64,000 bases of DNA, from assembly GCF_018457165.1 (NCBI RefSeq), contig NZ_JAFMNX010000001.1, positions 310,001-374,000 of the forward strand. The letters are read 5' to 3'. Below are positions 1 to 64,000 of this stretch, piece after piece. Made by a program: the position numbers and the translations under genes. Each line of letters starts with the position of its first letter. Positions within the stretch are counted from its first letter, which is position 1. The notes under the pieces were generated by a model. The model saw only the letters and a list, made by a program, of their open reading frames with translations. It did not search any database and was not told where the DNA came from. The stretch comes from Tianweitania aestuarii (GTDB taxonomy: Bacteria; Pseudomonadota; Alphaproteobacteria; Rhizobiales; Rhizobiaceae).

Positions 1-493
1 TGCCGCCAACGATCGTGTAGGGCGCAACGTCGGAAACCACAACCGCGCGGGCAGCAATGATCGCCCCGCTGCCGATCGAAACACCCGGCATGATCATGGC
101 CTGCGTGCCGATCCAGACATCGTGGCCGATCGTGGTGTCGCCGCGGTTCTCGGCCGTCCACGTCGCGGGATCGAAGCCGTCTTCCCAGCCATGGCCGAAG
201 ATGTTGAACGGGAAGGTCGAAAAGCCCGCCATTGCATGATTGGCGCCGTTCATGATGAAGCTGACGCCTTCGGCCAACGCGCAGAAGCGGCCGATCACCA
301 GCCGGTCGCCGACAAACGGGTAGTGGTAAAGAACGCAGCGCTCGCGGAAATGCTCGGGACCTTGCGGATCGTCGTAATAGGTGAAGTCGCCGATCTCAAT
401 GTTCTCGGCGTCTTCCAGCAACGGCTTGAGGAAACCGACGCGCTTATGCGCCGGCGCCATCGGATGCTTGATGTTGGGATTGGGACCCGTCAC
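1..493 (-). CDS. Vat/CatB-type xenobiotic acetyltransferase, 3' end cut by window edge
   Basis: A left-handed beta-helix (hexapeptide repeat) acetyltransferase of the Vat/CatB type, a family that transfers acetyl from acetyl-CoA to small hydroxylated molecules, including streptogramins and chloramphenicol. About 164 codons are visible and the C-terminus lies outside the window. Visible landmarks are the insertion loop with [20 protein letters not shown], the catalytic-type NGANH histidine, and hexapeptide rungs such as [19 protein letters not shown] and [13 protein letters not shown]. The GTG start at 493 is preceded by an AGGGAGA ribosome site. An intrinsic terminator separates it from yidC, so it is probably transcribed on its own. 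The real substrate cannot be told from sequence; many chromosomal members are not resistance genes. Confidence 0.85.
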
Positions 494-510
494 GGCACGT
501 GTCTCCCTGG

Positions 511-546
511 CTTGAAAAAGGAAAAGGCCGGTCGGAACCGGCCTTT
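511..546 (-). terminator. Intrinsic terminator after yidC
   Basis: A perfect 10-bp stem (AAAGGCCGGT paired with ACCGGCCTTT, 4-nt loop) at 523-546. Read on the minus strand it is followed by TCCTTTTTC. It lies 8 bp past the yidC stop, so it should end the rpmH-rnpA-yidC transcript. Confidence 0.85.
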
Positions 547-553
547 CGCATGC

Positions 554-2401
554 TTATTCCGCTGCTTTGGGTTTTCGCTTGAACAAGCCGGTGAGATTGT
601 CCCACAGCTCGATCTTGGCGCCCTGGCGCTTCATGATGATCGCCTGCTGGGTCACCGACAGCGTGTTGTTCCAGGCCCAGTAGATCACGAGACCCGCGGG
701 GAAGCCGGCCATCATGAAGGTGAAGATGATCGGCATGTAGTTGAAGATCATCGCCTGGGTTGGATCGGGCGGGGTCGGGTTCATGCGCATCTGCAGGAAC
801 ATCGTGATGCCCATGATCAACGGCCAGACGCCGATCATCAGGAAGGCAGGCACGGCGTAGGGCAGCAAACCGAACAGGTTGAACACCGAGGTCGGATCGG
901 GTGCCGCCAGATCCTGGATCCAGCCAAAGAACGGCGCATGGCGCATTTCGATGGTGATATACAGAACCTTGTAGAGCGCGAAGAACACCGGGATCTGGAT
1001 CAGCACCGGCCAGCAGCCCGCCAGCGGATTGATCTTTTCGGTCTTGTAGAGCTGCATCATCGCCTGCTGCTGCTTCATCTTGTCGTCCGCATACTTCTCG
1101 CGGATCTCAAGCAGCTTCGGCTGCACCTTCTTCATGTTCGCCATCGACTTGTAGCTCTTGTTGGCGAGCGGGAAGAAGATGGCCTTGACGATCACGGTGG
1201 TCGCCAGAATGGCGAGGCCGAAATTGCCGAGCAGCTTGAACAGGTGGTCGATCAGCCAGAACATCGGCTTGGTGATGAAGTGGAACCAGCCCCAGTCGAT
1301 CAGAAGATCGAAACGGCGAATCTGGCGATCTTCCTCATAGGCGTTGATCGTCTCGACCTGCTTGGCGCCGGCGAAAACGAGCGTTTCCTGCGTGTCGGTG
1401 GCGCCGGGCGCGATCGTGACGGCGTCAGACAGGAAGTCCGACTGGTAGCTTGGACGGCCGCTGTCGAAATAGGCATAGCGCGGCTGGAAGGCCTGCTTGC
1501 TCGACGGCACCATGGCCGTTGCCCAGTATTTGTCGGTGATGCCGAGCCAGCCATCCGTGGACTTGCCGGGCACGAACTGCTTGTCGTCTTCGAGCGCGGC
1601 GTATTTGTGCTCCTGCAGGCCTTCTTCGCCGGTCACGCCGATCAGGCCTTCATGCAGAACATAGGTGCTGGCAACCAGCGGCTTGTCGAAGCGCGTGACG
1701 CGGCCATAGGACGCCAGGCTCACCGGCTCGCCGCCATTGTTGGCGACCATGTCGCTGACGGTGAACATGTAGTTCGGGTCCACCGAGATCGTGCGGCGGA
1801 AAACCAGACCCTGGCCGTTGTCGTAAACGAGCGTAACGGGCGTTGACGGGGTCAGCGAAGCGTTTCCGCCTTCAACCTGCCAGATCGTGTCGGCACCCGG
1901 AAGCGGGCCGACATTGCTGTTTGAAGGTGCGCTGTAGCCGAGTTCAACGAAATAGCCGTTGGGCAGACCGGCGGGGTTCAACAGCTCGATCAGCGGTGAG
2001 CTGTCGTCCACCGTAAGATGGTAATCCTTGAGCTTGACGTCATCGATGCGCGCGCCGCGCAGATTGATCGAGCCGCTGAGGCGTGGGGTGTCGACGGGCA
2101 CGCGGGCGGTGGCGGCGAGCGCCTGTTCGCGCGTCTGCGGCGTTGCACCATCGGTGCCTGGAACGGCCAGATTGCCGCCTGTGGTCGGCGCCAAGGCCGC
2201 GCCGCCGATGCCGGTGCCCGATTGCGGAACATTGTCGACCGTGGAGGCCGGCTGACCCTGCTGCACGGCCTGCTGTTCAGCCTCGATCTGGGCGGCCTCG
2301 CGCTGCGCTTCCATGCGCGGGTTCATGTAGAACACCTGCCAAAGCGTCAGGATCAGCACCGAAAGGGCGATCGTGATGAAGAAATTACGATTTGTTTGCA
2401 T
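554..2401 (-). CDS. yidC: Membrane protein insertase YidC
   Basis: Inner-membrane insertase/chaperone that works alone or with SecYEG to insert membrane proteins. The 615-residue product fits the Gram-negative family. An N-terminal membrane segment (about residues 6-25) is followed by a Pro/Ala/Gln-rich linker, a large periplasmic beta domain, and the conserved 60KD_IMP domain from about residue 380, with the hydrophilic loop containing [17 protein letters not shown] and further membrane segments to the Lys-rich C-terminus. An open frame extends 48 codons further upstream, but the start at MQTNRNFF fits the family; the longer form would read through rnpA. It overlaps the 3' end of rnpA by 17 bp, indicating translational coupling. 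Confidence 0.97.
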
Positions 2402-2819
2402 GGGAGGTCCTGACCCTGGCTCCGCCCGGATGGGTGCCGGATTGCGGATAATCGCGCGTGGCACGCGAGGCTGGCTTGGCGATACGGCGCGACAGTTCGC
2501 CAGCGAGGTCTTCAAAGGGTGCGGCAAGACAATCCTGCCGTCCAACGATCACATAATCGGTGCCGGGCGCCATGCCTTGTGCGGCATGAACCCGAACCGC
2601 TTCGCGCAACCGGCGCTTGACCCGATTGCGCACCACGGCATTGCCGACCTTCTTGGTCACCGTGAAGCCGACCCGGGGTGGTTGATCACCCCTGTGGGTC
2701 AGCACTTCGAGCAGGAAAAAAGGCCCGCGGCGCTTTTCTCCCTGGCGCACGGCCAGGAATTCGGCGCGCTTCTTGAGCCGAACCGGCGCCGTAGCTCCGG
2801 CCCGACCTTTGCCGGACAT
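2385..2819 (-). CDS. rnpA: Ribonuclease P protein component
   Basis: Protein subunit of RNase P, which binds the RNA subunit and the 5' leader of precursor tRNAs during tRNA maturation. The 144-residue product has the typical beginning ([19 protein letters not shown]) and the signature RNR motif in [14 protein letters not shown] (about residues 64-77), which lies in the left-handed crossover that contacts RNA. A short rhizobial N-terminal extension precedes the RLKKR core. It sits 21 nt downstream of rpmH and overlaps yidC, the usual rpmH-rnpA-yidC order. The C-terminal tail after about residue 118 is not conserved in the family. Confidence 0.95.
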
Positions 2820-2840
2820 GGTTTGCCTGCTCTTAGCTGA

Positions 2841-2975
2841 TTAAGCCGAGAGACGTGCGCGACCGCGATTGCGGCGAGCAGCAACAACGGCGCGACCACC
2901 CTTGGTGGCCATGCGCGCGCGGAAACCGTGACGACGCTTACGAACGAGCTTGGACGGCTGATAGGTACGCTTCAT
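2841..2975 (-). CDS. rpmH: 50S ribosomal protein L34
   Basis: A 44-residue basic ribosomal protein of the large subunit, with the family signature [20 protein letters not shown] at its start and a C-terminus ending in RGRARLSA. It is too short to be listed by many ORF finders but is unmistakable. It heads the rpmH-rnpA-yidC operon; its promoter must lie in 2976-3390, the region shared with the divergent sensor kinase gene. Confidence 0.98.
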
Positions 2976-3392
2976 TTTTTTAATACCGCGGTGTGCGGCC
3001 CTTCTTATGGTCCATCATGGATACGAACACCGGTCGTTGCCGGCGCCGCTTAACACGCAATTCTCATTGTTGCGGCGAACCGCATATGAAAAAGGGCAAA
3101 GCCACCGGCGCACGAAAATGCGTCGGAGCGAAGCCCGAGCGTTGCGCGCCTTCTAGGGAAGGCCTCCCGTTAAGTCAATCCGCCCGCAGCCTTCGCGGGC
3201 ATTTGCACAAGCGGTTTTGCAGGCGCTCTGTGGTAGTTTCGGTGGCATGCGAAATTGGCAAATGCGCGGCACTCGCCTATTTTGTTTCTTGAACGCGCAA
3301 GCCTGCTTGGTGTCTATCCGCCTGGCGGAGCGGACCTGTCGGCCTGGAGCGCTGCCGCAGGCACCAATCGTCGCGCTGGGAAAGGGATCTTG
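2976..3392. other. Divergent intergenic region, rpmH / sensor kinase
   Basis: About 417 bp between two divergent genes, expected to hold the rpmH promoter (minus strand) and the kinase promoter (plus strand). Open frames crossing it have no family resemblance. I see no tRNA, terminator or convincing repeat. In many bacteria dnaA/oriC lies near rpmH, but no dnaA gene or DnaA-box cluster is visible here. Confidence 0.5.
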
Positions 3393-4889
3393 ATGGCGGA
3401 TGTCGCCGCCGACACCGGGATGGTTGATGCCGCCGGCGCCGCTGCCGCCGAGCGCATTCCTTTTCTGCGTCGTTTGTCGACCAAGCTCCTCGTTCTGACG
3501 ATCCTGTTCGTGATGACGGCCGAAGTGCTGATCTTCCCGCCCACCATCGCCAGTTTCCGCATGCAATGGTTCGAGCAGCGCTTGAGCACGGCCGCCGCCG
3601 TCAGCCTGGTTCTTCTGCGCGCCGATCCCGGCCCGCTGGAAGATGCTGCGCAGGAAGACGTGCTTCGCTCCGTAGGCGCGATCGCCATTGCCGTTCGCGA
3701 AGAAGGCGAGTCGCAACTTCTTCTGGCCTCCGAAATGCCGACCACGGTGGATGAGCATGTCGACCTCGATACGCTGGGTCCCGTGGCTGCGATCAGCCGG
3801 GCCTTCGACACGCTGCTCTTCGGCGGCAACCGCGTTTTGCGCGTTTATGGCCATGTCGGTGAAAGCGAAAAGCAGTTCGAGCTGATCATCCGCGACAAGG
3901 ATCTGCGGCGCGCGATGCTGGTTTACGCGCGCAACATCGTTCTCCTGTCCTTGCTGATCTCGGTGTTCACCGCCGGTCTCGTGTTCTTCACCATCCTGCA
4001 GATGATGGTGCATCCCATTCGCCGCATGCGCAATTCGATGCGCGACTTTGCCGACCAGCCCGACAATCCCGGTCGCATCATCCAGCCACGTGAGCGCGAC
4101 GACGAGCTGGGATCGGCCGAACGCGGATTGTCGGCCATGCAAAGCCAGTTGCAGCGCCAGCTCGGCGAGCAAAAGCATCTGGCCGATCTTGGCCTCGCCG
4201 TGTCGAAGATCAATCACGACATGCGCAACATCCTGGCATCCGCGCAGCTGATGTCGGATCGTCTTCGCGGCGTGGATGATCCAGCCGTGCAGGCCTTTGC
4301 GCCCAAGCTGGTGCGCACGCTGGACCGCGCGGTGTCTTATTCCGAGGATGTGCTGGCCTATGGCCGCGCCCAGGAAGCCGCGCCGACCCGTCGCCTCGTT
4401 CGCCTGCACCAGCTGGTGGAAGATGTCAGCGAATTGCTCGGCATCGAGCCGGATGGTCAGCTCGACTTCATCAATGCCGTCGACCCCGCCTTTGAAGTCG
4501 ATGCGGATGCCGATCAGCTGTTTCGCATCCTCAACAATCTTTGCCGCAATGCCGTGCAGGCCATGGCGGCCGATGCGTCGGCGGCGGTTGTTTCACGGCT
4601 GACGGTTTCGGCCGAGCGTATCGGGACCGTGTCGCGCATCATCGTTGCGGACACAGGACCCGGCCTTCCGGAAAAAGCACGGCAGAACCTGTTCGCCGCT
4701 TTCCGCGGGTCTGCACGCAGTGGCGGCACAGGCCTCGGCCTCGCCATTGCGCAGGAACTGGCGCGCGCCCATGGCGGCGCGATCGAACTGGTGGAAAGCC
4801 TGAGCGGGCGCACCGTGTTCGCCATCAGCATTCCCGACCAGCCGGTGCGGCTGCACGATGTGCGCGCGGCCCTGCGCAACAGCGGCTAG
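3393..4889 (+). CDS. HAMP-domain sensor histidine kinase
   Basis: A membrane-bound sensor kinase of 498 residues. The first membrane segment is at about residues 29-50 (LLVLTILFVMTAEVLIFPP), then comes a periplasmic sensing region of about 130 residues, a second membrane segment near 180-202, a HAMP linker, a dimerisation/phosphoacceptor helix with the candidate His in KINHDMRNIL, an N box (LNNLCRNAVQAM) and a G box (DTGPGLP, then GGTGLGLAIA). The ATG at 3393 follows GGGAAAGGGA; an upstream extension of 46 codons is open but lacks such a site. No response regulator is adjacent, so it is an orphan here and its signal is unknown. Confidence 0.88.
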   Translation: MADVAADTGMVDAAGAAAAERIPFLRRLSTKLLVLTILFVMTAEVLIFPPTIASFRMQWFEQRLSTAAAVSLVLLRADPGPLEDAAQEDVLRSVGAIAIAVREEGESQLLLASEMPTTVDEHVDLDTLGPVAAISRAFDTLLFGGNRVLRVYGHVGESEKQFELIIRDKDLRRAMLVYARNIVLLSLLISVFTAGLVFFTILQMMVHPIRRMRNSMRDFADQPDNPGRIIQPRERDDELGSAERGLSAMQSQLQRQLGEQKHLADLGLAVSKINHDMRNILASAQLMSDRLRGVDDPAVQAFAPKLVRTLDRAVSYSEDVLAYGRAQEAAPTRRLVRLHQLVEDVSELLGIEPDGQLDFINAVDPAFEVDADADQLFRILNNLCRNAVQAMAADASAAVVSRLTVSAERIGTVSRIIVADTGPGLPEKARQNLFAAFRGSARSGGTGLGLAIAQELARAHGGAIELVESLSGRTVFAISIPDQPVRLHDVRAALRNSG

Positions 4890-4911
4890 GCCCACGGTTC
4901 ATAAGGGGAGA

Positions 4912-5382
4912 TCAGGCCGCTTGGCCGGCCAGCTGCTCTTCGAACAAGGCGATCAAGCTGATCAGATGCGGCTCGTCCACCAGCATGCGCGCTTGTTGCG
5001 GCGTCACCCAGGCGCGCTCGCGCTGGTCTTTCTCGCGAAACTCAGCCAGTTCCTGCGTGACGCGCAAACCATAAACGGTCACGGTCACGGGTATGAAGAT
5101 GGTCTTCAAGCGTTTCCAGTAGGAATAGCTGCCATAAGGCTTATCATCGACCTTGCCGACAAGGCCGGCTTCCTGCTTGGCTTCAACAACGGCCGCTTCC
5201 CAATCGGACAGGCCTTTCATCGGCCAGCCCTTGGGAATTACGAAGCGCTTCGTTTGGCGCGACGTCAGCAGAAGCACCTGCAGATCACCGTCGCGCTTCC
5301 GATATGGAAGCACGGCCACCTGCCGGATCGTCTTGCCTTTCTTGACGAGCGCCTTGGCCCGTTTCTCTTTCATGCTCGCCAT
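4912..5382 (-). CDS. NUDIX-fold protein with degenerate Nudix box
   Basis: A 156-residue protein of the NUDIX hydrolase fold, closest in style to diphosphoinositol-polyphosphate phosphohydrolase-like members (FVIPKGWPMKG, then the box). The expected box is GX5EX7REUXEEXGU. Here the window reads GWPMKGLSDWEAAVVEAK followed by QEAGL: the first Glu is Leu, the Arg is Val and one of the two paired Glu residues is Gln. Only two of the usual acidic ligands remain, so catalytic activity is uncertain. It lies between the convergent sensor kinase and the pit gene. Confidence 0.8.
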   Translation of the reverse strand: MASMKEKRAKALVKKGKTIRQVAVLPYRKRDGDLQVLLLTSRQTKRFVIPKGWPMKGLSDWEAAVVEAKQEAGLVGKVDDKPYGSYSYWKRLKTIFIPVTVTVYGLRVTQELAEFREKDQRERAWVTPQQARMLVDEPHLISLIALFEEQLAGQAA

Positions 5383-5444
5383 CGAATCTTAACCGGCTAA
5401 GGACTCCTTCTCGCGATCTTGTGTGTGTCTTGCAAGCGTTCATG

Positions 5445-6449
5445 TTAAACGATGAATGCGGTGACCGCGTAAAAAATTGCGGCAATCAGGGCGGTAACCG
5501 GAATGGTGATCACCCATGCGATCACGATGTTGCCTGCAATGCCCCAGCGCACCGCCGAAACGCGTCGCGCGGCACCGACGCCGACGATCGCGCCGGTGAT
5601 CGTATGGGTGGTGGAAACGGGAATGCCGAGCCAGGTTGCCATGAAGATGGTGATCGCACCGCCGGTTTCCGCGCAAAAGCCCTGCATGGGGTTCAGCCGC
5701 GTGATCTTCGAGCCCATCGTGTGCACGATGCGCCAGCCGCCGAACAGGGTGCCCAGCGCCAGAACGCTCTGGCACGACAGAACGACCCAGAGCGGCACAT
5801 AGAAAGTGTCGCCGAGCAGCCCTTGCGAATAAAGCAGCACGGCGATGATCCCCATCGTCTTTTGCGCATCATTGCCGCCATGGCCCAGCGAATAAAGTGA
5901 GGCGGAAATGAACTGAAGGATGCGGAAGGTGCGGTCCACGGCAAAGGGTGTGCTGCGCACGAACACCCAGGCGACGATCAGAACAAGCGCCAGCGCCAGA
6001 ACGAAGCCGGTGGCGGGCGAAAGCACGATGGCGGCCGAGGTCTTCAACAGGCCCGACCAGACGATCGCGCCACCACCGGACTTGGCGACGCCGGCACCCA
6101 CCAGGCCACCGATCAGCGCATGCGAACTGCTCGAGGGAATGCCGAGCCGCCAGGTCAAGACGTTCCACACGATCGCACCCATAAGGGCTGCAAACACCAC
6201 GGTCGCATCGATCGTGTCGGCATCGATGATGCCGGTGCCGAGCGTTTCGGCCACATGCAGGCCAAAGAACAGGAAAGCGATGAAGTTGAAGGTCGCGGCC
6301 CAGAACACTGCATATTGCGGCCGCAGCACGCGGGTCGAAACGATCGTTGCGATCGAGTTGGCGGCGTCATGCAACCCGTTCAGGAAGTCGAACAGAAGCG
6401 CGACGCCGATCAGGCCGACCAGCAAGGGGAAAGCGAGTGTGGCGTCCAT
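5445..6449 (-). CDS. pit: Low-affinity inorganic phosphate transporter (PiT family)
   Basis: A polytopic inner-membrane carrier that imports phosphate as a metal-phosphate complex with protons. The 334-residue product shows the duplicated PiT signatures, FDFLNGLHDAANSIATIVST near residue 25 and SLGHGGNDAQKTMGI in the second half, each inside a hydrophobic repeat unit, plus PVSTTHTITGAIVGVG near the C-terminus. Its start codon directly abuts the stop of the upstream DUF47 gene, the usual pairing in which the DUF47 protein modulates the transporter. Confidence 0.94.
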   Translation of the reverse strand: MDATLAFPLLVGLIGVALLFDFLNGLHDAANSIATIVSTRVLRPQYAVFWAATFNFIAFLFFGLHVAETLGTGIIDADTIDATVVFAALMGAIVWNVLTWRLGIPSSSSHALIGGLVGAGVAKSGGGAIVWSGLLKTSAAIVLSPATGFVLALALVLIVAWVFVRSTPFAVDRTFRILQFISASLYSLGHGGNDAQKTMGIIAVLLYSQGLLGDTFYVPLWVVLSCQSVLALGTLFGGWRIVHTMGSKITRLNPMQGFCAETGGAITIFMATWLGIPVSTTHTITGAIVGVGAARRVSAVRWGIAGNIVIAWVITIPVTALIAAIFYAVTAFIV

Positions 6450-7097
6450 CTAGACGTTCTCGATGACGATGCCGCTGATCTCGTTGGCGACATCCTCGAA
6501 CCGGTCCGCCACCTTTTCCAGCTGGCTGTAAATCTCGTTGCCGATAAAGAAGCGCATCGGTTCGGTGCGGCCATAGGTCTGGTAAAGGAGCTTGAGGCCA
6601 CGATCCTGCAGATCGTCGGACTCGCCCTCGGCCGCCAGGATCTGTTCGGCCAGTTCATTGAGCCGCTGCGCATTGGCGCTGACATTGTTGAGGAGCGGGA
6701 TGGCTTCGGCGGTGAGTTCGGCGGCCCGAACGATGGTCTTGCCCATGTCCTGCATCAGCGGCTCGAACGAGCGCTGCTCGAACAGCGTGACGGTCTTCAC
6801 CGTCTTGCGCATCGTGTCGATCGCGTCATCCATGGCCTGGATGAGATCCTTGATGTCGTTGCGGTCGAACGGTGTGATGAAGCTCTTGCGGGTGGCTTCC
6901 AGCACGTCATGGGTGATGACGTCGGCTTCTTCTTCGAGCCGCATGATTTCCGCGCAGTGATGGTCGATATCGTTGCCGGACAAAAGCGCGTCGAGCGACT
7001 TGGCCCCGCCAATCAGGGTTCGCGAATGCGCCGCAAAGAGATCGAAAAAGCGATCTTCCCGGGGAAGAAGGCGTCTGTACCAGCTCAGCATCGGCAT
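6450..7097 (-). CDS. DUF47 (PhoU-like) partner of phosphate transporter
   Basis: A 215-residue, almost wholly helical cytoplasmic protein of the DUF47/TIGR00153 family, distantly related to PhoU. Landmarks are the N-terminal FFDLFAAHSRTLIGGAK, the acidic EIMRLEEEADVITHD near residue 60 and TPFDRNDIKDLIQAMDDAID near residue 77, all typical of the family's metal-binding helical bundle. It has no gap to pit. Members of this family are found with PiT carriers and are inferred to regulate transport. Confidence 0.92.
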   Translation of the reverse strand: MPMLSWYRRLLPREDRFFDLFAAHSRTLIGGAKSLDALLSGNDIDHHCAEIMRLEEEADVITHDVLEATRKSFITPFDRNDIKDLIQAMDDAIDTMRKTVKTVTLFEQRSFEPLMQDMGKTIVRAAELTAEAIPLLNNVSANAQRLNELAEQILAAEGESDDLQDRGLKLLYQTYGRTEPMRFFIGNEIYSQLEKVADRFEDVANEISGIVIENV

Positions 7098-7149
7098 TCA
7101 GTCCTTGTGTGGTCGGCCTGTGGTTTGGCCGCCCCATGTTTTTTGCTGT

Positions 7150-7178
7150 CGTGTTCTGCAATGCGAGGATAGCGTCAA
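7150..7178 (-). promoter_or_regulatory. Possible sigma-70-type promoter for DUF47-pit
   Basis: On the minus strand TTGACG and AACACG are separated by 17 bp, about 55 bp upstream of the DUF47 start. The -35 match is good and the -10 match weak. No PHO box could be recognised. Confidence 0.25.
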
Positions 7179-7332
7179 GCCGGAACACACCTCAAACTCA
7201 TTTTCCGGCTAAATTCTTGCTTTCTGCAGGCAAAGACCTTGGTTCGCGCTGTTTGCAGCGAACCCTTTCCGTCTTGTTGCGTTCTTCTGCCGACCGATCC
7301 GCATCGGACAATGCAAGTTGAGGAAAAACGCC

Positions 7333-7851
7333 ATGAGTGTTTTCGACAAGATCAAGAACGCAATCTGGGGATCAAAGGCTGAAGCAGCCCCCGCACCGAA
7401 GCCCGCTGCTGCTCCGGCGCCCGCCACACCATCTGCCGCACCGGCAACGCCAAGCGCCGCACCATCAGCAGGCGCTGGTTCTGCCGCCGCTACACCGGCA
7501 GCTGCCCCCGCCGCTCCAGCAGCCACGCCTGCCGCCGCTCCGAGTGCAGCACCGTCTGCCGCACCGCAGGCGGGTGGCGCATCGCAGCATGAACAGGTCG
7601 ATGTCGCGGCGATCCTGGACTCGGCCGTTGCCGCCAAGGGCGAGAAGCTCGATTGGCGCCATTCGATCGTCGACATGATGAAGGCGCTCGATCTCGACAG
7701 CAGCCTGGCGAACCGCAAGGAACTCGCCAAGGAGCTGAACTACACCGGCGACACCAATGATTCCGCCACGATGAACATCTGGCTGCACAAGGCGCTGATG
7801 AAGAAGCTCGCCGACAATGGCGGCAAGGTTCCGGCCGATCTGACGGACTGA
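7333..7851 (+). CDS. DUF3597 domain protein
   Basis: A 172-residue protein with three visible parts: a short N-terminal helix (MSVFDKIKNAIWG), a long Ala/Pro-rich linker (about residues 18-85), and a C-terminal DUF3597 domain (QVDVAAILDSAVAAKGEKLD onwards) with the typical WRHSIVDMMKALDLDSSL and KELNYTGDTNDSATMNIWLH motifs. The domain is widespread in alphaproteobacteria and its function is not established; it is often found beside LysM or peptidoglycan-related proteins. A GAGGAA ribosome site precedes ATG at 7333. Confidence 0.88.
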   Translation: MSVFDKIKNAIWGSKAEAAPAPKPAAAPAPATPSAAPATPSAAPSAGAGSAAATPAAAPAAPAATPAAAPSAAPSAAPQAGGASQHEQVDVAAILDSAVAAKGEKLDWRHSIVDMMKALDLDSSLANRKELAKELNYTGDTNDSATMNIWLHKALMKKLADNGGKVPADLTD

Positions 7852-7877
7852 TCCCGTCATAGCCAAGCGTTGAACAC

Positions 7878-7910
7878 GCGGGCGTGGCCATCGAGGTCGC
7901 GCCCGCTTTT
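7878..7910 (+). terminator. Intrinsic terminator after DUF3597 gene
   Basis: GCGGGCG at 7878-7884 pairs with CGCCCGC at 7900-7906 and is followed by TTTT. It lies 26 bp beyond the stop codon. Confidence 0.7.
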
Positions 7911-7992
7911 CGTATGGTGAAACCACGGCAAGGAAGTGTTGGCGCAAGCTTTGGCAGGTACAACCGCGTTCGATCAGGCATGCGGTGGCGCG

Positions 7993-8007
7993 AACTTTGA
8001 TAAAGTT
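7993..8007. promoter_or_regulatory. Palindrome upstream of autotransporter, possible operator
   Basis: AACTTT-GAT-AAAGTT is a perfect 6+3+6 dyad about 90 bp upstream of the autotransporter start. Its AT-richness stands out in this GC-rich DNA. It could be an operator; no regulator is assigned. Confidence 0.3.
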
Positions 8008-8096
8008 TTCATCACTTCCTGATTTGAGGAGGATGGCGCTGCAGGGGTGAACCTGCGTCGTGCGACATTGAGTGGAACTCTGTTCTGGGCGAAGCG

Positions 8097-11000
8097 ATGC
8101 ACAAGGTGGTTCAGCCTGCCGGTCCTGTCGACCGCCGCGTGCCTTTCCGTGCCGTTCTGCTTGCCTGCACCAGCCTTGCCGCGCTGAACGTTTCCGGCTT
8201 CAGCGCAGCACGTGCCGAACCTTTCACGATGCTGCCTTCCGACAGCCAGACAACTGCGGCCGCACCAGCCGCGATGATGCCCTTTGCCATGCAGGCCTCC
8301 GATGTATCGGTGATGGCTGCGGGCACCGAGACGATCTATCAGGGCACCGACTCTGCCGGATCGGCGTCGCTGGCGACAAGCGGCGACGACGCCGTGATCT
8401 TCCGCGACCAGGCGACCGCGTCTTCCGCAGAAATCATCAACAATGGCGGGTCCACCCGCTTCGAGGATAACAGCACCGCGGCATCGGCTGCGCTAACAGC
8501 CAACGATACGGGCGCGATCCGCTTCAATGACGCCGCCACGGCGGCCGACAGCCGGATCGTCGTGAATGGCGGCGGTTCGCTCGGCTTCGCAGATCAGGCC
8601 ACCGCGGGCGACGCTTTCGTGACCACCAATGATGCCGTGCGCTTCGATAACCAGTCCACGGCCGGCAATGCGCAGATCACCGTTAATCAAAGCGGCACCG
8701 TGACGTTTGCAGACCAGGCTGACGGTGGCATCGCGCGCATCGCCAACAGTGGCGCGACCGTTTTGGAAGGCAATGCCTCGCTGGCGGGCGGGCAGATCAC
8801 CAACAACGAGACGGGCAGCGTCACCTTCCGCGACCAGGCAAGCGCCGGCACGACAGCCTTTATCGGCAACTCCGGTTCGGTGCGCTTTGAAGACGCAAGC
8901 ACGCTCGGCACGGGCTCGCTGACCAACAACACGGCCGGTTCGATCGCCTTTACCGGGACCTCCACGGCTGCGGACGGCTTCATTTCCAACAGCGGCGCGC
9001 TGTCTTTCGCGGATGCGAGTTCGGCAGGCACGTCGGAAATCGTCGGCAATGCCAGTGGTGCGATCAGCTTTGCCGGCAACAGCACGGCCGCGCAGGCGGT
9101 AATCGCCAGCGCAGGTAATGTCAGCTTTTCCGATCAAGCAACGGCAGGGGCGGCGTCGATCACGATCGGCGATGGCGCAACCGTCGCTTTCTCGGACGCG
9201 ACATCCGGCGGAACGGCGATTGTGCAGCTCGACGACGGCGCGACGCTCGACATCCGCAATGCGCAAAATACGATCGGCCTCAACCAGCTGACGGGCGCGG
9301 GCGATGCAAGGCTCGGCGCCAACACGCTGGCGCTGGGCGACGCCACGCCGCTCACCAATTTCGACGGTACGATCACCGATGACGGTGCCGGCGGTGGATT
9401 GATCAAGCGCGGCACCGGAACGCTCAACCTGTCCGTCACCAGTGCCTATCGCGGTGCGACCCTCGTGCAGGACGGCACGCTTGAAGCCGGCCGCGAAAAC
9501 GCCTTTGCCGCGCAATCCGCCTTTACGGTCGAAGCACCGGCAACACTGGCCTTGGCAGATTTCGACCAGACGATAGGCTCGCTGGCAGGTGCCGGCACGG
9601 TTGATCTCGTGAATGCCGTTCTGACCACCGGCGGCAATGATGGCTCGACCACCTTCTCCGGTGTTCTGTCCGGCACTGGTGGCGTGGTGAAGGATGGCAC
9701 GGGCATCTTCACCCTGTCCGGCATCAACTCCTATTCCGGCGAAACGCTGGTGCGCGCCGGCCGCTTGACCGTTGATGGCAGCATCGCGGCGTCCGACGTC
9801 ACCGTGGACGCCGGTGCCAGCCTGTCCGGTCTTGGCACGGTTGGATCCGCCGAGGTGGCCGGTACGCTGGTGGCGCAGGCTGCCGGGCCGTTCACGGTTG
9901 CCGGCGATTTGACGCTCGATCCCGGCGCGATCTTTGCCGTGGAACTGGATGGCGCGCGCGCAGGCCTCGTGAATGTCGGCGGCGATGTTTTCGTCAATGG
10001 CGAGCTGCAGCTCACCAACGAGAACCGCGCAGCCGCCGGGGATTACCGTTTTCTTGCAGCAGGCGGCACGATCAGCGGCAGCTTCGACACGATCACGGCC
10101 AGCTTCGCTTTTCTTGATCCAAGCGTGCTGTATGGCGCGTCCGATCTCACCTTGCGCCTCGAACGCAATGCGATCGCCTTCCCCGATGTGGCGCGAACCC
10201 GCAACCAGCGCGCGACCGCCCGGGCGATTGAGGCCGGCGGTGTCGGCAATGGGCTCTACGATGCCACCGTGGCGTTGACGGAAACGGAGGCGCTCACCGC
10301 GTTTGATCTCCTGTCGGGCGAAGCGCATGCGCAGGTGCTGGACACAATTGCCGGCATTCAGCGCAACAGCCGCTGGGCGGTGCGCAGCCATCTGGCACAG
10401 GCCGACGGACCGGGCCTATGGGGCGAAAGCGGGTATAGCCGCGATGAGGTTTCGGGCGATGGCAATGCTGCGGACGCACGCTCGCGCGGTCCCTGGCTGA
10501 CGGCCGGCGTGGATTTCCAACCTGTCGAAGATGTCCGATTGGGTGTCGCCGGGCATTACAACAGTACCGACTTCGACAATCGCGCCCGCGTCAGTTCCGC
10601 TGACATTACCAGCATCGGCATCACCGCTTATGGCGACTGGCGGCACGGCCCCTGGCGCTTGTCGGGCGGTGCCGATTACACCAACCACGACATCGACCTG
10701 AAACGCTTCACGGCGGTTGGCGACCTGTCAGGCACGGCTCGCAGCGACACTTCCAGCTGGACGGGCGGCGCCTTTGGCGAGCTCGCTTACACGGCAGAGC
10801 TCGGCGGCGTTGATGTGGAGCCCTTTGTCGGGGTGTCCTGGACAACGGCGCAGGGCGGCAGCTTTGCCGAAACCGGCGCCGGTGCCGCCAACCTGGTTTC
10901 CGGTGGCTCGGATATCGATCGGACCGATACCGATATCGGCCTACGCATCAGCCGCGCCTGGCAGATGAACAGCGATCTGGTGGTCAAGCCCAGCCTTTAT

Positions 11001-11234
11001 GCCGCCTACAGCCGGCGCTTGAGCGGCGATGCGCCATTCAGCACGCATGCCTATGCGGCCGGCATGCCGTTCACGGTTTACGGGAGCGACAGCAACGAAA
11101 ATGCCGGAACGGTGGAAGCCCGTCTCGATCTCGCCTTCCGCCAGCAGGTCGATGCCGCCGTGTTTTATCGCGGCAGCTTTTCGGGCGATGACCAGCTGCA
11201 TACGGTCGGTGGTGCGCTCAAGATCGGCTTTTAG
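8097..11234 (+). CDS. Type V (classical) autotransporter with repeat-rich passenger
   Basis: A secreted/outer-membrane autotransporter of 1045 residues. The signal peptide ends at about residue 40 (FSAARA-EP). The passenger (about residues 70-395) is built of imperfect repeats of roughly 20 residues on the theme F-x-D-x-A/S-T-A-x-x-A-x-I-x-N. After that come two autotransporter-associated beta-strand repeats (GTGTLNLSVTSAYRGATLVQ and GTGIFTLSGINSYSGETLVR), a helical linker, and a C-terminal beta-barrel of about 270 residues ending in the terminal aromatic signature GGALKIGF. No protease catalytic motif is seen, so an adhesin or biofilm role is an inference. No other start codon is available in frame upstream. 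Confidence 0.92.
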   Translation: MHKVVQPAGPVDRRVPFRAVLLACTSLAALNVSGFSAARAEPFTMLPSDSQTTAAAPAAMMPFAMQASDVSVMAAGTETIYQGTDSAGSASLATSGDDAVIFRDQATASSAEIINNGGSTRFEDNSTAASAALTANDTGAIRFNDAATAADSRIVVNGGGSLGFADQATAGDAFVTTNDAVRFDNQSTAGNAQITVNQSGTVTFADQADGGIARIANSGATVLEGNASLAGGQITNNETGSVTFRDQASAGTTAFIGNSGSVRFEDASTLGTGSLTNNTAGSIAFTGTSTAADGFISNSGALSFADASSAGTSEIVGNASGAISFAGNSTAAQAVIASAGNVSFSDQATAGAASITIGDGATVAFSDATSGGTAIVQLDDGATLDIRNAQNTIGLNQLTGAGDARLGANTLALGDATPLTNFDGTITDDGAGGGLIKRGTGTLNLSVTSAYRGATLVQDGTLEAGRENAFAAQSAFTVEAPATLALADFDQTIGSLAGAGTVDLVNAVLTTGGNDGSTTFSGVLSGTGGVVKDGTGIFTLSGINSYSGETLVRAGRLTVDGSIAASDVTVDAGASLSGLGTVGSAEVAGTLVAQAAGPFTVAGDLTLDPGAIFAVELDGARAGLVNVGGDVFVNGELQLTNENRAAAGDYRFLAAGGTISGSFDTITASFAFLDPSVLYGASDLTLRLERNAIAFPDVARTRNQRATARAIEAGGVGNGLYDATVALTETEALTAFDLLSGEAHAQVLDTIAGIQRNSRWAVRSHLAQADGPGLWGESGYSRDEVSGDGNAADARSRGPWLTAGVDFQPVEDVRLGVAGHYNSTDFDNRARVSSADITSIGITAYGDWRHGPWRLSGGADYTNHDIDLKRFTAVGDLSGTARSDTSSWTGGAFGELAYTAELGGVDVEPFVGVSWTTAQGGSFAETGAGAANLVSGGSDIDRTDTDIGLRISRAWQMNSDLVVKPSLYAAYSRRLSGDAPFSTHAYAAGMPFTVYGSDSNENAGTVEARLDLAFRQQVDAAVFYRGSFSGDDQLHTVGGALKIGF

Positions 11235-11350
11235 CCGACAGACTAATCGTTCCCATCTGTCATGAAATCGTGTTGAAGCGGCGGTAGGAGAACCTATCCG
11301 GCTTCTGTATGGTCAAGCCGCCATTGCCACCGATGACATGGATATTACCG

Positions 11351-12322
11351 ATGCGTCTGCTTCTCGCCACTGCCTTTCTCGCCGCCGCAGCGCTGCCCGC
11401 CTTTGCCGCAGACGGCAAGCTCGTGCTGTATACAAGCCAGCCGAACACGGATGCACAGGAAACGGTTGATGCCTTCAAGGCCGCCAATCCCGGCGTCGAG
11501 GTTGAATGGGTGCGCGACGGCACGCCGAAGATCATGGCCAAGCTGCGCGCCGAAATCGAAGCCGGTCAGCCGCAGCCCGATCTGCTCTTGATCGCCGATG
11601 TCGTTACGATGGAAGGCTTGAAAGAGGAGGGCCGCTTGATGGCCTATCCGCAAGCCAAGACCGACGGTATCGATGCGTCCCTGATCGACGGGGACAAAAC
11701 CTATTTTTCCACCAAGCTGATCACCACCGGCATCGTTTACAACACCAACGCGCCGATGAAGCCGACCAGTTGGGAAGACCTGACCAAGCCGGAAGCCAAG
11801 GGGCAGGTCGTGATGCCGAGCCCGCTGACCTCGGGTGCGGCCATGATCCACACCGTCACGCTCACCGGCAATCTCGCCGAGGGCTGGGACTTCTATTCCG
11901 CTCTGGCTGAAAACGGCGCACAGGCGGCCGGCGGCAATGGCGACGTCTTGAAGTCGGTTGCGGGCGGCGACAAGCTCTACGGCATGATCGTCGACTACAT
12001 GCCGATCCGCGAAAAGGCCAAGGGCGCACCGGTGGAGTTCGTGTTCCCGAGCGAAGGCGTGTCGGCTGTGACCGAGCCGGTTGCGATCCTGTCCACCGCC
12101 AAGAACCCCGATGCCGCCAAGGCCTTTGTTGATTTCATGCTGTCGGAAGACGGCCAGAAGCTTGCCGTTAGCCAGGGCTATATCCCGGCGCGTGCCGATG
12201 CCGGTTTGCCGGATGGTTATCCGGATCGCGCTTCCATCAAGGTGTTGAATTACGACGCCGCTGCCGCCCTCAAGGACGACATGGCGAACAAGGAAAAGTT
12301 CAGCGACGTGATGAGCCAGTAA
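11351..12322 (+). CDS. Periplasmic substrate-binding protein, iron-type (AfuA/FbpA-like) ABC transporter
   Basis: A periplasmic binding protein of 323 residues with a clear signal peptide (LLLATAFLAAAALPAFAA) and the COG1840 opening GKLVLYTSQPNTDAQETVDAF. The C-terminal lobe carries SEGVSAVTEPVAILSTAKNP and FMLSEDGQKLAVSQGYIPAR, both typical of this family. Family members bind ferric iron, thiamine or organic phosphates; the iron-coordinating tyrosine pair of FbpA is not obvious here, so the substrate stays open. The ATG at 11351 begins the signal peptide; a longer frame from 11309 is less likely. The permease gene follows. Confidence 0.88.
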   Translation: MRLLLATAFLAAAALPAFAADGKLVLYTSQPNTDAQETVDAFKAANPGVEVEWVRDGTPKIMAKLRAEIEAGQPQPDLLLIADVVTMEGLKEEGRLMAYPQAKTDGIDASLIDGDKTYFSTKLITTGIVYNTNAPMKPTSWEDLTKPEAKGQVVMPSPLTSGAAMIHTVTLTGNLAEGWDFYSALAENGAQAAGGNGDVLKSVAGGDKLYGMIVDYMPIREKAKGAPVEFVFPSEGVSAVTEPVAILSTAKNPDAAKAFVDFMLSEDGQKLAVSQGYIPARADAGLPDGYPDRASIKVLNYDAAAALKDDMANKEKFSDVMSQ

Positions 12323-12433
12323 AGCGGAATCGCGGCTCTGTCACAGGCGTCTTCCCCCGTTGAAACGGGCGCTGTTTCATCGCAGCGCCCCTCCGGCTTT
12401 TCTGCATGGTCGCGGCTGGGCGGCTGGGCGCCG

Positions 12434-14080
12434 GTGGTGCTCGTGCTGCTTGTTGTCGGCGTTCTCAGCATCCTGCCAATGGCGCGGCTTGTTGTGGCAG
12501 CCATCGCGCCCGGTGGTGAGCTCGACCTTACCGCCTTCTGGGAGCGCCTGACCAAGACGGCGACGCAGCGCGCCTTGTGGCGCACGCTGGACACGGCCTT
12601 TTTCGGTGCCGTTGCCGCCATGGTGATCGGCGCGCCGTTTGCGGTGGCCATTGCGCTGACCGACATTCCCGGGCGCAAGATCCTCGGCTTCCTGCTTCTC
12701 CTGCCCTTGATGATCGCGCCGCAGGTGACGGCTTTGTCGTGGCTGCATCTGTTCGGCCCGTCTTCGACGCTGCTCGGCATGTTGGGTCTGGCGCCGGAAC
12801 CGGGCACGCAGAATCCGATCTTGGGCCGCAACGGCATCATTCTCCTTTACGGCGTGCAGCATGCACCGATCGTGTTCGTGACGCTGCGCGCGGGTCTCTC
12901 CCGCATTCCCGGCGACCTGGTTGAAGCGGGACAGGCATCCGGTGCGGCGCAAGGGCGCGTGCTGATGACGATCGTCTTGCCCCTTATGCGGCCTTATCTG
13001 CTGGCGGCGGCAGCGCTCGCCTTTGTGTCGGGCGTTGGAAATTTCGGCATTCCGGCGCTGCTTGGCATGCCCGTGAACTACCTGACCTTGCCCACCTTGA
13101 TCTACCGACAGATGGCGAGCTTCGGGCCCGGCGTCCTGCCGCAGATGGCAAGCCTGTCCGTGCTGATCGCTGGACTTGCCTTGGCTGGCGTCGCCCTGCA
13201 GGCGCTGGCCTCGCGCCATCGCGCGGCTCGCTATGCCGGCGGCAAGCCAGCGCGGTTCGCGCTCGGCCGATGGCGGGTTGCCGCGGCAGTCTTTGCCTGG
13301 CTGGTGATCGCGGCCATTCTCGTTTTGCCGATGCTGGCGCTGATCACCACCGCGCTCGTTCCCGCTTTCGGCGTGCCGCTGACGGCGGAAACTGCGACGC
13401 TCGCCAATTTCGCGGAAGTGCTGACGCGGCAGGCTTCCACCATGCGGGCTTTTCGCAATTCGGTTCTCCTGTCGGGTGCTGCCGCTTTCTTGCTGGCGCT
13501 CGGCGTCATCCCGGTTGCGCTGGTGATGGAGCGGTTCAGTCGCGGCAAACAGCGTGTTCTGCAAGGCGCGATCGACCTGCCTTATGCCGTGCCTGGCATC
13601 GTACTGGCGATTGCCTGCATTCTGCTTTTCCTGCGCCCGCTGCCCTTGATCGGCAGCTTGTATGCGACGGCCGCCATCATCCTCATCGCCTATCTCATGC
13701 GCTTCTTCACCTTGGCGCTAAAGCCCGTCACCACCGCCGTTGCCCAGATCCCCGCCGATCTCACCGAAGCTGCAGCCAGTGCGGGTGCGGGATCGCTGCG
13801 AAGGCTGATCACCATCGTCGTGCCGCTGGTGGCACCGGCGGCCGTTGCCGGCGCGCTGCTCGTGTTCATGAGCGCCTTCAACGAGCTGACGGTGTCGGCC
13901 CTGTTATGGTCGAGCGGCAATGAAACGCTGGGTGTGGTGCTGTTCAGCCTGGAAGAAGCGGGTCTGGGTACGCATGCGGCGGCGGTTGCGGTCGCCAGCA
14001 TCGTGATGGTGGTGGCGATGCTCGTTGCGCTGGACCGGTTCGCTAGGCGTCTGCCGGCCGGCGTTCTGCCCTGGCGCTGA
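12434..14080 (+). CDS. Two-domain ABC transporter permease (FbpB-like); true start uncertain
   Basis: An inner-membrane permease containing two fused binding-protein-dependent transport domains, about 11-12 membrane segments. EAGQASGAAQGRVLMTIVLP (first half) and EAAASAGAGSLRRLITIVVP (second half) are the two EAA loops that contact the ATPase. The GTG at 12434 cuts into the first membrane segment. The frame stays open back to 12323 with a plausible hydrophilic N-terminus (…SQRPSGFSAWSRLGGWAP) but contains no ATG, GTG or TTG, so the real start may be a rare codon. The gene is downstream of the binding protein and tail-to-tail with the ATPase. Confidence 0.85.
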   Translation: MVLVLLVVGVLSILPMARLVVAAIAPGGELDLTAFWERLTKTATQRALWRTLDTAFFGAVAAMVIGAPFAVAIALTDIPGRKILGFLLLLPLMIAPQVTALSWLHLFGPSSTLLGMLGLAPEPGTQNPILGRNGIILLYGVQHAPIVFVTLRAGLSRIPGDLVEAGQASGAAQGRVLMTIVLPLMRPYLLAAAALAFVSGVGNFGIPALLGMPVNYLTLPTLIYRQMASFGPGVLPQMASLSVLIAGLALAGVALQALASRHRAARYAGGKPARFALGRWRVAAAVFAWLVIAAILVLPMLALITTALVPAFGVPLTAETATLANFAEVLTRQASTMRAFRNSVLLSGAAAFLLALGVIPVALVMERFSRGKQRVLQGAIDLPYAVPGIVLAIACILLFLRPLPLIGSLYATAAIILIAYLMRFFTLALKPVTTAVAQIPADLTEAAASAGAGSLRRLITIVVPLVAPAAVAGALLVFMSAFNELTVSALLWSSGNETLGVVLFSLEEAGLGTHAAAVAVASIVMVVAMLVALDRFARRLPAGVLPWR

Positions 14081-14081
14081 T

Positions 14082-15131
14082 CTAGAGGCGTGCCGCCGGG
14101 ATGATCCAGGCGTCCTGAACCGCGATCTTCACGACCGTTCCCGGTGCGATCGCCGTGCGGTGATCCACCGTGACCTCGCCGCCATCCTTGGCAAGCTTGA
14201 TCCTGAGTTCATGAACAGGGCCGCGATAGGTCGAGGCGAGAACGGTGCCCGGCACGCCATCATCGGCAAGCGCCAGTCCTTCGGGCCGCAGCAGAACATT
14301 CACGGCCCCTTCCGGCACGCCGCTCGAACGGGCAACGATCGTGTGCCCGCCGATTTGAACACGGCTTTGGGTCTGGTCGCTATCCCAGGCAAAGGTCGGC
14401 ACGATCGCGCCACGGCCGACAAAGCGCGCCACGGCGACATCGGAAGGCTGGTGGTAGACGTCGGTGGGTGCCGCAAACTGCAGCACGCGGCCTTTGTCCA
14501 GCACCGCGACGCGATCCGCCATGGCGAGCGCTTCCGCCTGATCATGCGTGACATAAACAATGGTTGCGCCGGTGCGCTGATGAATGTCGCGAAACACGTC
14601 CACCATCGTTGCGCGCAGATGCATGTCGAGATTGGCGAGCGGCTCGTCGAACAGGATGATGCCGGAATTGGCGATCAAGCAGCGTGCCAGCGCCACGCGC
14701 TGTCGCTGACCGCCCGAAAGCTCATCGATGCGCCGGCTTTGGAACCCGCCGAGGCCGACGATGTCGAGCACCTCGGCCACCCGCGTCTTGATCGTGTCGC
14801 GCGGCGCACGTTGGGTTTGCAGGGGATAAGCGACGTTGCCTGCCACATCCATATGCGGCCACAGCGCATAGGACTGAAACACGATGCCGATGCCGCGCTG
14901 TTCCGGCGGCACCATCGTCTTGGCGTCGGCGATCACCTTCCCATCGAAGGAGATGGAGCCCTCATCCGGTGCTTCGAACCCGGCGATCAGCCGCAGCAAG
15001 GTCGTCTTGCCGCAACCGGACGGACCGAGCAGGGCCGTAAACGAGCCGGGCGCCAGCGCCATCGAAACATGATCAACCGCCCGGGTCGTTCCAAAGATGC
15101 GCGTCAGGCCATCGAGGCGAAGTGTCGTCAA
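14082..15131 (-). CDS. ABC transporter ATP-binding protein (FbpC/PotA-like)
   Basis: The cytoplasmic ATPase of the importer, 349 residues. Walker A GPSGCGKT is at 36-43, the Q-loop at VFQSYALWPH, the signature LSGGQRQRV at about 138-146, and Walker B IILFDEPLANLD at about 158-169, followed by the switch His in VTHDQAEA and a C-terminal TOBE-like regulatory region (VLLRPEGLAL). Its gene is on the opposite strand, one base from the permease stop, so it needs its own promoter. It is most simply the partner of the binding protein and permease just to its left. Confidence 0.93.
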   Translation of the reverse strand: MTTLRLDGLTRIFGTTRAVDHVSMALAPGSFTALLGPSGCGKTTLLRLIAGFEAPDEGSISFDGKVIADAKTMVPPEQRGIGIVFQSYALWPHMDVAGNVAYPLQTQRAPRDTIKTRVAEVLDIVGLGGFQSRRIDELSGGQRQRVALARCLIANSGIILFDEPLANLDMHLRATMVDVFRDIHQRTGATIVYVTHDQAEALAMADRVAVLDKGRVLQFAAPTDVYHQPSDVAVARFVGRGAIVPTFAWDSDQTQSRVQIGGHTIVARSSGVPEGAVNVLLRPEGLALADDGVPGTVLASTYRGPVHELRIKLAKDGGEVTVDHRTAIAPGTVVKIAVQDAWIIPAARL

Positions 15132-15302
15132 AACGGATCCATCCGGCTGAAAGAAAGGTGCAGCTATGACCGCCGCGTTTGACGGTCACATGACAGGAGG
15201 CGATGCCGCAGCGTTGCGGCGGCATCGGTCGCGTCCTGCACTTAATCTTGGCAGAGACGGTTGTCGACGTTGGACACACTGCGCTCATGCCAGCCAGGCT
15301 GC

Positions 15303-15545
15303 TTATCGCTGTCGGCGCAGAACCATGCCGGCGTGGTGGAGGGTGTTCATATCAACGAAGTCGCCATCGGCCGTGAAGCCGGTGTCGTCCCAATAGTCGA
15401 TATGCGTGCCGCGAACTTCGTAACGGCCCTGATATACGCTATGGCGCGAGCCGCGTGCTTCGTCGTAGCGATTGTCTGCAAGGAGTTCGTGGCGAATATG
15501 ACCGTCCGCCGTGACCCACATGCCGACATAAGGATGATGAGACAT
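15303..15545 (-). CDS. Atu4866-domain small protein
   Basis: An 80-residue protein matching the Atu4866 family by its opening YVGMWVTADGHIRHELLADN and its YDEARGSR, YQGRYEVRGTHIDYWDDTGF and ADGDF elements; it is a small beta-rich protein with no signal peptide. The function of the family is unknown. A strong GGAGG lies 6 nt before the start. It is 12 bp downstream of the short-chain dehydrogenase, so the two are probably one operon, controlled by the divergent LysR gene. Confidence 0.88.
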   Translation of the reverse strand: MSHHPYVGMWVTADGHIRHELLADNRYDEARGSRHSVYQGRYEVRGTHIDYWDDTGFTADGDFVDMNTLHHAGMVLRRQR

Positions 15546-15557
15546 TGCTCGCCTCCA

Positions 15558-16298
15558 TCAATGCGGCGAGCGCGTCGGGCGTACGACGATCTCGCTGACG
15601 TCAACATCTTCCGGTTGTTCCAGGACAAAGCGAACAGTGCGGCCGATCGCGTCGGGGGTCAGCGCCACGGAACGAAAGGTTTTCATGGCGTCTGCGGCTA
15701 CGGGATCGGTGATGGTGTCGGCCAATTCGCTTTCAACCACGCCCGGATGAATGCAGGTGACGCGAAGATCAGGTGATTCCTGTCGCAGCCCGTCCGAAAT
15801 GGCGCGCACCGCAAATTTGGTGGCGCAATAAACCGCTGCAGTCGGCGACACGGTCAGCGCGCCGACCGATGCGATATTGATGATGTGGCCCGAGCGCCGT
15901 GCGGTCATCTCCGGCAAAACGGCGGCAATGCCGTAAAGGACGCCCTTGATGTTTACATCAACCATGCGGTCCCATTCCTCCACTTTGAGCGAAGCCATGA
16001 GGGAAAGCGGCATGATGCCCGCATTGTTGATGATGGCGTCGATTGGACCGAACGCATCCCGCGCCGCCGCGGCAAAGGCTTCAACGTCTGCGCGGCTGGT
16101 GACATCGAGCCGGTGAGTGAGAACCTTTGCACCGGTGGCGCGCAACTCTTCGGCCAAGGCTTCTAGCCGATCTGTGCGGCGTGCGCCGAGAACGAGCGTT
16201 GCGCCTGCAGCCGCCAACTCCCTTGCGATGCCCGCGCCGATGCCGCTCGAAGCACCTGTGATGAGGACTGTTTTGTTTGAAAGAACCGAGTTGGTCAT
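15558..16298 (-). CDS. Short-chain dehydrogenase/reductase
   Basis: A 246-residue cytoplasmic classical SDR. The nucleotide-binding motif TGASSGIG is near residue 14, NNAG is near 90, the catalytic Ser lies in INIASVGAL, and YCATK holds the Tyr and Lys of the active site. The cofactor loop GARRTDRLEAL suggests NADP(H) preference, and the C-terminal region (TCIHPGVVESELADT) fits clavaldehyde-dehydrogenase-like SDRs. The ATG at 16298 is preceded by AGGAGATC. A divergent LysR regulator is typical of SDRs induced by their substrate; the substrate itself is not evident. Confidence 0.92.
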   Translation of the reverse strand: MTNSVLSNKTVLITGASSGIGAGIARELAAAGATLVLGARRTDRLEALAEELRATGAKVLTHRLDVTSRADVEAFAAAARDAFGPIDAIINNAGIMPLSLMASLKVEEWDRMVDVNIKGVLYGIAAVLPEMTARRSGHIINIASVGALTVSPTAAVYCATKFAVRAISDGLRQESPDLRVTCIHPGVVESELADTITDPVAADAMKTFRSVALTPDAIGRTVRFVLEQPEDVDVSEIVVRPTRSPH

Positions 16299-16363
16299 GA
16301 TGATCTCCTGTTGGTGAGCACAGGAGGTAGACCAAACAGGGTGGTGCAACTATTTGCCGGATC

Positions 16364-16373
16364 GTGACGTCAC
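16364..16373. promoter_or_regulatory. GTGACGTCAC palindrome between SDR and LysR genes
   Basis: A perfect 10-bp palindrome in the short divergent region. It lies 20 bp before the LysR start and could be part of the regulator's binding site, though it is not a textbook T-N11-A box. Confidence 0.3.
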
Positions 16374-16392
16374 TGGTAACATGTGCTTACCA

Positions 16393-17283
16393 ATGAACAT
16401 CGATCTTGCAGGCATAACCACCTTTCTTGCCGTGGCTGAAGCTGGCAGCCTCACCGCTGCCGCCAAACGACTTGGCGTGTCGCGCCCGGCCGTCAGTCAA
16501 TCCCTGCGTCGCCTTGAAGATCGGCTTGGCATAACGTTGGTTCAGCGCACCACGCGAAGCGGCAGCCTGACCGAAGCGGGCGCAGAACTCTACGAGCGTC
16601 TGACGCCGGCGATCGCCGATGTCACGCTGGCGCTGGACGATGCCCGAGATAATCTGAAGCGGCCGAACGGGCTTCTGCGCCTTGCCGTGTCGTCGATCGC
16701 CGAGCGCTTCCTCTCAGGTCCGCTGCTGGCTGACTTCGTAGAAGCTTATCCGGACATTCAGGTCGACGTAACGGTGACGGACGAGGAGTTCGATATCGTG
16801 GCGCGCGGCTTCGATGCCGGCGTGCGGCTGGGCGAGGTGCTTGAACAGGACATGATCGCCATTCCGGTTTCAGCCGATCAGCGCCATGTCGTAGTCGCCG
16901 CGCCGTCTTACCTTCAACACCATGGCACCCCCGTGCATCCGCGTGATCTCGCGGATCATCGTTGCATCGGGTGGCGGCCGCAGCCGGACATTGCACCCTA
17001 TCGCTGGGAGTTCACGGAAAATGGGCGCGACTTCGATGTTACGGTTGCGCCTACGATCACCACCAACGACATGGGGCTGATGCTGCGCACTGCCCGCGCC
17101 GGTGGCGGCCTGACCTTCGGCGTCGAAGAAACCTTCCGGCCTCATCTTCAGAGCGGCGAGCTCGTCGCCATTATGGAAGAGTTCTGCCCGCCCTTTCCGG
17201 GCTTCTTTCTGTATTTTCCGCAACGCCGCAATCTCGCACCCAAACTGCGCGCGCTGGTGGATCACATGCGCTTCCGGGGATGA
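16393..17283 (+). CDS. LysR family transcriptional regulator
   Basis: A 296-residue DNA-binding regulator. The winged helix-turn-helix is at residues 1-60 (FLAVAEAGSLTAAAKRLGVS, then RPAVSQSLRRLEDRLG), and a periplasmic-binding-like effector domain runs from about residue 90 to the end. It resembles the AaeR/DsdC-type subgroup in which the effector domain has GFDAGVRLGE and the C-terminal FFLYFPQRRN. It is divergent from the SDR-Atu4866 operon, its likely target. An in-frame ATG at 16381 would add four residues; the ribosome site does not decide between them. Confidence 0.9.
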   Translation: MNIDLAGITTFLAVAEAGSLTAAAKRLGVSRPAVSQSLRRLEDRLGITLVQRTTRSGSLTEAGAELYERLTPAIADVTLALDDARDNLKRPNGLLRLAVSSIAERFLSGPLLADFVEAYPDIQVDVTVTDEEFDIVARGFDAGVRLGEVLEQDMIAIPVSADQRHVVVAAPSYLQHHGTPVHPRDLADHRCIGWRPQPDIAPYRWEFTENGRDFDVTVAPTITTNDMGLMLRTARAGGGLTFGVEETFRPHLQSGELVAIMEEFCPPFPGFFLYFPQRRNLAPKLRALVDHMRFRG

Positions 17284-17370
17284 GGAGGAGCGGCCCCGCT
17301 GCTGACATAATGAACGGGAAAGGCGGTTGGCGGGGCCGGTGGGGATCGTCGGCTGGAATGGAGAGAGTGC

Positions 17371-18237
17371 ATGAACCGTTTAGCTTCACTCGTTTGCGCA
17401 GCCATGATGGCGCTGTCGTTCAACACCGCCGCGCAGGCTGCCGACGATGCGGTGGTGAGCAAGGCGCGTGAGATCGAGGGGCGCTTGCAGGCGCGGGTCG
17501 GTGTGGCGATCGTCGACACAGGAAGCGGAAAGAGCTGGAGTTACAAGGCTGACGAGCGGTTCCCGATGGCGAGCACGTTCAAGGTGCTTGCTTGCGGTGC
17601 TTTGCTGCAGAAGGCGGACAAAGGCGAACTGAAGCTGCGTGATACGGTCACTATCAAAAAGGCCGATATGGTGCCTTATGCGCCGGTGACGGAAAAGCTG
17701 ATCGGCGCAAAGATCAGCCTCGGCGATTTGTGTGCCGCGACCATGCGCACCAGCGACAATGTCGCGGCCAACAAGGTGCTGGAGGCTATCGGCGGTCCTG
17801 AAGCCGTTACGGCCTTTCTGCGGGACACGAATGATCAAATTACGCGGCTTGATCGCAATGAGCCGGAGCTGAACGAGGGCAAACCGGGTGACGAGAAGGA
17901 TACGACCACGCCGGCCGCCATGGCCGACACCTTGCGCAAGCTGGTTCTGGGCGACGCGCTGTCTTCGGGGTCGCGCAAGCAGCTGACCACCTGGCTGGTC
18001 GAGAACGAAGTCGGTGGACCGCTCTTGCGCGCCGGCCTGCCGAAAAGCTGGCGCATCGGTGACCGCACTGGAGCGGGCGGTTATGGCACGCGCGGTGTGG
18101 TGGCGGTGATCTGGCCGCCAAAGCATGAGCCGATCGTGGCGGCTATCTACATCACGCAAACGAAGGCCACGATGGACGAGCGCAACGCAGCCATTGCCGA
18201 ACTTGGCAAAGTGATCGCGTCAGCCATCGCCGAGTAA
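17371..18237 (+). CDS. bla: Class A beta-lactamase, R234 (carbenicillinase-like) type
   Basis: A periplasmic serine beta-lactamase of 288 residues with a signal peptide (LVCAAMMALSFNTAAQA-AD). Class A motifs are all present: STFK (Ser70, Lys73), SDN (130-132), EPELN (Glu166-Asn170) and, in place of KTG, RTG at 234-236, followed by AGGYGTRG with Arg244. Cysteines fall at positions 77 and 123, the TEM-type disulfide. RTG is the hallmark of the PSE/CARB carbenicillinases. It shows no nearby transposon, integron or ampR-type regulator and sits among chromosomal genes, so it looks intrinsic. Hydrolysis of penicillins is expected; spectrum is not known. Confidence 0.94.
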   Translation: MNRLASLVCAAMMALSFNTAAQAADDAVVSKAREIEGRLQARVGVAIVDTGSGKSWSYKADERFPMASTFKVLACGALLQKADKGELKLRDTVTIKKADMVPYAPVTEKLIGAKISLGDLCAATMRTSDNVAANKVLEAIGGPEAVTAFLRDTNDQITRLDRNEPELNEGKPGDEKDTTTPAAMADTLRKLVLGDALSSGSRKQLTTWLVENEVGGPLLRAGLPKSWRIGDRTGAGGYGTRGVVAVIWPPKHEPIVAAIYITQTKATMDERNAAIAELGKVIASAIAE

Positions 18238-18265
18238 AATTTGCGGCTGGAGGGGTTAGGGAAGC

Positions 18266-19777
18266 CTACTCCGCCGCATCGCGCTGAACGTCGTCCGGCG
18301 CGTCGGGATGGCCCGGTGCCGTCTCGCAGTCGAGATCGGGGAAAGCGAGCACGCGGCGGTTGTGGAAATCGGTGCGCACCACCAGCAAGCCGCGCTCCTC
18401 GAAATAGCTCAGCAAGCGTCGTGCCCGTCGCGCCGAATGGGTGCCATAGGCGCGGGCAAGGGTGGCGTCGGACGGGGAGGGGTCCTTGTTGACGGCTGCG
18501 CGCGCGATCATCAGGAACACGCCCTGCAGATCGTCGGGCAGTCCTTCCGACAAGGTCAGCGCCGTTGCCCAGGCTTCACCGCCCGAACGTTCATCGACGC
18601 CAGCGCGTGCCACCGCAAGCCGCCGGCGGAAGCCCGACAGCGGCAAGGGTTCGCCGGGGACGCGGCGGATGCGGCAGCGCACAAGGAAATCCTGGTACAG
18701 AACCGCATCGGAGCGGAAGGCGGCGTCCGGGTCTTCGATGATTTCGCGCAGCACTGTTTCGAGGCCTGCTTCGCGTTCGGCCTCGTCGATAATCGCGAAC
18801 ACCGGCTCGGCAACCGGTTCCGGCGCAGGCTTCGGCCGCGACAGCTGCGCCAGAAGGTCGGCGGTGGGGATCGGCTTCGGGGGCTGTTTGCGCAGGATCG
18901 GGCTGGCTTCATCTGGCCCGGGCGTAAAGATCAGATCGCTCGCATCTTCCGGCGCTTCCGGCAGCGGCGTCAGCTTCGGGCTGGAGGAGCGTGCCGAGGT
19001 TTCCACGGCGCCGATGGTGATCGGCAGCGGGCGGCGCGACAAAGCCGGTCCGAGCGCGATGAAATTGCCGCGCGCCAGATCGCGGAACTGCTCGGCCTGA
19101 CGACGATCCATGCCCAGAAGATCGGCGGCACGCGCCATGTCGATATCGAGAAAGGTGCGGCCCATCAGGAAGTTCGAGGCTTCCGCCGCAACGTTCTTGG
19201 CGAGCTTGGCCAGACGCTGGGTGGCAATAACGCCGGCGAGACCACGCTTGCGGCCGCGGCACATCAGGTTGGTCATGGCGCCGAGTGAAAGCTTGCGCGC
19301 TTCGTCGGACACCTCGCCGCCAACGGCCGGTGCGAACAGCTGCGCTTCGTCCACCACAACAAGTACGGGATACCAGTGATCGCGCTCGGCATCGAACATG
19401 CCGCCGAGAAAGGCAGCTGCGGCACGCATCTGCTGGTCGACATCGAGGCCTTCCAGATTGAGCACCACGGAAACGCGGTGTTCACGCACGCGGCCGGCAA
19501 TGCGGGTCAGTTCGGCTTCGGTGCGCGCGGCATCCACGACCTGATGGCCGAATCGCTCCGCCAGCGTCACGAAGTCTCCTTCGGGATCGATGATGCACTG
19601 CTGCACCCAGGGCGCGCTTTGTTCCAGCAAACGGCGCAGAAGATGCGACTTGCCGGAGCCGGAATTGCCCTGCACCAGCAGGCGCGTCGCCAGCAGTTCT
19701 TCGAGATCCAGTTCGGCAACGGGCCCACGAGCCGCAGAACCGCGAACCGCAGATCCCAAATCGATGTTGACCTTCAT
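18266..19777 (-). CDS. HerA/DUF87-type ATP-binding protein
   Basis: A 503-residue P-loop ATPase of the HerA-FtsK superfamily. Walker A GNSGSGKS is at about 37-44, Walker B VLVVVDEAQLF at about 137-147, and an arginine-rich segment follows (MCRGRKRGLAGVIATQRLAK) as in DUF87 proteins. A Pro-rich linker (about 280-345) leads to a helical C-terminal region of unknown type with a winged-helix-like end (YGTHSARRARRLLSYFEERG). No NurA-type nuclease is adjacent, so it is not an obvious end-resection pair. The start at 19777 was chosen over a 41-codon extension that has no family character. Confidence 0.82.
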   Translation of the reverse strand: MKVNIDLGSAVRGSAARGPVAELDLEELLATRLLVQGNSGSGKSHLLRRLLEQSAPWVQQCIIDPEGDFVTLAERFGHQVVDAARTEAELTRIAGRVREHRVSVVLNLEGLDVDQQMRAAAAFLGGMFDAERDHWYPVLVVVDEAQLFAPAVGGEVSDEARKLSLGAMTNLMCRGRKRGLAGVIATQRLAKLAKNVAAEASNFLMGRTFLDIDMARAADLLGMDRRQAEQFRDLARGNFIALGPALSRRPLPITIGAVETSARSSSPKLTPLPEAPEDASDLIFTPGPDEASPILRKQPPKPIPTADLLAQLSRPKPAPEPVAEPVFAIIDEAEREAGLETVLREIIEDPDAAFRSDAVLYQDFLVRCRIRRVPGEPLPLSGFRRRLAVARAGVDERSGGEAWATALTLSEGLPDDLQGVFLMIARAAVNKDPSPSDATLARAYGTHSARRARRLLSYFEERGLLVVRTDFHNRRVLAFPDLDCETAPGHPDAPDDVQRDAAE

Positions 19778-19996
19778 CCAGCGCCCTTTCCGAGACCGGT
19801 CTTTTAGCACCGCGAGCCGACAAGGCGAAAGCTCGCTGCGGGATTCCCACAGGCACGATGGCGCAGGGGGATGCTGACCTGTTGACGGGAGGATCTGCAT
19901 ACCCGGTGTGCAGCGCCGTTCAAGCGACGCAGGGATCCTGCATCAGACCAAAGCGTCAGATGATTCCTGAAGTCAGCGATGTGAACGAGAAGAAAG

Positions 19997-20073
19997 TGGC
20001 GCGCCCGAAGAGATTCGAACTCCTGACCCCCAGATTCGTAGTCTGGTGCTCTATCCAGCTGAGCTACGGGCGC
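19997..20073 (-). tRNA. tRNA-Arg (anticodon ACG)
   Basis: A complete cloverleaf of 77 nt on the minus strand. The acceptor GCGCCCG pairs with CGGGCGC, the D-arm is AGCTCAGCTGGATAGAGC, the anticodon stem-loop is CCAGA-CTACGAA-TCTGG with anticodon ACG, the T-arm contains GTTCGAATC, and CCA is encoded. The A at the wobble position should be edited to inosine. Confidence 0.97.
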
Positions 20074-20601
20074 GCATCAGGCAAAGCTGCCTGCCGACGA
20101 AGGAGATCGCTCCGTCGTCGTTGGGCGCTAACTAGCCACTTGCTGGAGGAAAGGCAAGCGCTTCCTCGACGATTTTGTCATGAATTTGCAATGCTGCAGC
20201 GATGATCCACAACCAGCTGCAATCAACGTGCGGCATGAGGGATCAAAGCGCCTGGTTGGATGCATCTTGGTGAAACGGCGCCGCCTTTTAAGTGGACAGT
20301 GCGTGTGCTCGGTGGATGTCAGCAAGCTGATCAGGCACCAGGCCGAAAGGCCATAAGGCAAGTCGCATCTTCTTTTCGCAGGACGATTGCGCATTCGTCG
20401 CGATCAACTACAATCGGGATGGGGATTGTAAGTTGTGCGGCGTTGTGGGGAAGTTGCGTTCATGGATTACGCAGCGGGGAGTGCGATCCGGTCGAGATCG
20501 AAAAAGCATACCATTGTCGGGATGCTTTTGACGGCAAGGGATAGTCTTTCGGCTTACTCTGATTTGGGCCGGCGTTGTCTTTGCCGATTGAGCGTGCTCT
20601 C
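20074..20601. other. Gene-free stretch upstream of glycosyltransferase
   Basis: About 528 bp between tRNA-Arg (divergent) and the glycosyltransferase. It must hold both promoters. The only structure I see is a GGCC-GAAA-GGCC hairpin near 20342-20353. Open frames across it have no family resemblance. Confidence 0.4.
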
Positions 20602-22581
20602 ATGAGCGCCGTCGAGAAGATCCGAGAGCCGGACCTGAACGACAATAGCCCGCAGCGGCAGCCGCAAGCGCTGGAGCATCGGGGTTCACGGCTCGATCCG
20701 TTCGAGGAAGCCTGCGAGTGGCTGCCGATCTTGCATCGCCTGGGCATCCAGGTGGATCGTCTCGTGCCGATCGCCACCCGGGCGCGTGCCAACAAGACAT
20801 CGTTTCACGTCGAGTTTCTTGCGGCCGATCTGTGCTCTGAAGACCAGCTTTACCGCGCGATCGCCGATGATCTGCAGCTGACCTTTTTGCCTGCCGTCGA
20901 ACCCGCGCGGCTGGCTGTTCGCGATAACGACAGTTTCAGGCTTCTCGGCTCGTCCTTCGCTACCAGGCAGGCGCGGCCGATCCTTTATGTCGAGCCGGAC
21001 CGTGCGCCCACGCAGCTTGTTGGCGCAGTCGTGCTTGATCTTCGCGGGTTGCGCCGGATGCTGCGGGAACATCCCGAGCGCGCAGGCCGCATGGCCGTGG
21101 CGGCACCTTCCGTGTTGCGCCGGGCGCTGATTGCGCGCAACGAACCGCGCCTGACCACACGCGCCTGCGATGCGCTTGCAAACAACGTGCCCGATTGCTC
21201 CGCTAACATCGTCGCAACCGTGAGCCAGGGCTTTGCCATCGGCGCAGTGCTTGTGTCTCTGCCGCTTGGATTTGTGCTGTGGCCAAGCGCAACGATGCTC
21301 GCTCTGCATCTCGTGTTCTCGCTTTTCTTCCTCGGCTGCGTGACCTTGCGCATGCTGGCTGCGCGTCACGCCGAGCCGCCTTACCTCGCCAAGCTGCCGC
21401 CCGTCATACCCGCCGAACTGCCGACCTATACGATCATGATCGCGCTTTATCGTGAGGCCGTGGTCGTGCCTGAGTTGCTGGCGTCGCTCGGGCGGATCGT
21501 CTGGCCGCGCGCAAAGCTCGAAATCAAGCTTGTGTGCGAAGCCGATGATGCGGAAACGCTCGCAGCTCTTCGCGCGCATACCTTACGGCCCTGGGTGGAG
21601 GTCATCGAAGTGCCCGCGCAAGGGCCGCGGACCAAGCCGAAGGCGCTGACCTATGCATTGCCGCTGACCTCTGGTGCGTTGGTGGCGATCTATGATGCCG
21701 AGGACAAACCGCATCCGTTACAGCTGCTCGAAGCCTGGCAGACCTTCCGCGATGCTCCGCCGGAGCTTGCCTGCCTGCAAGCGCCGCTCGTGATGACCAA
21801 TGCGGGCGAAGGCATGATCCAGCGGCTGTTTGCTTTCGAATATGCTGCCTTGTTTCGCGGGCTGCTGCCCTGGCTGTCGAGCAAGGGGCTTGTTCTGCCG
21901 CTTGGCGGCACGTCGAATCATTTCCGCCGCGATGCGCTGGAAGCGGTGGGTGCCTGGGATCCGTTCAACGTCACGGAAGATGCTGATCTCGGCTTGCGGC
22001 TGACGCGCTTCGGCTATCGCTGCGGCACCATCACCTATCCAACCTTCGAAGAAGCGCCGCATCGGCTGGGTGACTGGGTGCCGCAGCGCACCCGCTGGTT
22101 CAAGGGCTGGCTGCAAACCTGGCTCGTTCATATGCGCAATCCCTTGCAGCTGCGCCGTGAGATCGGCACCGCTTCCTTTCTGATCGTGCAGGTTCTTTTC
22201 GCGGGCATGGTGATTTCGGCCTTGGCGCATCCGCTGATGCTGGTCACGCTGGTTGGCATCGTCCTGGAGATGCTTGATCCAGCCACGCCGCAGGCGCATT
22301 CGGCTTTGTTTGCGATCGATGCGGTGAACATCGCCTGTGGCTACGCGGCTTTCCTCGTTCTCGGCGCGGCCACGCTGGTGAAGCGTGAACGCAAGAGCTT
22401 GTGGAAGACGGTGCTGGCTACGCCGGTGTACTGGATGATGATCTCCTACGCCGCCTGGCGCGCGGCCTGGCATCTCTATTCCAAACCATTTCATTGGGAG
22501 AAAACACCCCATCGCATAAGTGGCAGCCGCTGGGTGAAACGCGTGCGGCAGCTCCGCGAGCAGGGATCCGTAGAAGCTTAA
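20602..22581 (+). CDS. Processive family 2 glycosyltransferase with N-terminal MshEN-like region
   Basis: An inner-membrane glycosyltransferase of 659 residues. The N-terminal 170 residues (for example WLPILHRLGIQVDRL and EDQLYRAIADDLQLTFLPAV) resemble the regulatory N domain of type II secretion ATPases, which binds cyclic di-GMP in some proteins. A membrane pair at about 205-255 is followed by a GT2 domain with IALYREAVVVPELLAS, the DxD-like IYDAEDKPHP, VTEDADLGLRL and QRTRWFKGWLQTW, then several C-terminal membrane segments. These are the residues of a processive polysaccharide synthase (cellulose-synthase-like). The product is not predictable. A TTG start 27 bp earlier is possible. Confidence 0.88.
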   Translation: MSAVEKIREPDLNDNSPQRQPQALEHRGSRLDPFEEACEWLPILHRLGIQVDRLVPIATRARANKTSFHVEFLAADLCSEDQLYRAIADDLQLTFLPAVEPARLAVRDNDSFRLLGSSFATRQARPILYVEPDRAPTQLVGAVVLDLRGLRRMLREHPERAGRMAVAAPSVLRRALIARNEPRLTTRACDALANNVPDCSANIVATVSQGFAIGAVLVSLPLGFVLWPSATMLALHLVFSLFFLGCVTLRMLAARHAEPPYLAKLPPVIPAELPTYTIMIALYREAVVVPELLASLGRIVWPRAKLEIKLVCEADDAETLAALRAHTLRPWVEVIEVPAQGPRTKPKALTYALPLTSGALVAIYDAEDKPHPLQLLEAWQTFRDAPPELACLQAPLVMTNAGEGMIQRLFAFEYAALFRGLLPWLSSKGLVLPLGGTSNHFRRDALEAVGAWDPFNVTEDADLGLRLTRFGYRCGTITYPTFEEAPHRLGDWVPQRTRWFKGWLQTWLVHMRNPLQLRREIGTASFLIVQVLFAGMVISALAHPLMLVTLVGIVLEMLDPATPQAHSALFAIDAVNIACGYAAFLVLGAATLVKRERKSLWKTVLATPVYWMMISYAAWRAAWHLYSKPFHWEKTPHRISGSRWVKRVRQLREQGSVEA

Positions 22582-22659
22582 TTCTCGATGTGATGGAACA
22601 AGTCGAGCTGGCGTTTGTATCGTTACGTCATTCCGCTTTCATCCGATTGAGGTTCTCCA

Positions 22660-23115
22660 ATGGATACGACCCATCCCACAGCGGTTGCGTTGGCGGTTGA
22701 GCGGCCTTTCTACACCGCCTTCTCGCAGTTTCCCGCTGTTTGCTTCACGCTCACGCTTCTGACGGATATCGCTTACTACCTGTCGGCCAATCTGTTGTGG
22801 CAGAACTTTTCCTCATGGCTGCTCTTTGCCGGACTTGTGTTCGGCGGCTTTGCATTGGTCGTGGCGATCATAGAATTCCTGGCACGTTCGGGCTTGGCTT
22901 TGCTTCGACCCACATGGCCGGTGATCGTCGGTTATCTTGTTGTGCTGCTGTTGGCCCTGTTGAACAGCTTCATCCACGCGGGCGACGGATGGACCGCCGT
23001 TGTGCCCTACGGTCTCGCAACATCCGCGGTGACCTTTGTCGTGATGCTGGTCGTGGCCGGCATGAACCGGTCGATGAAAACCCGCCGCCTCGTGGGAGTG
23101 AACCATCATGCATAA
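22660..23115 (+). CDS. DUF2231 membrane protein
   Basis: A 151-residue protein with four hydrophobic segments (about 26-45, 52-72, 84-106 and 116-137) and the DUF2231 pattern FPAVCFTLTLLTDIAYYLS near residue 24. These integral membrane proteins often sit beside quinoprotein or cytochrome-linked dehydrogenases and may supply a membrane anchor or electron link, but this is not proven. The stop overlaps the next gene by 8 bp, which argues for a functional pair with the sorbosone-dehydrogenase-like lipoprotein. Confidence 0.86.
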   Translation: MDTTHPTAVALAVERPFYTAFSQFPAVCFTLTLLTDIAYYLSANLLWQNFSSWLLFAGLVFGGFALVVAIIEFLARSGLALLRPTWPVIVGYLVVLLLALLNSFIHAGDGWTAVVPYGLATSAVTFVVMLVVAGMNRSMKTRRLVGVNHHA

Positions 23116-24727
23116 TCGTTCCGCATTCGGGCGCCGCAGCGCGCTCATGGGCAGCGCCTTGGGTCTTCTCCTTCTTGCCGGTTGCAGCGACAACGGCGGC
23201 GATTTCGATACGACGCAGCAGATCGGCCCCGATCCTATGCTGCCTGAGCCAAGCTCCTCGCTTCTGCCCGACCTGAAGGTAGCCAGCGTGATTGGCTGGG
23301 ACGAGGGTGCCACGCCGAAGGTGCCGAACGGCCTCACCATCACCGCTTATGCCAAGGACCTTGCCAATCCGCGCACAGTCCACACGCTGCCCAACGGCGA
23401 TGTCCTGGTTATTCAGGGGCGCGGGCCGGGGGTGGAACCCTTGTCGCGGCCCAAGGACATGATCCGCGGCTGGATCATGTCGATCGCGCATGGCGGCGGC
23501 GGTGGCGAGCAGAAGGAAAGCAACCTCATCACGCTGCTGCGCGACACCAATCGCGATGGGCAGGTGGACGAACGCAGCGATCTCCTGAAAGGCCTCAACT
23601 CACCATTTGGCGTGGCCTTTGCAGATAACACGCTTTACGTGGCCACCACGGATGCAATCCTGGCTTATCCCTATGAGCTTGGCCAAACGGAGATCACCGC
23701 TGAGCCCAAGCTGCTGACGGCGCTGCCCGGTGGCCCGATCGACCATCACTGGACGAAGGATCTGGCGCTCAGCCCCGATGGCCGCATGCTTTATGCCTCT
23801 GTTGGCTCGAACTCCAACATCGTGGAAAACGGTCTCGAGGCCGAAAAAGGCCGCGCGGCGATCTGGCAGGTCGACCGTCAGACGGGCGCCGCACGCGTTT
23901 ACGCGTCTGGCCTGCGCAACCCCAACGGCCTGGCCTTCAATCCGCAGTCGGGCGCCTTGTGGACCGTCGTGAACGAACGTGATGAGCTCGGACCCAACCT
24001 TGTGCCGGATTACATGACGTCGGTGCAGGACGGCGCATTTTATGGCTGGCCATGGAGCTATTATGGCGGCCATGTCGATGAACGTGTGTATCCGCAGCGG
24101 CCCGACATGATCGAAAAGGCCATTGCGCCGGATTATGCGCTGTCGAGCCACGTGGCAGCACTCGGCCTGACCTTTTCCATGAACTCGGCCATGCCGGCCG
24201 CCTTTGCCAGTGGCGCCTTTATTGGTGAACATGGCAGCTGGAACCGCAGCGCCTTCAACGGCTACAAGGTGGTTTACGTGCCCTTCGTGGATGGTGCTCC
24301 GGTGGGCAAGGCGCAGGACTTCGTCACAGGCTTCATTGAAGGCGATGAGGCGCATGGCCGTCCGGTTGGCGTCGGCATCGACGGGACTGGAGCGCTTCTG
24401 GTGGCCGATGATGCCGGCAACACAGTCTGGCGCGTTGCGGCCGCCGATGGATCGGTCTCGCCCCAGCCGATCGGCACCGACCAGATGCCCGGCGGCAATG
24501 CGACCGCCAGTACGGCATTGCCTGCCGATAACAGAACGCTGCCGAATGCCGGAACACGCGGCGATGCGCCTTCGCAAGACGGTGGCGCATCACCCTCTAC
24601 CGACGAACAGCTGACTGGGCAGGAGCCTAGCCCGTCGTCGCAGCAAGGACAGTCTGGAACGGCGTCACCATCCCAGACCCAGATTGCGCCGGCCGTGCTG
24701 CCGGGTGCGACAGGGCAGCAGAACTAG
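23108..24727 (+). CDS. Sorbosone-dehydrogenase-family lipoprotein (six-bladed propeller quinoprotein-like)
   Basis: A 539-residue exported protein. A lipobox LLAGC places the lipidated Cys at residue 26. The propeller domain shows repeated elements of the soluble-aldose/L-sorbosone dehydrogenase family: GLTITAYAKDLANPRTVHTL, LNSPFGVAFADNTLYVA, PIDHHWTKDLALSPDGRMLY, YASGLRNPNGLAFNP, WTVVNERDELGPNLVPDY and GEHGSWNRSAFNGYKV. These are the places where PQQ and calcium are held in the family. The last 80 residues are a Ser/Gln/Pro-rich low-complexity tail. The enzyme would oxidise sugars in the periplasm if PQQ is available; no pqq gene lies in this window. Confidence 0.87.
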   Translation: MHNRSAFGRRSALMGSALGLLLLAGCSDNGGDFDTTQQIGPDPMLPEPSSSLLPDLKVASVIGWDEGATPKVPNGLTITAYAKDLANPRTVHTLPNGDVLVIQGRGPGVEPLSRPKDMIRGWIMSIAHGGGGGEQKESNLITLLRDTNRDGQVDERSDLLKGLNSPFGVAFADNTLYVATTDAILAYPYELGQTEITAEPKLLTALPGGPIDHHWTKDLALSPDGRMLYASVGSNSNIVENGLEAEKGRAAIWQVDRQTGAARVYASGLRNPNGLAFNPQSGALWTVVNERDELGPNLVPDYMTSVQDGAFYGWPWSYYGGHVDERVYPQRPDMIEKAIAPDYALSSHVAALGLTFSMNSAMPAAFASGAFIGEHGSWNRSAFNGYKVVYVPFVDGAPVGKAQDFVTGFIEGDEAHGRPVGVGIDGTGALLVADDAGNTVWRVAAADGSVSPQPIGTDQMPGGNATASTALPADNRTLPNAGTRGDAPSQDGGASPSTDEQLTGQEPSPSSQQGQSGTASPSQTQIAPAVLPGATGQQN

Positions 24728-24745
24728 CTGGCGAAAGCTGAAGCC

Positions 24746-24777
24746 GAGGTCAGGACCGTTCGCCCGGTTCTGACCTC
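24746..24777. terminator. Bidirectional hairpin between convergent genes
   Basis: GAGGTCAGGACC at 24746-24757 pairs with GGTTCTGACCTC at 24766-24777 with a single non-Watson-Crick position. It lies between the convergent quinoprotein and ppk2 genes and overlaps the ppk2 stop codon. There is no strong U-tract. Confidence 0.55.
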
Positions 24778-25678
24778 ACGGCGTCAGAAGCTTCGGCCCT
24801 TCGCCGACGATCTTCTTGTCCGGCTCGCCGATCGCATCGAGGTCGCGGCCGGTGTAAGGGATCGCCAGGAGCACATGGCGGATCGCTTCAATACGGGCGC
24901 GGCGCTTGTCGTTGGAGCGCACCACGACCCAGGGCGCGTGTTTGGTATGCGTGGCCTCGAACATCTCGTTGCGCGCGCGGGTGTAGGCATCCCAGCGGCT
25001 CAGGCCGGCAATGTCGATCGGTGAGAACTTCCAGCTTTTCAGGATGCTGTGACGCCGGTCGTGAAAACGCTTGAGCTGCGTTTCCTGGCCGATATCGAGC
25101 CAGATCTTGAAGAAGTGGATGCCGTCATTGACGATCATCTGCTCCAGCAAAGGCGCTTCGTGAAGAAAGCGCTCGTGCTCTTCTTCGGTACAAAAGCCCA
25201 TCACGCGCTCCACGCCGGCCCGGTTATACCAGGAGCGGTCAAAGGTCACGAATTCGCTGTGGCTTGGAAACTGCTGGATGTAGCGCTGGAAATACCATTG
25301 CCCGCGTTCGGTTTCTGTCGGCTTGGGAAGCGCGACGTTGCGGGCCGTGCGGGGATTGAGGTTCTCGCGAAAGGCATGGATCGTGCCGCCCTTGCCGGCC
25401 GCATCGCGCCCTTCAAACACGATCATCACGCGCTTGCCGGTTGTCGCCAACCAGTCCTGCAAGCGTACCAATTCAACCTGAAGCTTGTCGAACTCTTCCT
25501 TGAAGGCCTTCTTCTTCATGGCCTTGTCGTACGGATAGTCGCCTGCGCTGAGTTCGTTGTCCTTGATCCAATCGGCCAGATCCGGCTCATCGATATCGAA
25601 CAAACGGGTCGTGCCATCGATATCGAGCGTCACCGCCGCGGTATCGGGAAAATTTGCCGGCGCTATTTTTTCGCTCAT
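24776..25678 (-). CDS. ppk2: Polyphosphate kinase 2
   Basis: A cytoplasmic class I PPK2 of 300 residues that moves phosphate between polyphosphate and nucleoside di- or triphosphates. Walker [11 protein letters not shown] is at about 90-99, the Walker B segment [18 protein letters not shown] is at about 146-163, and the lid region [18 protein letters not shown] is present. A 70-residue N-terminal extension (…[15 protein letters not shown]) is usual for this subgroup. ATG at 25678 has AGGAG 7 nt before it. It is divergent from phoR, in keeping with phosphate metabolism in this area. Confidence 0.95.
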
Positions 25679-25787
25679 CCCGTTCTCCTGCAATCAGCCT
25701 GTCATGATATCTGATGCAATGGAGATAGTTCCTGAGCCGGTTTTGGAAACAGGACTTGGCGCAACGGCAAAAAGAGGAGGGTGCATC

Positions 25788-27068
25788 GTGGCAGCCGAAG
25801 GGCTTGAAAGGCGGCAGGACCGACCTTCGCATCTGTCGATGCTGGCCATCCTCATCGTCGCCTTGCTGGCCATTGCAGTCCTGTGCGCGCTGCAGCCGGT
25901 GCTGTTGTGGCCGGGGCTCGGCTTTGCATTGGCGCTGATCGTGGTAGCTCTGGTGACATCCGGCCGGGCTGCCGAGCGCATCGCCTTGCCCGATAGCGGC
26001 CCCTGGTCGAGACAGGATGTTCAAACGCCGCCGAGCTTTTCGCAGCTCGATCTTGCGCGCGCCGTCGCTGATCCCCTGATCGTCTTCGATCGCAACGGCG
26101 TCGTGGTTCATGCCAACCCGGCGGCCTTGTCGGCCTTTGATCCGGTGACCCCCGGGACGATGCTTCAGCTGCGCTTTCGCGCACCCGAACTGCAAAGCCT
26201 TGTTGAGCATGCGCTCAACGGCACCGATGATCGCGAGCCCGTTGATTATGCCGAGCGCTTTCCGGTGGAACGAATGTACCGCGTCAGCGTCGCCCGGCTC
26301 GACACGACACGCGGTCTGTTTGCGCTGATCTTTCGCGATCACAGTGAAGCGCGCCGCATCGATCGTATGCGGGCCGACTTCATCGCCAATGCCAGTCACG
26401 AGTTGCGAACTCCCCTGGCTTCCATCTCGGGCTTCATCGAAACGCTACGCGGTCCGGCTCGCAACGACGCCGCGGCGCGCGATCGCTTTCTCGGCATCAT
26501 GCAGGACCAGACCGGGCGCATGGCGCGGCTGATCGACGATCTTCTGTCCTTGTCGCGCGTGGAAATGAAGCCGATGTTGAAGCCCGGTGAAACGGCCGAC
26601 CTGCGTCCGATCCTTGAAGCGGTGATCGCCACCATCGGCCCTCGCGCCAAGGAAGCCGGTGTGACGATCGAAACGGATTTGGAGGAAGGCGAGGCGAAGG
26701 TTCTGGGCGACCGCGACGAGCTCTTCCAGGTGTTCGAGAACCTGCTGGAGAACGCCTGCAAATATGGTCGTTCCGGTAAGCAGGTGGATATCGGCCTGCA
26801 CCGGATCACAGATGGCGGCCAGACGGGCATTGCTGCATCGGTCCGCGATCACGGGCAGGGCATTCCCGCCGAACACATTCCGCGCATCACGGAGCGTTTC
26901 TATCGGATCGATGCCGAAGCCAGCCGCAACCAGAAAGGAACGGGATTGGGCTTAGCGATCGTCAAGCACATCGTGACCCGTCACAATGCGCGCCTGCTGA
27001 TCCGATCAAAGATCGGCGAAGGCACGGAATTCACCGTTTTCTTCCCCGACCAGCCTGCTATGTCCTAG
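25788..27068 (+). CDS. phoR: Phosphate regulon sensor kinase PhoR
   Basis: A membrane sensor kinase of 426 residues. A hydrophobic pair at about 17-55 is followed by a PAS domain (about 80-165, PLIVFDRNGVVVHANPAALS), a HisKA helix with the phosphoacceptor His in ANASHELRTPLASISGF, an N box (FENLLENACKYG), and DHGQGIP plus GTGLGLAIVKHI. PhoR phosphorylates PhoB under phosphate limitation and is restrained by Pst-PhoU. The GTG at 25788 was chosen because GAGGAGG lies just upstream; longer in-frame starts overlap ppk2. phoU follows after 100 bp with no pstSCAB between. Confidence 0.9.
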   Translation: MAAEGLERRQDRPSHLSMLAILIVALLAIAVLCALQPVLLWPGLGFALALIVVALVTSGRAAERIALPDSGPWSRQDVQTPPSFSQLDLARAVADPLIVFDRNGVVVHANPAALSAFDPVTPGTMLQLRFRAPELQSLVEHALNGTDDREPVDYAERFPVERMYRVSVARLDTTRGLFALIFRDHSEARRIDRMRADFIANASHELRTPLASISGFIETLRGPARNDAAARDRFLGIMQDQTGRMARLIDDLLSLSRVEMKPMLKPGETADLRPILEAVIATIGPRAKEAGVTIETDLEEGEAKVLGDRDELFQVFENLLENACKYGRSGKQVDIGLHRITDGGQTGIAASVRDHGQGIPAEHIPRITERFYRIDAEASRNQKGTGLGLAIVKHIVTRHNARLLIRSKIGEGTEFTVFFPDQPAMS

Positions 27069-27168
27069 GAACGGGCCGGATCGGTCCTGATATTCGTCGT
27101 TTTGTCATGCAAAACAGGTATTTCACAGGGAATCATCGGACTTCCCTCTGCATCGGACAAGAACCGCA

Positions 27169-27894
27169 ATGGTCGCTCAGCAGCATATCGTTCGCGCCTA
27201 TGACGAGGAACTGAAGTTCCTTTCGGCGCGCATTGGCGCGATGGGCGGCCATGCCGAGCGCATGGTGGAGCGCGCGGTTCAGGCGCTGGTGACCTCGGAC
27301 ACGGCGCTGGCACAGCGCATCATCGTTGACGACAAGATGCTGGACGACGCCCAGCGCGAGATCGACGAAAAGGCGATCATCATCATCGCCCGACGCCAGC
27401 CCCTGGCGCATGATCTGCGCGAAATCATCGGCTCGATCCGTATCTCCAGCGATCTCGAACGGATCGGCGATCTCGGCAAGAACATCGCCAAGCGTGTGGT
27501 TGCCGTCAGTGAGGCACGTCAGCCTTTGCGCGTGTTTCGCGGCATGGAAGCGCTATCCGGCCTGGCTTTGGCGCAGCTGAAGGAAGTGCTGGACATCTTT
27601 GCCAGCCGTTCGGTGGATCGCATCGCCTCCTTGCGCGACCGCGACGATCAGATCGATCAGATGTATACCTCGCTGTTTCGCGAGCTTCTGACCTACATGA
27701 TGGAAGATCCGCGCAACATCGCGCCCTGCACGCATCTTCTGTTCTGTGCCAAGAATATCGAGCGCATCGGCGATCACGCCACCAATATCGCGGAAACGGT
27801 TTATTACACGGCGACCGGCCGCCAGCTTCCGGCCGAGCGCCCGAAGGACGATCTCAGTCATGACGTCATCGCGCCGATGGCCGGTTCTCAGTGA
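27169..27894 (+). CDS. phoU: Phosphate-signalling regulator PhoU
   Basis: A 241-residue cytoplasmic protein with two PhoU repeats, each a three-helix bundle. The first carries DAQREIDEKAIIIIARRQPL and LREIIGSIRISSDLERIGDL, and the second CTHLLFCAKNIERIGDHATN. The two ERIGD motifs are the metal-binding signatures. PhoU links the Pst transporter to PhoR. It normally sits at the end of a pst operon, but here it directly follows phoR and is followed by an unrelated regulator. Confidence 0.95.
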   Translation: MVAQQHIVRAYDEELKFLSARIGAMGGHAERMVERAVQALVTSDTALAQRIIVDDKMLDDAQREIDEKAIIIIARRQPLAHDLREIIGSIRISSDLERIGDLGKNIAKRVVAVSEARQPLRVFRGMEALSGLALAQLKEVLDIFASRSVDRIASLRDRDDQIDQMYTSLFRELLTYMMEDPRNIAPCTHLLFCAKNIERIGDHATNIAETVYYTATGRQLPAERPKDDLSHDVIAPMAGSQ

Positions 27895-28031
27895 GCCCGC
27901 GACTTCGGGGCGTCTGACAGACTAGCATCAAGCGCTTCAATCGGTTACCCGCGAATAGGTCTTTGCCTCGGGGGCACTTCTCCGCATAATAGGTGGAGAT
28001 CAACACGCTTCACTTGGGAGACCGGCTGCTT

Positions 28032-28685
28032 TTGGAATCCAGCCTGAAATTTGTCGTTGCTGACGATCATCCATTGTTTCGCGGCGCGCTTCGTCATGCG
28101 CTGGTGGGACTTGGAGAGGACATCCGAATACTGGAAGCTGGCGACTTCGAGGCCGCTCAGGCAATCGTTGCAGCCGAAGACGACATCGATCTCCTCCTGC
28201 TCGACCTGTCGATGCCTGGTGCCAGCGGTTTGTCCGGACTGGTGGCCATGCGCGCTGCCTTTCCAGCAACGCCGGTGATTGTCGTATCCGCTCATGATGC
28301 CGCGCAAACGGTGCGTCGTGCGCTTGAGCTCGGCGCATCCGGCTTCATCTCGAAATCCGCCAGCATGGAGGAGATCCGCGGCGCGGTTCGTCAGGTGCTG
28401 GAAGGCGACGTCGCCACGCCTGCGCATCTCGACCTCGGCACGGAGGGCGATGCGGAAGTCTCTCAGCTCATCCGCCGCCTGCAAAGCCTGACGCCGCAGC
28501 AGACACGCGTTCTGACGATGCTGTCATCCGGCCTCCTCAACAAGCAGATCGCGTTCGAGCTCGATGTTTCGGAAGCAACGGTGAAGGCCCATGTTTCCGC
28601 CGTGTTGCAGAAGCTCGGCGTCGACAGCCGCACCCAGGCCGTGATCCTTCTTTCGAAGCTGGGCAGCGACCCAACCGCCAGCTGA
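28032..28685 (+). CDS. NarL/FixJ-type response regulator, CrbR-like
   Basis: A 217-residue two-component response regulator. The receiver domain starts LKFVVADDHPLFRGAL, with the phosphoacceptor Asp in LLLLDLSMPGASGL and the Lys in GASGFISKSA. The C-terminal LuxR-type helix-turn-helix is LTPQQTRVLTMLSSGLLNK, then FELDVSEATVKAHVSAVLQK. The TTG start at 28032 has GGGAG 10 nt upstream; a GTG at 27993 would add 13 residues. It is tail-to-tail with the SLC5-hybrid kinase, and LuxR-type regulators of this kind partner such kinases (CrbS/CrbR control acetate use), so it is the likely target of that kinase. Confidence 0.9.
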   Translation: MESSLKFVVADDHPLFRGALRHALVGLGEDIRILEAGDFEAAQAIVAAEDDIDLLLLDLSMPGASGLSGLVAMRAAFPATPVIVVSAHDAAQTVRRALELGASGFISKSASMEEIRGAVRQVLEGDVATPAHLDLGTEGDAEVSQLIRRLQSLTPQQTRVLTMLSSGLLNKQIAFELDVSEATVKAHVSAVLQKLGVDSRTQAVILLSKLGSDPTAS

Positions 28686-31600
28686 TCACTCGGCTGCTTC
28701 TTCCATCCGCTTAAGGCGCGCGAGCGTCATGCGCAAAACCGCAGGCTTTACCGGCTTGTGGATCACTCCCATGTCGAGCGCGGTTGCGCCGCTTCGCGCT
28801 TCCGCGCCTCGGTCGGCCGTCACCAGCACGGCTGGAATAAAGAGCTTATGCTTGGCCCGCATGGCTTGAACGGCATCCAGGCCGGTTTCCCCGTCGAGAT
28901 GGTAATCTACCAGGATGATGTCGGGCGCTTCTTCGGCGTCCAGCGCATCCCGTGACGTCGAGGCAATCCGCACGCTGCAGTTCCAGCCTTCGAGCAGCCG
29001 CTTCATGGCGTCGAGGATATGCGGATCGTTGTCGATGCACAGGATCTGCAGGCCGGCTACATCCGCGGCATGCGAAACGGGCGCAGCGATCGCGGCCTGA
29101 TCGGCTGAAAGCAACGATGGCTCTGCCTGCGGGAGGATCACAGAGAAACGAGTGCCGCGCCCTTTGTGCGACTCGATCTGGATTTCGAGCCGCAGCACGC
29201 GCGCGATACGATCCACGATCGACAGGCCAAGCCCAAGCCCCTGCGCTTCGCGTGCACCTTCATCCAGGCGCAGAAACTCCTGGAAAACGCTGGTGAGATC
29301 CGTACTGGCGATGCCGATACCGGAATCGAGGACCTGGATCTCGAGCAGTTTGCCGCGCCGGCGCACCCCGATCAGAATGCGGCCCGAGCGGGTGTATTTG
29401 ATCGCGTTGGACACGAGGTTCTGGATGACCCGGCGCAGCATGTTGCGGTCGGTGTGAACGGTGAGCGTCGAGGGCAGGACGCGCAGCTGCAGCTGCTTTT
29501 CGCTCGCCATGGGCGAGAAGTCGGTCTGAATCTGCTTCAACAAGGCGTCGAGCCGGAACGTGGTTTCGTTCGGCTTCTGCGCGCCCGCATCGAGGCGGGA
29601 GATGTCGAGCACCGCGCCAAGGATCGTTTCCACCGATTCTAGCGAGGACTCGATGTTGCTGGCGGATTGGCGCAGGTCGTTATCCTGCGCGCGCTCGATA
29701 AGCGACGAGCAGTAAAGCCGTGCGGCATTGAGCGGCTGCAGGATGTCGTGGCCGGCACCCGCCAGAAAGCGCGTCTTGGACAGGTTGGCTTCCTCGGCCA
29801 CCTCCTGTGCCAGCGCAAGCTCCTGGTTCACACGCGTCAGCTCGGCGGTGCGGCTGGCGACGCGCTGTTCCAGCGTTTCATTGACCCGCTTGAGGGCGAG
29901 ATCTGCGGCCACCGCAGCCGTCACGTCGGAATAGGTCGCGACGGTTCCGCCATTCGGCATCGGGTTGGAGCGAAGCTCGATGATGCGGCCGGACGTCTTG
30001 AGTTCGATGCGCCACGGTGTGCCGAAGCTGCTCAGCCGGTTCAGTGCGGTGAGTTCGAGATCGGCTGGAATATCGCCGCGGTCGGCCAGATAGCGCAGGA
30101 TATGATGCAGCGACACGCCGACCTGACCTAGGAAATCGGGCAGGTCGAACAAGGATCGGAATTGGCGGTTCCAGTTCGTCAGCCGCAGATCCGTGTCGAA
30201 CACGGTGATGCCCTGATCCATCTGATCGAGTGCCGTTTGCAGAAGGTCGCGATTGTGCTGCAGCGCTTCGGATGCATCATCGAGAAGTCGTAGCGCGTCT
30301 TTCTGGCTGCGGTCGTTGCGCTGGAACAGAAGGGACAGGATGAGGCGCGCCGAGGAGGAGCCGACGGCACTTGCAAGCAGCTGCTCGGAAAAGCGCACGA
30401 CCGTCATGCTGGCCGGTTCCTTGCCAGCGGGTATGGGCGCGTTGCCGGCAGCCGCAAAGCTTTGGAAGGAGCGTTCGGTGCGTTCGACGCCGAGATAGCG
30501 CGCGATCGTGTCCTTGAGTTCGTCCACGGTGACGGTGGTGCGAAACCGGCGCAGGCTCGGCATGGGGTTCATGTCGCGCGGCACGAAGATGGCCGCCTGG
30601 ATGCGCTCGAGCGGCATGGCCGAGCGCGACAAGGAGCCGAGCACGAAGAACAGCGTATTGATCGCCAGGCTCCACAACACGCCGTGGTTCAGCGGTTCGC
30701 CCACTGTGCCGAACAGTGCTTGCGGCCGCAGCGCTTCCATGCCGAACAGGCCATGCGTCAGGATCGCAGTATCCGGAGGAGCGAGCGAGGGGAGCAGAAG
30801 CGTGTAGGCCCACACGATGATGCCGGTGAGCATGCCGAGAACCGCGCCGCGACCGTTCGCACGGCGCCAGATCAGGCCGCCCAGGAAAGACGGCGCGAAT
30901 TGCGCGACGGCGGCAAAGGAGATCAGGCCGATCGAGGCCAGGCGCGTGTTGTTGGTGGTTTCGCGATAATAAAAGAAGGCTGCGAGCAGCACGATGAAGA
31001 TGGATGCGCGGCGCACATTGAGGATCAGGCGCGACCAGTCTTCCACGCCACGCCGGTCGGGCTGCACGAGGCGGCGAACGAAAAGCGGGATGACCAGATC
31101 GTTCGAGATCATCACCGACAAAGCGACGCTTGCCACGATCACCATGGCGGTTGCCGCAGACAGGCCGCCGATGAAGGCCAGCATGGCCAAAGCGTCATGC
31201 CCGGCTAGGAGCGGCAGGGCCACGACGTAGAGATCAGCGCTCGTGGCGCTGCCAACGAAGGTCAGGCCCGCAAAGGCGATCGGCAGAACGAAGATGTTGA
31301 TCGCGATCAGATAAAGCGGAAACACGCGCGTTGCCGTGCGCAACTCGGCCTCGGTGCGGTTTTCGACAACCGTGACATGGAACTGGCGCGGCAGCATCAC
31401 GACGGCAAAAGCCGAAAGCAGCGTGGTGACGATCCAGGTCGGCAGGGACGTGTTGTAGCTCGCCGCTTCCTGAACGGCTGGATTGTTGCCGATGGCTTCG
31501 ACGATCGGCCCGATGCCGCCATATAAGAAGAAGGTCACGGCAATCCCGACGGCGAGGAAGGAGGCGAGCTTGACGATCGATTCCACCGCGACCGCCAGGA

Positions 31601-32174
31601 TAAGCCCGTTCTGATGCTCGGTCGCATCGGCATGGCGTGTGCCGAACAACACCGCGAACAAGGCGAGCAGAAGGGCGATGGTGAGCGAAATGTCGCCGAC
31701 GAAAAACTGCACGTCAGGCGGACGCGTATTGTAGTGCTCGACCAGCAAGCCGACCGTTTCGGAAATCGCCTTCAGCTGCAGCGCGATATAGGGGATGGTG
31801 CCCAAGGTCGCGATCAGCGTGGCAAGCGAGGCGACCGCAAAGCTCTTGCCGTAGCGGGCTGCCAGGAAGTCGGCGATCGAGGTGATCTTTTCGGATTTGG
31901 CAATCCGCAGGATGCGTCGCAGCAGCGGATAGCCGAACACGAAGACCAGGATCGGACCGATATAGATCGCTAGAAATTCGAGGTTTCGCTCGGAAGCAAG
32001 GCCGACCGAGCCGAAGAAGGTCCAGGACGTGCAGTAGATCGCAAGGCTGAACGCATAGGTCAGCGGCTGGCCTGCGCTGGCAGCGGCCACGCGCCGGCGG
32101 TCGCCCAGGCTCGCCACCCCGAACAACAGCGTCACATAGGTCAGTGCTGCAACAACAACGGACCAGCCCTGCAC
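28686..32174 (-). CDS. Hybrid histidine kinase with sodium:solute symporter (SLC5) input domain
   Basis: A 1162-residue membrane hybrid kinase of the CrbS/MctS type. Residues 1-490 are a 12-13 segment SLC5 transporter-like domain (CTSWTFFGSVGLASERNLEF). After a cytoplasmic linker comes a PAS domain (about 650-770, DQGITVFDTDLRLTNWNRQF), a coiled coil, a HisKA helix with the His in GAGHDILQPLNAARLY, an HATPase domain (NLVSNAIKYTRSG, GLGLGLSIVDRIARVL) and a C-terminal receiver domain with Asp in IILVDYHLDGETG. Such kinases couple solute binding or uptake to gene control, often of acetyl-CoA synthetase or monocarboxylate transport. Its stop abuts that of the regulator gene, the two stops forming TGATCA. 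Confidence 0.93.
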   Translation of the reverse strand: MQGWSVVVAALTYVTLLFGVASLGDRRRVAAASAGQPLTYAFSLAIYCTSWTFFGSVGLASERNLEFLAIYIGPILVFVFGYPLLRRILRIAKSEKITSIADFLAARYGKSFAVASLATLIATLGTIPYIALQLKAISETVGLLVEHYNTRPPDVQFFVGDISLTIALLLALFAVLFGTRHADATEHQNGLILAVAVESIVKLASFLAVGIAVTFFLYGGIGPIVEAIGNNPAVQEAASYNTSLPTWIVTTLLSAFAVVMLPRQFHVTVVENRTEAELRTATRVFPLYLIAINIFVLPIAFAGLTFVGSATSADLYVVALPLLAGHDALAMLAFIGGLSAATAMVIVASVALSVMISNDLVIPLFVRRLVQPDRRGVEDWSRLILNVRRASIFIVLLAAFFYYRETTNNTRLASIGLISFAAVAQFAPSFLGGLIWRRANGRGAVLGMLTGIIVWAYTLLLPSLAPPDTAILTHGLFGMEALRPQALFGTVGEPLNHGVLWSLAINTLFFVLGSLSRSAMPLERIQAAIFVPRDMNPMPSLRRFRTTVTVDELKDTIARYLGVERTERSFQSFAAAGNAPIPAGKEPASMTVVRFSEQLLASAVGSSSARLILSLLFQRNDRSQKDALRLLDDASEALQHNRDLLQTALDQMDQGITVFDTDLRLTNWNRQFRSLFDLPDFLGQVGVSLHHILRYLADRGDIPADLELTALNRLSSFGTPWRIELKTSGRIIELRSNPMPNGGTVATYSDVTAAVAADLALKRVNETLEQRVASRTAELTRVNQELALAQEVAEEANLSKTRFLAGAGHDILQPLNAARLYCSSLIERAQDNDLRQSASNIESSLESVETILGAVLDISRLDAGAQKPNETTFRLDALLKQIQTDFSPMASEKQLQLRVLPSTLTVHTDRNMLRRVIQNLVSNAIKYTRSGRILIGVRRRGKLLEIQVLDSGIGIASTDLTSVFQEFLRLDEGAREAQGLGLGLSIVDRIARVLRLEIQIESHKGRGTRFSVILPQAEPSLLSADQAAIAAPVSHAADVAGLQILCIDNDPHILDAMKRLLEGWNCSVRIASTSRDALDAEEAPDIILVDYHLDGETGLDAVQAMRAKHKLFIPAVLVTADRGAEARSGATALDMGVIHKPVKPAVLRMTLARLKRMEEAAE

Positions 32175-32320
32175 GTCTTTTTCTCCCCATCCTCAGCCGA
32201 AACCAAAGCATGCGGCAGGGATGCTGTCCAATCGGGAGTCAGGAGAAAAAGCAGTCTGGCTTTGATGACGCAGCGTCGATTATGATAGGAAGCTAGCACT
32301 TTCGTCAGGGGACAAGAGCG

Positions 32321-32755
32321 ATGATTTTGAAGGAATTCCAGGAGTTCATTGCACGCGGCAATGTCATGGATTTGGCTGTGGGTGTGATCATCGGTGCCGC
32401 GTTCGGCAAGATCGTCACCTCCCTAGTCGAAGACATCATCATGCCGGTGATCGGCGCGATCTTTGGCGGCTTTGATTTTTCGAACTACTTCCTCCCTCTC
32501 TCTTCTGCCGTGACGGCACCGACGCTGGCGCAGGCCCGCGAGCAGGGCGCGGTGTTCGCTTATGGCAGCTTCATCACGGTCGTGATCAACTTCCTTATCC
32601 TGGCCTTCATCATCTTCCTGATGGTCAAGGCCGTGAACAATCTGCGCCGCCGCATCGAGCGTGAAGAAAAGGTTGCAGCGCCTGCAGCTCCGCCACCGGC
32701 CGATGTTCAGCTCCTTACCGAAATCCGCGATCTGCTGGCTACCCGTAGCGTTTGA
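32321..32755 (+). CDS. mscL: Large-conductance mechanosensitive channel
   Basis: A 144-residue inner-membrane channel opened by membrane tension during hypo-osmotic shock. The N-terminal amphipathic helix and TM1 read [20 protein letters not shown] then [17 protein letters not shown], the periplasmic loop is about 45-70, TM2 is [20 protein letters not shown], and the cytoplasmic helix bundle at the end ([13 protein letters not shown]) matches the family. Length is usual for the family. No operon partner. Confidence 0.97.
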
Positions 32756-32862
32756 TCCTGGCTCTTTCGCTGCGGCGACACACCGATTATCCAACCAGGG
32801 CACGGCGGCTGAGTCGTGCTTTGTTCGCCTTTCGTTTGTGAGTCGCCCCGGAGATTGCGGTT

Positions 32863-34038
32863 GTGAGCCTGTTTGATGATCTGCGTGGCGATGCCCGCAA
32901 CGTACCTGAAAGCGATATTGTCGCGGCGATCAACTATGGCCGCATGCGCGAGGGTATTATTCCGCTTTGGGCGGGCGAAGGCGATTTGCCGACGCCCGGC
33001 TTCATTACGCAGGCGGCACAGGCCGGTCTAGCCGGTGGCGAGACCTTCTACACCTGGCAGCGCGGCATTCCCGAACTGCGCCAGGCGCTCGCCCGCTGGT
33101 ATGAGCGGCATTTCGACCACACGTTCCAGCCGGAAGAGTTCATCGTCACCGCCAGCGGCATGCATGCGATCCAGCTGGCGCTGCAGGCGACCACGGGTGC
33201 CGGCGAAGAAGCGATCTTTCTTTCACCGGCCTGGCCGAACTTCGCGGGCGCCGTTGGCGTGTCCGGTGCCAAGCCCGTGCCGGTGCCACTGATCGAGACC
33301 AGCAATGGCTGGGTCTGCGATCTCGAACGCGTTGAAGCGGCGGTGACCGAGCGCACGCGCGCTTTGTTCATCAACACGCCGTCCAACCCCACTGGCTGGA
33401 CCGCCGATCATGAGACCCTGCGCGGATTGCTCGATCTCGCCCGGCGCAAGAACCTCTGGATCATCGCCGACGAGATTTATTCGCAGTTCCATTATTCCGG
33501 CAGCCGTGCGCCGTCTTTTCTCGATGTCATGGAGCCGGAAGACCGCATCCTGTTCGTGAACAGCTTTTCCAAGAACTGGGCGATGACCGGCTGGCGCATG
33601 GGATGGCTGCGCATTCATCCCCATCTGCAGCAGGTGTTCGAAAACCTGATCCAGTATTCGACCTCCGGCGTGGCGCAGTTCATGCAGCGCGGCGCGGTGG
33701 CGGCTCTCGATGACGGCGACGCCTTTGTTGCCGAACAGGTGGAACGCGCCCACAAGGCCCGCGATCTGGTTTGCAGCACGCTGCTCGATACCGGCCGGGT
33801 GCGCATGAACGTGCCGCAGGGTGCGTTCTACGCCTTCTTCGCGGTGGACGGCATCAGCGATTCGCGCAACGCCACCTTCGACATCATCGACAAGGCCAAT
33901 GTCGGCCTCGCACCGGGTACCGCCTTCGGTGCTGCCGGCGCCGGCCACTTCCGCTTGTGCTTCCACCGCCGGCTGGACCAGCTGGAAGATGCGGCGAACC
34001 GGCTGGCGGAGTATTTCCGGGCGTTGCCTGCGGGGTGA
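32863..34038 (+). CDS. PLP-dependent class I/II aminotransferase
   Basis: A cytoplasmic fold-type I aminotransferase of 391 residues. Visible elements are LWAGEGDLPTPGFITQAA, TFYTWQRGIPELRQALA, the ASGMHAIQLAL cofactor-phosphate loop, the NTPSNPTGW motif with the PLP-ring Asn, IIADEIYSQFHY with the Asp that contacts the pyridine nitrogen, and the Lys in VNSFSKNWAMTGWRMGW. The C-terminal Arg that binds the substrate carboxylate lies in GHFRLCFHR. The family transfers amino groups from aspartate, glutamate or related amino acids; the specific substrate is not clear. GTG start at 32863 after GGAGATTG. Confidence 0.92.
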   Translation: MSLFDDLRGDARNVPESDIVAAINYGRMREGIIPLWAGEGDLPTPGFITQAAQAGLAGGETFYTWQRGIPELRQALARWYERHFDHTFQPEEFIVTASGMHAIQLALQATTGAGEEAIFLSPAWPNFAGAVGVSGAKPVPVPLIETSNGWVCDLERVEAAVTERTRALFINTPSNPTGWTADHETLRGLLDLARRKNLWIIADEIYSQFHYSGSRAPSFLDVMEPEDRILFVNSFSKNWAMTGWRMGWLRIHPHLQQVFENLIQYSTSGVAQFMQRGAVAALDDGDAFVAEQVERAHKARDLVCSTLLDTGRVRMNVPQGAFYAFFAVDGISDSRNATFDIIDKANVGLAPGTAFGAAGAGHFRLCFHRRLDQLEDAANRLAEYFRALPAG

Positions 34039-34081
34039 GGGGGGCTGAGATGTGCGTGAAGCGCGGGCACCTCATCTCGAC

Positions 34082-34137
34082 GCTTCCTTATGTGGTCAAA
34101 GACCGCAGGGCTTCCTTTTGCTGTCAAAGACCGCAGG
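34082..34137. repeat. Two tandem copies of a 28-bp repeat
   Basis: Unit 1 at 34082-34109 and unit 2 at 34110-34137 both start GCTTCCTT and end GTCAAAGACCGCAGG, differing at a few central bases. The 15-bp ends are identical and the spacing is exactly one unit. Confidence 0.85.
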
Positions 34138-34189
34138 CGCGCCGAAGCACGCCTGATCATGGGTTGAGTTGCAGGCACGGCTTCGCGCC
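34136..34189. repeat. Imperfect long hairpin
   Basis: The arm at 34136-34155 (GGCGC, GAAGC and GCCTG blocks) pairs with 34172-34189 through small internal loops, enclosing a 16-nt loop. Confidence 0.6.
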
Positions 34190-34214
34190 TTCCCGTCCGT
34201 GAAGGTTCGGGAAG

Positions 34215-34274
34215 CGGACGCAAGTTTCCGCGCCTTCGATTGATTATATATACGGCGCGGCGAACTCGCGTCCG
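34215..34274. repeat. Long hairpin with AT-rich loop
   Basis: CGGACGCAAGTT-T-CCGCGCC at 34215-34234 pairs with GGCGCGG-CG-AACTCGCGTCCG at 34254-34274, about 19 bp with one mismatch and a small bulge. The loop contains GATTGATTATATATAC, markedly AT-rich compared with the surroundings. Confidence 0.75.
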
Positions 34275-34363
34275 TCGGTGCTTTCGCCCCGTTGCCGGTG
34301 GGCGGGCTCGGTGCAGACTAGTCGCCACCTCACCGAGTGCTCCCGCACTGACCGACCCGAGGC

Positions 34364-34424
34364 CCGGGTTTGGGGAGGGACTGATTACCCTCCAAGTCGA
34401 ACTACCGTAGTTCAACCAACCCGG
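34364..34424. ncRNA. Candidate structured RNA element: three-way junction
   Basis: An outer stem (CCGGGTTTGG at 34364-34373 with CCAACCCGG at 34416-34424, one bulge) encloses two inner hairpins, GGAGGG-actgatta-CCCTCC (34374-34393) and GAACTA-ccg-TAGTTC (34399-34413). Just upstream are two further possible stems, CTCGGTG/CACCGAG (34307-34337) and AGTGC/GCACT (34336-34349). The nesting is unlikely for random sequence, but it may equally be a decayed DNA repeat. The strand of any transcript is unknown and no Rfam family is recognised. Confidence 0.35.
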
Positions 34425-34581
34425 ACACCGCCGCCCTCCTCCGATCCCCGGTGCGCACCAGAGTTCCCGGCAAGGGCGATGAGGGGAGAATAGGGGAGAG
34501 GTTGGGGACGTGGATAGATTTCGGTTGAGGTTTGCAGCGGGTTGCAACAACAACAGGGACTTAGCGACATCCGTCCCGCTT

Positions 34582-34967
34582 CGTCATCCTCGGACTTGAT
34601 CCGAGGATCCATGCCCGTGACAGCCAATGAGGCTCCGCTGGCTGATTTGAACAAATGGCATGTGGGAACCGTTCAGGCTTGGATCCTCGGGTCTGCGCCT
34701 CCGCTTGCGCGGCGGCTTCGCCCAAGGATGACGAAGAGTGTGCAAGGCTGATGCAGTTGTAGCTTGGGTCCCTTGTGGGCGACGAGACGGATGAGGGGTG
34801 AGCGCCGACAGTGCCAAGCTGGAGCACCCCTCATCCGACTTCGCCTTTGGCTCAGCCACAGCCCGATCCATGCCACGCAAGAACAGGCCGAATGCATCGG
34901 GCCATTCGTTTGTTGGCGGTGCCGAAGCGTTCAGGCATGGATCCTCGGATCAAGTCCGAGGATGACG
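34582..34967. repeat. Cluster of palindromic intergenic repeats
   Basis: A 33-bp unit reading CATCCTCGGACTTGATCCGA in its centre lies at 34582-34614 and, perfectly inverted, at 34935-34967. A related longer copy with a different centre runs from 34671 to 34736. GTTCAGGC[A/T]TGGATCCTCGG is shared by the copies at 34671 and 34929. Between them, CGGATGAGGGGTG (34788-34800) is perfectly inverted at 34825-34837. Each unit is itself a palindrome, as in REP/BIME-like intergenic repeats of Rhizobiales. Confidence 0.85.
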
Positions 34968-35088
34968 ACGGCTTTGCGGTGACTGCGTTTATGATGACGC
35001 TGATCGTTGGCAGCAAGCAGGTGGCTGTTTGCTGCCCTGGAAGCAGGAACTTGGGCGCTTAGATCTTTGAACGCCCGGGATCGCCGGC

Positions 35089-36366
35089 TTAGCCGCCCGC
35101 GCTCGATGTTACCAGCGGGATGATGCGGTTGGTGCGCTGTTGGGCCGGGCGCTGGTCGCTGGCGAAGGGGATGCCGAGGGCTTCCCAGGTTTCGCGCAAA
35201 GCGGATGCCAGTTCGCCGATCAGGGCATCCGAATGGAACGGCGTTGGCGTGATGCGCAGGCGCTCGGTGCCGCGCGGTACGGTGGGATAGTTGATCGGCT
35301 GGATGTAAAGGCCGTGCACTTCGAGCAGACGGTCGCTTGCCATCTTGCAAAGTTCGGGATCGCCAACCAGCACCGGCACGATATGGGTCTGCGACGACAT
35401 CACCGGAAGGCCGGCGGCGGCGAGCTGATCCTTGGTCTGCTGCGCCTGGCGCTGATGTTCTTCGCGCTCGATGGTCGACGCCTTCAGATGCCGGATCGAG
35501 GCGGTGGCAGCGGCTGCGATCGCAGGCGGCAAAGCGGTGGTGAAGATGAAGCCCGGCGCATAGGAGCGCACGGCATCGATCACCGAACGCGGACCGGCGA
35601 TATAACCGCCAAGCGTCCCGAACGCCTTGGCCAGCGTACCCTCGATGACGTCGATCTCGCCTGCGAGATTGTCGCGATCCGAAATACCGCCGCCGCGATT
35701 GCCATACATGCCGACGGCGTGGACCTCGTCGATATAGGTCATCGCATTGTAGCGGCGCGCGAGTGCCGTGATCTCGGCGATCGGCGCGATGTCGCCATCC
35801 ATGGAATATACGGATTCGAACACGATCAGCTTGGCGCGTTCACGCGGCGCGACGGCCAAAAGCTGCTCGAGATGCGCCAGATCGTTGTGACGGAACACCT
35901 TTTTGTCGGCGCCCGAACGCCGCACGCCTTCGATCATCGATGCGTGGTTCAACTCGTCCGACAGGATCAGGCAATCGGGCAAAAGCCGCGCGATGGTCGA
36001 GATACCCGCCTCGTTCGACACGAAACCGGAAGTGAAAACGAGGGCGGCTTCCTTGCCATGCAGGTCGGCGAGCTCGCGCTCAAGCTCGACGAGCGGATGG
36101 TTGGTGCCGGAGATATTGCGGGTGCCGCCGGCGCCCGAGCCCATGCGGCCCGCAGCGGTCTGCATGGCGGAAATCACATCGGGATGCTGGCCCATCCCGA
36201 GATAATCGTTGGAGCACCAGACGGTGATTTCGCGTGCTTCACCTTCCGAGCGCCAGATCGCGCGGGGAAATTCGCCCACGATTCGCTCGAGATCGGCGAA
36301 AACGCGATAGCGCTTTTCCGCATGGACCTGGTCGACTGCTTCTTCGAAAAACCGCTCGTAGTTCAT
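35089..36366 (-). CDS. hemA: 5-aminolevulinate synthase
   Basis: A PLP enzyme of 425 residues that condenses glycine with succinyl-CoA to 5-aminolevulinate, the first step of haem synthesis by the Shemin pathway used in alphaproteobacteria. Landmarks are the N-terminal [82 protein letters not shown] and the PLP-binding Lys in [37 protein letters not shown] near the end is typical. A perfect TTGAT-N4-ATCAA box about 140 bp upstream suggests oxygen control by an FNR/FixK-type factor. Confidence 0.98.
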
Positions 36367-36504
36367 TCCATCCGCCCTGTTCGGTTGGTGGCAAGAGTAT
36401 AGGCCTGCGCGCCAAACCCGTAAACTTCAAGGACTTGGTCATTTTGCCCCACGGCTTTGCTCGACCAAGTGCGGGTGTTCTAGCCCGGGTGACTCGCAAG
36501 CCCT

Positions 36505-36518
36505 TTGATCTCGATCAA
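36505..36518. promoter_or_regulatory. FNR/FixK-type box upstream of hemA
   Basis: TTGATCTCGATCAA is a perfect match to the FNR/FixK consensus TTGAT-N4-ATCAA, extended by one symmetric T/A on each side. Its centre is about 145 bp before the hemA start, in the spacer between hemA and tRNA-Thr. Haem genes of several alphaproteobacteria are known to be under such control. Confidence 0.75.
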
Positions 36519-36597
36519 ATGGTTTGATCTGTCTTCGACGGCAGGATTGCGCTGGATCAACAGAACCGGAAGAGGGGCAGGTCGGCCGGATATAAGA

Positions 36598-36672
<75 letters not shown>

Positions 36673-36807
36673 TGGCCGACGAATGCGGCTGGCTTCTGCC
36701 ATAGGTCTTTGCAAAGCGCAAGCGAGGCTTGCACTTTCCTTGGACAGGTTTTTAACAGATGCAGCGCAAACCGGGCGATAGGCGCTGGAATCAGGCTGGG
36801 TAAAGTC

Positions 36808-36981
36808 ATGGCGGATGACAAAAAGGCGGTGAAAACGCGCGAAGACCGGCTGGCGGAGCAGCTGCGGGCCAATCTGGCGCGTCGCAAGGAGCAAACGCGC
36901 TCGCGTCGGCAGGGCGAAGCGGATCTGCGCCGCGAAGGCGTGGCGGTGGAAAACGGCGACGCGACGGGCGAGAACGAATAG
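36808..36981 (+). CDS. Small basic/charged hypothetical protein upstream of murA
   Basis: A 57-residue, highly charged and probably helical protein (EDRLAEQLRANLARRKEQTR, then a Glu/Asn-rich end). Small proteins of this look precede murA in other Rhizobiales genomes, which supports it being real. No function is known. The open frame upstream is the antisense of tRNA-Thr and should not be included; ATG at 36808 is the natural start. Confidence 0.7.
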   Translation: MADDKKAVKTREDRLAEQLRANLARRKEQTRSRRQGEADLRREGVAVENGDATGENE

Positions 36982-37133
36982 AAGCGCGCAGGGCCGATCC
37001 TCATCCGAGGAACCGCAGCGGGTTCCTTGATGTGGCCACCTTGATCGTCTAGGGAACGGGTTTAACCCCTCGCCGTTTGAAGCCGCGTTCGTCCGCGGGC
37101 GTCCGGCGTCATCTAGAGAAAGCCAGGGCTCGC

Positions 37134-38423
37134 ATGGACCGCATCAGACTCGTGGGTGGTAACACGCTCAACGGCACGATTCCCATTTCGGGCGCCAAGA
37201 ACGCTGCCTTGCCGCTGATGATCGCGTCGCTTCTGACCGATGATACGTTGACGCTGGAAAACGTGCCGCATCTCGCCGATGTCGAGCAGCTGATCCGCAT
37301 TCTCGGCAATCATGGCGTGGATTACACCGTCAGCGGCCGCCGCGAAAAGCAGGCCGAAGGTTACTCGCGCACGATCAGCTTCACCGCGCGCAACGTGGTG
37401 TCCACCACGGCACCCTATGAACTCGTGTCCAAGATGCGCGCGAGCTTCTGGGTGATCGGACCGCTTCTGGCGCGTTGCCACGAAGCCCGCGTGTCCTTGC
37501 CGGGCGGCTGCGCCATCGGCACGCGGCCGGTGGATCTCTTTATCGAAGGCCTTGAAGCGCTGGGCGCGACGCTCGACGTCGACGCCGGTTACATCAACGC
37601 CAAGGCGCCGGGTGGTCTCGTCGGCACACGCTATGCCTTTCCCAAGGTTTCCGTTGGTGCGACCCATGTGCTGATGATGGCGGCCTCGCTCGCCAAGGGC
37701 GAGACCGTTCTCGAAAACGCTGCCCGCGAGCCGGAAATCGTCAACCTCGCCGATTGCCTGAACGCCATGGGCGCGCGCATCACGGGTGCCGGCACGTCCA
37801 CGATCACGATCGAAGGCGTTGAAGCGCTGCATGGCGCGCGTCATGCGGTGATTCCCGATCGCATCGAAACCGGCACCTATGCGATGGCCGTCGCGATGGC
37901 CGGCGGTGATGTGCTTCTGGAAGGCGCCAAGCCGGATTACCTGCAGGCAGCGCTCGACACGCTGGTGCAGGCGGGCGTCGAGGTGACGCCGGGCGCAAGC
38001 GGCATCCGCATTCGCCGCAACGGCAACGGCATTCTACCGGTTGATGTCACCACCGAGCCGTTCCCCGGCTTTCCCACCGATCTGCAGGCGCAGTTCATGG
38101 GTCTGATGACGATGGCCAACGGGCAATCGCGCATCACCGAAACGATCTTCGAAAACCGCTTCATGCATGTGCAGGAACTCGCCCGCCTCGGTGCGCAGAT
38201 CCACCTGTCGGGACAGACCGCGATCGTGGATGGCGTGTCCAAGCTGAAGGGCGCACCGGTGATGGCAACCGATCTTCGCGCGTCCGTATCCTTGGTGATC
38301 GCGGGTCTCGCGGCCGAAGGCGAAACGGTGGTGAACCGCGTGTATCACCTTGATCGCGGCTTCGAGCGGCTGGAAGAAAAGCTGTCGCGCTGCGGCGCCG
38401 ACATCGAACGCGTATCGGGCTGA
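37134..38423 (+). CDS. murA: UDP-N-acetylglucosamine 1-carboxyvinyltransferase
   Basis: A cytoplasmic enzyme of 429 residues that adds enolpyruvate from PEP to UDP-GlcNAc, the first committed step of peptidoglycan synthesis. It has the inside-out barrel signatures: [20 protein letters not shown] at the start, the catalytic Cys in [14 protein letters not shown] (the residue attacked by fosfomycin is present, so no intrinsic resistance by Asp substitution), and [20 protein letters not shown]. It heads the conserved block with DUF2948, hisD and UPF0262. A 19-codon upstream extension is not family-like. Confidence 0.98.
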
Positions 38424-38456
38424 AACCACTCGCCACGCGGCTCGTTGAGGGGATCA

Positions 38457-38488
38457 CAAGCGCGGGACGCATTGCTCTCCCGCGCTTG
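38457..38488. terminator. Strong hairpin between murA and DUF2948 gene
   Basis: CAAGCGCGGGA (38457-38467) pairs perfectly with TCCCGCGCTTG (38478-38488) across a 10-nt loop. There is no U-tract, so it may be a factor-dependent stop or a processing/attenuation structure in the operon. Confidence 0.5.
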
Positions 38489-38513
38489 AACGCCTACACG
38501 AAACCGTCCTTTG

Positions 38514-38960
38514 ATGAACGAGATCGCCATGCTCAAACTTGCAGCGCTCGATGAAGACGATCTGAAGATCGTATCCGTCCATGTGCAGGATGCCGTGATC
38601 CGCGTCGGCGACATGCATTGGGACAAGGCGGCCCGTCGTTTCCTTCTGGAAATGAACCGCTTTGCCTGGGAAAGCCCGTCCGGGTCCGTTCTCAACAAGC
38701 GCTACGAGCGCCGCCGCGCCGTTCTGCACTTCGACGGGGTGCAGGCCGTGCGGGCAAACGGCATTTCGCGCGACAAGCTCGACGAGGTGCTCGTTCTTCT
38801 TTCGATCCGCTTCACGCCCGAGGATGCGCCGGCGGGCACGATCGAGCTGATCTTTGCCGGCGACATCGCCTTGCGCCTCGACGTCGAATACGTCGAAAGC
38901 CGCCTGGCCGACCTGGGCGCAGCCTGGGAAGCGGGCGCGAAGCCGTCCCATTTCGGATGA
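38514..38960 (+). CDS. DUF2948 family protein
   Basis: A 148-residue soluble protein typical of alphaproteobacteria, recognised by LKLAALDEDDLKIVSVHVQD, FLLEMNRFAWE and ALRLDVEYVESRLADLGAAW. Its function is unknown. It lies between murA and hisD as in other Rhizobiales. The start may be the ATG at 38514 or the one at 38529 (MLKLAAL); family starts are variable here. The hisD start follows the stop by a few bases. Confidence 0.9.
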   Translation: MNEIAMLKLAALDEDDLKIVSVHVQDAVIRVGDMHWDKAARRFLLEMNRFAWESPSGSVLNKRYERRRAVLHFDGVQAVRANGISRDKLDEVLVLLSIRFTPEDAPAGTIELIFAGDIALRLDVEYVESRLADLGAAWEAGAKPSHFG

Positions 38961-38967
38961 TGTGCTC

Positions 38968-40257
38968 GTGGTAAAACGTCTTGACCAGAAGCAGACCGAT
39001 TTCGAGGAAAGCTTCGCCGCCTTCTTGTCCACCAAGCGCGAAGTGTCCGAGGATGTGGATCACACGGTGCGCGCCATCATCGCGGATATTCGCGAACGCG
39101 GCGATGCGGGTCTGATCGAATATACGCAGAGGTTCGACCGGGCGGATATTACCGGACGGCTGCGGGTTACGCGGGAAGAGATCGCGCAGGCCTATGAGAG
39201 CGCCGACCCGCAGGTGATCGACGCGCTGCGCTTTGCGCGCGACCGCATCGCCTCGCACCATGCCCGCCAGAAGCCGCAGGACGATCGTTATACCGATGCT
39301 GCGGGTGTTGAACTCGGCTCGCGCTGGACGGCGGTGGAATCGGTTGGCCTTTATGTGCCGGGCGGCACTGCCAGTTATCCCAGTTCCGTTTTGATGAACG
39401 CCGTGCCGGCCGTTGTGGCTGGCGTTGAGCGCATCGCCATGGTGGTGCCGGCGCCTGATGGCGTGTTGAACCCGCTGGTGCTGGTTGCGGCCGACATTGC
39501 CGGTGTCAGCGAGATCTACCGCATCGGCGGCGCACAGGCCGTGGCGGCACTCGCCTATGGCACCGAAACTATTCTCCCGGTCGCCAAGATCGTTGGACCG
39601 GGCAACGCCTTTGTCGCGGCTGCCAAGCGCCAGGTTTTCGGCACGGTCGGCATCGACATGATCGCCGGCCCCTCCGAAGTGCTCGTGGTGGCCGATAAGG
39701 AGAACAACCCCGATTGGATCGCCGCCGATCTTCTGGCGCAGGCCGAGCACGATGCGTCCGCGCAATCGATCCTGATCACGGACGATGCTCCTTTCGCCGA
39801 AGCCGTTGCCGATGCCGTTGATCGCCAGCTGAAGCTTCTGCCGCGTGGCGAGATTGCTGCAAAGTCCTGGGCGGATTTCGGCGCGCTGATCCTGGTGGAC
39901 AGCATCGCCGCCGCGATCCCGCTGATCAACCGCATTGCCGCCGAGCATCTCGAACTCGCCGTTGCCGATCCGGATGCGCTTCTGCCCCGGATCCGCAATG
40001 CCGGCGCGATCTTCCTCGGCGCATATACGCCGGAAGTGATCGGCGATTATGTCGGTGGGTCGAACCATGTTCTGCCGACCGCCCGCTCGGCGCGTTTCTC
40101 GTCGGGCCTGTCGGTGCTCGATTTCGTGAAGCGGACCTCCATCCTGAAGCTTGGGCCTGACCAGCTGCGCGCCCTTGCACCGGCCGCGATTGCGCTGGCG
40201 ACGGCCGAAGGGCTGGACGCGCATGGCCGATCCGTTTCGATCCGCTTGAATAGCTGA
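38968..40257 (+). CDS. hisD: Histidinol dehydrogenase
   Basis: A zinc enzyme of 429 residues that oxidises L-histidinol to L-histidine in two NAD-linked steps, the last reaction of histidine synthesis. Motifs include [20 protein letters not shown], the [16 protein letters not shown] loop, the signature [20 protein letters not shown] followed by [29 protein letters not shown] with the zinc-ligand His, and [14 protein letters not shown] at 38962 is the alternative start; GGATGAT is better spaced for 38968. It is separated from the rest of his biosynthesis, as in other alphaproteobacteria. Confidence 0.97.
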
Positions 40258-40259
40258 CC

Positions 40260-40739
40260 ATGGTGTTGCCGCCGAACTGCCGATTGATCGAAGTCGAACT
40301 CGACGAATCGATCGGCCGTTCGACGCCTGATGTCGAGCATGAGCGCGCGGTGGCGATCTTCGACCTGGTGGAGGAAAACAGTTTTCGCCCGCTCGGCGAC
40401 GACGCTGGCGGCCCTTATCGGCTGAAGCTTTCCCTCGTGGAAAACAAGCTCCTCTTCGCCATCAACCGCGAAGATGGCGAGCAGGTCGTTCTTCATATCC
40501 TGTCGCTGACGCCGTTGCGGCGGATCGTGAAGGATTACTACATGATCTGCGAAAGCTATTACGAGGCGATCCGATCGGCGACGCCGAGCAAGATCGAGGC
40601 CATCGACATGGGTCGGCGCGGGCTGCACAACGACGGCTCACAAACGCTGCTCGACAGGCTGAACGGCAAGATCGAAGTGGATTTCGGCACCGCGCGCCGC
40701 TTGTTCACGCTGATCTGCGTTCTGCATTGGCGCGGCTGA
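40260..40739 (+). CDS. UPF0262 family protein
   Basis: A 159-residue protein of UPF0262, found almost only in alphaproteobacteria, with the typical [20 protein letters not shown] at the start and [20 protein letters not shown] and [20 protein letters not shown] later. Soluble, no membrane segment. The function is not established. Two bases separate it from hisD, so they are co-transcribed and probably translationally coupled. Confidence 0.93.
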
Positions 40740-40743
40740 TCGC

Positions 40744-41247
40744 ATGGAAACCGCGCAGGAGCACGTGCCGGAAAGCCTTGGCGAAGCGGATGAGCCCGCC
40801 AAGACGCCGCCACGCTCGGTGCTGTTCCTGTGCGGCATGAACGCGGTGCGCTCGCCCATGGCCGAACAGATCGCGCGCAGGCTGCTGCCAGCTTCCACCT
40901 TCGTGGCGTCCGCGGGTGTGCGGGCAGGGGAGCGGGATCCCTTCGTGGATGCCATTCTGGCTGAAAAAGGCCTGACGCTCGCCGAGCGCCAGCCGATGAC
41001 GCTCGACCAGCTGGAAGACGATTATTTCGACCTCATCATCACGCTGGCACCCGAAGCGCATCACCGCGCTTTGGAGCTGACGCGCACGCTTGCGGTGGAC
41101 GTGGAATATTGGCCGACAGCCGATCCAACCACGGTGGGCGGACGGCGCGACCAGATCCTTGCAGCCTATCGTGATGTGCGTGATCGGCTGGAAGCGCGAA
41201 TAATCAACCGCTTCGGCTCGAAAAGCGCGCCCCTGCACCCCAAATAA
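40744..41247 (+). CDS. Low-molecular-weight phosphatase family protein
   Basis: A 167-residue member of the low-molecular-weight tyrosine phosphatase/arsenate-reductase fold. The active-site loop CX5R reads [15 protein letters not shown] (near residue 30) and the general-acid Asp is in YWPTADPT. A 25-residue N-terminal tail precedes the core. Arsenate reduction would need further cysteines that are not seen, so phosphatase-like activity is more likely, but it is unproven. Its ATG comes 4 bp after UPF0262, and infA follows. Confidence 0.9.
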
Positions 41248-41295
41248 CACGTTCACAACACGCGCAGCATCATATAGGTGTTGCCCCAGATTACA

Positions 41296-41314
41296 GGTCC
41301 TTTCTCGAAGGACC
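41296..41314 (+). promoter_or_regulatory. Hairpin in infA leader
   Basis: GGTCCTT-TCTCG-AAGGACC forms a perfect 7-bp stem ending 15 bp before the infA start. It could end the upstream operon or shape the infA leader. Confidence 0.35.
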
Positions 41315-41329
41315 GCAGAAAGGATACGT

Positions 41330-41548
41330 ATGGCGAAGGAAGAAGTCCTCGAATTTCCCGGCACGGTCACCGAACTGCTGCCGAATGCGATGTTCCGGGT
41401 GAAGTTGGAAAACGAGCACGAGATCATTGCTCACACGGCTGGCCGCATGCGCAAGAACCGCATCCGCGTGCTGACGGGTGACAAGATCCTGGTGGAAATG
41501 ACGCCCTATGATCTGAGCAAGGGCCGCATTACCTACCGCTTCAAGTAA
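41330..41548 (+). CDS. infA: Translation initiation factor IF-1
   Basis: A 72-residue OB-fold protein that binds the A site of the 30S subunit during initiation. The sequence ([20 protein letters not shown], then [20 protein letters not shown] and [20 protein letters not shown]) is canonical and of full length. AAAGGA lies 5 nt before the ATG. A hairpin terminator follows. Confidence 0.98.
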
Positions 41549-41549
41549 G

Positions 41550-41573
41550 CGGCCGTTTCGAACAGAACGGCCG
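41550..41573 (+). terminator. Hairpin terminator after infA
   Basis: CGGCCGTT-TCGAACAG-AACGGCCG, a perfect 8-bp stem immediately after the infA stop, followed by TTCC only. The weak U-tract makes termination probably partial. Confidence 0.5.
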
Positions 41574-41642
41574 TTCCGGCACCTGCCAGGCATGGTGCTG
41601 TTTGAAGCCGCCATTTTCCGCTGATATTGCCGGGTTTGATCG

Positions 41643-42266
41643 ATGAGCGACGGTGCAAAGCTTGTTCTGGCGTCCGGCTCGCCGCGGCGCATTGAACTTC
41701 TGCAACAGGCAGGCATCGAGCCCTGCCGTATCTTGCCGGCGGATGTGGATGAAACGCCCGCCAAGAACGAGATCCCGCGTTCGCTCGCCAAGCGTTTGTC
41801 GCGCGAAAAGGCCGAGCGGGCCGCAGCAATCATGGCGGAAGACAAAACGGCAGCCGGCGCCTTTATTCTGGCCGCCGATACCGCTGTGGCCGTTGGTCGC
41901 CGCATTCTGCCCAAGGCAACGATCTCCGACGAAGCCGTGGACTGCCTGCAGCTTCTGTCCGGCCGTTCCCACCGCGTCTACACCGGCGTTTGCGTGATCA
42001 CGCCATCGGGCAAGATGCGCCAGAAGCTCGTGGAAACGCGCGTGCGCTTCAAGCGCCTGTCGCGGCGCGAGATCGACCGCTACGTCGCATCCGGCGAATG
42101 GCGCGGCAAGGCCGGTGGCTACGCCATCCAGGGCCTTGCAGGCAGCTGGGTGGTGAAACTGGTCGGTTCCTACACCAATGTCGTGGGCCTGCCGCTTTAC
42201 GAAACCACGGGGCTCCTGGCTGGCGACGGCTTCGACGTGCATGCCGGCTGGAACGCGGGCGCTTAA
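41643..42266 (+). CDS. maf: Maf-like nucleotide pyrophosphatase
   Basis: A 207-residue cytoplasmic house-cleaning enzyme that hydrolyses non-canonical nucleoside triphosphates (Maf/YceF/YhdE type). Motifs are [20 protein letters not shown] at the start, DVDETP, the [13 protein letters not shown] segment with the catalytic Asp, [14 protein letters not shown], and [16 protein letters not shown]. It is followed by yacG as in related genomes. Confidence 0.96.
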
Positions 42267-42378
42267 AAAGCAGGGCTTAGCTCTTCGACGATGGCAGACA
42301 GCGCCAGGCGATCTTTTCGCGACGCGCTGGTGCCCCTATCTTTCCATTTTCCTGCAGACCTGATTGGAGCCGCCAGCC

Positions 42379-42588
42379 ATGGCTGAGACGATCGTCACCC
42401 CTTTGCGCCCCAAGCGCCCATGCCCGGAATGCGGCCGCCCCTCCCAGCGCGCCACGTTCCCCTTCTGCTCGCCACGCTGCAAGGACATCGACCTCAACCG
42501 CTGGCTATCCGGCGCCTACGCGATCCCCGTGCGCGACGACGAGGAAGACGAGCAGGAAGCGACAACCGGGACCGGCGACCGTAGCTAA
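42379..42588 (+). CDS. yacG: DNA gyrase inhibitor YacG
   Basis: A 69-residue zinc-ribbon protein that in E. coli binds GyrB and blocks gyrase. The four Cys ligands lie in [20 protein letters not shown], followed by [17 protein letters not shown] and an acidic tail. It ends the conserved murA-to-yacG block, upstream of tRNA-Phe. ATG at 42379 is favoured over one 15 bp upstream. Confidence 0.95.
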
Positions 42589-42808
42589 AGGGGCGCAGCT
42601 AAGGGGCATTGAGAGCCTTTCTGCCGCGGTTTTGGGCGTGACAATCCCGCTCGGGCCTGCTGTTGCGCGGTGGCCTGTGGGTAAGCTGACGAATGTTTTC
42701 GGAAATGTCATTGGGGTGCTGGACAGGGCCGAAACCCATGCTATAACCCCGCTGCTTCCGGCGGAGCACCAACCCCGCCGACCCAAGGCTTTTGCCTCGG
42801 ACCTGGAT

Positions 42809-42884
42809 GCCCAAGTAGCTCAGTTGGTAGAGCATGCGACTGAAAATCGTAGTGTCGGTGGTTCGATTCCGCCCTTGGGCACCA
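42809..42884 (+). tRNA. tRNA-Phe (anticodon GAA)
   Basis: A 76-nt cloverleaf. The acceptor GCCCAAG pairs with CTTGGGC, the D-arm is AGCTCAGTTGGTAGAGC, the anticodon loop is CTGAAAA with anticodon GAA, the T-arm contains GGTTCGATTCC, and CCA is encoded, followed by TTTTT. It marks the left edge of the AT-richer insert. Confidence 0.97.
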
Positions 42885-43527
42885 TTTTTATTCCCTTAAG
42901 AGTTGTTGTTTGGTAGCTAGTCAGCTTCGGGTTGCGGTCTGGCGGATGCAATGTGACGACCTGCAAAGGTGCATGGCCGTGGCGCCTCAAACTGTCATTA
43001 CAAAGGCTCAGAGATATGTGTTTGCCTGACGGTATAATGGCTATAGGGTATTGAAGTTGGTCTATAGTCCGATTGCGCCCGCACTTAAATGTGGTGCAAA
43101 CGTCAGAACGAGCAGGCTTTCCATTATCCTGAGTGGAAGGAAAGTCGCTCATTATACTCAAGGTTGTGCCGAATTGAGCCTGCGCTTCATACGGGCGATC
43201 TAAACTCTGGGAGCTTCAAACATGTGACCCATGCGGCCGCAGTTTGTTTTTCGGCAGCATTTGAACGATGTTAGCGACATTTATCCTGGCTTGGTCTTGA
43301 GACAGACGAGCAAAAAACGTTTCAGTATGTCACCATCGAAGATGACTTGTCTTAAGGGGTGCCAGTTTCGAGCCGAGTGCCGTTGCTGATACCGTATAGA
43401 TCGTAGGGGAGGGCTAGCTCGGTTCTTCGCCAGCTTCACTCTTACGCTTGCTTCGGGACCCAAGTGTGCGCTGGCAGGCATAGCCTGTCAATTGAATAGT
43501 GTTCCTTCGAATTTGTGTGTGCTTTAG
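42885..43527. other. Gene-free, AT-richer stretch at the edge of the insert
   Basis: About 640 bp between tRNA-Phe and the FkbM gene. Base composition is visibly lower in GC than on the left. I find no integrase, no second copy of the tRNA 3' end and no family-like frame. The open frame antisense to the tRNA is an artefact. It must contain the promoter for the two genes that follow. Confidence 0.5.
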
Positions 43528-44697
43528 ATGGTTCATCGAGAATTGCCTGTTACTCAAACTCCTTGGGGTTCTATAACCTACCTACCCAAGGATGGCCCGA
43601 TAGGAGTATCGCTCGACAGGTTGGGGGCATGGGCCGCGTGCGAGATCCGCTTTCTTCGCTCGCTAATAGGTCCTGGGGCTACTGTCATAGACGTTGGGGC
43701 GAATATCGGGACACATGCTATCGCTTTAGCTGGCCGGATTGGGCCTAAGGGGTCTCTGATCGCGTTTGAGCCGCAGAGCTTTATAGCGGAAATTTTAGAG
43801 AGAAATATTTCTGCCAACCATTTGAGCAACTGCCAAGTCGTTCGATCGGCAGCGGGCAACAAAGATGATGTTGCTTGGATAGGGGAGCAGAGCTTTTTTT
43901 CACAAGCAAATATTGCAGCCGTGCCCCTGCGCAAGGAAACGTACAGTAAGGGCGGCGAGACTCGGGTAAAAACGATCGACGCTTTGTCGCTCTCTCAATG
44001 CGACCTCATTAAGATTGACGCTGAGGGTATGGGGGCTGAGGTCCTGCAGGGGGCAATAGACACCCTGAGACATTGCCAGCCGATAATCTATCTGGAAGCG
44101 AATAATCTGGAGCATGCGATACCTGCTGTCATGCAACTGGATCGTGACGTGTACGAGTTCTTTGTTGTGACCAGTCCAGCACAGGTCGGCAGTGCTGATG
44201 ATGTGTTTGGCTTTGCAACCGAGACTTCGATCCTCGCGCTTCCGAAAGCACTTAGAAAAACGTTGGTCGATACTGGCTCGGAGTGCCAAATCCAGCCCTT
44301 CTCTACCTTGGACCAGTTGGCCGATGCGGTTCTGAAAGCGCCGCGCTTTGGGGATCCCGACAAATTCTTTCGCAATGCAGAGGCTGTCCGACAGCATTAC
44401 CAAGCTTTGGTCGACAGCTCCAAGATCGAGAACGAGCATCTGAATTCTGAACTCACGAGAGCACGCTACAGAGAAGCGCTGTACTATAATCAGCTCACGT
44501 CGTTGAAAGCCAAAGTAGAGGCCGGAGCATATTTGGGCGTTCAATCCACTGGTCGGCTGCGAAGTGAGGAGAGCCGGGCCAGCGAGGCTGAAAAGCAGGT
44601 TGTGGAACTACGAAATTCAACCTCTTGGCTGGTTACCGCACCTATGCGGTGGGTGGCTATCATCTCCAGGAAGCTCCTTGAGAAGCTGAGGGGCTGA
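43528..44697 (+). CDS. FkbM-family methyltransferase with C-terminal coiled-coil tail
   Basis: A 389-residue cytoplasmic protein. Residues 1-230 are an SAM-dependent FkbM methyltransferase domain: VIDVGANIGTHAIALAGRIG binds SAM, then IAFEPQSFIAEILERNI and the DLIKIDAEGMGAEVLQGA signature. The C-terminal 150 residues are a predicted coiled coil ending STSWLVTAPMRWVAII, a tail seen at the end of many glycosyltransferases and methyltransferases of capsule and O-antigen clusters. It is expected to methylate a sugar of a surface polysaccharide. Lower GC and codon choice unlike the neighbours suggest acquisition. Confidence 0.9.
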   Translation: MVHRELPVTQTPWGSITYLPKDGPIGVSLDRLGAWAACEIRFLRSLIGPGATVIDVGANIGTHAIALAGRIGPKGSLIAFEPQSFIAEILERNISANHLSNCQVVRSAAGNKDDVAWIGEQSFFSQANIAAVPLRKETYSKGGETRVKTIDALSLSQCDLIKIDAEGMGAEVLQGAIDTLRHCQPIIYLEANNLEHAIPAVMQLDRDVYEFFVVTSPAQVGSADDVFGFATETSILALPKALRKTLVDTGSECQIQPFSTLDQLADAVLKAPRFGDPDKFFRNAEAVRQHYQALVDSSKIENEHLNSELTRARYREALYYNQLTSLKAKVEAGAYLGVQSTGRLRSEESRASEAEKQVVELRNSTSWLVTAPMRWVAIISRKLLEKLRG

Positions 44698-44702
44698 CGA
44701 TC

Positions 44703-46862
44703 ATGTTGAACCGCAATCGAAAACCATTGGACGTTACGCCTGCAGAATGGAGCCGCATTCTTGAAGGTGGCCGCATCCAACCGAGCTCAGCAGAGAAGGC
44801 TTCAGTTGATATCATCGTACCAGTGTATTCTGGCTATCAGGAAACGCTACGGTGTATTGCAAGTGTTCTGACAAGTACCAATACAACTGTCTATCGGCTT
44901 GTTCTGGTCGATGACTGTGGACCTGACGCGGAACTAAGGCGGCGTATTGGTGAACTGGCTGATCACCCGCAGGTCACAATCTTGGTCATGGAACGTAATT
45001 CCGGCTTCGTTGCTTCCTGTAACCGCGCTATGTCCCAGCGAAACGGACGGGACGTCGTCCTCTTGAATTCCGATGCCGAAGTTTATGGGAATTGGCTCGA
45101 TCGTCTACGTTCAGCCTGTTACTCAGATGACGATATTGGAACGGTGACGCCGCTGACCAACAACGGCGAAATCTGCAGTTATCCTCACTTTATCCGTGAC
45201 AATTTCCGGCCCCTGGAGATTTCCGACGCGGAACTCGATCGTTTTGCATCAGAAGAAAACCCTGGATTTATCGTGGATGCCCCGACAGGCGTGGGCTTTT
45301 GTATGTACATCCGGAATGCTCTCCTGGACGCTGTCGGATTGTTCGACCTCGTTTTCGGCGCCGGTTACGGGGAAGAAAATGACCTTTGTCAGCGGGGCCT
45401 TGCGGCTGGTTTCCGTAGCACGATTACCGCTGATACTTTTGTTACTCACTACGGCGGCGTTTCTTTCGGTGCGAGTAAGGCTAAGCGGATCGATAACGCG
45501 ATCCGCTTGATCTCAGAGAGACACCCCAACTACTTAGCCGAAGTGGGAGATTTCATACGTGAAGACCCGTTGCGTCCTGCTCGTATACGCTTGGATGAGC
45601 GCAGGCTGCAGAACGAGAATATAAAGCCTGCTGTCTTCATTGTTACGCACGCGCTTGGTGGAGGTACCCAAAAGCATGTTGAGGAGTTGGATAACCGCCT
45701 GATCGAAGCTGGGCTTCGGGTTGTAATAGCGGCGCCTGTTGAGGGAGATTCAGCGTCCTTTGCACTGCATGGCGATGTAATTGAAACGCCAAACCTCGCC
45801 GCGACGTCGTCCTTTCCGCTCACGCGCGAAGGCCTCCGCGAAGCAATAACAGCGCAAAGAACTGGTTTTGGTCATGTTCAGCATACGATTCGCTTTGGGA
45901 ACTCGCATCCGAGCCTGTTCGGCGGAGCTTTCAAAGCAGCAGGTGTTCCATACTATGTAACTCTTCACGACTATTTCGCGATATGTCCTCGGGTGACCAT
46001 GATTGATGGTTCTGGAGTTTTCTGCGGAGAACCGGCGGTATCTGTCTGCGAAGAATGTGTGGCGATGAATGGCTCATCGGTAAGCGTGAAAAGTGTGCCT
46101 GTTTGGCGAAAAGAGTGGGCTGCTTTCATACAAGGCGCTGTATCAACCTATGTGCCGGACGAGGATGTGGCTGAACGTTTGAGGCGGAATCTGCCGCAAG
46201 TATCATTGAGTGTCAGGCCCCACTTTGAGGCTGCATTTCGGTCTTCCATCAAAGCTAATAAGGTCAATAATCCTGAGGGGATCGTCAGAATTGGCATCAT
46301 TGGGGCGATTGGACCCCACAAGGGATCGCGTATCTTGCGTGATCTTGCTCAAATCAGCCAGTTGAGTGAGCTTCGCATCGAATTTTCACTTATCGGTTAT
46401 AGCGATATTGACGAAGAGCTTTGCTCCTACGAGAACTTCAGCGTATCAGGACCTTATAAACGGGCTGATCTTCCAAGATTGATAGACGCAGCGAATATCG
46501 ACAGGATTCTCTTGCCTGCAGTATGGCCGGAAACTTATAGTTATGCTCTTACAGAAATACTTCGGGCCGGCTGTCTTCCTGTTGCCTTCGAGATAGGCGC
46601 GGTCGCCAACCGTTTGCGCCGGTACGGGGTCGGCAGACTTGTTCCCCTGATCTACGCTTTTGATCCGGTCAGTCTTCTTGATGAGTTGGTTCGGCCGATC
46701 GCTCAAGATGAGGTCGGGGAAATCGACACATTTAAAGATGCTGCGTATAGTAACTTTTTAAGTGAGTACTACAGCCTTGAGGTGCCACAAGGGGTTAATT
46801 CCGGCTTGCACGGCGATAATCAGGTCAGGCTCGGCCTTGCATCAAGACATGTTTTTGCCTGA
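44703..46862 (+). CDS. Two-domain glycosyltransferase (GT2 + GT4-like)
   Basis: A 719-residue protein with two transferase domains. Residues about 35-275 are a GT-A fold GT2 domain (DIIVPVYSGYQETLRCIASV, LVLVDDCGPD, VVLLNSDAEVYGNWLDRL, and GVGFCMYIRNALLDAVGLFD). Residues about 305-690 are a GT-B fold (FIVTHALGGGTQKHVEELDN, IGAIGPHKGSRILRDLAQIS, PAVWPETYSYALTEILRAGC). Such double enzymes add two successive sugars, often rhamnose, in O-antigen or capsule. It starts 5 bp after the FkbM gene and shares its AT-richer composition. The rhamnose genes next door fit a rhamnosyltransferase role, but this is inference. Confidence 0.9.
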   Translation: MLNRNRKPLDVTPAEWSRILEGGRIQPSSAEKASVDIIVPVYSGYQETLRCIASVLTSTNTTVYRLVLVDDCGPDAELRRRIGELADHPQVTILVMERNSGFVASCNRAMSQRNGRDVVLLNSDAEVYGNWLDRLRSACYSDDDIGTVTPLTNNGEICSYPHFIRDNFRPLEISDAELDRFASEENPGFIVDAPTGVGFCMYIRNALLDAVGLFDLVFGAGYGEENDLCQRGLAAGFRSTITADTFVTHYGGVSFGASKAKRIDNAIRLISERHPNYLAEVGDFIREDPLRPARIRLDERRLQNENIKPAVFIVTHALGGGTQKHVEELDNRLIEAGLRVVIAAPVEGDSASFALHGDVIETPNLAATSSFPLTREGLREAITAQRTGFGHVQHTIRFGNSHPSLFGGAFKAAGVPYYVTLHDYFAICPRVTMIDGSGVFCGEPAVSVCEECVAMNGSSVSVKSVPVWRKEWAAFIQGAVSTYVPDEDVAERLRRNLPQVSLSVRPHFEAAFRSSIKANKVNNPEGIVRIGIIGAIGPHKGSRILRDLAQISQLSELRIEFSLIGYSDIDEELCSYENFSVSGPYKRADLPRLIDAANIDRILLPAVWPETYSYALTEILRAGCLPVAFEIGAVANRLRRYGVGRLVPLIYAFDPVSLLDELVRPIAQDEVGEIDTFKDAAYSNFLSEYYSLEVPQGVNSGLHGDNQVRLGLASRHVFA

Positions 46863-46936
46863 TGTTAATATCGCAAAGAACTGAAAAGCGGGGTCAAGAG
46901 ATCGCGGATCTTGTATCGCTTCCTTTGTTAGGGCAA

Positions 46937-47812
46937 TTATGCAAGCGCCTGTATGCCGGCGCTTGCAGCATCCCGCCACGCCGGTAGACCAAAGCCGAAC
47001 ACAGCCTCGACCTTTCCATTCGCCAACCGCGAATTGGCAGGCCGCTTTGCCGGGGTCGGGTAGCCCGCCGTTGTGATCCGTTCGACCTTGGCCGACGGTC
47101 CGCCGCGTTCGGCCGATTGGCGGAAGATTTCTTCGGCGAAGTCGGCCCAGGTGCAGGTGCCCTGGGAGGTCATGTGGAAGATGCCGCGCCAGCTTGGATT
47201 GGTGGGGGAGGCGAGGGCTTTGTCGAGGACGCGTGACAGGCCTTCCGCGATGTCGGGCGCATAGGTGGGGCTGCCCCATTGGTCGGAAACGACGCGCACG
47301 GTGTCGCGGTCGGCGGCGAGGCGCAGCATCGTTTTTACGAAGTTGTTGCCGTAGGGGCTGAAGACCCAGGCAGTGCGCAGGATGACGTGGTTGGGGTTGG
47401 CTTCGGCCACGGCGCGCTCGCCGGCGAGCTTGGAGCGGCCGTAAACGCTTTGGGGATCGACGGGGTCGTCTTCGGTGTAGAAGCCGTCCTTGTCGCCTGC
47501 GAAAACGTAATCGGTGGAGATGTGCAGGATCGGGAAGCCGGCCTGGTGCGCAGCTGTCGCGAGAACGCGTGGGCCGGTCTCGTTGGCTGCAAAGGCCGCT
47601 TCCGGTTCGGACTCCGCCTTGTCGACAGCCGTATAGGCTGCGGCGTTGATGAGTGCGGCGGGCTGGTGCGCGCGGATAGCGGCTTCAACGGAAGCGGGGT
47701 CGCAGATGTCGAGCTCGGGACGCCCGAGCGTCACGAACTGACGATCAGGTGTGGAGATCGCGGCAAGCGATTGGGCGACCTGGCCGGAGCGGCCTGCGAC
47801 GAGGATCTTCAC
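46937..47812 (-). CDS. rfbD: dTDP-4-dehydrorhamnose reductase
   Basis: A 291-residue NAD(P)H-dependent SDR that makes dTDP-L-rhamnose, the last step of the pathway. The cofactor motif is [15 protein letters not shown], followed by [55 protein letters not shown] and the catalytic YGRSK. The GTG start at 47812 overlaps the rfbB stop (GTGA), so they are coupled. A longer frame (28 more codons) overlaps rfbB and lacks family character. Confidence 0.96.
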
Positions 47813-48873
47813 AAGGCTTTCCGCTGTCCAAGGCGCTCGCCGGAATACTTCTTGGCGCGGATCGGACCCCACCATGCCTGATTGTCGAGGAACCATTGCA
47901 CGGTCTTTTCCAGACCGGTCTCAAAGGTCTCCTGCGCCTGCCAGCCGAGTTCCGTTTCGATGCGGCTGGCGTCGATCGCATAGCGCAGATCATGGCCCGG
48001 GCGGTCCGTCACAAAGGTGATGAGGTCGCGGCGCGAAGAGGCGTTGGGGAGGGGCTGCAGGCGATCCAGCACGTCGCAGATGGTGTGCACGACAGTGAGG
48101 TTGGAGCGCTCGTTGCGGCCGCCGATATTATAGGAACGGCCGAGTTCACCCTTCGTGGCGACGAGCACCAGCGCGCGCGCATGATCGTCGACGTAAAGCC
48201 AGTCGCGCACATTCTCGCCATTGCCGTAAACCGGCAGCGGCAGGCCTTCCAGTGCGTTCAGGATCACCAGTGGGATGAGCTTTTCGGGGAAATGGTAGGG
48301 GCCGTAATTGTTCGAGCAATTGGACAGAACGACCGGAAGCCCGAACGTATGATGCCAGGCATTCACAAGATGATCGGACGAAGCCTTGGATGCCGAATAG
48401 GGCGAGGACGGCGCATAGGGCGTGTCCTCGGTGAACATCTGGTCGTCGAAACCAAGCGTTCCGAACACTTCGTCGGTGGAGATGTGGTGGAAGCGGAAGG
48501 CATCGCGCTTGGCGCCCGACAGGCTGTTCCAGTAATCGCGCACCGCTTCGAGCAGGCGGTAGGTGCCGACGATATTGGTCTGGATGAACTCGGCCGGACC
48601 GTCGATCGAGCGGTCGACATGGCTTTCGGCAGCCAGATGCATCACGATGTCGATGTCGTGCTTGCGCAGGATCTCACCGACCTTGGCGCTGTCTGCGATA
48701 TCGGCCTGAACGAAGCTGTAGCGCGGGTCGGCGTCGATCGAGGCGAGCGTCTCGAGGTTTGCTGCATAGGTCAGCTTGTCGAGGTTGACGACGGTGTGTT
48801 CGGTTTCGTTGATGAGGTAGCGGCAAACGGCTGAACCGATAAAGCCGGCTCCACCTGTTACGAGGATGTTCAT
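47809..48873 (-). CDS. rfbB: dTDP-glucose 4,6-dehydratase
   Basis: A 354-residue NAD-dependent SDR converting dTDP-glucose to dTDP-4-keto-6-deoxyglucose. It has the NAD motif [31 protein letters not shown], the catalytic [10 protein letters not shown] and [38 protein letters not shown], and [18 protein letters not shown]. It is the middle gene of rfbC-rfbB-rfbD. The thymidylyltransferase rfbA, which should supply its substrate, is not in this window. Confidence 0.98.
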
Positions 48874-48885
48874 CGCAAGCGATCC

Positions 48886-49440
48886 TTAGAAAACGAGAGA
48901 AACGTCGCGCAGCAACGGCGCAACCTTGTCCTTGTCGGACAGATGCGGGGCCTGTCCCTCGATCGGCCAATCCACGGCGATCTCGGGGTCGTCCCAGCGG
49001 ATGTTGCGGTCATGCTGAGGGGAATAAGGGGCGGTCACCTTGTAGAAGACTTCGGTGTCTTCCTCGAGCGTGAGGAAGCCGTGTGCGAAGCCTTCCGGCA
49101 CGAGGATCTGGTTAAAGCTGTCGGCCGACAGAACGAGGCTCGCCCATTTGCCGAAGGTCGGCGAATCCTTGCGGATATCCACCGCAACGTCGAAGATGCT
49201 GCCACGCAATACCCGAACCAGCTTGGCCTGGGCAAAGGGCGGCTCCTGATAATGCAGCCCACGCAGCGTGTACTTTTCGCGCGAAAGCGACTGATTATCC
49301 TGGATCCACTGACCGGGAAGACCGGCATCGATCAGTCGCTGCTGGTTGAAGGTTTCAGAGAAGAACCCACGATTGTCACCGAACTTGCGCGGCGTGAGCT
49401 CGACAACATCGGCAATCGAAAGCGGGGTAACGGTCAACAT
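48886..49440 (-). CDS. rfbC: dTDP-4-dehydrorhamnose 3,5-epimerase
   Basis: A 184-residue cupin-fold epimerase. Motifs are VVELTPRKFGDNRGFFSETF, WIQDNQSLSREKYTLRGLHY with the catalytic His, GSIFDVAVDIRKDSPTFGKW, and ILVPEGFAHGFLTLEEDTEV. It is first in the operon, 12 bp upstream of rfbB. Its product passes to RfbD. About 200 bp separate it from the dehydrogenase gene to the right, in which its promoter should lie. Confidence 0.97.
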   Translation of the reverse strand: MLTVTPLSIADVVELTPRKFGDNRGFFSETFNQQRLIDAGLPGQWIQDNQSLSREKYTLRGLHYQEPPFAQAKLVRVLRGSIFDVAVDIRKDSPTFGKWASLVLSADSFNQILVPEGFAHGFLTLEEDTEVFYKVTAPYSPQHDRNIRWDDPEIAVDWPIEGQAPHLSDKDKVAPLLRDVSLVF

Positions 49441-49593
49441 GAAAACTCAGCCTGAACGAGCGAATGGATGGTCGAGCTATTAAGGGAATGCGCTATGCCT
49501 GTCGACCGGGGCCTAGCGGGGCACATCAAAAACGTTTCGTTGTTGCTATTCGAAGCACCGTCGGTCCCCACGGCGCAATGTGCCAAGCACACG

Positions 49594-49620
49594 AAAACGG
49601 CGGACCCGAAGGTCCGCCGT
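49594..49620 (-). terminator. Intrinsic terminator after PQQ dehydrogenase gene
   Basis: Read on the minus strand, a perfect 10-bp stem (ACGGCGGACC with GGTCCGCCGT, 4-nt loop) is followed by TTTTCG. It lies 24 bp past the dehydrogenase stop. Confidence 0.85.
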
Positions 49621-49644
49621 GATCGTTGTTCCAAGTGCCCAGGC

Positions 49645-52044
49645 TCAGTTCTGAGGCAGAGCATAAGCGACGTAGTAGTCGCCGACCGGCGTTTCCATGA
49701 AGTGGTGGCCGCCGGCCTGGATCACGAGATATTCGCGTCCGTTCTGCTCGTAAACGATCGGGTTTGCCTGGCCGCCGGCCGGCAACACGTCCGACCATAC
49801 AACCTCGCCGGTCTTCACGTCGATGGCGCGGATCAGGTCATCCGTGGCTGCGGCGATGAAGATCAGGCCACCTTTGGTGACAACGGAACCGCCATTGTTG
49901 GGCGTGCCGATGGTCAAAGGCAGGAAGGACGGGATGCCGAAGGGGCCGTTGCGACGGGCAGTGCCGATCGGCTTGTCCCACAGCGTTTCACCGGTCGCGA
50001 GATCGATGGCGCGGATGCCGCCGAGCGGAGGCTTTTTGCAGGGAATGCCGGTGAACGGCGCGCGCCATCCGGCATTCACGTCGATCGCGTAAGGCGCGCC
50101 GGCCTGCGGATCGCCCGAGCCTTCGGCGTTCGAGCCGGACTTCGATCCACCCTGCGTCTCGTTGATCGGCTTCAAGCCGCGCTCGTCGGCTTCTTCGCGG
50201 GGGATTAGGCGGTTGTGGTTCGGCACGTCATTGTAGTTGGCGATGATGATGCCGCGTTCGGGATCGATCGCCACGCTGCCCCAGTCCGAACCGCCATTAT
50301 AGCCGGGATACTGGATCCAGTAGGTGTCGGAGGTCGGATGGGTGTAGATCCCCTTATAGGTCGACTTGCGGAAGGCGATGCGGCAGAACAGCTGATCGAG
50401 CGGCGTCACGCCCCACATATCGGCTTCGGTCAGATCGTCCTTGCGCAGCGTATGATAGCCGGAAGCCGGCTGCGTTGCCGCATAGTTGCCGTCCTCGACG
50501 CCACCGGATGGGGTCTTGATTTCCTCCATCGGCACCAGCGATTCACCGGTTTCGCGATCGAGAATGTAGATGTCGCCTTGCTTCGACGGCAACACAACGG
50601 CGGGTCGGTTTCCGCCCTCGGCGGGGAAGTCGATCAGCGTCACCTGGCTGCCGAGATCATAATCCCAGACATCCTGGCGCACCGTCTGGAAGCGCCAGCG
50701 CGGCTTGCCGGTGGTGACATCAAGTGCCACGAGCGAGGTTGACCACTCGTTTTCGGCTTCGGACCGGTTGCCGCTCCAGTAATCCACGGAAGAATTGCCG
50801 AGCGGCAGGAAGACGAGGCCGGACTGTTCGTCACCGGTTGCGGTGGTCCACATGTTCGGCGTGCCGCGCGTATAGGTCTCGCCGTCTGCTGGAAGGCCGG
50901 TGAGTTCGGGGTTGGCGAGATCCCAGGCCCAGGCGAGTTCGCCGGTCACGGCATCGAAGCCGCGGATCACGCCCGAGGGCGCATCTTCGGCCTGGCCGTC
51001 CTTCACCTGCGCGCCGGTAACAACGATGCCGCGCACAATAGCCGGAGGAGCGGTGACCGCATACCAGCCCGGCACTTTCTCGCCGATGCCGGTCCACAGA
51101 TCAACGGTGCCGTTCTCGCCAAAATCTTCGCAAGGCTGGCCGTTCTTGGCATCCACGGCGATCAAGCGTGCATCGATGGTGGCCTCGATCACGCGTGCAG
51201 CGCAGGCCTGTTCGGGTGCTGCGTCGGGAACTTCGTAATAGGAGACGCCGCGGCAGGATGCGCCATAGGGAATGGCCTCGGCGGGCACCTTCGGATCATA
51301 GCGCCAGCGCTCTTCGCCCGTTGCGGCATCCACGGCGGTCATGATGTTCATGGCCGAGCAGATATAAAGCGTGTTGCCGATCTTGAGCGGCGTGCCTTCA
51401 GGCGAATACTTGTCCTTTGTCGCACCTGTCGGCATGTCGCCGGTGCGGTAGGTCCAGACCTTCTCCAGGTTGGATACGTTTTCGGGCGTGATCTGGCTCA
51501 GCGGGGAATAGCGGGTCGCCTGTTCGCTGCCGCCCCAGAAAGGCCAATCGGCGCCGACTTCGCGCTGCGGCGTGACCGGACGCGCCGCCTGAACGGGAGC
51601 GGCGTTGCCTGCATCCGTTGCGCTGCCTGGACCCGCGTCGCTCGCATCGCCGGGCTGCTCGGGCGCGCTTCCTGGTTCGGTGGAGGGGGTCGCCGGCATC
51701 GCTTGCGGCTGCTCGTCGCCACCTTCGGCAGGCTGCGTTGGCGTTGGCTGGACGCTTTCGCCTGCAGGCGCAGCGGGTTCTGCCGGCGTGCTGGGCTCGG
51801 CTGACCTAGGCGCTGTTTGGGGCGCAGCCGGCTCTGCGGGTGTTGCAGGCGTCGTTTCGGGTGCGGTCGGTGCAGCAGGTGCTTCTGGTGCCGGCGTTGC
51901 GGGAAAAGCAGGTGCCGGCTCGTTTTGATCGGTCCCGGTTTGTGGCGGCGTCGTGTCCTGCGCGAAAGCGGGCAGCACGGACAGGGCAGTGGAAAGACCG
52001 AACAGTCCCGCTGCTGCGGAGCGCGTCAAGCGTTTCATAGGCAT
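49645..52044 (-). CDS. gcd: PQQ-dependent dehydrogenase catalytic subunit, glucose/quinate/shikimate family, lacking the membrane domain
   Basis: A periplasmic quinoprotein of 799 residues. It starts with a signal peptide (SAAAGLFGLSTALSVLPAFA) in place of the usual five-helix membrane domain, followed by a Pro/Ala/Glu/Thr-rich stalk of about 130 residues. The eight-bladed propeller then begins with DWPFWGGSEQATRYSPLSQI, with SPEGTPLKIGNTLYICSAMN, YGASCRGVSYYE, QDVWDYDLGSQVTLIDFP (the catalytic-type Asp), PSKQGDIYILDRETGE (Lys near PQQ) and WGVTPLDQLFCRIAF. It probably oxidises aldoses and passes electrons to ubiquinone. The missing membrane domain is encoded by the adjacent upstream gene. 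Substrate glucose versus quinate cannot be settled here. Confidence 0.9.
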   Translation of the reverse strand: MPMKRLTRSAAAGLFGLSTALSVLPAFAQDTTPPQTGTDQNEPAPAFPATPAPEAPAAPTAPETTPATPAEPAAPQTAPRSAEPSTPAEPAAPAGESVQPTPTQPAEGGDEQPQAMPATPSTEPGSAPEQPGDASDAGPGSATDAGNAAPVQAARPVTPQREVGADWPFWGGSEQATRYSPLSQITPENVSNLEKVWTYRTGDMPTGATKDKYSPEGTPLKIGNTLYICSAMNIMTAVDAATGEERWRYDPKVPAEAIPYGASCRGVSYYEVPDAAPEQACAARVIEATIDARLIAVDAKNGQPCEDFGENGTVDLWTGIGEKVPGWYAVTAPPAIVRGIVVTGAQVKDGQAEDAPSGVIRGFDAVTGELAWAWDLANPELTGLPADGETYTRGTPNMWTTATGDEQSGLVFLPLGNSSVDYWSGNRSEAENEWSTSLVALDVTTGKPRWRFQTVRQDVWDYDLGSQVTLIDFPAEGGNRPAVVLPSKQGDIYILDRETGESLVPMEEIKTPSGGVEDGNYAATQPASGYHTLRKDDLTEADMWGVTPLDQLFCRIAFRKSTYKGIYTHPTSDTYWIQYPGYNGGSDWGSVAIDPERGIIIANYNDVPNHNRLIPREEADERGLKPINETQGGSKSGSNAEGSGDPQAGAPYAIDVNAGWRAPFTGIPCKKPPLGGIRAIDLATGETLWDKPIGTARRNGPFGIPSFLPLTIGTPNNGGSVVTKGGLIFIAAATDDLIRAIDVKTGEVVWSDVLPAGGQANPIVYEQNGREYLVIQAGGHHFMETPVGDYYVAYALPQN

Positions 52045-52078
52045 GAGCGATATCCTCGAATGAGCGAAAGGGCGACGA

Positions 52079-52477
52079 TCAACGCCGACGGCGCGGGCGC
52101 GACAACCGGGACAGAACCGGCATCGTTGCAAGCACCAGGATCAGGATCACGGTCGGCGCCACGAGGCGCGGCACCTGGGCCCACCAGTCGAACCCGGCTT
52201 CCCAGAAGGCCCAGATCACCGTTCCGATATAGGTGAGGAGGTAGATCGACACGGCGGCAAGCGAGCCGCGGAACAGGTAAAGGGCCGTCATGAGCAACCC
52301 GAAGCCTGCGAAAACGTAGTACCAGGAGCCGCCAAGCGCCATCAGATAGGCGCCGCCGCCGAAGATCGGCAGGCCGAAGAGAATGAGAACGATGCCGAGC
52401 GCTACAACCGCCCAGTAGCCTGCGCCGCGCTGGCGCGTGACGGATCTCGATTGAAGAGAACTCACCGCTTCCTCCAT
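52079..52477 (-). CDS. Membrane-anchor subunit matching the N-terminal domain of membrane PQQ dehydrogenases
   Basis: A 132-residue protein with about five short hydrophobic segments. GYWAVVALGIVLILFGLPIF, GGAYLMALGGSWYYVFAGFG, SLAAVSIYLLTYIGTVIWAF and WEAGFDWWAQVPRLVAPTVI follow the layout of the N-terminal membrane domain of Gcd-type dehydrogenases, including GGSWYY and WE.G.DWW..PRL. Its stop is 34 bp before the start of the catalytic gene, on the same strand, so the two form an operon. Together they equal one split Gcd. No other function needs to be invoked. Confidence 0.82.
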   Translation of the reverse strand: MEEAVSSLQSRSVTRQRGAGYWAVVALGIVLILFGLPIFGGGAYLMALGGSWYYVFAGFGLLMTALYLFRGSLAAVSIYLLTYIGTVIWAFWEAGFDWWAQVPRLVAPTVILILVLATMPVLSRLSRPRRRR

Positions 52478-52720
52478 TTCCCGTTTACTTGAAGAGCCTG
52501 TTGCCCAGCCGCTGCCAGGCTCGCCCCTAGCCTTGGTACAAGAACGACTTAAGTCAAGGAACGGTCACGGCAATGGTGATCCCCAAACAAACTGCGGGCG
52601 CGGCATTCAGCGTGGTTGCATGCGATTTCGGTTGGGACGTTAAGATTTGCGTCGGTGGTGGAACATTCTCTTCATTGTGGACTTCTAAGGAAAGTTTCTG
52701 AACGCGTGTAAGGAAGACCC

Positions 52721-53026
52721 ATGAACGCCCAGTCATTCGATAAACCTGTTGCGGTGCTTGTTGGTCTCGGATTCGTTCGCGTCGTGCCAACGGTTATGGC
52801 CGCCTATGAGATGGTCGCGGAGTGGCCGGCTTCTCCGCGTAGCCTGCCGCATGCAGCGGCGCTGGATGCCTGCCGTGCTGCACTGAACGGTGAAGGTAAG
52901 CCGGAAGACGCCCATGCCGCGTTTCTGCGCTTCGCCGAGCACACCGGAATTTTGATGGATGACACAGCAGCGATGCTGCCGGCCGCAACGCAGGCGACGC
53001 TCCGCCGCGCGCCGGGTTTGAACTAA
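52721..53026 (+). CDS. DUF982 domain protein
   Basis: A 101-residue soluble protein of DUF982, a family confined mainly to Rhizobiales, with FDKPVAVLVGLGFVRVVPTV, AYEMVAEWP, and AALDACRAALNGEGKPEDAH then AAFLRFAEHTGIL. The function is unknown. AAGGAAG precedes the ATG. A small-RNA-like transcript with its own promoter follows 50-80 bp downstream. Confidence 0.88.
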   Translation: MNAQSFDKPVAVLVGLGFVRVVPTVMAAYEMVAEWPASPRSLPHAAALDACRAALNGEGKPEDAHAAFLRFAEHTGILMDDTAAMLPAATQATLRRAPGLN

Positions 53027-53073
53027 GCGCCAGGCAACTTCCAGGGGCGCTTAGGAATTAAGCAACTTTCCAG

Positions 53074-53102
53074 TTGCGCAATAATCGGGCATCGTCTATA
53101 CA
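53074..53102 (+). promoter_or_regulatory. Promoter of the cuckoo-like small RNA
   Basis: TTGCGC and TATACA are separated by 17 bp, placing a start site near 53108, just before the first hairpin. The -10 box is good and the -35 box moderate. Confidence 0.55.
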
Positions 53103-53107
53103 GACGT

Positions 53108-53185
53108 CACGGTCGCTCAACCTCCTCCCTGAGTGATCGCATCGAACAAGCGCCTGCCGCACCTCCTCCCGCGGCAGGCGTTTTT
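53108..53185 (+). ncRNA. Cuckoo/alpha-r14-type small RNA with two anti-Shine-Dalgarno hairpins
   Basis: About 78 nt, built of two hairpins, each with a 10-bp stem and the same 10-nt loop ACCTCCTCCC. Hairpin 1 is CGGTCGCTCA / TGAGTGATCG (53110-53139, with G-U pairs); hairpin 2 is CGCCTGCCGC / GCGGCAGGCG (53151-53180), followed by TTTTT as a terminator. The CCUCCUCCC loop is complementary to ribosome-binding sites. This is the architecture of the Rhizobiales cuckoo (alpha-r14) RNAs and resembles CcsR RNAs of Rhodobacter, which act as post-transcriptional regulators. Family membership is from recall and not from a search. Confidence 0.8.
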
Positions 53186-53207
53186 CGTTTGCGATCCGAG
53201 TGGATGA

Positions 53208-54227
53208 TCAGACGGTCATTGCGGCGGTCGGGGCAGGGGTAAAGGCATTGCGCCGCCCGAGCGTGGTTTCCCAGGCCAGTGCGTGTCCAACGATCGTATC
53301 GAGATCGTCGTAGTTCGGCTGCCAGCCGAGCTCCGCGCGCGCCAAGGACGCATTGGCGACGATCGCGGCCGTGTCGCCTGGACGCCGACCCGCTAGTTCA
53401 ACCTTGAAGTCGACCCCGCTCAAACGCTTCACGCTGTCGATCACGTCGAGCACGGAATAGCCATGGCCGTAACCGCAATTGGCGATGATGCTGTCGGCGC
53501 CGGATCGAAGCCGCTTCAGGGCGAGGCGATGCGCCGCCACAAGATCCGAGACATGGATGAAATCACGCACGCAGGTGCCGTCCGCCGTGTCGTAGTCGGT
53601 GCCGAACACGCTCATCTTTTCGCGCTTGCCGAGCGCCGTTTCGCAGGCGACCTTGATCAGGTGCGTTGCGCCGGGCGTTGATTGCCCGGTCCGCGCTTTC
53701 GGATCAGCGCCCGCCACGTTGAAGTAGCGCAGGGCTGTGAAGGTGAGGGGATGAGCGGCAGCGGTGTCGCGCAGCATCCATTCGGTCATCAGCTTGGAAC
53801 GGCCGTAGGGCGATTCCGGATCCTTCGCCATGTCCTCGCTGACCGGTTCCTTGCCGGTGCCGCCATAAACGGCAGCCGTGGAGGAAAAGATGAAGTGCGG
53901 AACGTTGCCGCGAACGGCACTTTCGATGAGTGTACGGGATTTGGAGGTGTTGTTTTCGTAGTAGCCGAGCGGATCTGCGACCGATTCCGGCACCACAACG
54001 GAGCCGGCAAAGTGGATGATGGCGTCGATGTCGTGTTCGCCGATCAGTCTTGCCAGCAGGTCCTTGTCGGCAACGTCACCTTCCACGAGAACGGCTTCGG
54101 GCGCGACGGCCCATTCGTAGCCGGTGGACAGGTGGTCCAGAACGACGACATCCTCTCCGTCGTCAAGCAACTCCCAGACCATGTGACTGCCGATGTAACC
54201 CGCTCCGCCCGTAACCAGTACCGCCAT
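53208..54227 (-). CDS. galE: UDP-glucose 4-epimerase
   Basis: A 339-residue NAD-dependent SDR that interconverts UDP-glucose and UDP-galactose for polysaccharide synthesis. Motifs are VLVTGGAGYIGSHMVWELLD, IIHFAGSVVVPESVADPL, FSSTAAVYGG with the catalytic Ser, SPYGRSKLMTEW with Tyr and Lys, LRYFNVAGADP, and GTCVRDFIHVSDLVAAHR. A 22-codon upstream extension lacks family character. It is divergent from the Wzz-like gene, and both belong to surface-polysaccharide functions. Confidence 0.96.
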   Translation of the reverse strand: MAVLVTGGAGYIGSHMVWELLDDGEDVVVLDHLSTGYEWAVAPEAVLVEGDVADKDLLARLIGEHDIDAIIHFAGSVVVPESVADPLGYYENNTSKSRTLIESAVRGNVPHFIFSSTAAVYGGTGKEPVSEDMAKDPESPYGRSKLMTEWMLRDTAAAHPLTFTALRYFNVAGADPKARTGQSTPGATHLIKVACETALGKREKMSVFGTDYDTADGTCVRDFIHVSDLVAAHRLALKRLRSGADSIIANCGYGHGYSVLDVIDSVKRLSGVDFKVELAGRRPGDTAAIVANASLARAELGWQPNYDDLDTIVGHALAWETTLGRRNAFTPAPTAAMTV

Positions 54228-54397
54228 CTGAGCCTGTCCTTGCAGCTTGTGGTGACCTCTATAATGGGTGTTGGGGGCACGTGCGAGCCACATCCATCAA
54301 GATGGTGACATTCGCGTTATCTGGCTTAACCTTTTCTTTTCCAAGCTTGTTCAAGGTGCTTTAACTTCACGAGCCCGAGGCCGGAACTGCGCGCGCG

Positions 54398-56539
54398 ATG
54401 TTTGATGCCGATGACGATCATCGCGGGAACGCCAGTTCCCGGACGCGCACAGCGTCATCGCTTCTGAGCATCCGTGGCTCATCCGCTTCCCATCCTTCGA
54501 CGTCACGAACCAGCGACCATGCGGCCGCGAACGCTGCAGACGCGCATGCCGCGACTTCGGACGCCGGTGAACCGTCTGCCGTCCCGCGCGACGATGCGTC
54601 GAGGCGAAAGGGGCCGCTCGGGCGTTTGCGTGAGCGGTTCTCGCGGAAGAAAGAGCGCGCGGAGAGCAAACCTGCTTTCCGAGCCCCTTCGGCTGCACCA
54701 GGAGCCCTGCTGCCGCGCTCGTCCCTTGCTACGCCCGTTGCCGCCCCGGCTGACGACGACGCATGGCGTCCGCTGATCGATCCGGGCACCGTTCTGATGC
54801 GGGTGGTCCGCTCGCCTTGGACCATTCTCCTATGCACGGTCGCGGGAACCGCGCTCGGTGTTCTGATCGCGCTGAACACGCCGAAAATTTATGAAGCCGC
54901 AACCGACCTGCTGATCGATCCGCGCGATCTCCAGATCGTGGATCGTGAAATCAGCCAGTCCGGATTGTCGTCCGATGCCGCCTTGGCGCTGATCCAGAAC
55001 CAGATGCGGATCATGACCTCGGGCAATGTCCTGAACAAGGTCGTGGACGAGCTCGGCCTTCAAAACGATCCCGAGTTCAACGGACAAGACGGCGGCATCG
55101 ATCTTAACCCGTTGAACCAGCTGCGTGCTCTTCTGGCGCCGCCAAGCGATGGCGCGCCGAACCCGCGCATTCAGCGAACCATTACGGTCGAAAACCTGTC
55201 GCGCCATGTGTCGGTTACGCGCGACAGCAGCACCTTCGTGGTGACGATCTGGGCGCGGGCGCGCGATCCCGAGAAGGCGGCGGACATTGCCAATGCGATG
55301 TCGGCGGCGTTTCTCGAAACCAGCGCGCAGTTCCAGGCTGAAACGGCTGGCCGTGCAACCAGCGAGCTGACCGGTCGGCTGGATGAGTTACGCGGTTCGG
55401 TTGAAGATGCGGAACGCAAGGTCGAAGCGTTCAAGGCCGAAAACGGCATTGTCGACGCGCAAGGCCGTTTGATCACCGACGACGAGATCCTCAAGCTGAA
55501 CGACCAGCTTTCGGTCGCGCGCGCCCGGACATCGGAACTGCGAGCCCGTGCGGCAACCGTCGGCACGCTGAATGTCGATGCCGTTGTTGGCGGTATCCTG
55601 CCGGAGCAGGTCAACTCGCCGGTGCTGGGCCAGCTGCGCGGCCAATATGCGGCCTTGAGCCAGGAAGCGGACCGTCTCGCCGTACGGCTCGGGCCGCGCC
55701 ATCCCCAGCGCCTGGCGGCGGATGTTCAGCTGCGAAGCGCGCGCGACCAGATCGCGCAGGAGCTGCGGCGCATCAACAGCTCCGTTCAGGTCGAACTCAG
55801 CCGCGCCGAGCGGCTCGAAAGCGATCTTGCCGAGCGGCTCGAAACGCTGAAAACCCGCCAAGGCGATCTCAGCAGCGAGCGCGTGACCTTGCGCGAACTC
55901 GAGCGCGACGCGGCATCGAAGCGGGCCGTGTATGAAGCCTACCTGCTGCGCAGCCGCGAAACGGGCGAACAGGAAAACATCAACACCGCCAACATCAACA
56001 TCATCTCGCCGGCCACCGCGCCGCTGCAATCAAGCGGCCTGTCGCGTTCCAAGATCGTGATCATCGGGCTGATCATGGGACTGGCCGCCGGTATCGGCTT
56101 GGCGCTGCTGCGCGGCGTGTGGGACAGTTTGCGCCAGAACACGGTTGTCCGCTCGCGCCAACGTCGCGGTGTCAGGCCGGCGGTTGTTTCCGCGTTGCCG
56201 GTGACGCGTTCATCGGCGCGCCCGGTTGAAGAAGCACGGCCCGCTCCCGCATCCACGCCCACTCAACGAGCCGAAGCGCCGCAGTTTCCGTGGCAGGGAG
56301 CGCAAAGGCAGGGGCAGAGAGGACAAGGGGCGGCATCGGCGCAAACCGGATGGCGTCGTCCGGAAACGGTTCCACCTCTTTCGGCCTATGCTGCGCAGTC
56401 CGCGCAGCGGGTTGATCCTCCGCAACGCGCGCAACCCGCCAACAGCTTCGAGCGCTCGGCGGTTGAAGAAATCCGCGCCAGCCTGCGCGAGTTTCGGGAA
56501 GCGGTAGAAGAGCTGAAGCAGAACCGTCAGCGGCCGTAA
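54398..56539 (+). CDS. Wzz/GumC-type polysaccharide co-polymerase
   Basis: A 713-residue inner-membrane protein that would control chain length or export of an exopolysaccharide. A long, Ser/Ala-rich, positively charged N-terminal cytoplasmic region (about 130 residues) precedes TM1 ([20 protein letters not shown]). The periplasmic Wzz and GNVR parts include [18 protein letters not shown], then a long coiled coil (about 280-530), then TM2 ([20 protein letters not shown]) and a Pro/Gln/Arg-rich cytoplasmic tail. No Walker kinase motif is present, so it is not a fused tyrosine kinase. galE lies just to its left. Confidence 0.87.
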
Positions 56540-56654
56540 AAACAAGCAGGCAAGGGCTCAGCATTGCGGAAGCGGCATATCGCGCCGTTGCCGTGGAAGT
56601 GCTATCGCCCATGACACGCTAAATCGAATAGGCGGTCTGCAGGTGGAGAAGGTT

Positions 56655-57548
56655 ATGGCTGAAGTCATAAACGGCAAGCTGGTTGGCGAAGAGGTCGTCG
56701 CCAAGGTGAAGGACGCAACAACGAGCCTTCTTGAAGGTGGTGGCGTGCAACCGGGCCTGGCCGTGGTGATCGTAGGCGAAGATCCCGCCTCCCAGGTTTA
56801 CGTGAATTCCAAATCCCGCAAGGCCAAGGAATGCGGCTTCCATTCCGAGCAGCACACGCTGCCGGCTGAAACGTCCGAAGCCGATCTTCTCCAACTGGTG
56901 GAAAAGCTCAACGCCGATCCGGCAATCCACGGCATCCTCGTTCAGCTTCCGCTTCCCGCCCATATCGACGCAGCGAAGGTGATCCAGACGATCGACGCCG
57001 AGAAGGATGTCGACGGGTTCAACTTCACCAATGTCGGCAAGATCGGCGTCGGCGAGTTGGACACCGCCTTCGTGCCCTGCACGCCGGCCGGCTGCATGAT
57101 CCTGATCGAACGCGTTCATGGCAAGGACCTGTCCGGTCTGAACGCCGTGGTGATCGGGCGCTCCAACATCGTCGGCAAGCCGATGGCCAATCTGCTGCTC
57201 GCCGCTAATTGCACGGTCACGATCGCCCACAGCCGCACCAAAGATCTCGCAGCACTCGCCCGCACCGCCGATATTTTGGTGGCCGCCGTTGGTCGGCCGG
57301 AGATCGTCAAGGGCGACTGGGTCAAGCCGGGTGCGACCGTGGTGGATGTCGGCATCAACCGCGTGGTTGCGGCTGAAGGCGAGAAAGCGCGCCTGGTAGG
57401 CGACGTCGCCTTTGCCGAGGCTTCCGAGCATGCGGGTGCGATCACGCCGGTTCCCGGTGGCGTCGGTCCGATGACGATCGCTATGCTGATGGCGAACACA
57501 CTGGCCTCCGCTTACCGGTCTTGCGGCAAGCCAGCACCGCAGTTCTGA
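56655..57548 (+). CDS. folD: Bifunctional methylenetetrahydrofolate dehydrogenase/cyclohydrolase
   Basis: A cytoplasmic enzyme of 297 residues that interconverts 5,10-methylene-THF and 10-formyl-THF. Landmarks are [20 protein letters not shown] with the Tyr and Lys of the active site, [42 protein letters not shown] binding NADP, DVGINR and the C-terminal [14 protein letters not shown]. The ATG at 56655 is chosen with GGAGAAGG upstream. Confidence 0.98.
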
Positions 57549-57602
57549 GCGCCTCACCTCCAATCATGTCGCCGCACCAAGAGCGGCTTAGGATGCACTG
57601 GA

Positions 57603-58565
57603 ATGTCTGATCCCGCTGGCGGTGGCCGGCACTTCGCTTTTCTGCTGGTCGACAAGTTCGCGATGTTTTCGTTGGCGGCAGCCATCGACACCGTGCGTTC
57701 GGCCAACCGGATGCTGGGCCATGACTTCTATCGCTGGACCACCATTTCCGCCGATGGCGAAGGCGTAATCGCTTCCAACGGTTTGCCGTTGAAGGTGGAT
57801 TACAGCGTCGCCGACATTCCGCCGGCCGACATCCTGTTCGTCTGCCTTGGTCTCAGCACCGATTTTCCCGGCAAGAGCAAAATTCTTGCGGCGCTGCGCA
57901 GCTGGGGACGTCGAGGCGGCGCCATGGGCGCACTGTCGGCCGGCTCGTTTCTTCTCGCGGAAGCCGGGCAGCTCGAGGGGCATCGCTGCACCATTCATTG
58001 GGAAAACCGCGCCGGCTTTCGCGAGCGCTTTCCCGACATCGAATGTACCGGCAATGTTTATGAGATCGACCGTAAGCGCTACAGCTGTGCCGGCGGGACG
58101 ACCTCGATCGACCTGATGCTGGAGATCCTGCGTAGCGACTTCGGGCAGGGCTTGGCCAATGAAGTGGCCAACCAGTTCCAGCACGAGCGCATTCGTTCTG
58201 CCGGCGACCGCCAGCGCATCGGCCCCGAACGCGATCTGACAGGCAAATCCGAAAAGCTGCGCAAGATCGTCGAACTCATGGCCGACAAGCTGGACGAGCC
58301 GCTTTCGGCCGTTCAGCTCGCAAAGGCGGCAGGCCTGTCCGTGCGCCAGGTGGAACGGCTGTTCTTACGTCACCTCAACATGACGCCCGGCCGCTACTAC
58401 ATGCGCCTACGTCTGGAACGCGCCCGCGAACTGCTGCGCCAAACCAACATGCCGATCCTCGACGTGGCCATCGCGACCGGCTTTACCTCCCACTCCTACT
58501 TCGCCCAGAGCTACCGCCTGCAATTCGGGCGACCGCCGAGCGAGGAGCGACGCACGACTTATTGA
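57603..58565 (+). CDS. GlxA-type AraC family transcriptional regulator
   Basis: A 320-residue regulator. Residues 10-190 are a class I glutamine-amidotransferase/DJ-1-like domain (FLLVDKFAMFSLAAAIDTVR, MGALSAGSFLLAEAGQLEG, and CTIHWENRAGFRERFPDIEC); there is no nucleophilic Cys at the elbow (Ser in GALSAGSF). The C-terminal domain has two AraC helix-turn-helices (SAVQLAKAAGLSVRQVERLF and ILDVAIATGFTSHSYFAQSY). Homologues control carnitine, glycine-betaine or choline use, or are of unknown target. No obvious target gene is adjacent. Confidence 0.92.
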   Translation: MSDPAGGGRHFAFLLVDKFAMFSLAAAIDTVRSANRMLGHDFYRWTTISADGEGVIASNGLPLKVDYSVADIPPADILFVCLGLSTDFPGKSKILAALRSWGRRGGAMGALSAGSFLLAEAGQLEGHRCTIHWENRAGFRERFPDIECTGNVYEIDRKRYSCAGGTTSIDLMLEILRSDFGQGLANEVANQFQHERIRSAGDRQRIGPERDLTGKSEKLRKIVELMADKLDEPLSAVQLAKAAGLSVRQVERLFLRHLNMTPGRYYMRLRLERARELLRQTNMPILDVAIATGFTSHSYFAQSYRLQFGRPPSEERRTTY

Positions 58566-58684
58566 ACAAGCTGGTCCCCGGGCTCACCTGCTTCGACCAT
58601 GCTGTTCGCGTAAGGGAGCCTTGTGGATTCATGTGGGCGAGCGACCTGCGCGCCTTGTGTTGAGTAACTAATATACCCTAGGGC

Positions 58685-58707
58685 CCTTCATGACAGTTAC
58701 ATGAAGG
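58685..58707 (+). promoter_or_regulatory. Hairpin overlapping a ribosome-binding site
   Basis: CCTTCATG-acagtta-CATGAAGG is a perfect 8-bp stem. Its 3' arm supplies the first four bases of AAGGAA, the ribosome site of the membrane-protein gene that starts 10 bp later, so folding would limit initiation. Confidence 0.45.
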
Positions 58708-58716
58708 AAATACGAC

Positions 58717-59484
58717 GTGTTGCAGATGGGACGTCCAGGCCGATTTTTGCAAGGTACTTGCCTCGCATTGCTTCTCGGCTTGGTGGTGACGATGATCGCT
58801 GTGAGCTTTGCTTTGCATCGCGACAGGGAGCTTGCGGCCTATCTCATGAAAGAGAATGGTCCATTTGAACTGATTGGATTTGCGTCCTGCATCGGAGCGA
58901 CAATTATGCTTGCTCTTGCTTGTGCCAGATACTTCAAGCGCCAGGCAAAGGCTCTGGCTTTCTGGTGCGGCCTTCTGGCGCTCGGCTTCTTCATGATCGG
59001 AATGGAAGAGATCAGCTGGGGGCAGAGCTTCTTCGCCTGGACGACCCCGGAAGTCTTTTCGGCCAATCAGCAGTCGGAAACCAACCTGCACAACATGGGC
59101 TTCATCCATTTGCGGGCACATGACATCGGCATCACGCTGCTCGCGCTTTACTTTGTCGTACTGCCGACGGCCTATGCGGGTGTTAAGGCCGTTCAGACGA
59201 CGATCGACCGCATTGAACTGCCGGTGCCGCCGCTAGCGGTGTCGATGCTGTTCGCCGCCTGTTTCGTTTTCTTCCAAATCCTGTTTTCCGTGAACTACCA
59301 CAACTCCCAAGGCGTCCCGATCAACTACGGTGAGATGCAGGAATTCGTGTACCAGATCTGCTTCCTTGTTTTCGCCTGGTCGGAATTTGCGAGGGCGGGA
59401 AGCGCGATTGCAGATCCAGCCTGGCGAAAATCGACTAACCCGCAACAGAGCTCCCGAACACCATCTCGTCCTGTTTTTGCCTGA
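58717..59484 (+). CDS. Hypothetical polytopic membrane protein with EEISWGQ / ETNLHN motifs
   Basis: A 255-residue protein with about six hydrophobic segments (near 11-31, 50-70, 80-98, 135-156, 172-192 and 208-225). Between segments 3 and 4 lie MEEISWGQSFFAWTTPEVF and QSETNLHNMGFIHLRAHD, a pair of polar motifs rich in Glu, Asn and His that recurs in uncharacterised bacterial membrane proteins and looks like an active or metal site. Start GTG at 58717 after AAGGAA. Its last 50 bp overlap the convergent gene. I do not know its function. Confidence 0.75.
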   Translation: MLQMGRPGRFLQGTCLALLLGLVVTMIAVSFALHRDRELAAYLMKENGPFELIGFASCIGATIMLALACARYFKRQAKALAFWCGLLALGFFMIGMEEISWGQSFFAWTTPEVFSANQQSETNLHNMGFIHLRAHDIGITLLALYFVVLPTAYAGVKAVQTTIDRIELPVPPLAVSMLFAACFVFFQILFSVNYHNSQGVPINYGEMQEFVYQICFLVFAWSEFARAGSAIADPAWRKSTNPQQSSRTPSRPVFA

Positions 59485-60763
59485 GCTCGAACAGGCGCGT
59501 CGTGCGGTCGGGATTGGCGTTGGCGTAGGTGATCAGCTCGCCTTTCTTGATCGGCGTGAGCACCGTGCCGCCTTCTAGCAATCCGCAAGGAACGGCGCGG
59601 GCGTCGCGCGCATCTTCGGCCGTCATGATCCAGGAGCGGTAGGTGTATTCGCCGATGGCGTCGAAGTGTTCGCCTGCTGCCAAGTCGCGCTTGGCGACGG
59701 CGCAGACTTCAGCCACCGGGCGGTCGAGCGGCACCATGTCGGCCTTGCCGTAGAGCACGACGCGGGCGCAGGTCAGCGGCACTTCGAGGCTGGTGAGGTG
59801 GAACGGGCGGTAGAAGGTGAAGTAGGGACCTTCACCGAGCTTGAGGTCTTCCATGCGCTCGCTGAGGCGCGGATGCGCCATTTCGGCGATCACGAACACG
59901 CCGGGCGCGACGCCCTTGCCGATGGAGAAATCGACGACGCCCTTCTTCGACAGAACGCCGCCGTCTTCGACCGGACACAGCACCTTCGGCAGGTCTTCGA
60001 GCGTAGCGGCTGGGCCGTGCATGCCGGCCTTATCTGGAACGAGGCCCGTGGCGTTGGCGATGGCGCACATCTCGACCATGGTCTTGGAGCCGTCGACGAA
60101 CTCCACCAGCATGCGCGGGTTCATGTTGCGGCGCTCGGCTTCGGCGCGATAATCGTCCGGCACGGCGTCGTGGTTGAGCGGATTGTTCTTGCCCTTGCCG
60201 GCGGCGACCACCGTGTAGCCAAGAGCGGAAACCAGCTCGATCAGCTCCATGCAGGAAGAGGGCTCGTCGCCGGCGCCCACGGAATAGATCACGCCGAGCC
60301 GGTCGGCGGTCTGGCGCAGATAAGCGCCGATCGTGACATCGGCTTCCACATTCATCATAACGAGATGCTTGCCATGTTCCATCGCGCGCATGCCTAGGTC
60401 GGCCCCCGCAGTGGGTTTGCCGGTAGCATCCACCACGACATCGACGAGCGCACAGGACAAAGCCAGTTCGGCATCCCGCACGATTGCCATCTTGCCGGCT
60501 TCCACCACACGCGTCACGCTTGCCGCATCACCGGCTTCTTCGGCGCTGGTCCGGTCGAGTTCGGCGATCCGCACCGCATCCCAGGCGCGCGTGCCGCTGC
60601 GGTCCACGACGACCGCCACCTCGATCCCCTTCATCAGCGCGACCTGCGTGATGATGTCGGTGCCCATTTCGCCGCAGCCGATCAGCCCGATGCGAACGGG
60701 TCGGCCTTCTTCGGCGCGTTTTGCGAGATCGCGGGCAAGGCCGGTTGGCGCGACATTGAGCAT
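59435..60763 (-). CDS. COG4091-type NAD(P)-dependent oxidoreductase with SAF domain
   Basis: A 442-residue cytoplasmic protein, the 'predicted homoserine dehydrogenase' type. The N-terminal Rossmann motif is IGLIGCGEMGTDIITQVALM, followed by VDVVVDATGKPTAGADLGMR and a catalytic part with GDEPSSCMELIELVSALGY and GKGKNNPLNHDAVPDDYR. The C-terminal SAF domain includes RDLAAGEHFDAIGEYTYRSW. Family members act in four-carbon sugar-acid and branched-sugar breakdown, so homoserine is not the expected substrate. ATG 60763 has AAGGA at the proper spacing; 60772 is the alternative. No catabolic partners are adjacent. Confidence 0.82.
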   Translation of the reverse strand: MLNVAPTGLARDLAKRAEEGRPVRIGLIGCGEMGTDIITQVALMKGIEVAVVVDRSGTRAWDAVRIAELDRTSAEEAGDAASVTRVVEAGKMAIVRDAELALSCALVDVVVDATGKPTAGADLGMRAMEHGKHLVMMNVEADVTIGAYLRQTADRLGVIYSVGAGDEPSSCMELIELVSALGYTVVAAGKGKNNPLNHDAVPDDYRAEAERRNMNPRMLVEFVDGSKTMVEMCAIANATGLVPDKAGMHGPAATLEDLPKVLCPVEDGGVLSKKGVVDFSIGKGVAPGVFVIAEMAHPRLSERMEDLKLGEGPYFTFYRPFHLTSLEVPLTCARVVLYGKADMVPLDRPVAEVCAVAKRDLAAGEHFDAIGEYTYRSWIMTAEDARDARAVPCGLLEGGTVLTPIKKGELITYANANPDRTTRLFELRQKQDEMVFGSSVAG

Positions 60764-60898
60764 GGGGGGCATCCTTGGGCGGGCTTCAAGATGCCGTTGA
60801 TAGAGAGCGCCCGATCCTGTTTGTCAACGCGAGCGCCTAGTGGAACAGAGGCTTAGCTGCCAAACCGCGCGTTAAGCACCGCCTGCTAAAGACGGCCG

Positions 60899-62203
60899 AT
60901 GGTTCAACGCCTTTCCCCACGCGGACAACAACGGGTCGCCGGCGCCGTGTCACGGCTTTGGGCGCAGCGTGCCGTTGCGCGCGATTATCTCACCGCCATC
61001 AGCGGTTCGGCCGGGCGTCTGGTGTTTTCGCTGATCTACTTCGTGGCGCTGGCCAACACCCTGACCATCGCGGAATTCGGCCTGTTCGCCACGGCGTCGG
61101 CGGCCGGCGTGATGTTGTCGCGTATTCTCGGCTTCGGCTTCACAGCGCCCTTATACCGCGTGGCGACAGTGCGGCCCCGTTTGATCGGCATCTTTGCCGG
61201 TGGTTTCCTCATGATGGGCGCGCTATCCCTGCCGGTCCTGGCGCTGAGCAGTGCTCTTGTGTTCGCACTGTTCTTCGGCGGTGATCTCAACCCGATCATC
61301 TTTGCCGAGATCGTGATTGCCGAAGCGCTGTTGTGGCGGCCAGCGGAAACGATCGTGATCGTCAACAATGGCATGAACCGGTTCGGCCGCGCTTCGCTGC
61401 TGGTGATCCTCGGAACCGTGCTGCGAGCCGCGGCGGCAGGTATGTTCGCACTGACGGCAGCCGGACATGGACTTGCTCTGGCGGAGTGGGTGCACTTCTA
61501 TCTTGCCGCCAATGCCGCTGCGCTGCTGATCGCCATCTTGGTTTTCACCCCACCGATGCGGCTGCAGATCCGTCCGCGCTATTACTGGAAGCGCCTGCCG
61601 GACGCGCTTTACGTCGCCGGCGCGGAGCTGCTGTTTTACCTGCAGATGGAGTTCGACAAGCTGCTCGTTCTTTCGCTGGGCGGCGCGGAACTCGCTGGCA
61701 TCTACGCGATCCTGATGCGGCTGGTGGATCTGACCGCCATTCCCATCCGCACCTTCACGATGATGCTGGTGCAGCGCCTGATGCGGCTTCCGGACATGAT
61801 GAAGCGTTGGCGTGTCAGGATCGGTCTGGAGGCCGGTGTGTTCCTGTTATCCACCGCAGCGCTTTTCGTTCTGGCCTTGATCCTTGCTGTCGCCCCCAAC
61901 GCGCTTGGCAGCAATGTCGCGGCGGCGGCGGGTCTCGTGATGCTGGCGCTCGCAATACCCGGCTTCCGCAATCTCACCGAATATCATTCCGAACTGCTGT
62001 TTGCCCGCGGGCAAACGCTGCGCCGCGCGATCAACCTCCTGATCCTGACCGGAGCAAAGCTCGCAATCCTGACCGTGCTGATTGCCGAAGCCGCTGACCC
62101 CGCTATCCTCACGCTGTGGTTGAACGGCGGGTTTGCGCTGCTTTACGGGATCTCGGCCGTGCTGACCTACACGGCACTGCGCAAACCCGCCAAGCTGATC
62201 TAG
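60899..62203 (+). CDS. Polysaccharide biosynthesis flippase (Wzx/MATE-like)
   Basis: A 434-residue polytopic inner-membrane protein with 12 or so hydrophobic segments and the MOP-superfamily opening LTAISGSAGRLVFSLIYFVA and NTLTIAEFGLFATASAAGVM. It would move lipid-linked polysaccharide units across the inner membrane. The match is at the fold and pattern level, and it could belong to a PST or Wzx subgroup. It is convergent with the DUF6492-WecG operon (4-bp overlap of stops at 62200-62203), and shares the surface-polysaccharide theme. Confidence 0.82.
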   Translation: MVQRLSPRGQQRVAGAVSRLWAQRAVARDYLTAISGSAGRLVFSLIYFVALANTLTIAEFGLFATASAAGVMLSRILGFGFTAPLYRVATVRPRLIGIFAGGFLMMGALSLPVLALSSALVFALFFGGDLNPIIFAEIVIAEALLWRPAETIVIVNNGMNRFGRASLLVILGTVLRAAAAGMFALTAAGHGLALAEWVHFYLAANAAALLIAILVFTPPMRLQIRPRYYWKRLPDALYVAGAELLFYLQMEFDKLLVLSLGGAELAGIYAILMRLVDLTAIPIRTFTMMLVQRLMRLPDMMKRWRVRIGLEAGVFLLSTAALFVLALILAVAPNALGSNVAAAAGLVMLALAIPGFRNLTEYHSELLFARGQTLRRAINLLILTGAKLAILTVLIAEAADPAILTLWLNGGFALLYGISAVLTYTALRKPAKLI

Positions 62204-63111
62204 GCGAGGTCGAGCGTTGCGCGGATCTGGTTGATGTCCGTGCCGGTAAAGGACTGGATGCCGATCGCCACCTGATGTGCGGCCATGCCCCGCACGAAAT
62301 CCCGCAGACCGCCGGCCGAGAGTTCCGGCCCGAACCAGTATACACGGCAAAGCTCGCGGTCGCTGTGGTAGTGGTGCTCCAGGCCCTCAATCTCGTCGAC
62401 ATAGCGGCCATAGATCGTGCATTCGGAAAACTGGCGCTGCGAGCCCAGCACCTCCACCCAATGGCGGCCATGAACGGCTTCGATCCGCTCGCACATCGCG
62501 CGGATGCTTTGCCGGCGCCATGAAATCAGCGTGACGATGTAGTCATGTGGTGACAGGGTCGGCGGCTCGATGCCGAGCGCAAGGGCTGCGTTGGGCGACC
62601 AGCGGAAATGCTCGCGCCGCTTGCTCTTGGCAAGACCGTCATCGCGGCGGAACAACTGGAGCTTGCTTCCGCGCCACATGCTCCGGCAATCGAAGTCCCT
62701 GATGAAGGCGACATCGGAATCGACATAGATCAGCGCATCTTCTTCGATCGCCGCGTGCAAAGCGATGCGGCGAAGCTGCTGCACATGCCAGCCGCGAAGC
62801 GGCATGGTGCGGGTGCTCAGCCAGATGCGCTTGGTGAAAAGGCTGGTGGGATCGGGCAGCGCATGCAGCCAGGATGGCAGCAGATCGCGTTCATCGACAA
62901 TCGTGCGCTTCGGTCCCTGCAGCTGCCGGAATAGCTGAACGTCGTTATGCGCTACCAGAATGTAGTGATGCGCCATGTTGGTGACATGCGCGTCGATCGT
63001 TTCGCAAAGCAGACGACAGCGTTCGAAGTCCGGCCCGTAGCTCGCCGTTACGATGGCAGCGCTTTGACCCGGTGCTGTCGTGTTCACGATGCCAGGCTGG
63101 CTGTTGGTCAC
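62200..63111 (-). CDS. DUF6492-like (glycosyltransferase-type) protein
   Basis: A 303-residue soluble protein with features of DUF6492: AIVTASYGPDFERCRLLCET near the start, HHYILVAHNDVQLFRQL, and ALIYVDSDVAFIRDF carrying a DSD motif as in GT-A nucleotide-sugar binding. The later HDYIVTLISWRRQSIRAMCE and QFSECTIYGRYVDEI are also typical. A sugar-transfer role in polysaccharide synthesis is inferred from context. The GTG start overlaps the WecG stop (GTGA), so the two are translationally coupled. Confidence 0.82.
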   Translation of the reverse strand: MTNSQPGIVNTTAPGQSAAIVTASYGPDFERCRLLCETIDAHVTNMAHHYILVAHNDVQLFRQLQGPKRTIVDERDLLPSWLHALPDPTSLFTKRIWLSTRTMPLRGWHVQQLRRIALHAAIEEDALIYVDSDVAFIRDFDCRSMWRGSKLQLFRRDDGLAKSKRREHFRWSPNAALALGIEPPTLSPHDYIVTLISWRRQSIRAMCERIEAVHGRHWVEVLGSQRQFSECTIYGRYVDEIEGLEHHYHSDRELCRVYWFGPELSAGGLRDFVRGMAAHQVAIGIQSFTGTDINQIRATLDLA

Positions 63112-63890
63112 GAGCGCCCACCAAGCGGCAGACGCTGCCGCATCACGCGCCAAAGAAAGGCCGGCACGCCCAGAACATAGCGCCGGAACAGGCGGCGCGG
63201 CTCCACGGCGAGGCGATAAACCCATTCCATCCGCATGTTGCGCACCATCACCGGTGCGCGCGGCACCGCACCGCTGACGAGATCAAACAGTGCACCCACC
63301 GCGATCGGCAGGGTGCAATGATCCGCCGTGAGATGATCGGCGATCCACAGCTCCTGACGGGGCACGCCCATAGCGACGAACAGCACGTCCGGCTTCAGCG
63401 CGGCGAGATCGGCGAGGATGGTTTGTTCCTGCTTCTTGTCAAAGAAGCCATCATGGATGAACACATAGCGGTGCTGCGGCGCCAGCTTGGTGAAGTAAAC
63501 CACCGCGCTTTCGGCACTCTTGCGGCTGGCCCCGAGCAGCGCCACCGTCATTGGCGTCTTTGCTTTCACCAGCCAGTCCGGCACGAAGTCGGTGCCATTG
63601 AGATTGGCCGGAAACGCCGAGCCGTGCAGAACGGATGAGGCGATGTCGACACCGATGCCATCCGGCAAAACCACGAAGTCCCTGAGGATGGCGGCATAGC
63701 GGGTGTTGCCAGCAGTCAGGTTCGCGTTATGCGCGTTCATGAAGCCGACGCGGGTGAAGCGTTTCTCGCTGACGGCCCGATCGAGCAGGTCGATCGCTTC
63801 CTGCCAGCCGAGTGCCGCAACGGGCGTGCCCAGGATGTCGCGGGTCGGCAGGGTGGCAAGGAAAGCAGGCGAGGAAGGTAGGATTGTCAC
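63108..63890 (-). CDS. WecG/TagA/CpsF family glycosyltransferase (GT26)
   Basis: A 260-residue peripheral membrane enzyme that transfers an N-acetylhexosamine-type sugar to a lipid-linked acceptor. Motifs are NAHNANLTAGNTRYAAIL with the catalytic-region Asn, VLPDGIGVDIASSVLHGSAF, GTDFVPDWL, LGASRKSAESAVVYF, and VAMGVPRQELWIADH, which holds the Gly-x-Pro-x-Gln-Glu motif. The C-terminal RNMRMEWVYRLAVEPRRLFR is usual. GTG start overlaps the previous gene's stop, and the next gene overlaps its stop, so at least three genes are coupled. Confidence 0.94.
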   Translation of the reverse strand: MTILPSSPAFLATLPTRDILGTPVAALGWQEAIDLLDRAVSEKRFTRVGFMNAHNANLTAGNTRYAAILRDFVVLPDGIGVDIASSVLHGSAFPANLNGTDFVPDWLVKAKTPMTVALLGASRKSAESAVVYFTKLAPQHRYVFIHDGFFDKKQEQTILADLAALKPDVLFVAMGVPRQELWIADHLTADHCTLPIAVGALFDLVSGAVPRAPVMVRNMRMEWVYRLAVEPRRLFRRYVLGVPAFLWRVMRQRLPLGGRS

Positions 63891-64000
63891 GCTGCCTGTC
63901 TCCGGAGGGCGAACGACAAGGCGGCCAATCCTCGTAGGATCTGCCGGTCCATCGCTGTCATCTGCGCTGCATGGAAGCCGCGCCCGTCACCCTCTGGCAG
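63887..64000 (-). CDS. C-terminal end of the upstream gene in the WecG operon (partial)
   Basis: The last 37 codons of a gene entering from the right, ending MDRQILRGLAALSFALRRQA with the final Ala and stop. Its TGA overlaps the GTG start of the WecG-like gene (GTGA). The visible part is helical and basic and carries no recognisable domain. From context it is probably another polysaccharide-synthesis enzyme. Confidence 0.55.
   Translation of the reverse strand: MPEGDGRGFHAAQMTAMDRQILRGLAALSFALRRQAA

Follow-up and report, generated by a model that had tools for sequence, protein, structure and literature searches.

Genomic Context and Secondary Structure

The element described here occupies positions 53110-53185 (+) of the window, i.e., of the whole 64-kb stretch of DNA that was analysed. 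It is intergenic, with a DUF982 gene on one side and a convergent galE-like gene on the other (Table 1). The DUF982 gene ends 84 bp upstream of the element, in agreement with the spacing of about 80 bp given in the original prediction. Read from the sequence, the element consists of two paired hairpins, each with a 10-bp stem and with the same loop, ACCTCCTCCC, and hairpin 2 together with the T tract behind it is likely an intrinsic terminator. No open reading frame of at least 50 aa overlaps the element on either strand.

The folding of 53106-53186 as RNA gave both hairpins at −38.8 kcal/mol, against a mean of −19.9 for shuffled sequences (z = −6.7), and none of the 200 dinucleotide shuffles reached the stability of the element. 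Sequence and fold are thus in accordance with the twin 10-bp hairpins, identical loops and terminal TTTTT that had been claimed for this site. The motif CCTCCTCCC was counted twice in the 64-kb window, both times within the element, where the chance expectation was 0.44.

Table 1. Features of the locus and of the related array in the same genome. Positions are those of the window, except for the last row.
Feature	Position	Strand	Evidence
Hairpin 1: stem 53110-53119 / 53130-53139, 10 pairs including two G-U; loop ACCTCCTCCC 53120-53129 (anti-Shine-Dalgarno)	53110-53139	+	Fold; covariation
Hairpin 2: stem 53151-53160 / 53171-53180, 10 Watson-Crick pairs; loop ACCTCCTCCC 53161-53170 (anti-Shine-Dalgarno)	53151-53180	+	Fold; covariation
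T tract TTTTT directly 3' of hairpin 2	53181-53185	+	Sequence; 4 or 5 T kept in both orthologues
DUF982 gene, 101 aa	52721-53026	+	Pfam PF06169, E 2e-13; present at the T. populi locus, absent from the G036 locus
galE-like epimerase gene, convergent; conserved neighbour	53208-54293	-	Pfam Epimerase, E 9e-56; adjoins the RNA in 3 of 3 genomes
Putative promoter: TTGCGC (53074-53079), 17-nt spacer, TATACA (53097-53102)	53074-53102	+	Read from the sequence
Short dyad GCAACT-TTCC-AGTTGC overlapping the -35 box	53062-53077	.	Sequence; T. populi keeps GCAAC...GTTGC, absent from G036 (L107)
DUF1127 gene, then tandem array of at least 4 ar14 RNAs	G000:C1:1663342-1664094 and G000:C2:1-99 (L094, L095)		ar14 search; Pfam

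Orthologues, Putative Promoter and Covariation

The RNA is present beside galE in all three Tianweitania genomes compared. The closest named genome is that of Tianweitania populi, the locus of which is syntenic and carries, in order, the genes of a PQQ dehydrogenase, a small membrane protein and DUF982, the RNA, galE and a Wzz-like gene. In the third species (genome G036, locus L107), the position of the RNA is unchanged, with the membrane protein gene on one side and galE on the other. Both of these flanking genes are on the opposite strand, and the DUF982 homologues of this genome are located on contigs other than that of the RNA; therefore, the RNA needs its own promoter and is a transcription unit of its own. 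The DUF982 neighbourhood noted in the original prediction is accordingly a feature of the window and of T. populi, in which the gene is adjacent, and is missing in the third species. As its absence from the G036 locus means that the gene is not required, DUF982 was rejected as a functional partner.

Of the promoter proposed just upstream, TTGCGC-N17-TATACA, both boxes and the 17-nt spacing are present, and it ends 7 nt before the stem of hairpin 1, but a scan with an E. coli-type consensus made no call at this site. The corresponding sequence of G036 is TTGCCC-N17-TATAAC, with 8 nt between its end and the 10-bp stem; in T. populi, TTGCGC is conserved and the second box, TACAAA, is weaker. A promoter at this position is plausible. 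The dyad overlapping its -35 box may serve as a binding site for a regulator or as a weak terminator for the DUF982 gene.

The covariation analysis was based on a trimmed three-way alignment, a small sample of three sequences, in which all 20 loop bases were identical and 59 of the 60 stem cells formed standard pairs. Two-sided compensatory changes were found in 10 of the 20 stem pairs: seven of ten in hairpin 1 and three of ten in hairpin 2, all cells of which were paired. None of 500 shuffles scored as high, and slid structures gave values of 1 or 2. Each of the three orthologues has only two CCTCCTCCC hairpins. The comparison of relatives thus revealed fixed loops and stems that had been rewritten with their pairing kept, which is the opposite of the pattern (stems kept, loop motif lost) that the original prediction had named as speaking against it. 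The three orthologues provide clean comparative support for the loop as the part that selection keeps and, judged from these sequences, the copy is real and maintained by evolution.

Family Assignment and Further Copies

At the Rfam gathering thresholds, nothing but tRNAs was detected in the whole window. In a permissive scan, the best match of the element was ar14, with 57.6 bits (E 2e-10) against a cut-off of 58.8, i.e., 1.2 bits short, followed by CcsR1 (RF02791), whose 30.9 bits were far below the cut-off of 65.3. The ar14 score of the G036 orthologue was 57.6 bits, and that of the T. populi orthologue was 60.1 bits. The alpha-r14 model, which had been suggested as a check, is therefore passed by the T. 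populi orthologue and narrowly missed by the window copy. This near miss is probably due to the model expecting three hairpins, the first of which was laid over the promoter region in the alignment of the window copy; therefore, two-hairpin members of the family may be under-annotated. The Rfam families mraW, ctRNA_p42d and anti-hemB were rejected, as all of them scored far under their own cut-offs, and these weak matches probably result from the G+C-rich hairpins.

The hairpin loops of the cuckoo, alpha-r14 and CcsR RNAs mimic the ribosome's own mRNA-finding sequence. As in the cuckoo group, at least two consecutive hairpins with CCUCCUCCC unpaired in each loop were found here, together with variable paired stems, fixed loops and several copies per alphaproteobacterial genome. 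The element is an unannotated copy of this known alphaproteobacterial sRNA family (cuckoo / alpha-r14 / CcsR), a kind that is already well described. The cuckoo or alpha-r14-like reading of the original prediction is thus upheld by the top rank of ar14, the score of the T. populi orthologue and the kept loops, but for an RNA of two hairpins. The variation of the hairpin number within the family has already been described (PMC3927594).

The ar14 search of the window's genome revealed four further copies above the cut-off. A tandem of three copies occupies C1:1663504-1663967; it is followed by an incomplete fourth, with which contig C1 ends, and contig C2 begins with another copy. These RNAs are of the three-hairpin type, and the array is headed by a DUF1127 gene (46 aa, Pfam E 3e-16), an organisation that has been named the CIN1 locus (PMC10253847). 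Since an assembly break probably falls within the array, its copy number is a lower bound.

Within the GTDB family of the window, ar14 RNAs were found in 97 of the 101 sampled genomes, in 91 of them above the cut-off, and in none of the 14 control genomes. In the family loci examined, a transcript mostly has two to four hairpins, both where a DUF1127 gene is adjacent and where it is not, and free-standing cuckoo genes are widespread in the family. A three-hairpin ar14 copy was also observed at about 1420-1530 on the minus strand of loci L054 and L058 (genomes G028 and G127), scoring 82 bits in L054; a search of the surrounding 1.5 kb found no DUF1127 gene.

Related Elements in Phages and Prophages

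The window element had no match among the phage records. When viral contigs were scanned for a pattern of two closely spaced loops, 99 stretches were returned, 43 of which had both motifs in stems; many of these are near-identical copies of one element, and some of the stretches may be chance matches in coding sequence. Conserved two-hairpin CCUCCUCCC elements are present at L115 3347-3417 and, as near-identical copies, in many IMG/VR contigs. In Rhizobium phage RHph_TM3_3_3 (L258, about 1489-1560), a two-hairpin element is present, and RNA folding returned this structure.

Directly behind the Mu-like head gene gpT, two-hairpin ACCTCCTCCC elements were observed at the genome locus L109 (G036:C16:376176-376302, -) and in the metagenomic contig L134 (1729-1802), with ar14 scores of about 45 bits each. 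A general link between gpT and such hairpins was rejected, as, among 46 gpT loci examined in viral contigs, hairpins were present at a single one, namely the starting locus of the search. The gpT hairpins look sporadically acquired because the other gpT loci examined do not have them. A limited literature search found no paper on the use of such RNAs by phages; the phage and prophage elements are possibly phage-borne cuckoo-like RNAs.

Proposed Function and Alternative Explanations

The structure, compensatory conservation, loop invariance, synteny and family resemblance presented above point to a free-standing gene of a two-hairpin, cuckoo/CcsR-like trans-acting sRNA, the loops of which would repress translation by pairing at Shine-Dalgarno regions, and we consider this reading to be quite probable. 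Transcription would begin close to the base of hairpin 1, driven by a putative sigma-70-type promoter just upstream, and would be terminated by hairpin 2 and the following U tract, resulting in an RNA of about 75-80 nt. Each loop would expose ACCUCCUCCC. By pairing with Shine-Dalgarno regions of the GGAGG type, this sequence could prevent the ribosome from binding, and decay of the mRNA would probably follow. In NfeR1, the three CCUCCUCCC loops silence translation initiation regions, e.g., that of ntrB, by pairing with them as mutually redundant seeds (PMC10746234); by analogy, the two loops of the window element are probably redundant as well. Repression of such mRNA targets might be under stress or nutrient control.

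The genome contains 248 GGAGGA-N3-12-ATG sites, compared with 44 for the reversed pattern, and therefore many possible pairing partners. The predicted pairing of the loop with a GGAGGA-type site amounts to about −11 kcal/mol, and that with the full 9-nt complement to about −20. Genome-wide, there are 23 CCTCCTCCC sites, 14 in these RNAs and 9 elsewhere, and 17 sites of the reversed control pattern. The small number of full 9-nt complements located outside the sRNA genes (9 sites vs. 17 for the control pattern) counts against the reading. The match of the 6-nt core to Shine-Dalgarno sites is not specific; specificity has to come from more than this core.

Alternatively, the hairpins could belong to the DUF982 mRNA as its 3' UTR and terminator, any sRNA being released by processing, as RNase E does on the ccaF1-CcsR transcript. 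The DUF982 gene is on the same strand with no clear terminator in between, and a precedent exists in the CcsR RNAs, which are released by cleavage from a transcript that they share with a DUF1127 mRNA (PMC10253847). However, the RNA keeps its place in G036, where no upstream gene runs in the same direction, and a mere terminator would need neither two hairpins nor identical loops, so that we regard this origin as unlikely. The loops might instead be a sponge for, or the target of, other RNAs or a protein (e.g., a DUF1127 protein) and not anti-Shine-Dalgarno mRNA seeds, but this seems quite improbable to us. Such a role would fit the sharing of one loop by many sRNA copies and the DUF1127 gene at the head of the array in the window's genome, and the DUF1127 protein CcaF1 does bind RNA and affect CcsR maturation (PMC10253847). 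However, the loops of NfeR1 were identified by mutation as mRNA-silencing seeds (PMC10746234), and the locus of the element has no DUF1127 gene. The element has one hairpin fewer than ar14, and in S. meliloti one alone of the six copies was reliably detected (PMC7143759), which would suit a silent relic copy from the three-hairpin array; yet the fixed loops and the compensatory stem changes over three species indicate continuing selection, and such a relic is hardly to be expected.

As a free-standing trans-acting sRNA gene, the element would add a predicted, so far unannotated regulator to a little-studied genus; the picture of the cuckoo family is unchanged by the window copy. More tentatively, and leaning slightly to the doubtful side, we propose that it represents a second, separately controlled cuckoo branch in the genus. 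In this view, the two-hairpin gene next to galE would be inherited vertically, would have a promoter and a terminator of its own, and would diverge independently of the three-hairpin array linked to DUF1127 and serve a different regulon or condition.

Comparison with Known Systems

The element shares with alpha-r14 (ar14, RF02344; NfeR1 of Sinorhizobium meliloti) the successive hairpins with variable stems and a fixed CCUCCUCCC loop, the T tract after the last hairpin and the free-standing sigma-70-type promoter, which is putative here. However, alpha-r14 proper has three hairpins, the third of which is missing from the window element, and the upstream region of the NfeR1-type promoters is unlike that of the element. 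In the number of hairpins, it corresponds to CcsR1-4 of Rhodobacter sphaeroides (RF02791, RSs0680a), which also consist of two hairpins, each with a CCUCCUCCC loop. Unlike the CcsR RNAs, which stand in a tandem array linked to DUF1127 and are processed out of a single transcript, the window copy is single, has its own likely terminator and lies beside galE and DUF982 without DUF1127 linkage. The cuckoo RNA family and its CIN1 loci, described by Reinkensmeier and Giegerich, are likewise modular; the number of their anti-Shine-Dalgarno hairpins varies, and a genome contains several copies (PMC3927594). There is no difference of principle from these RNAs, and the window copy is located outside the DUF1127-associated locus.
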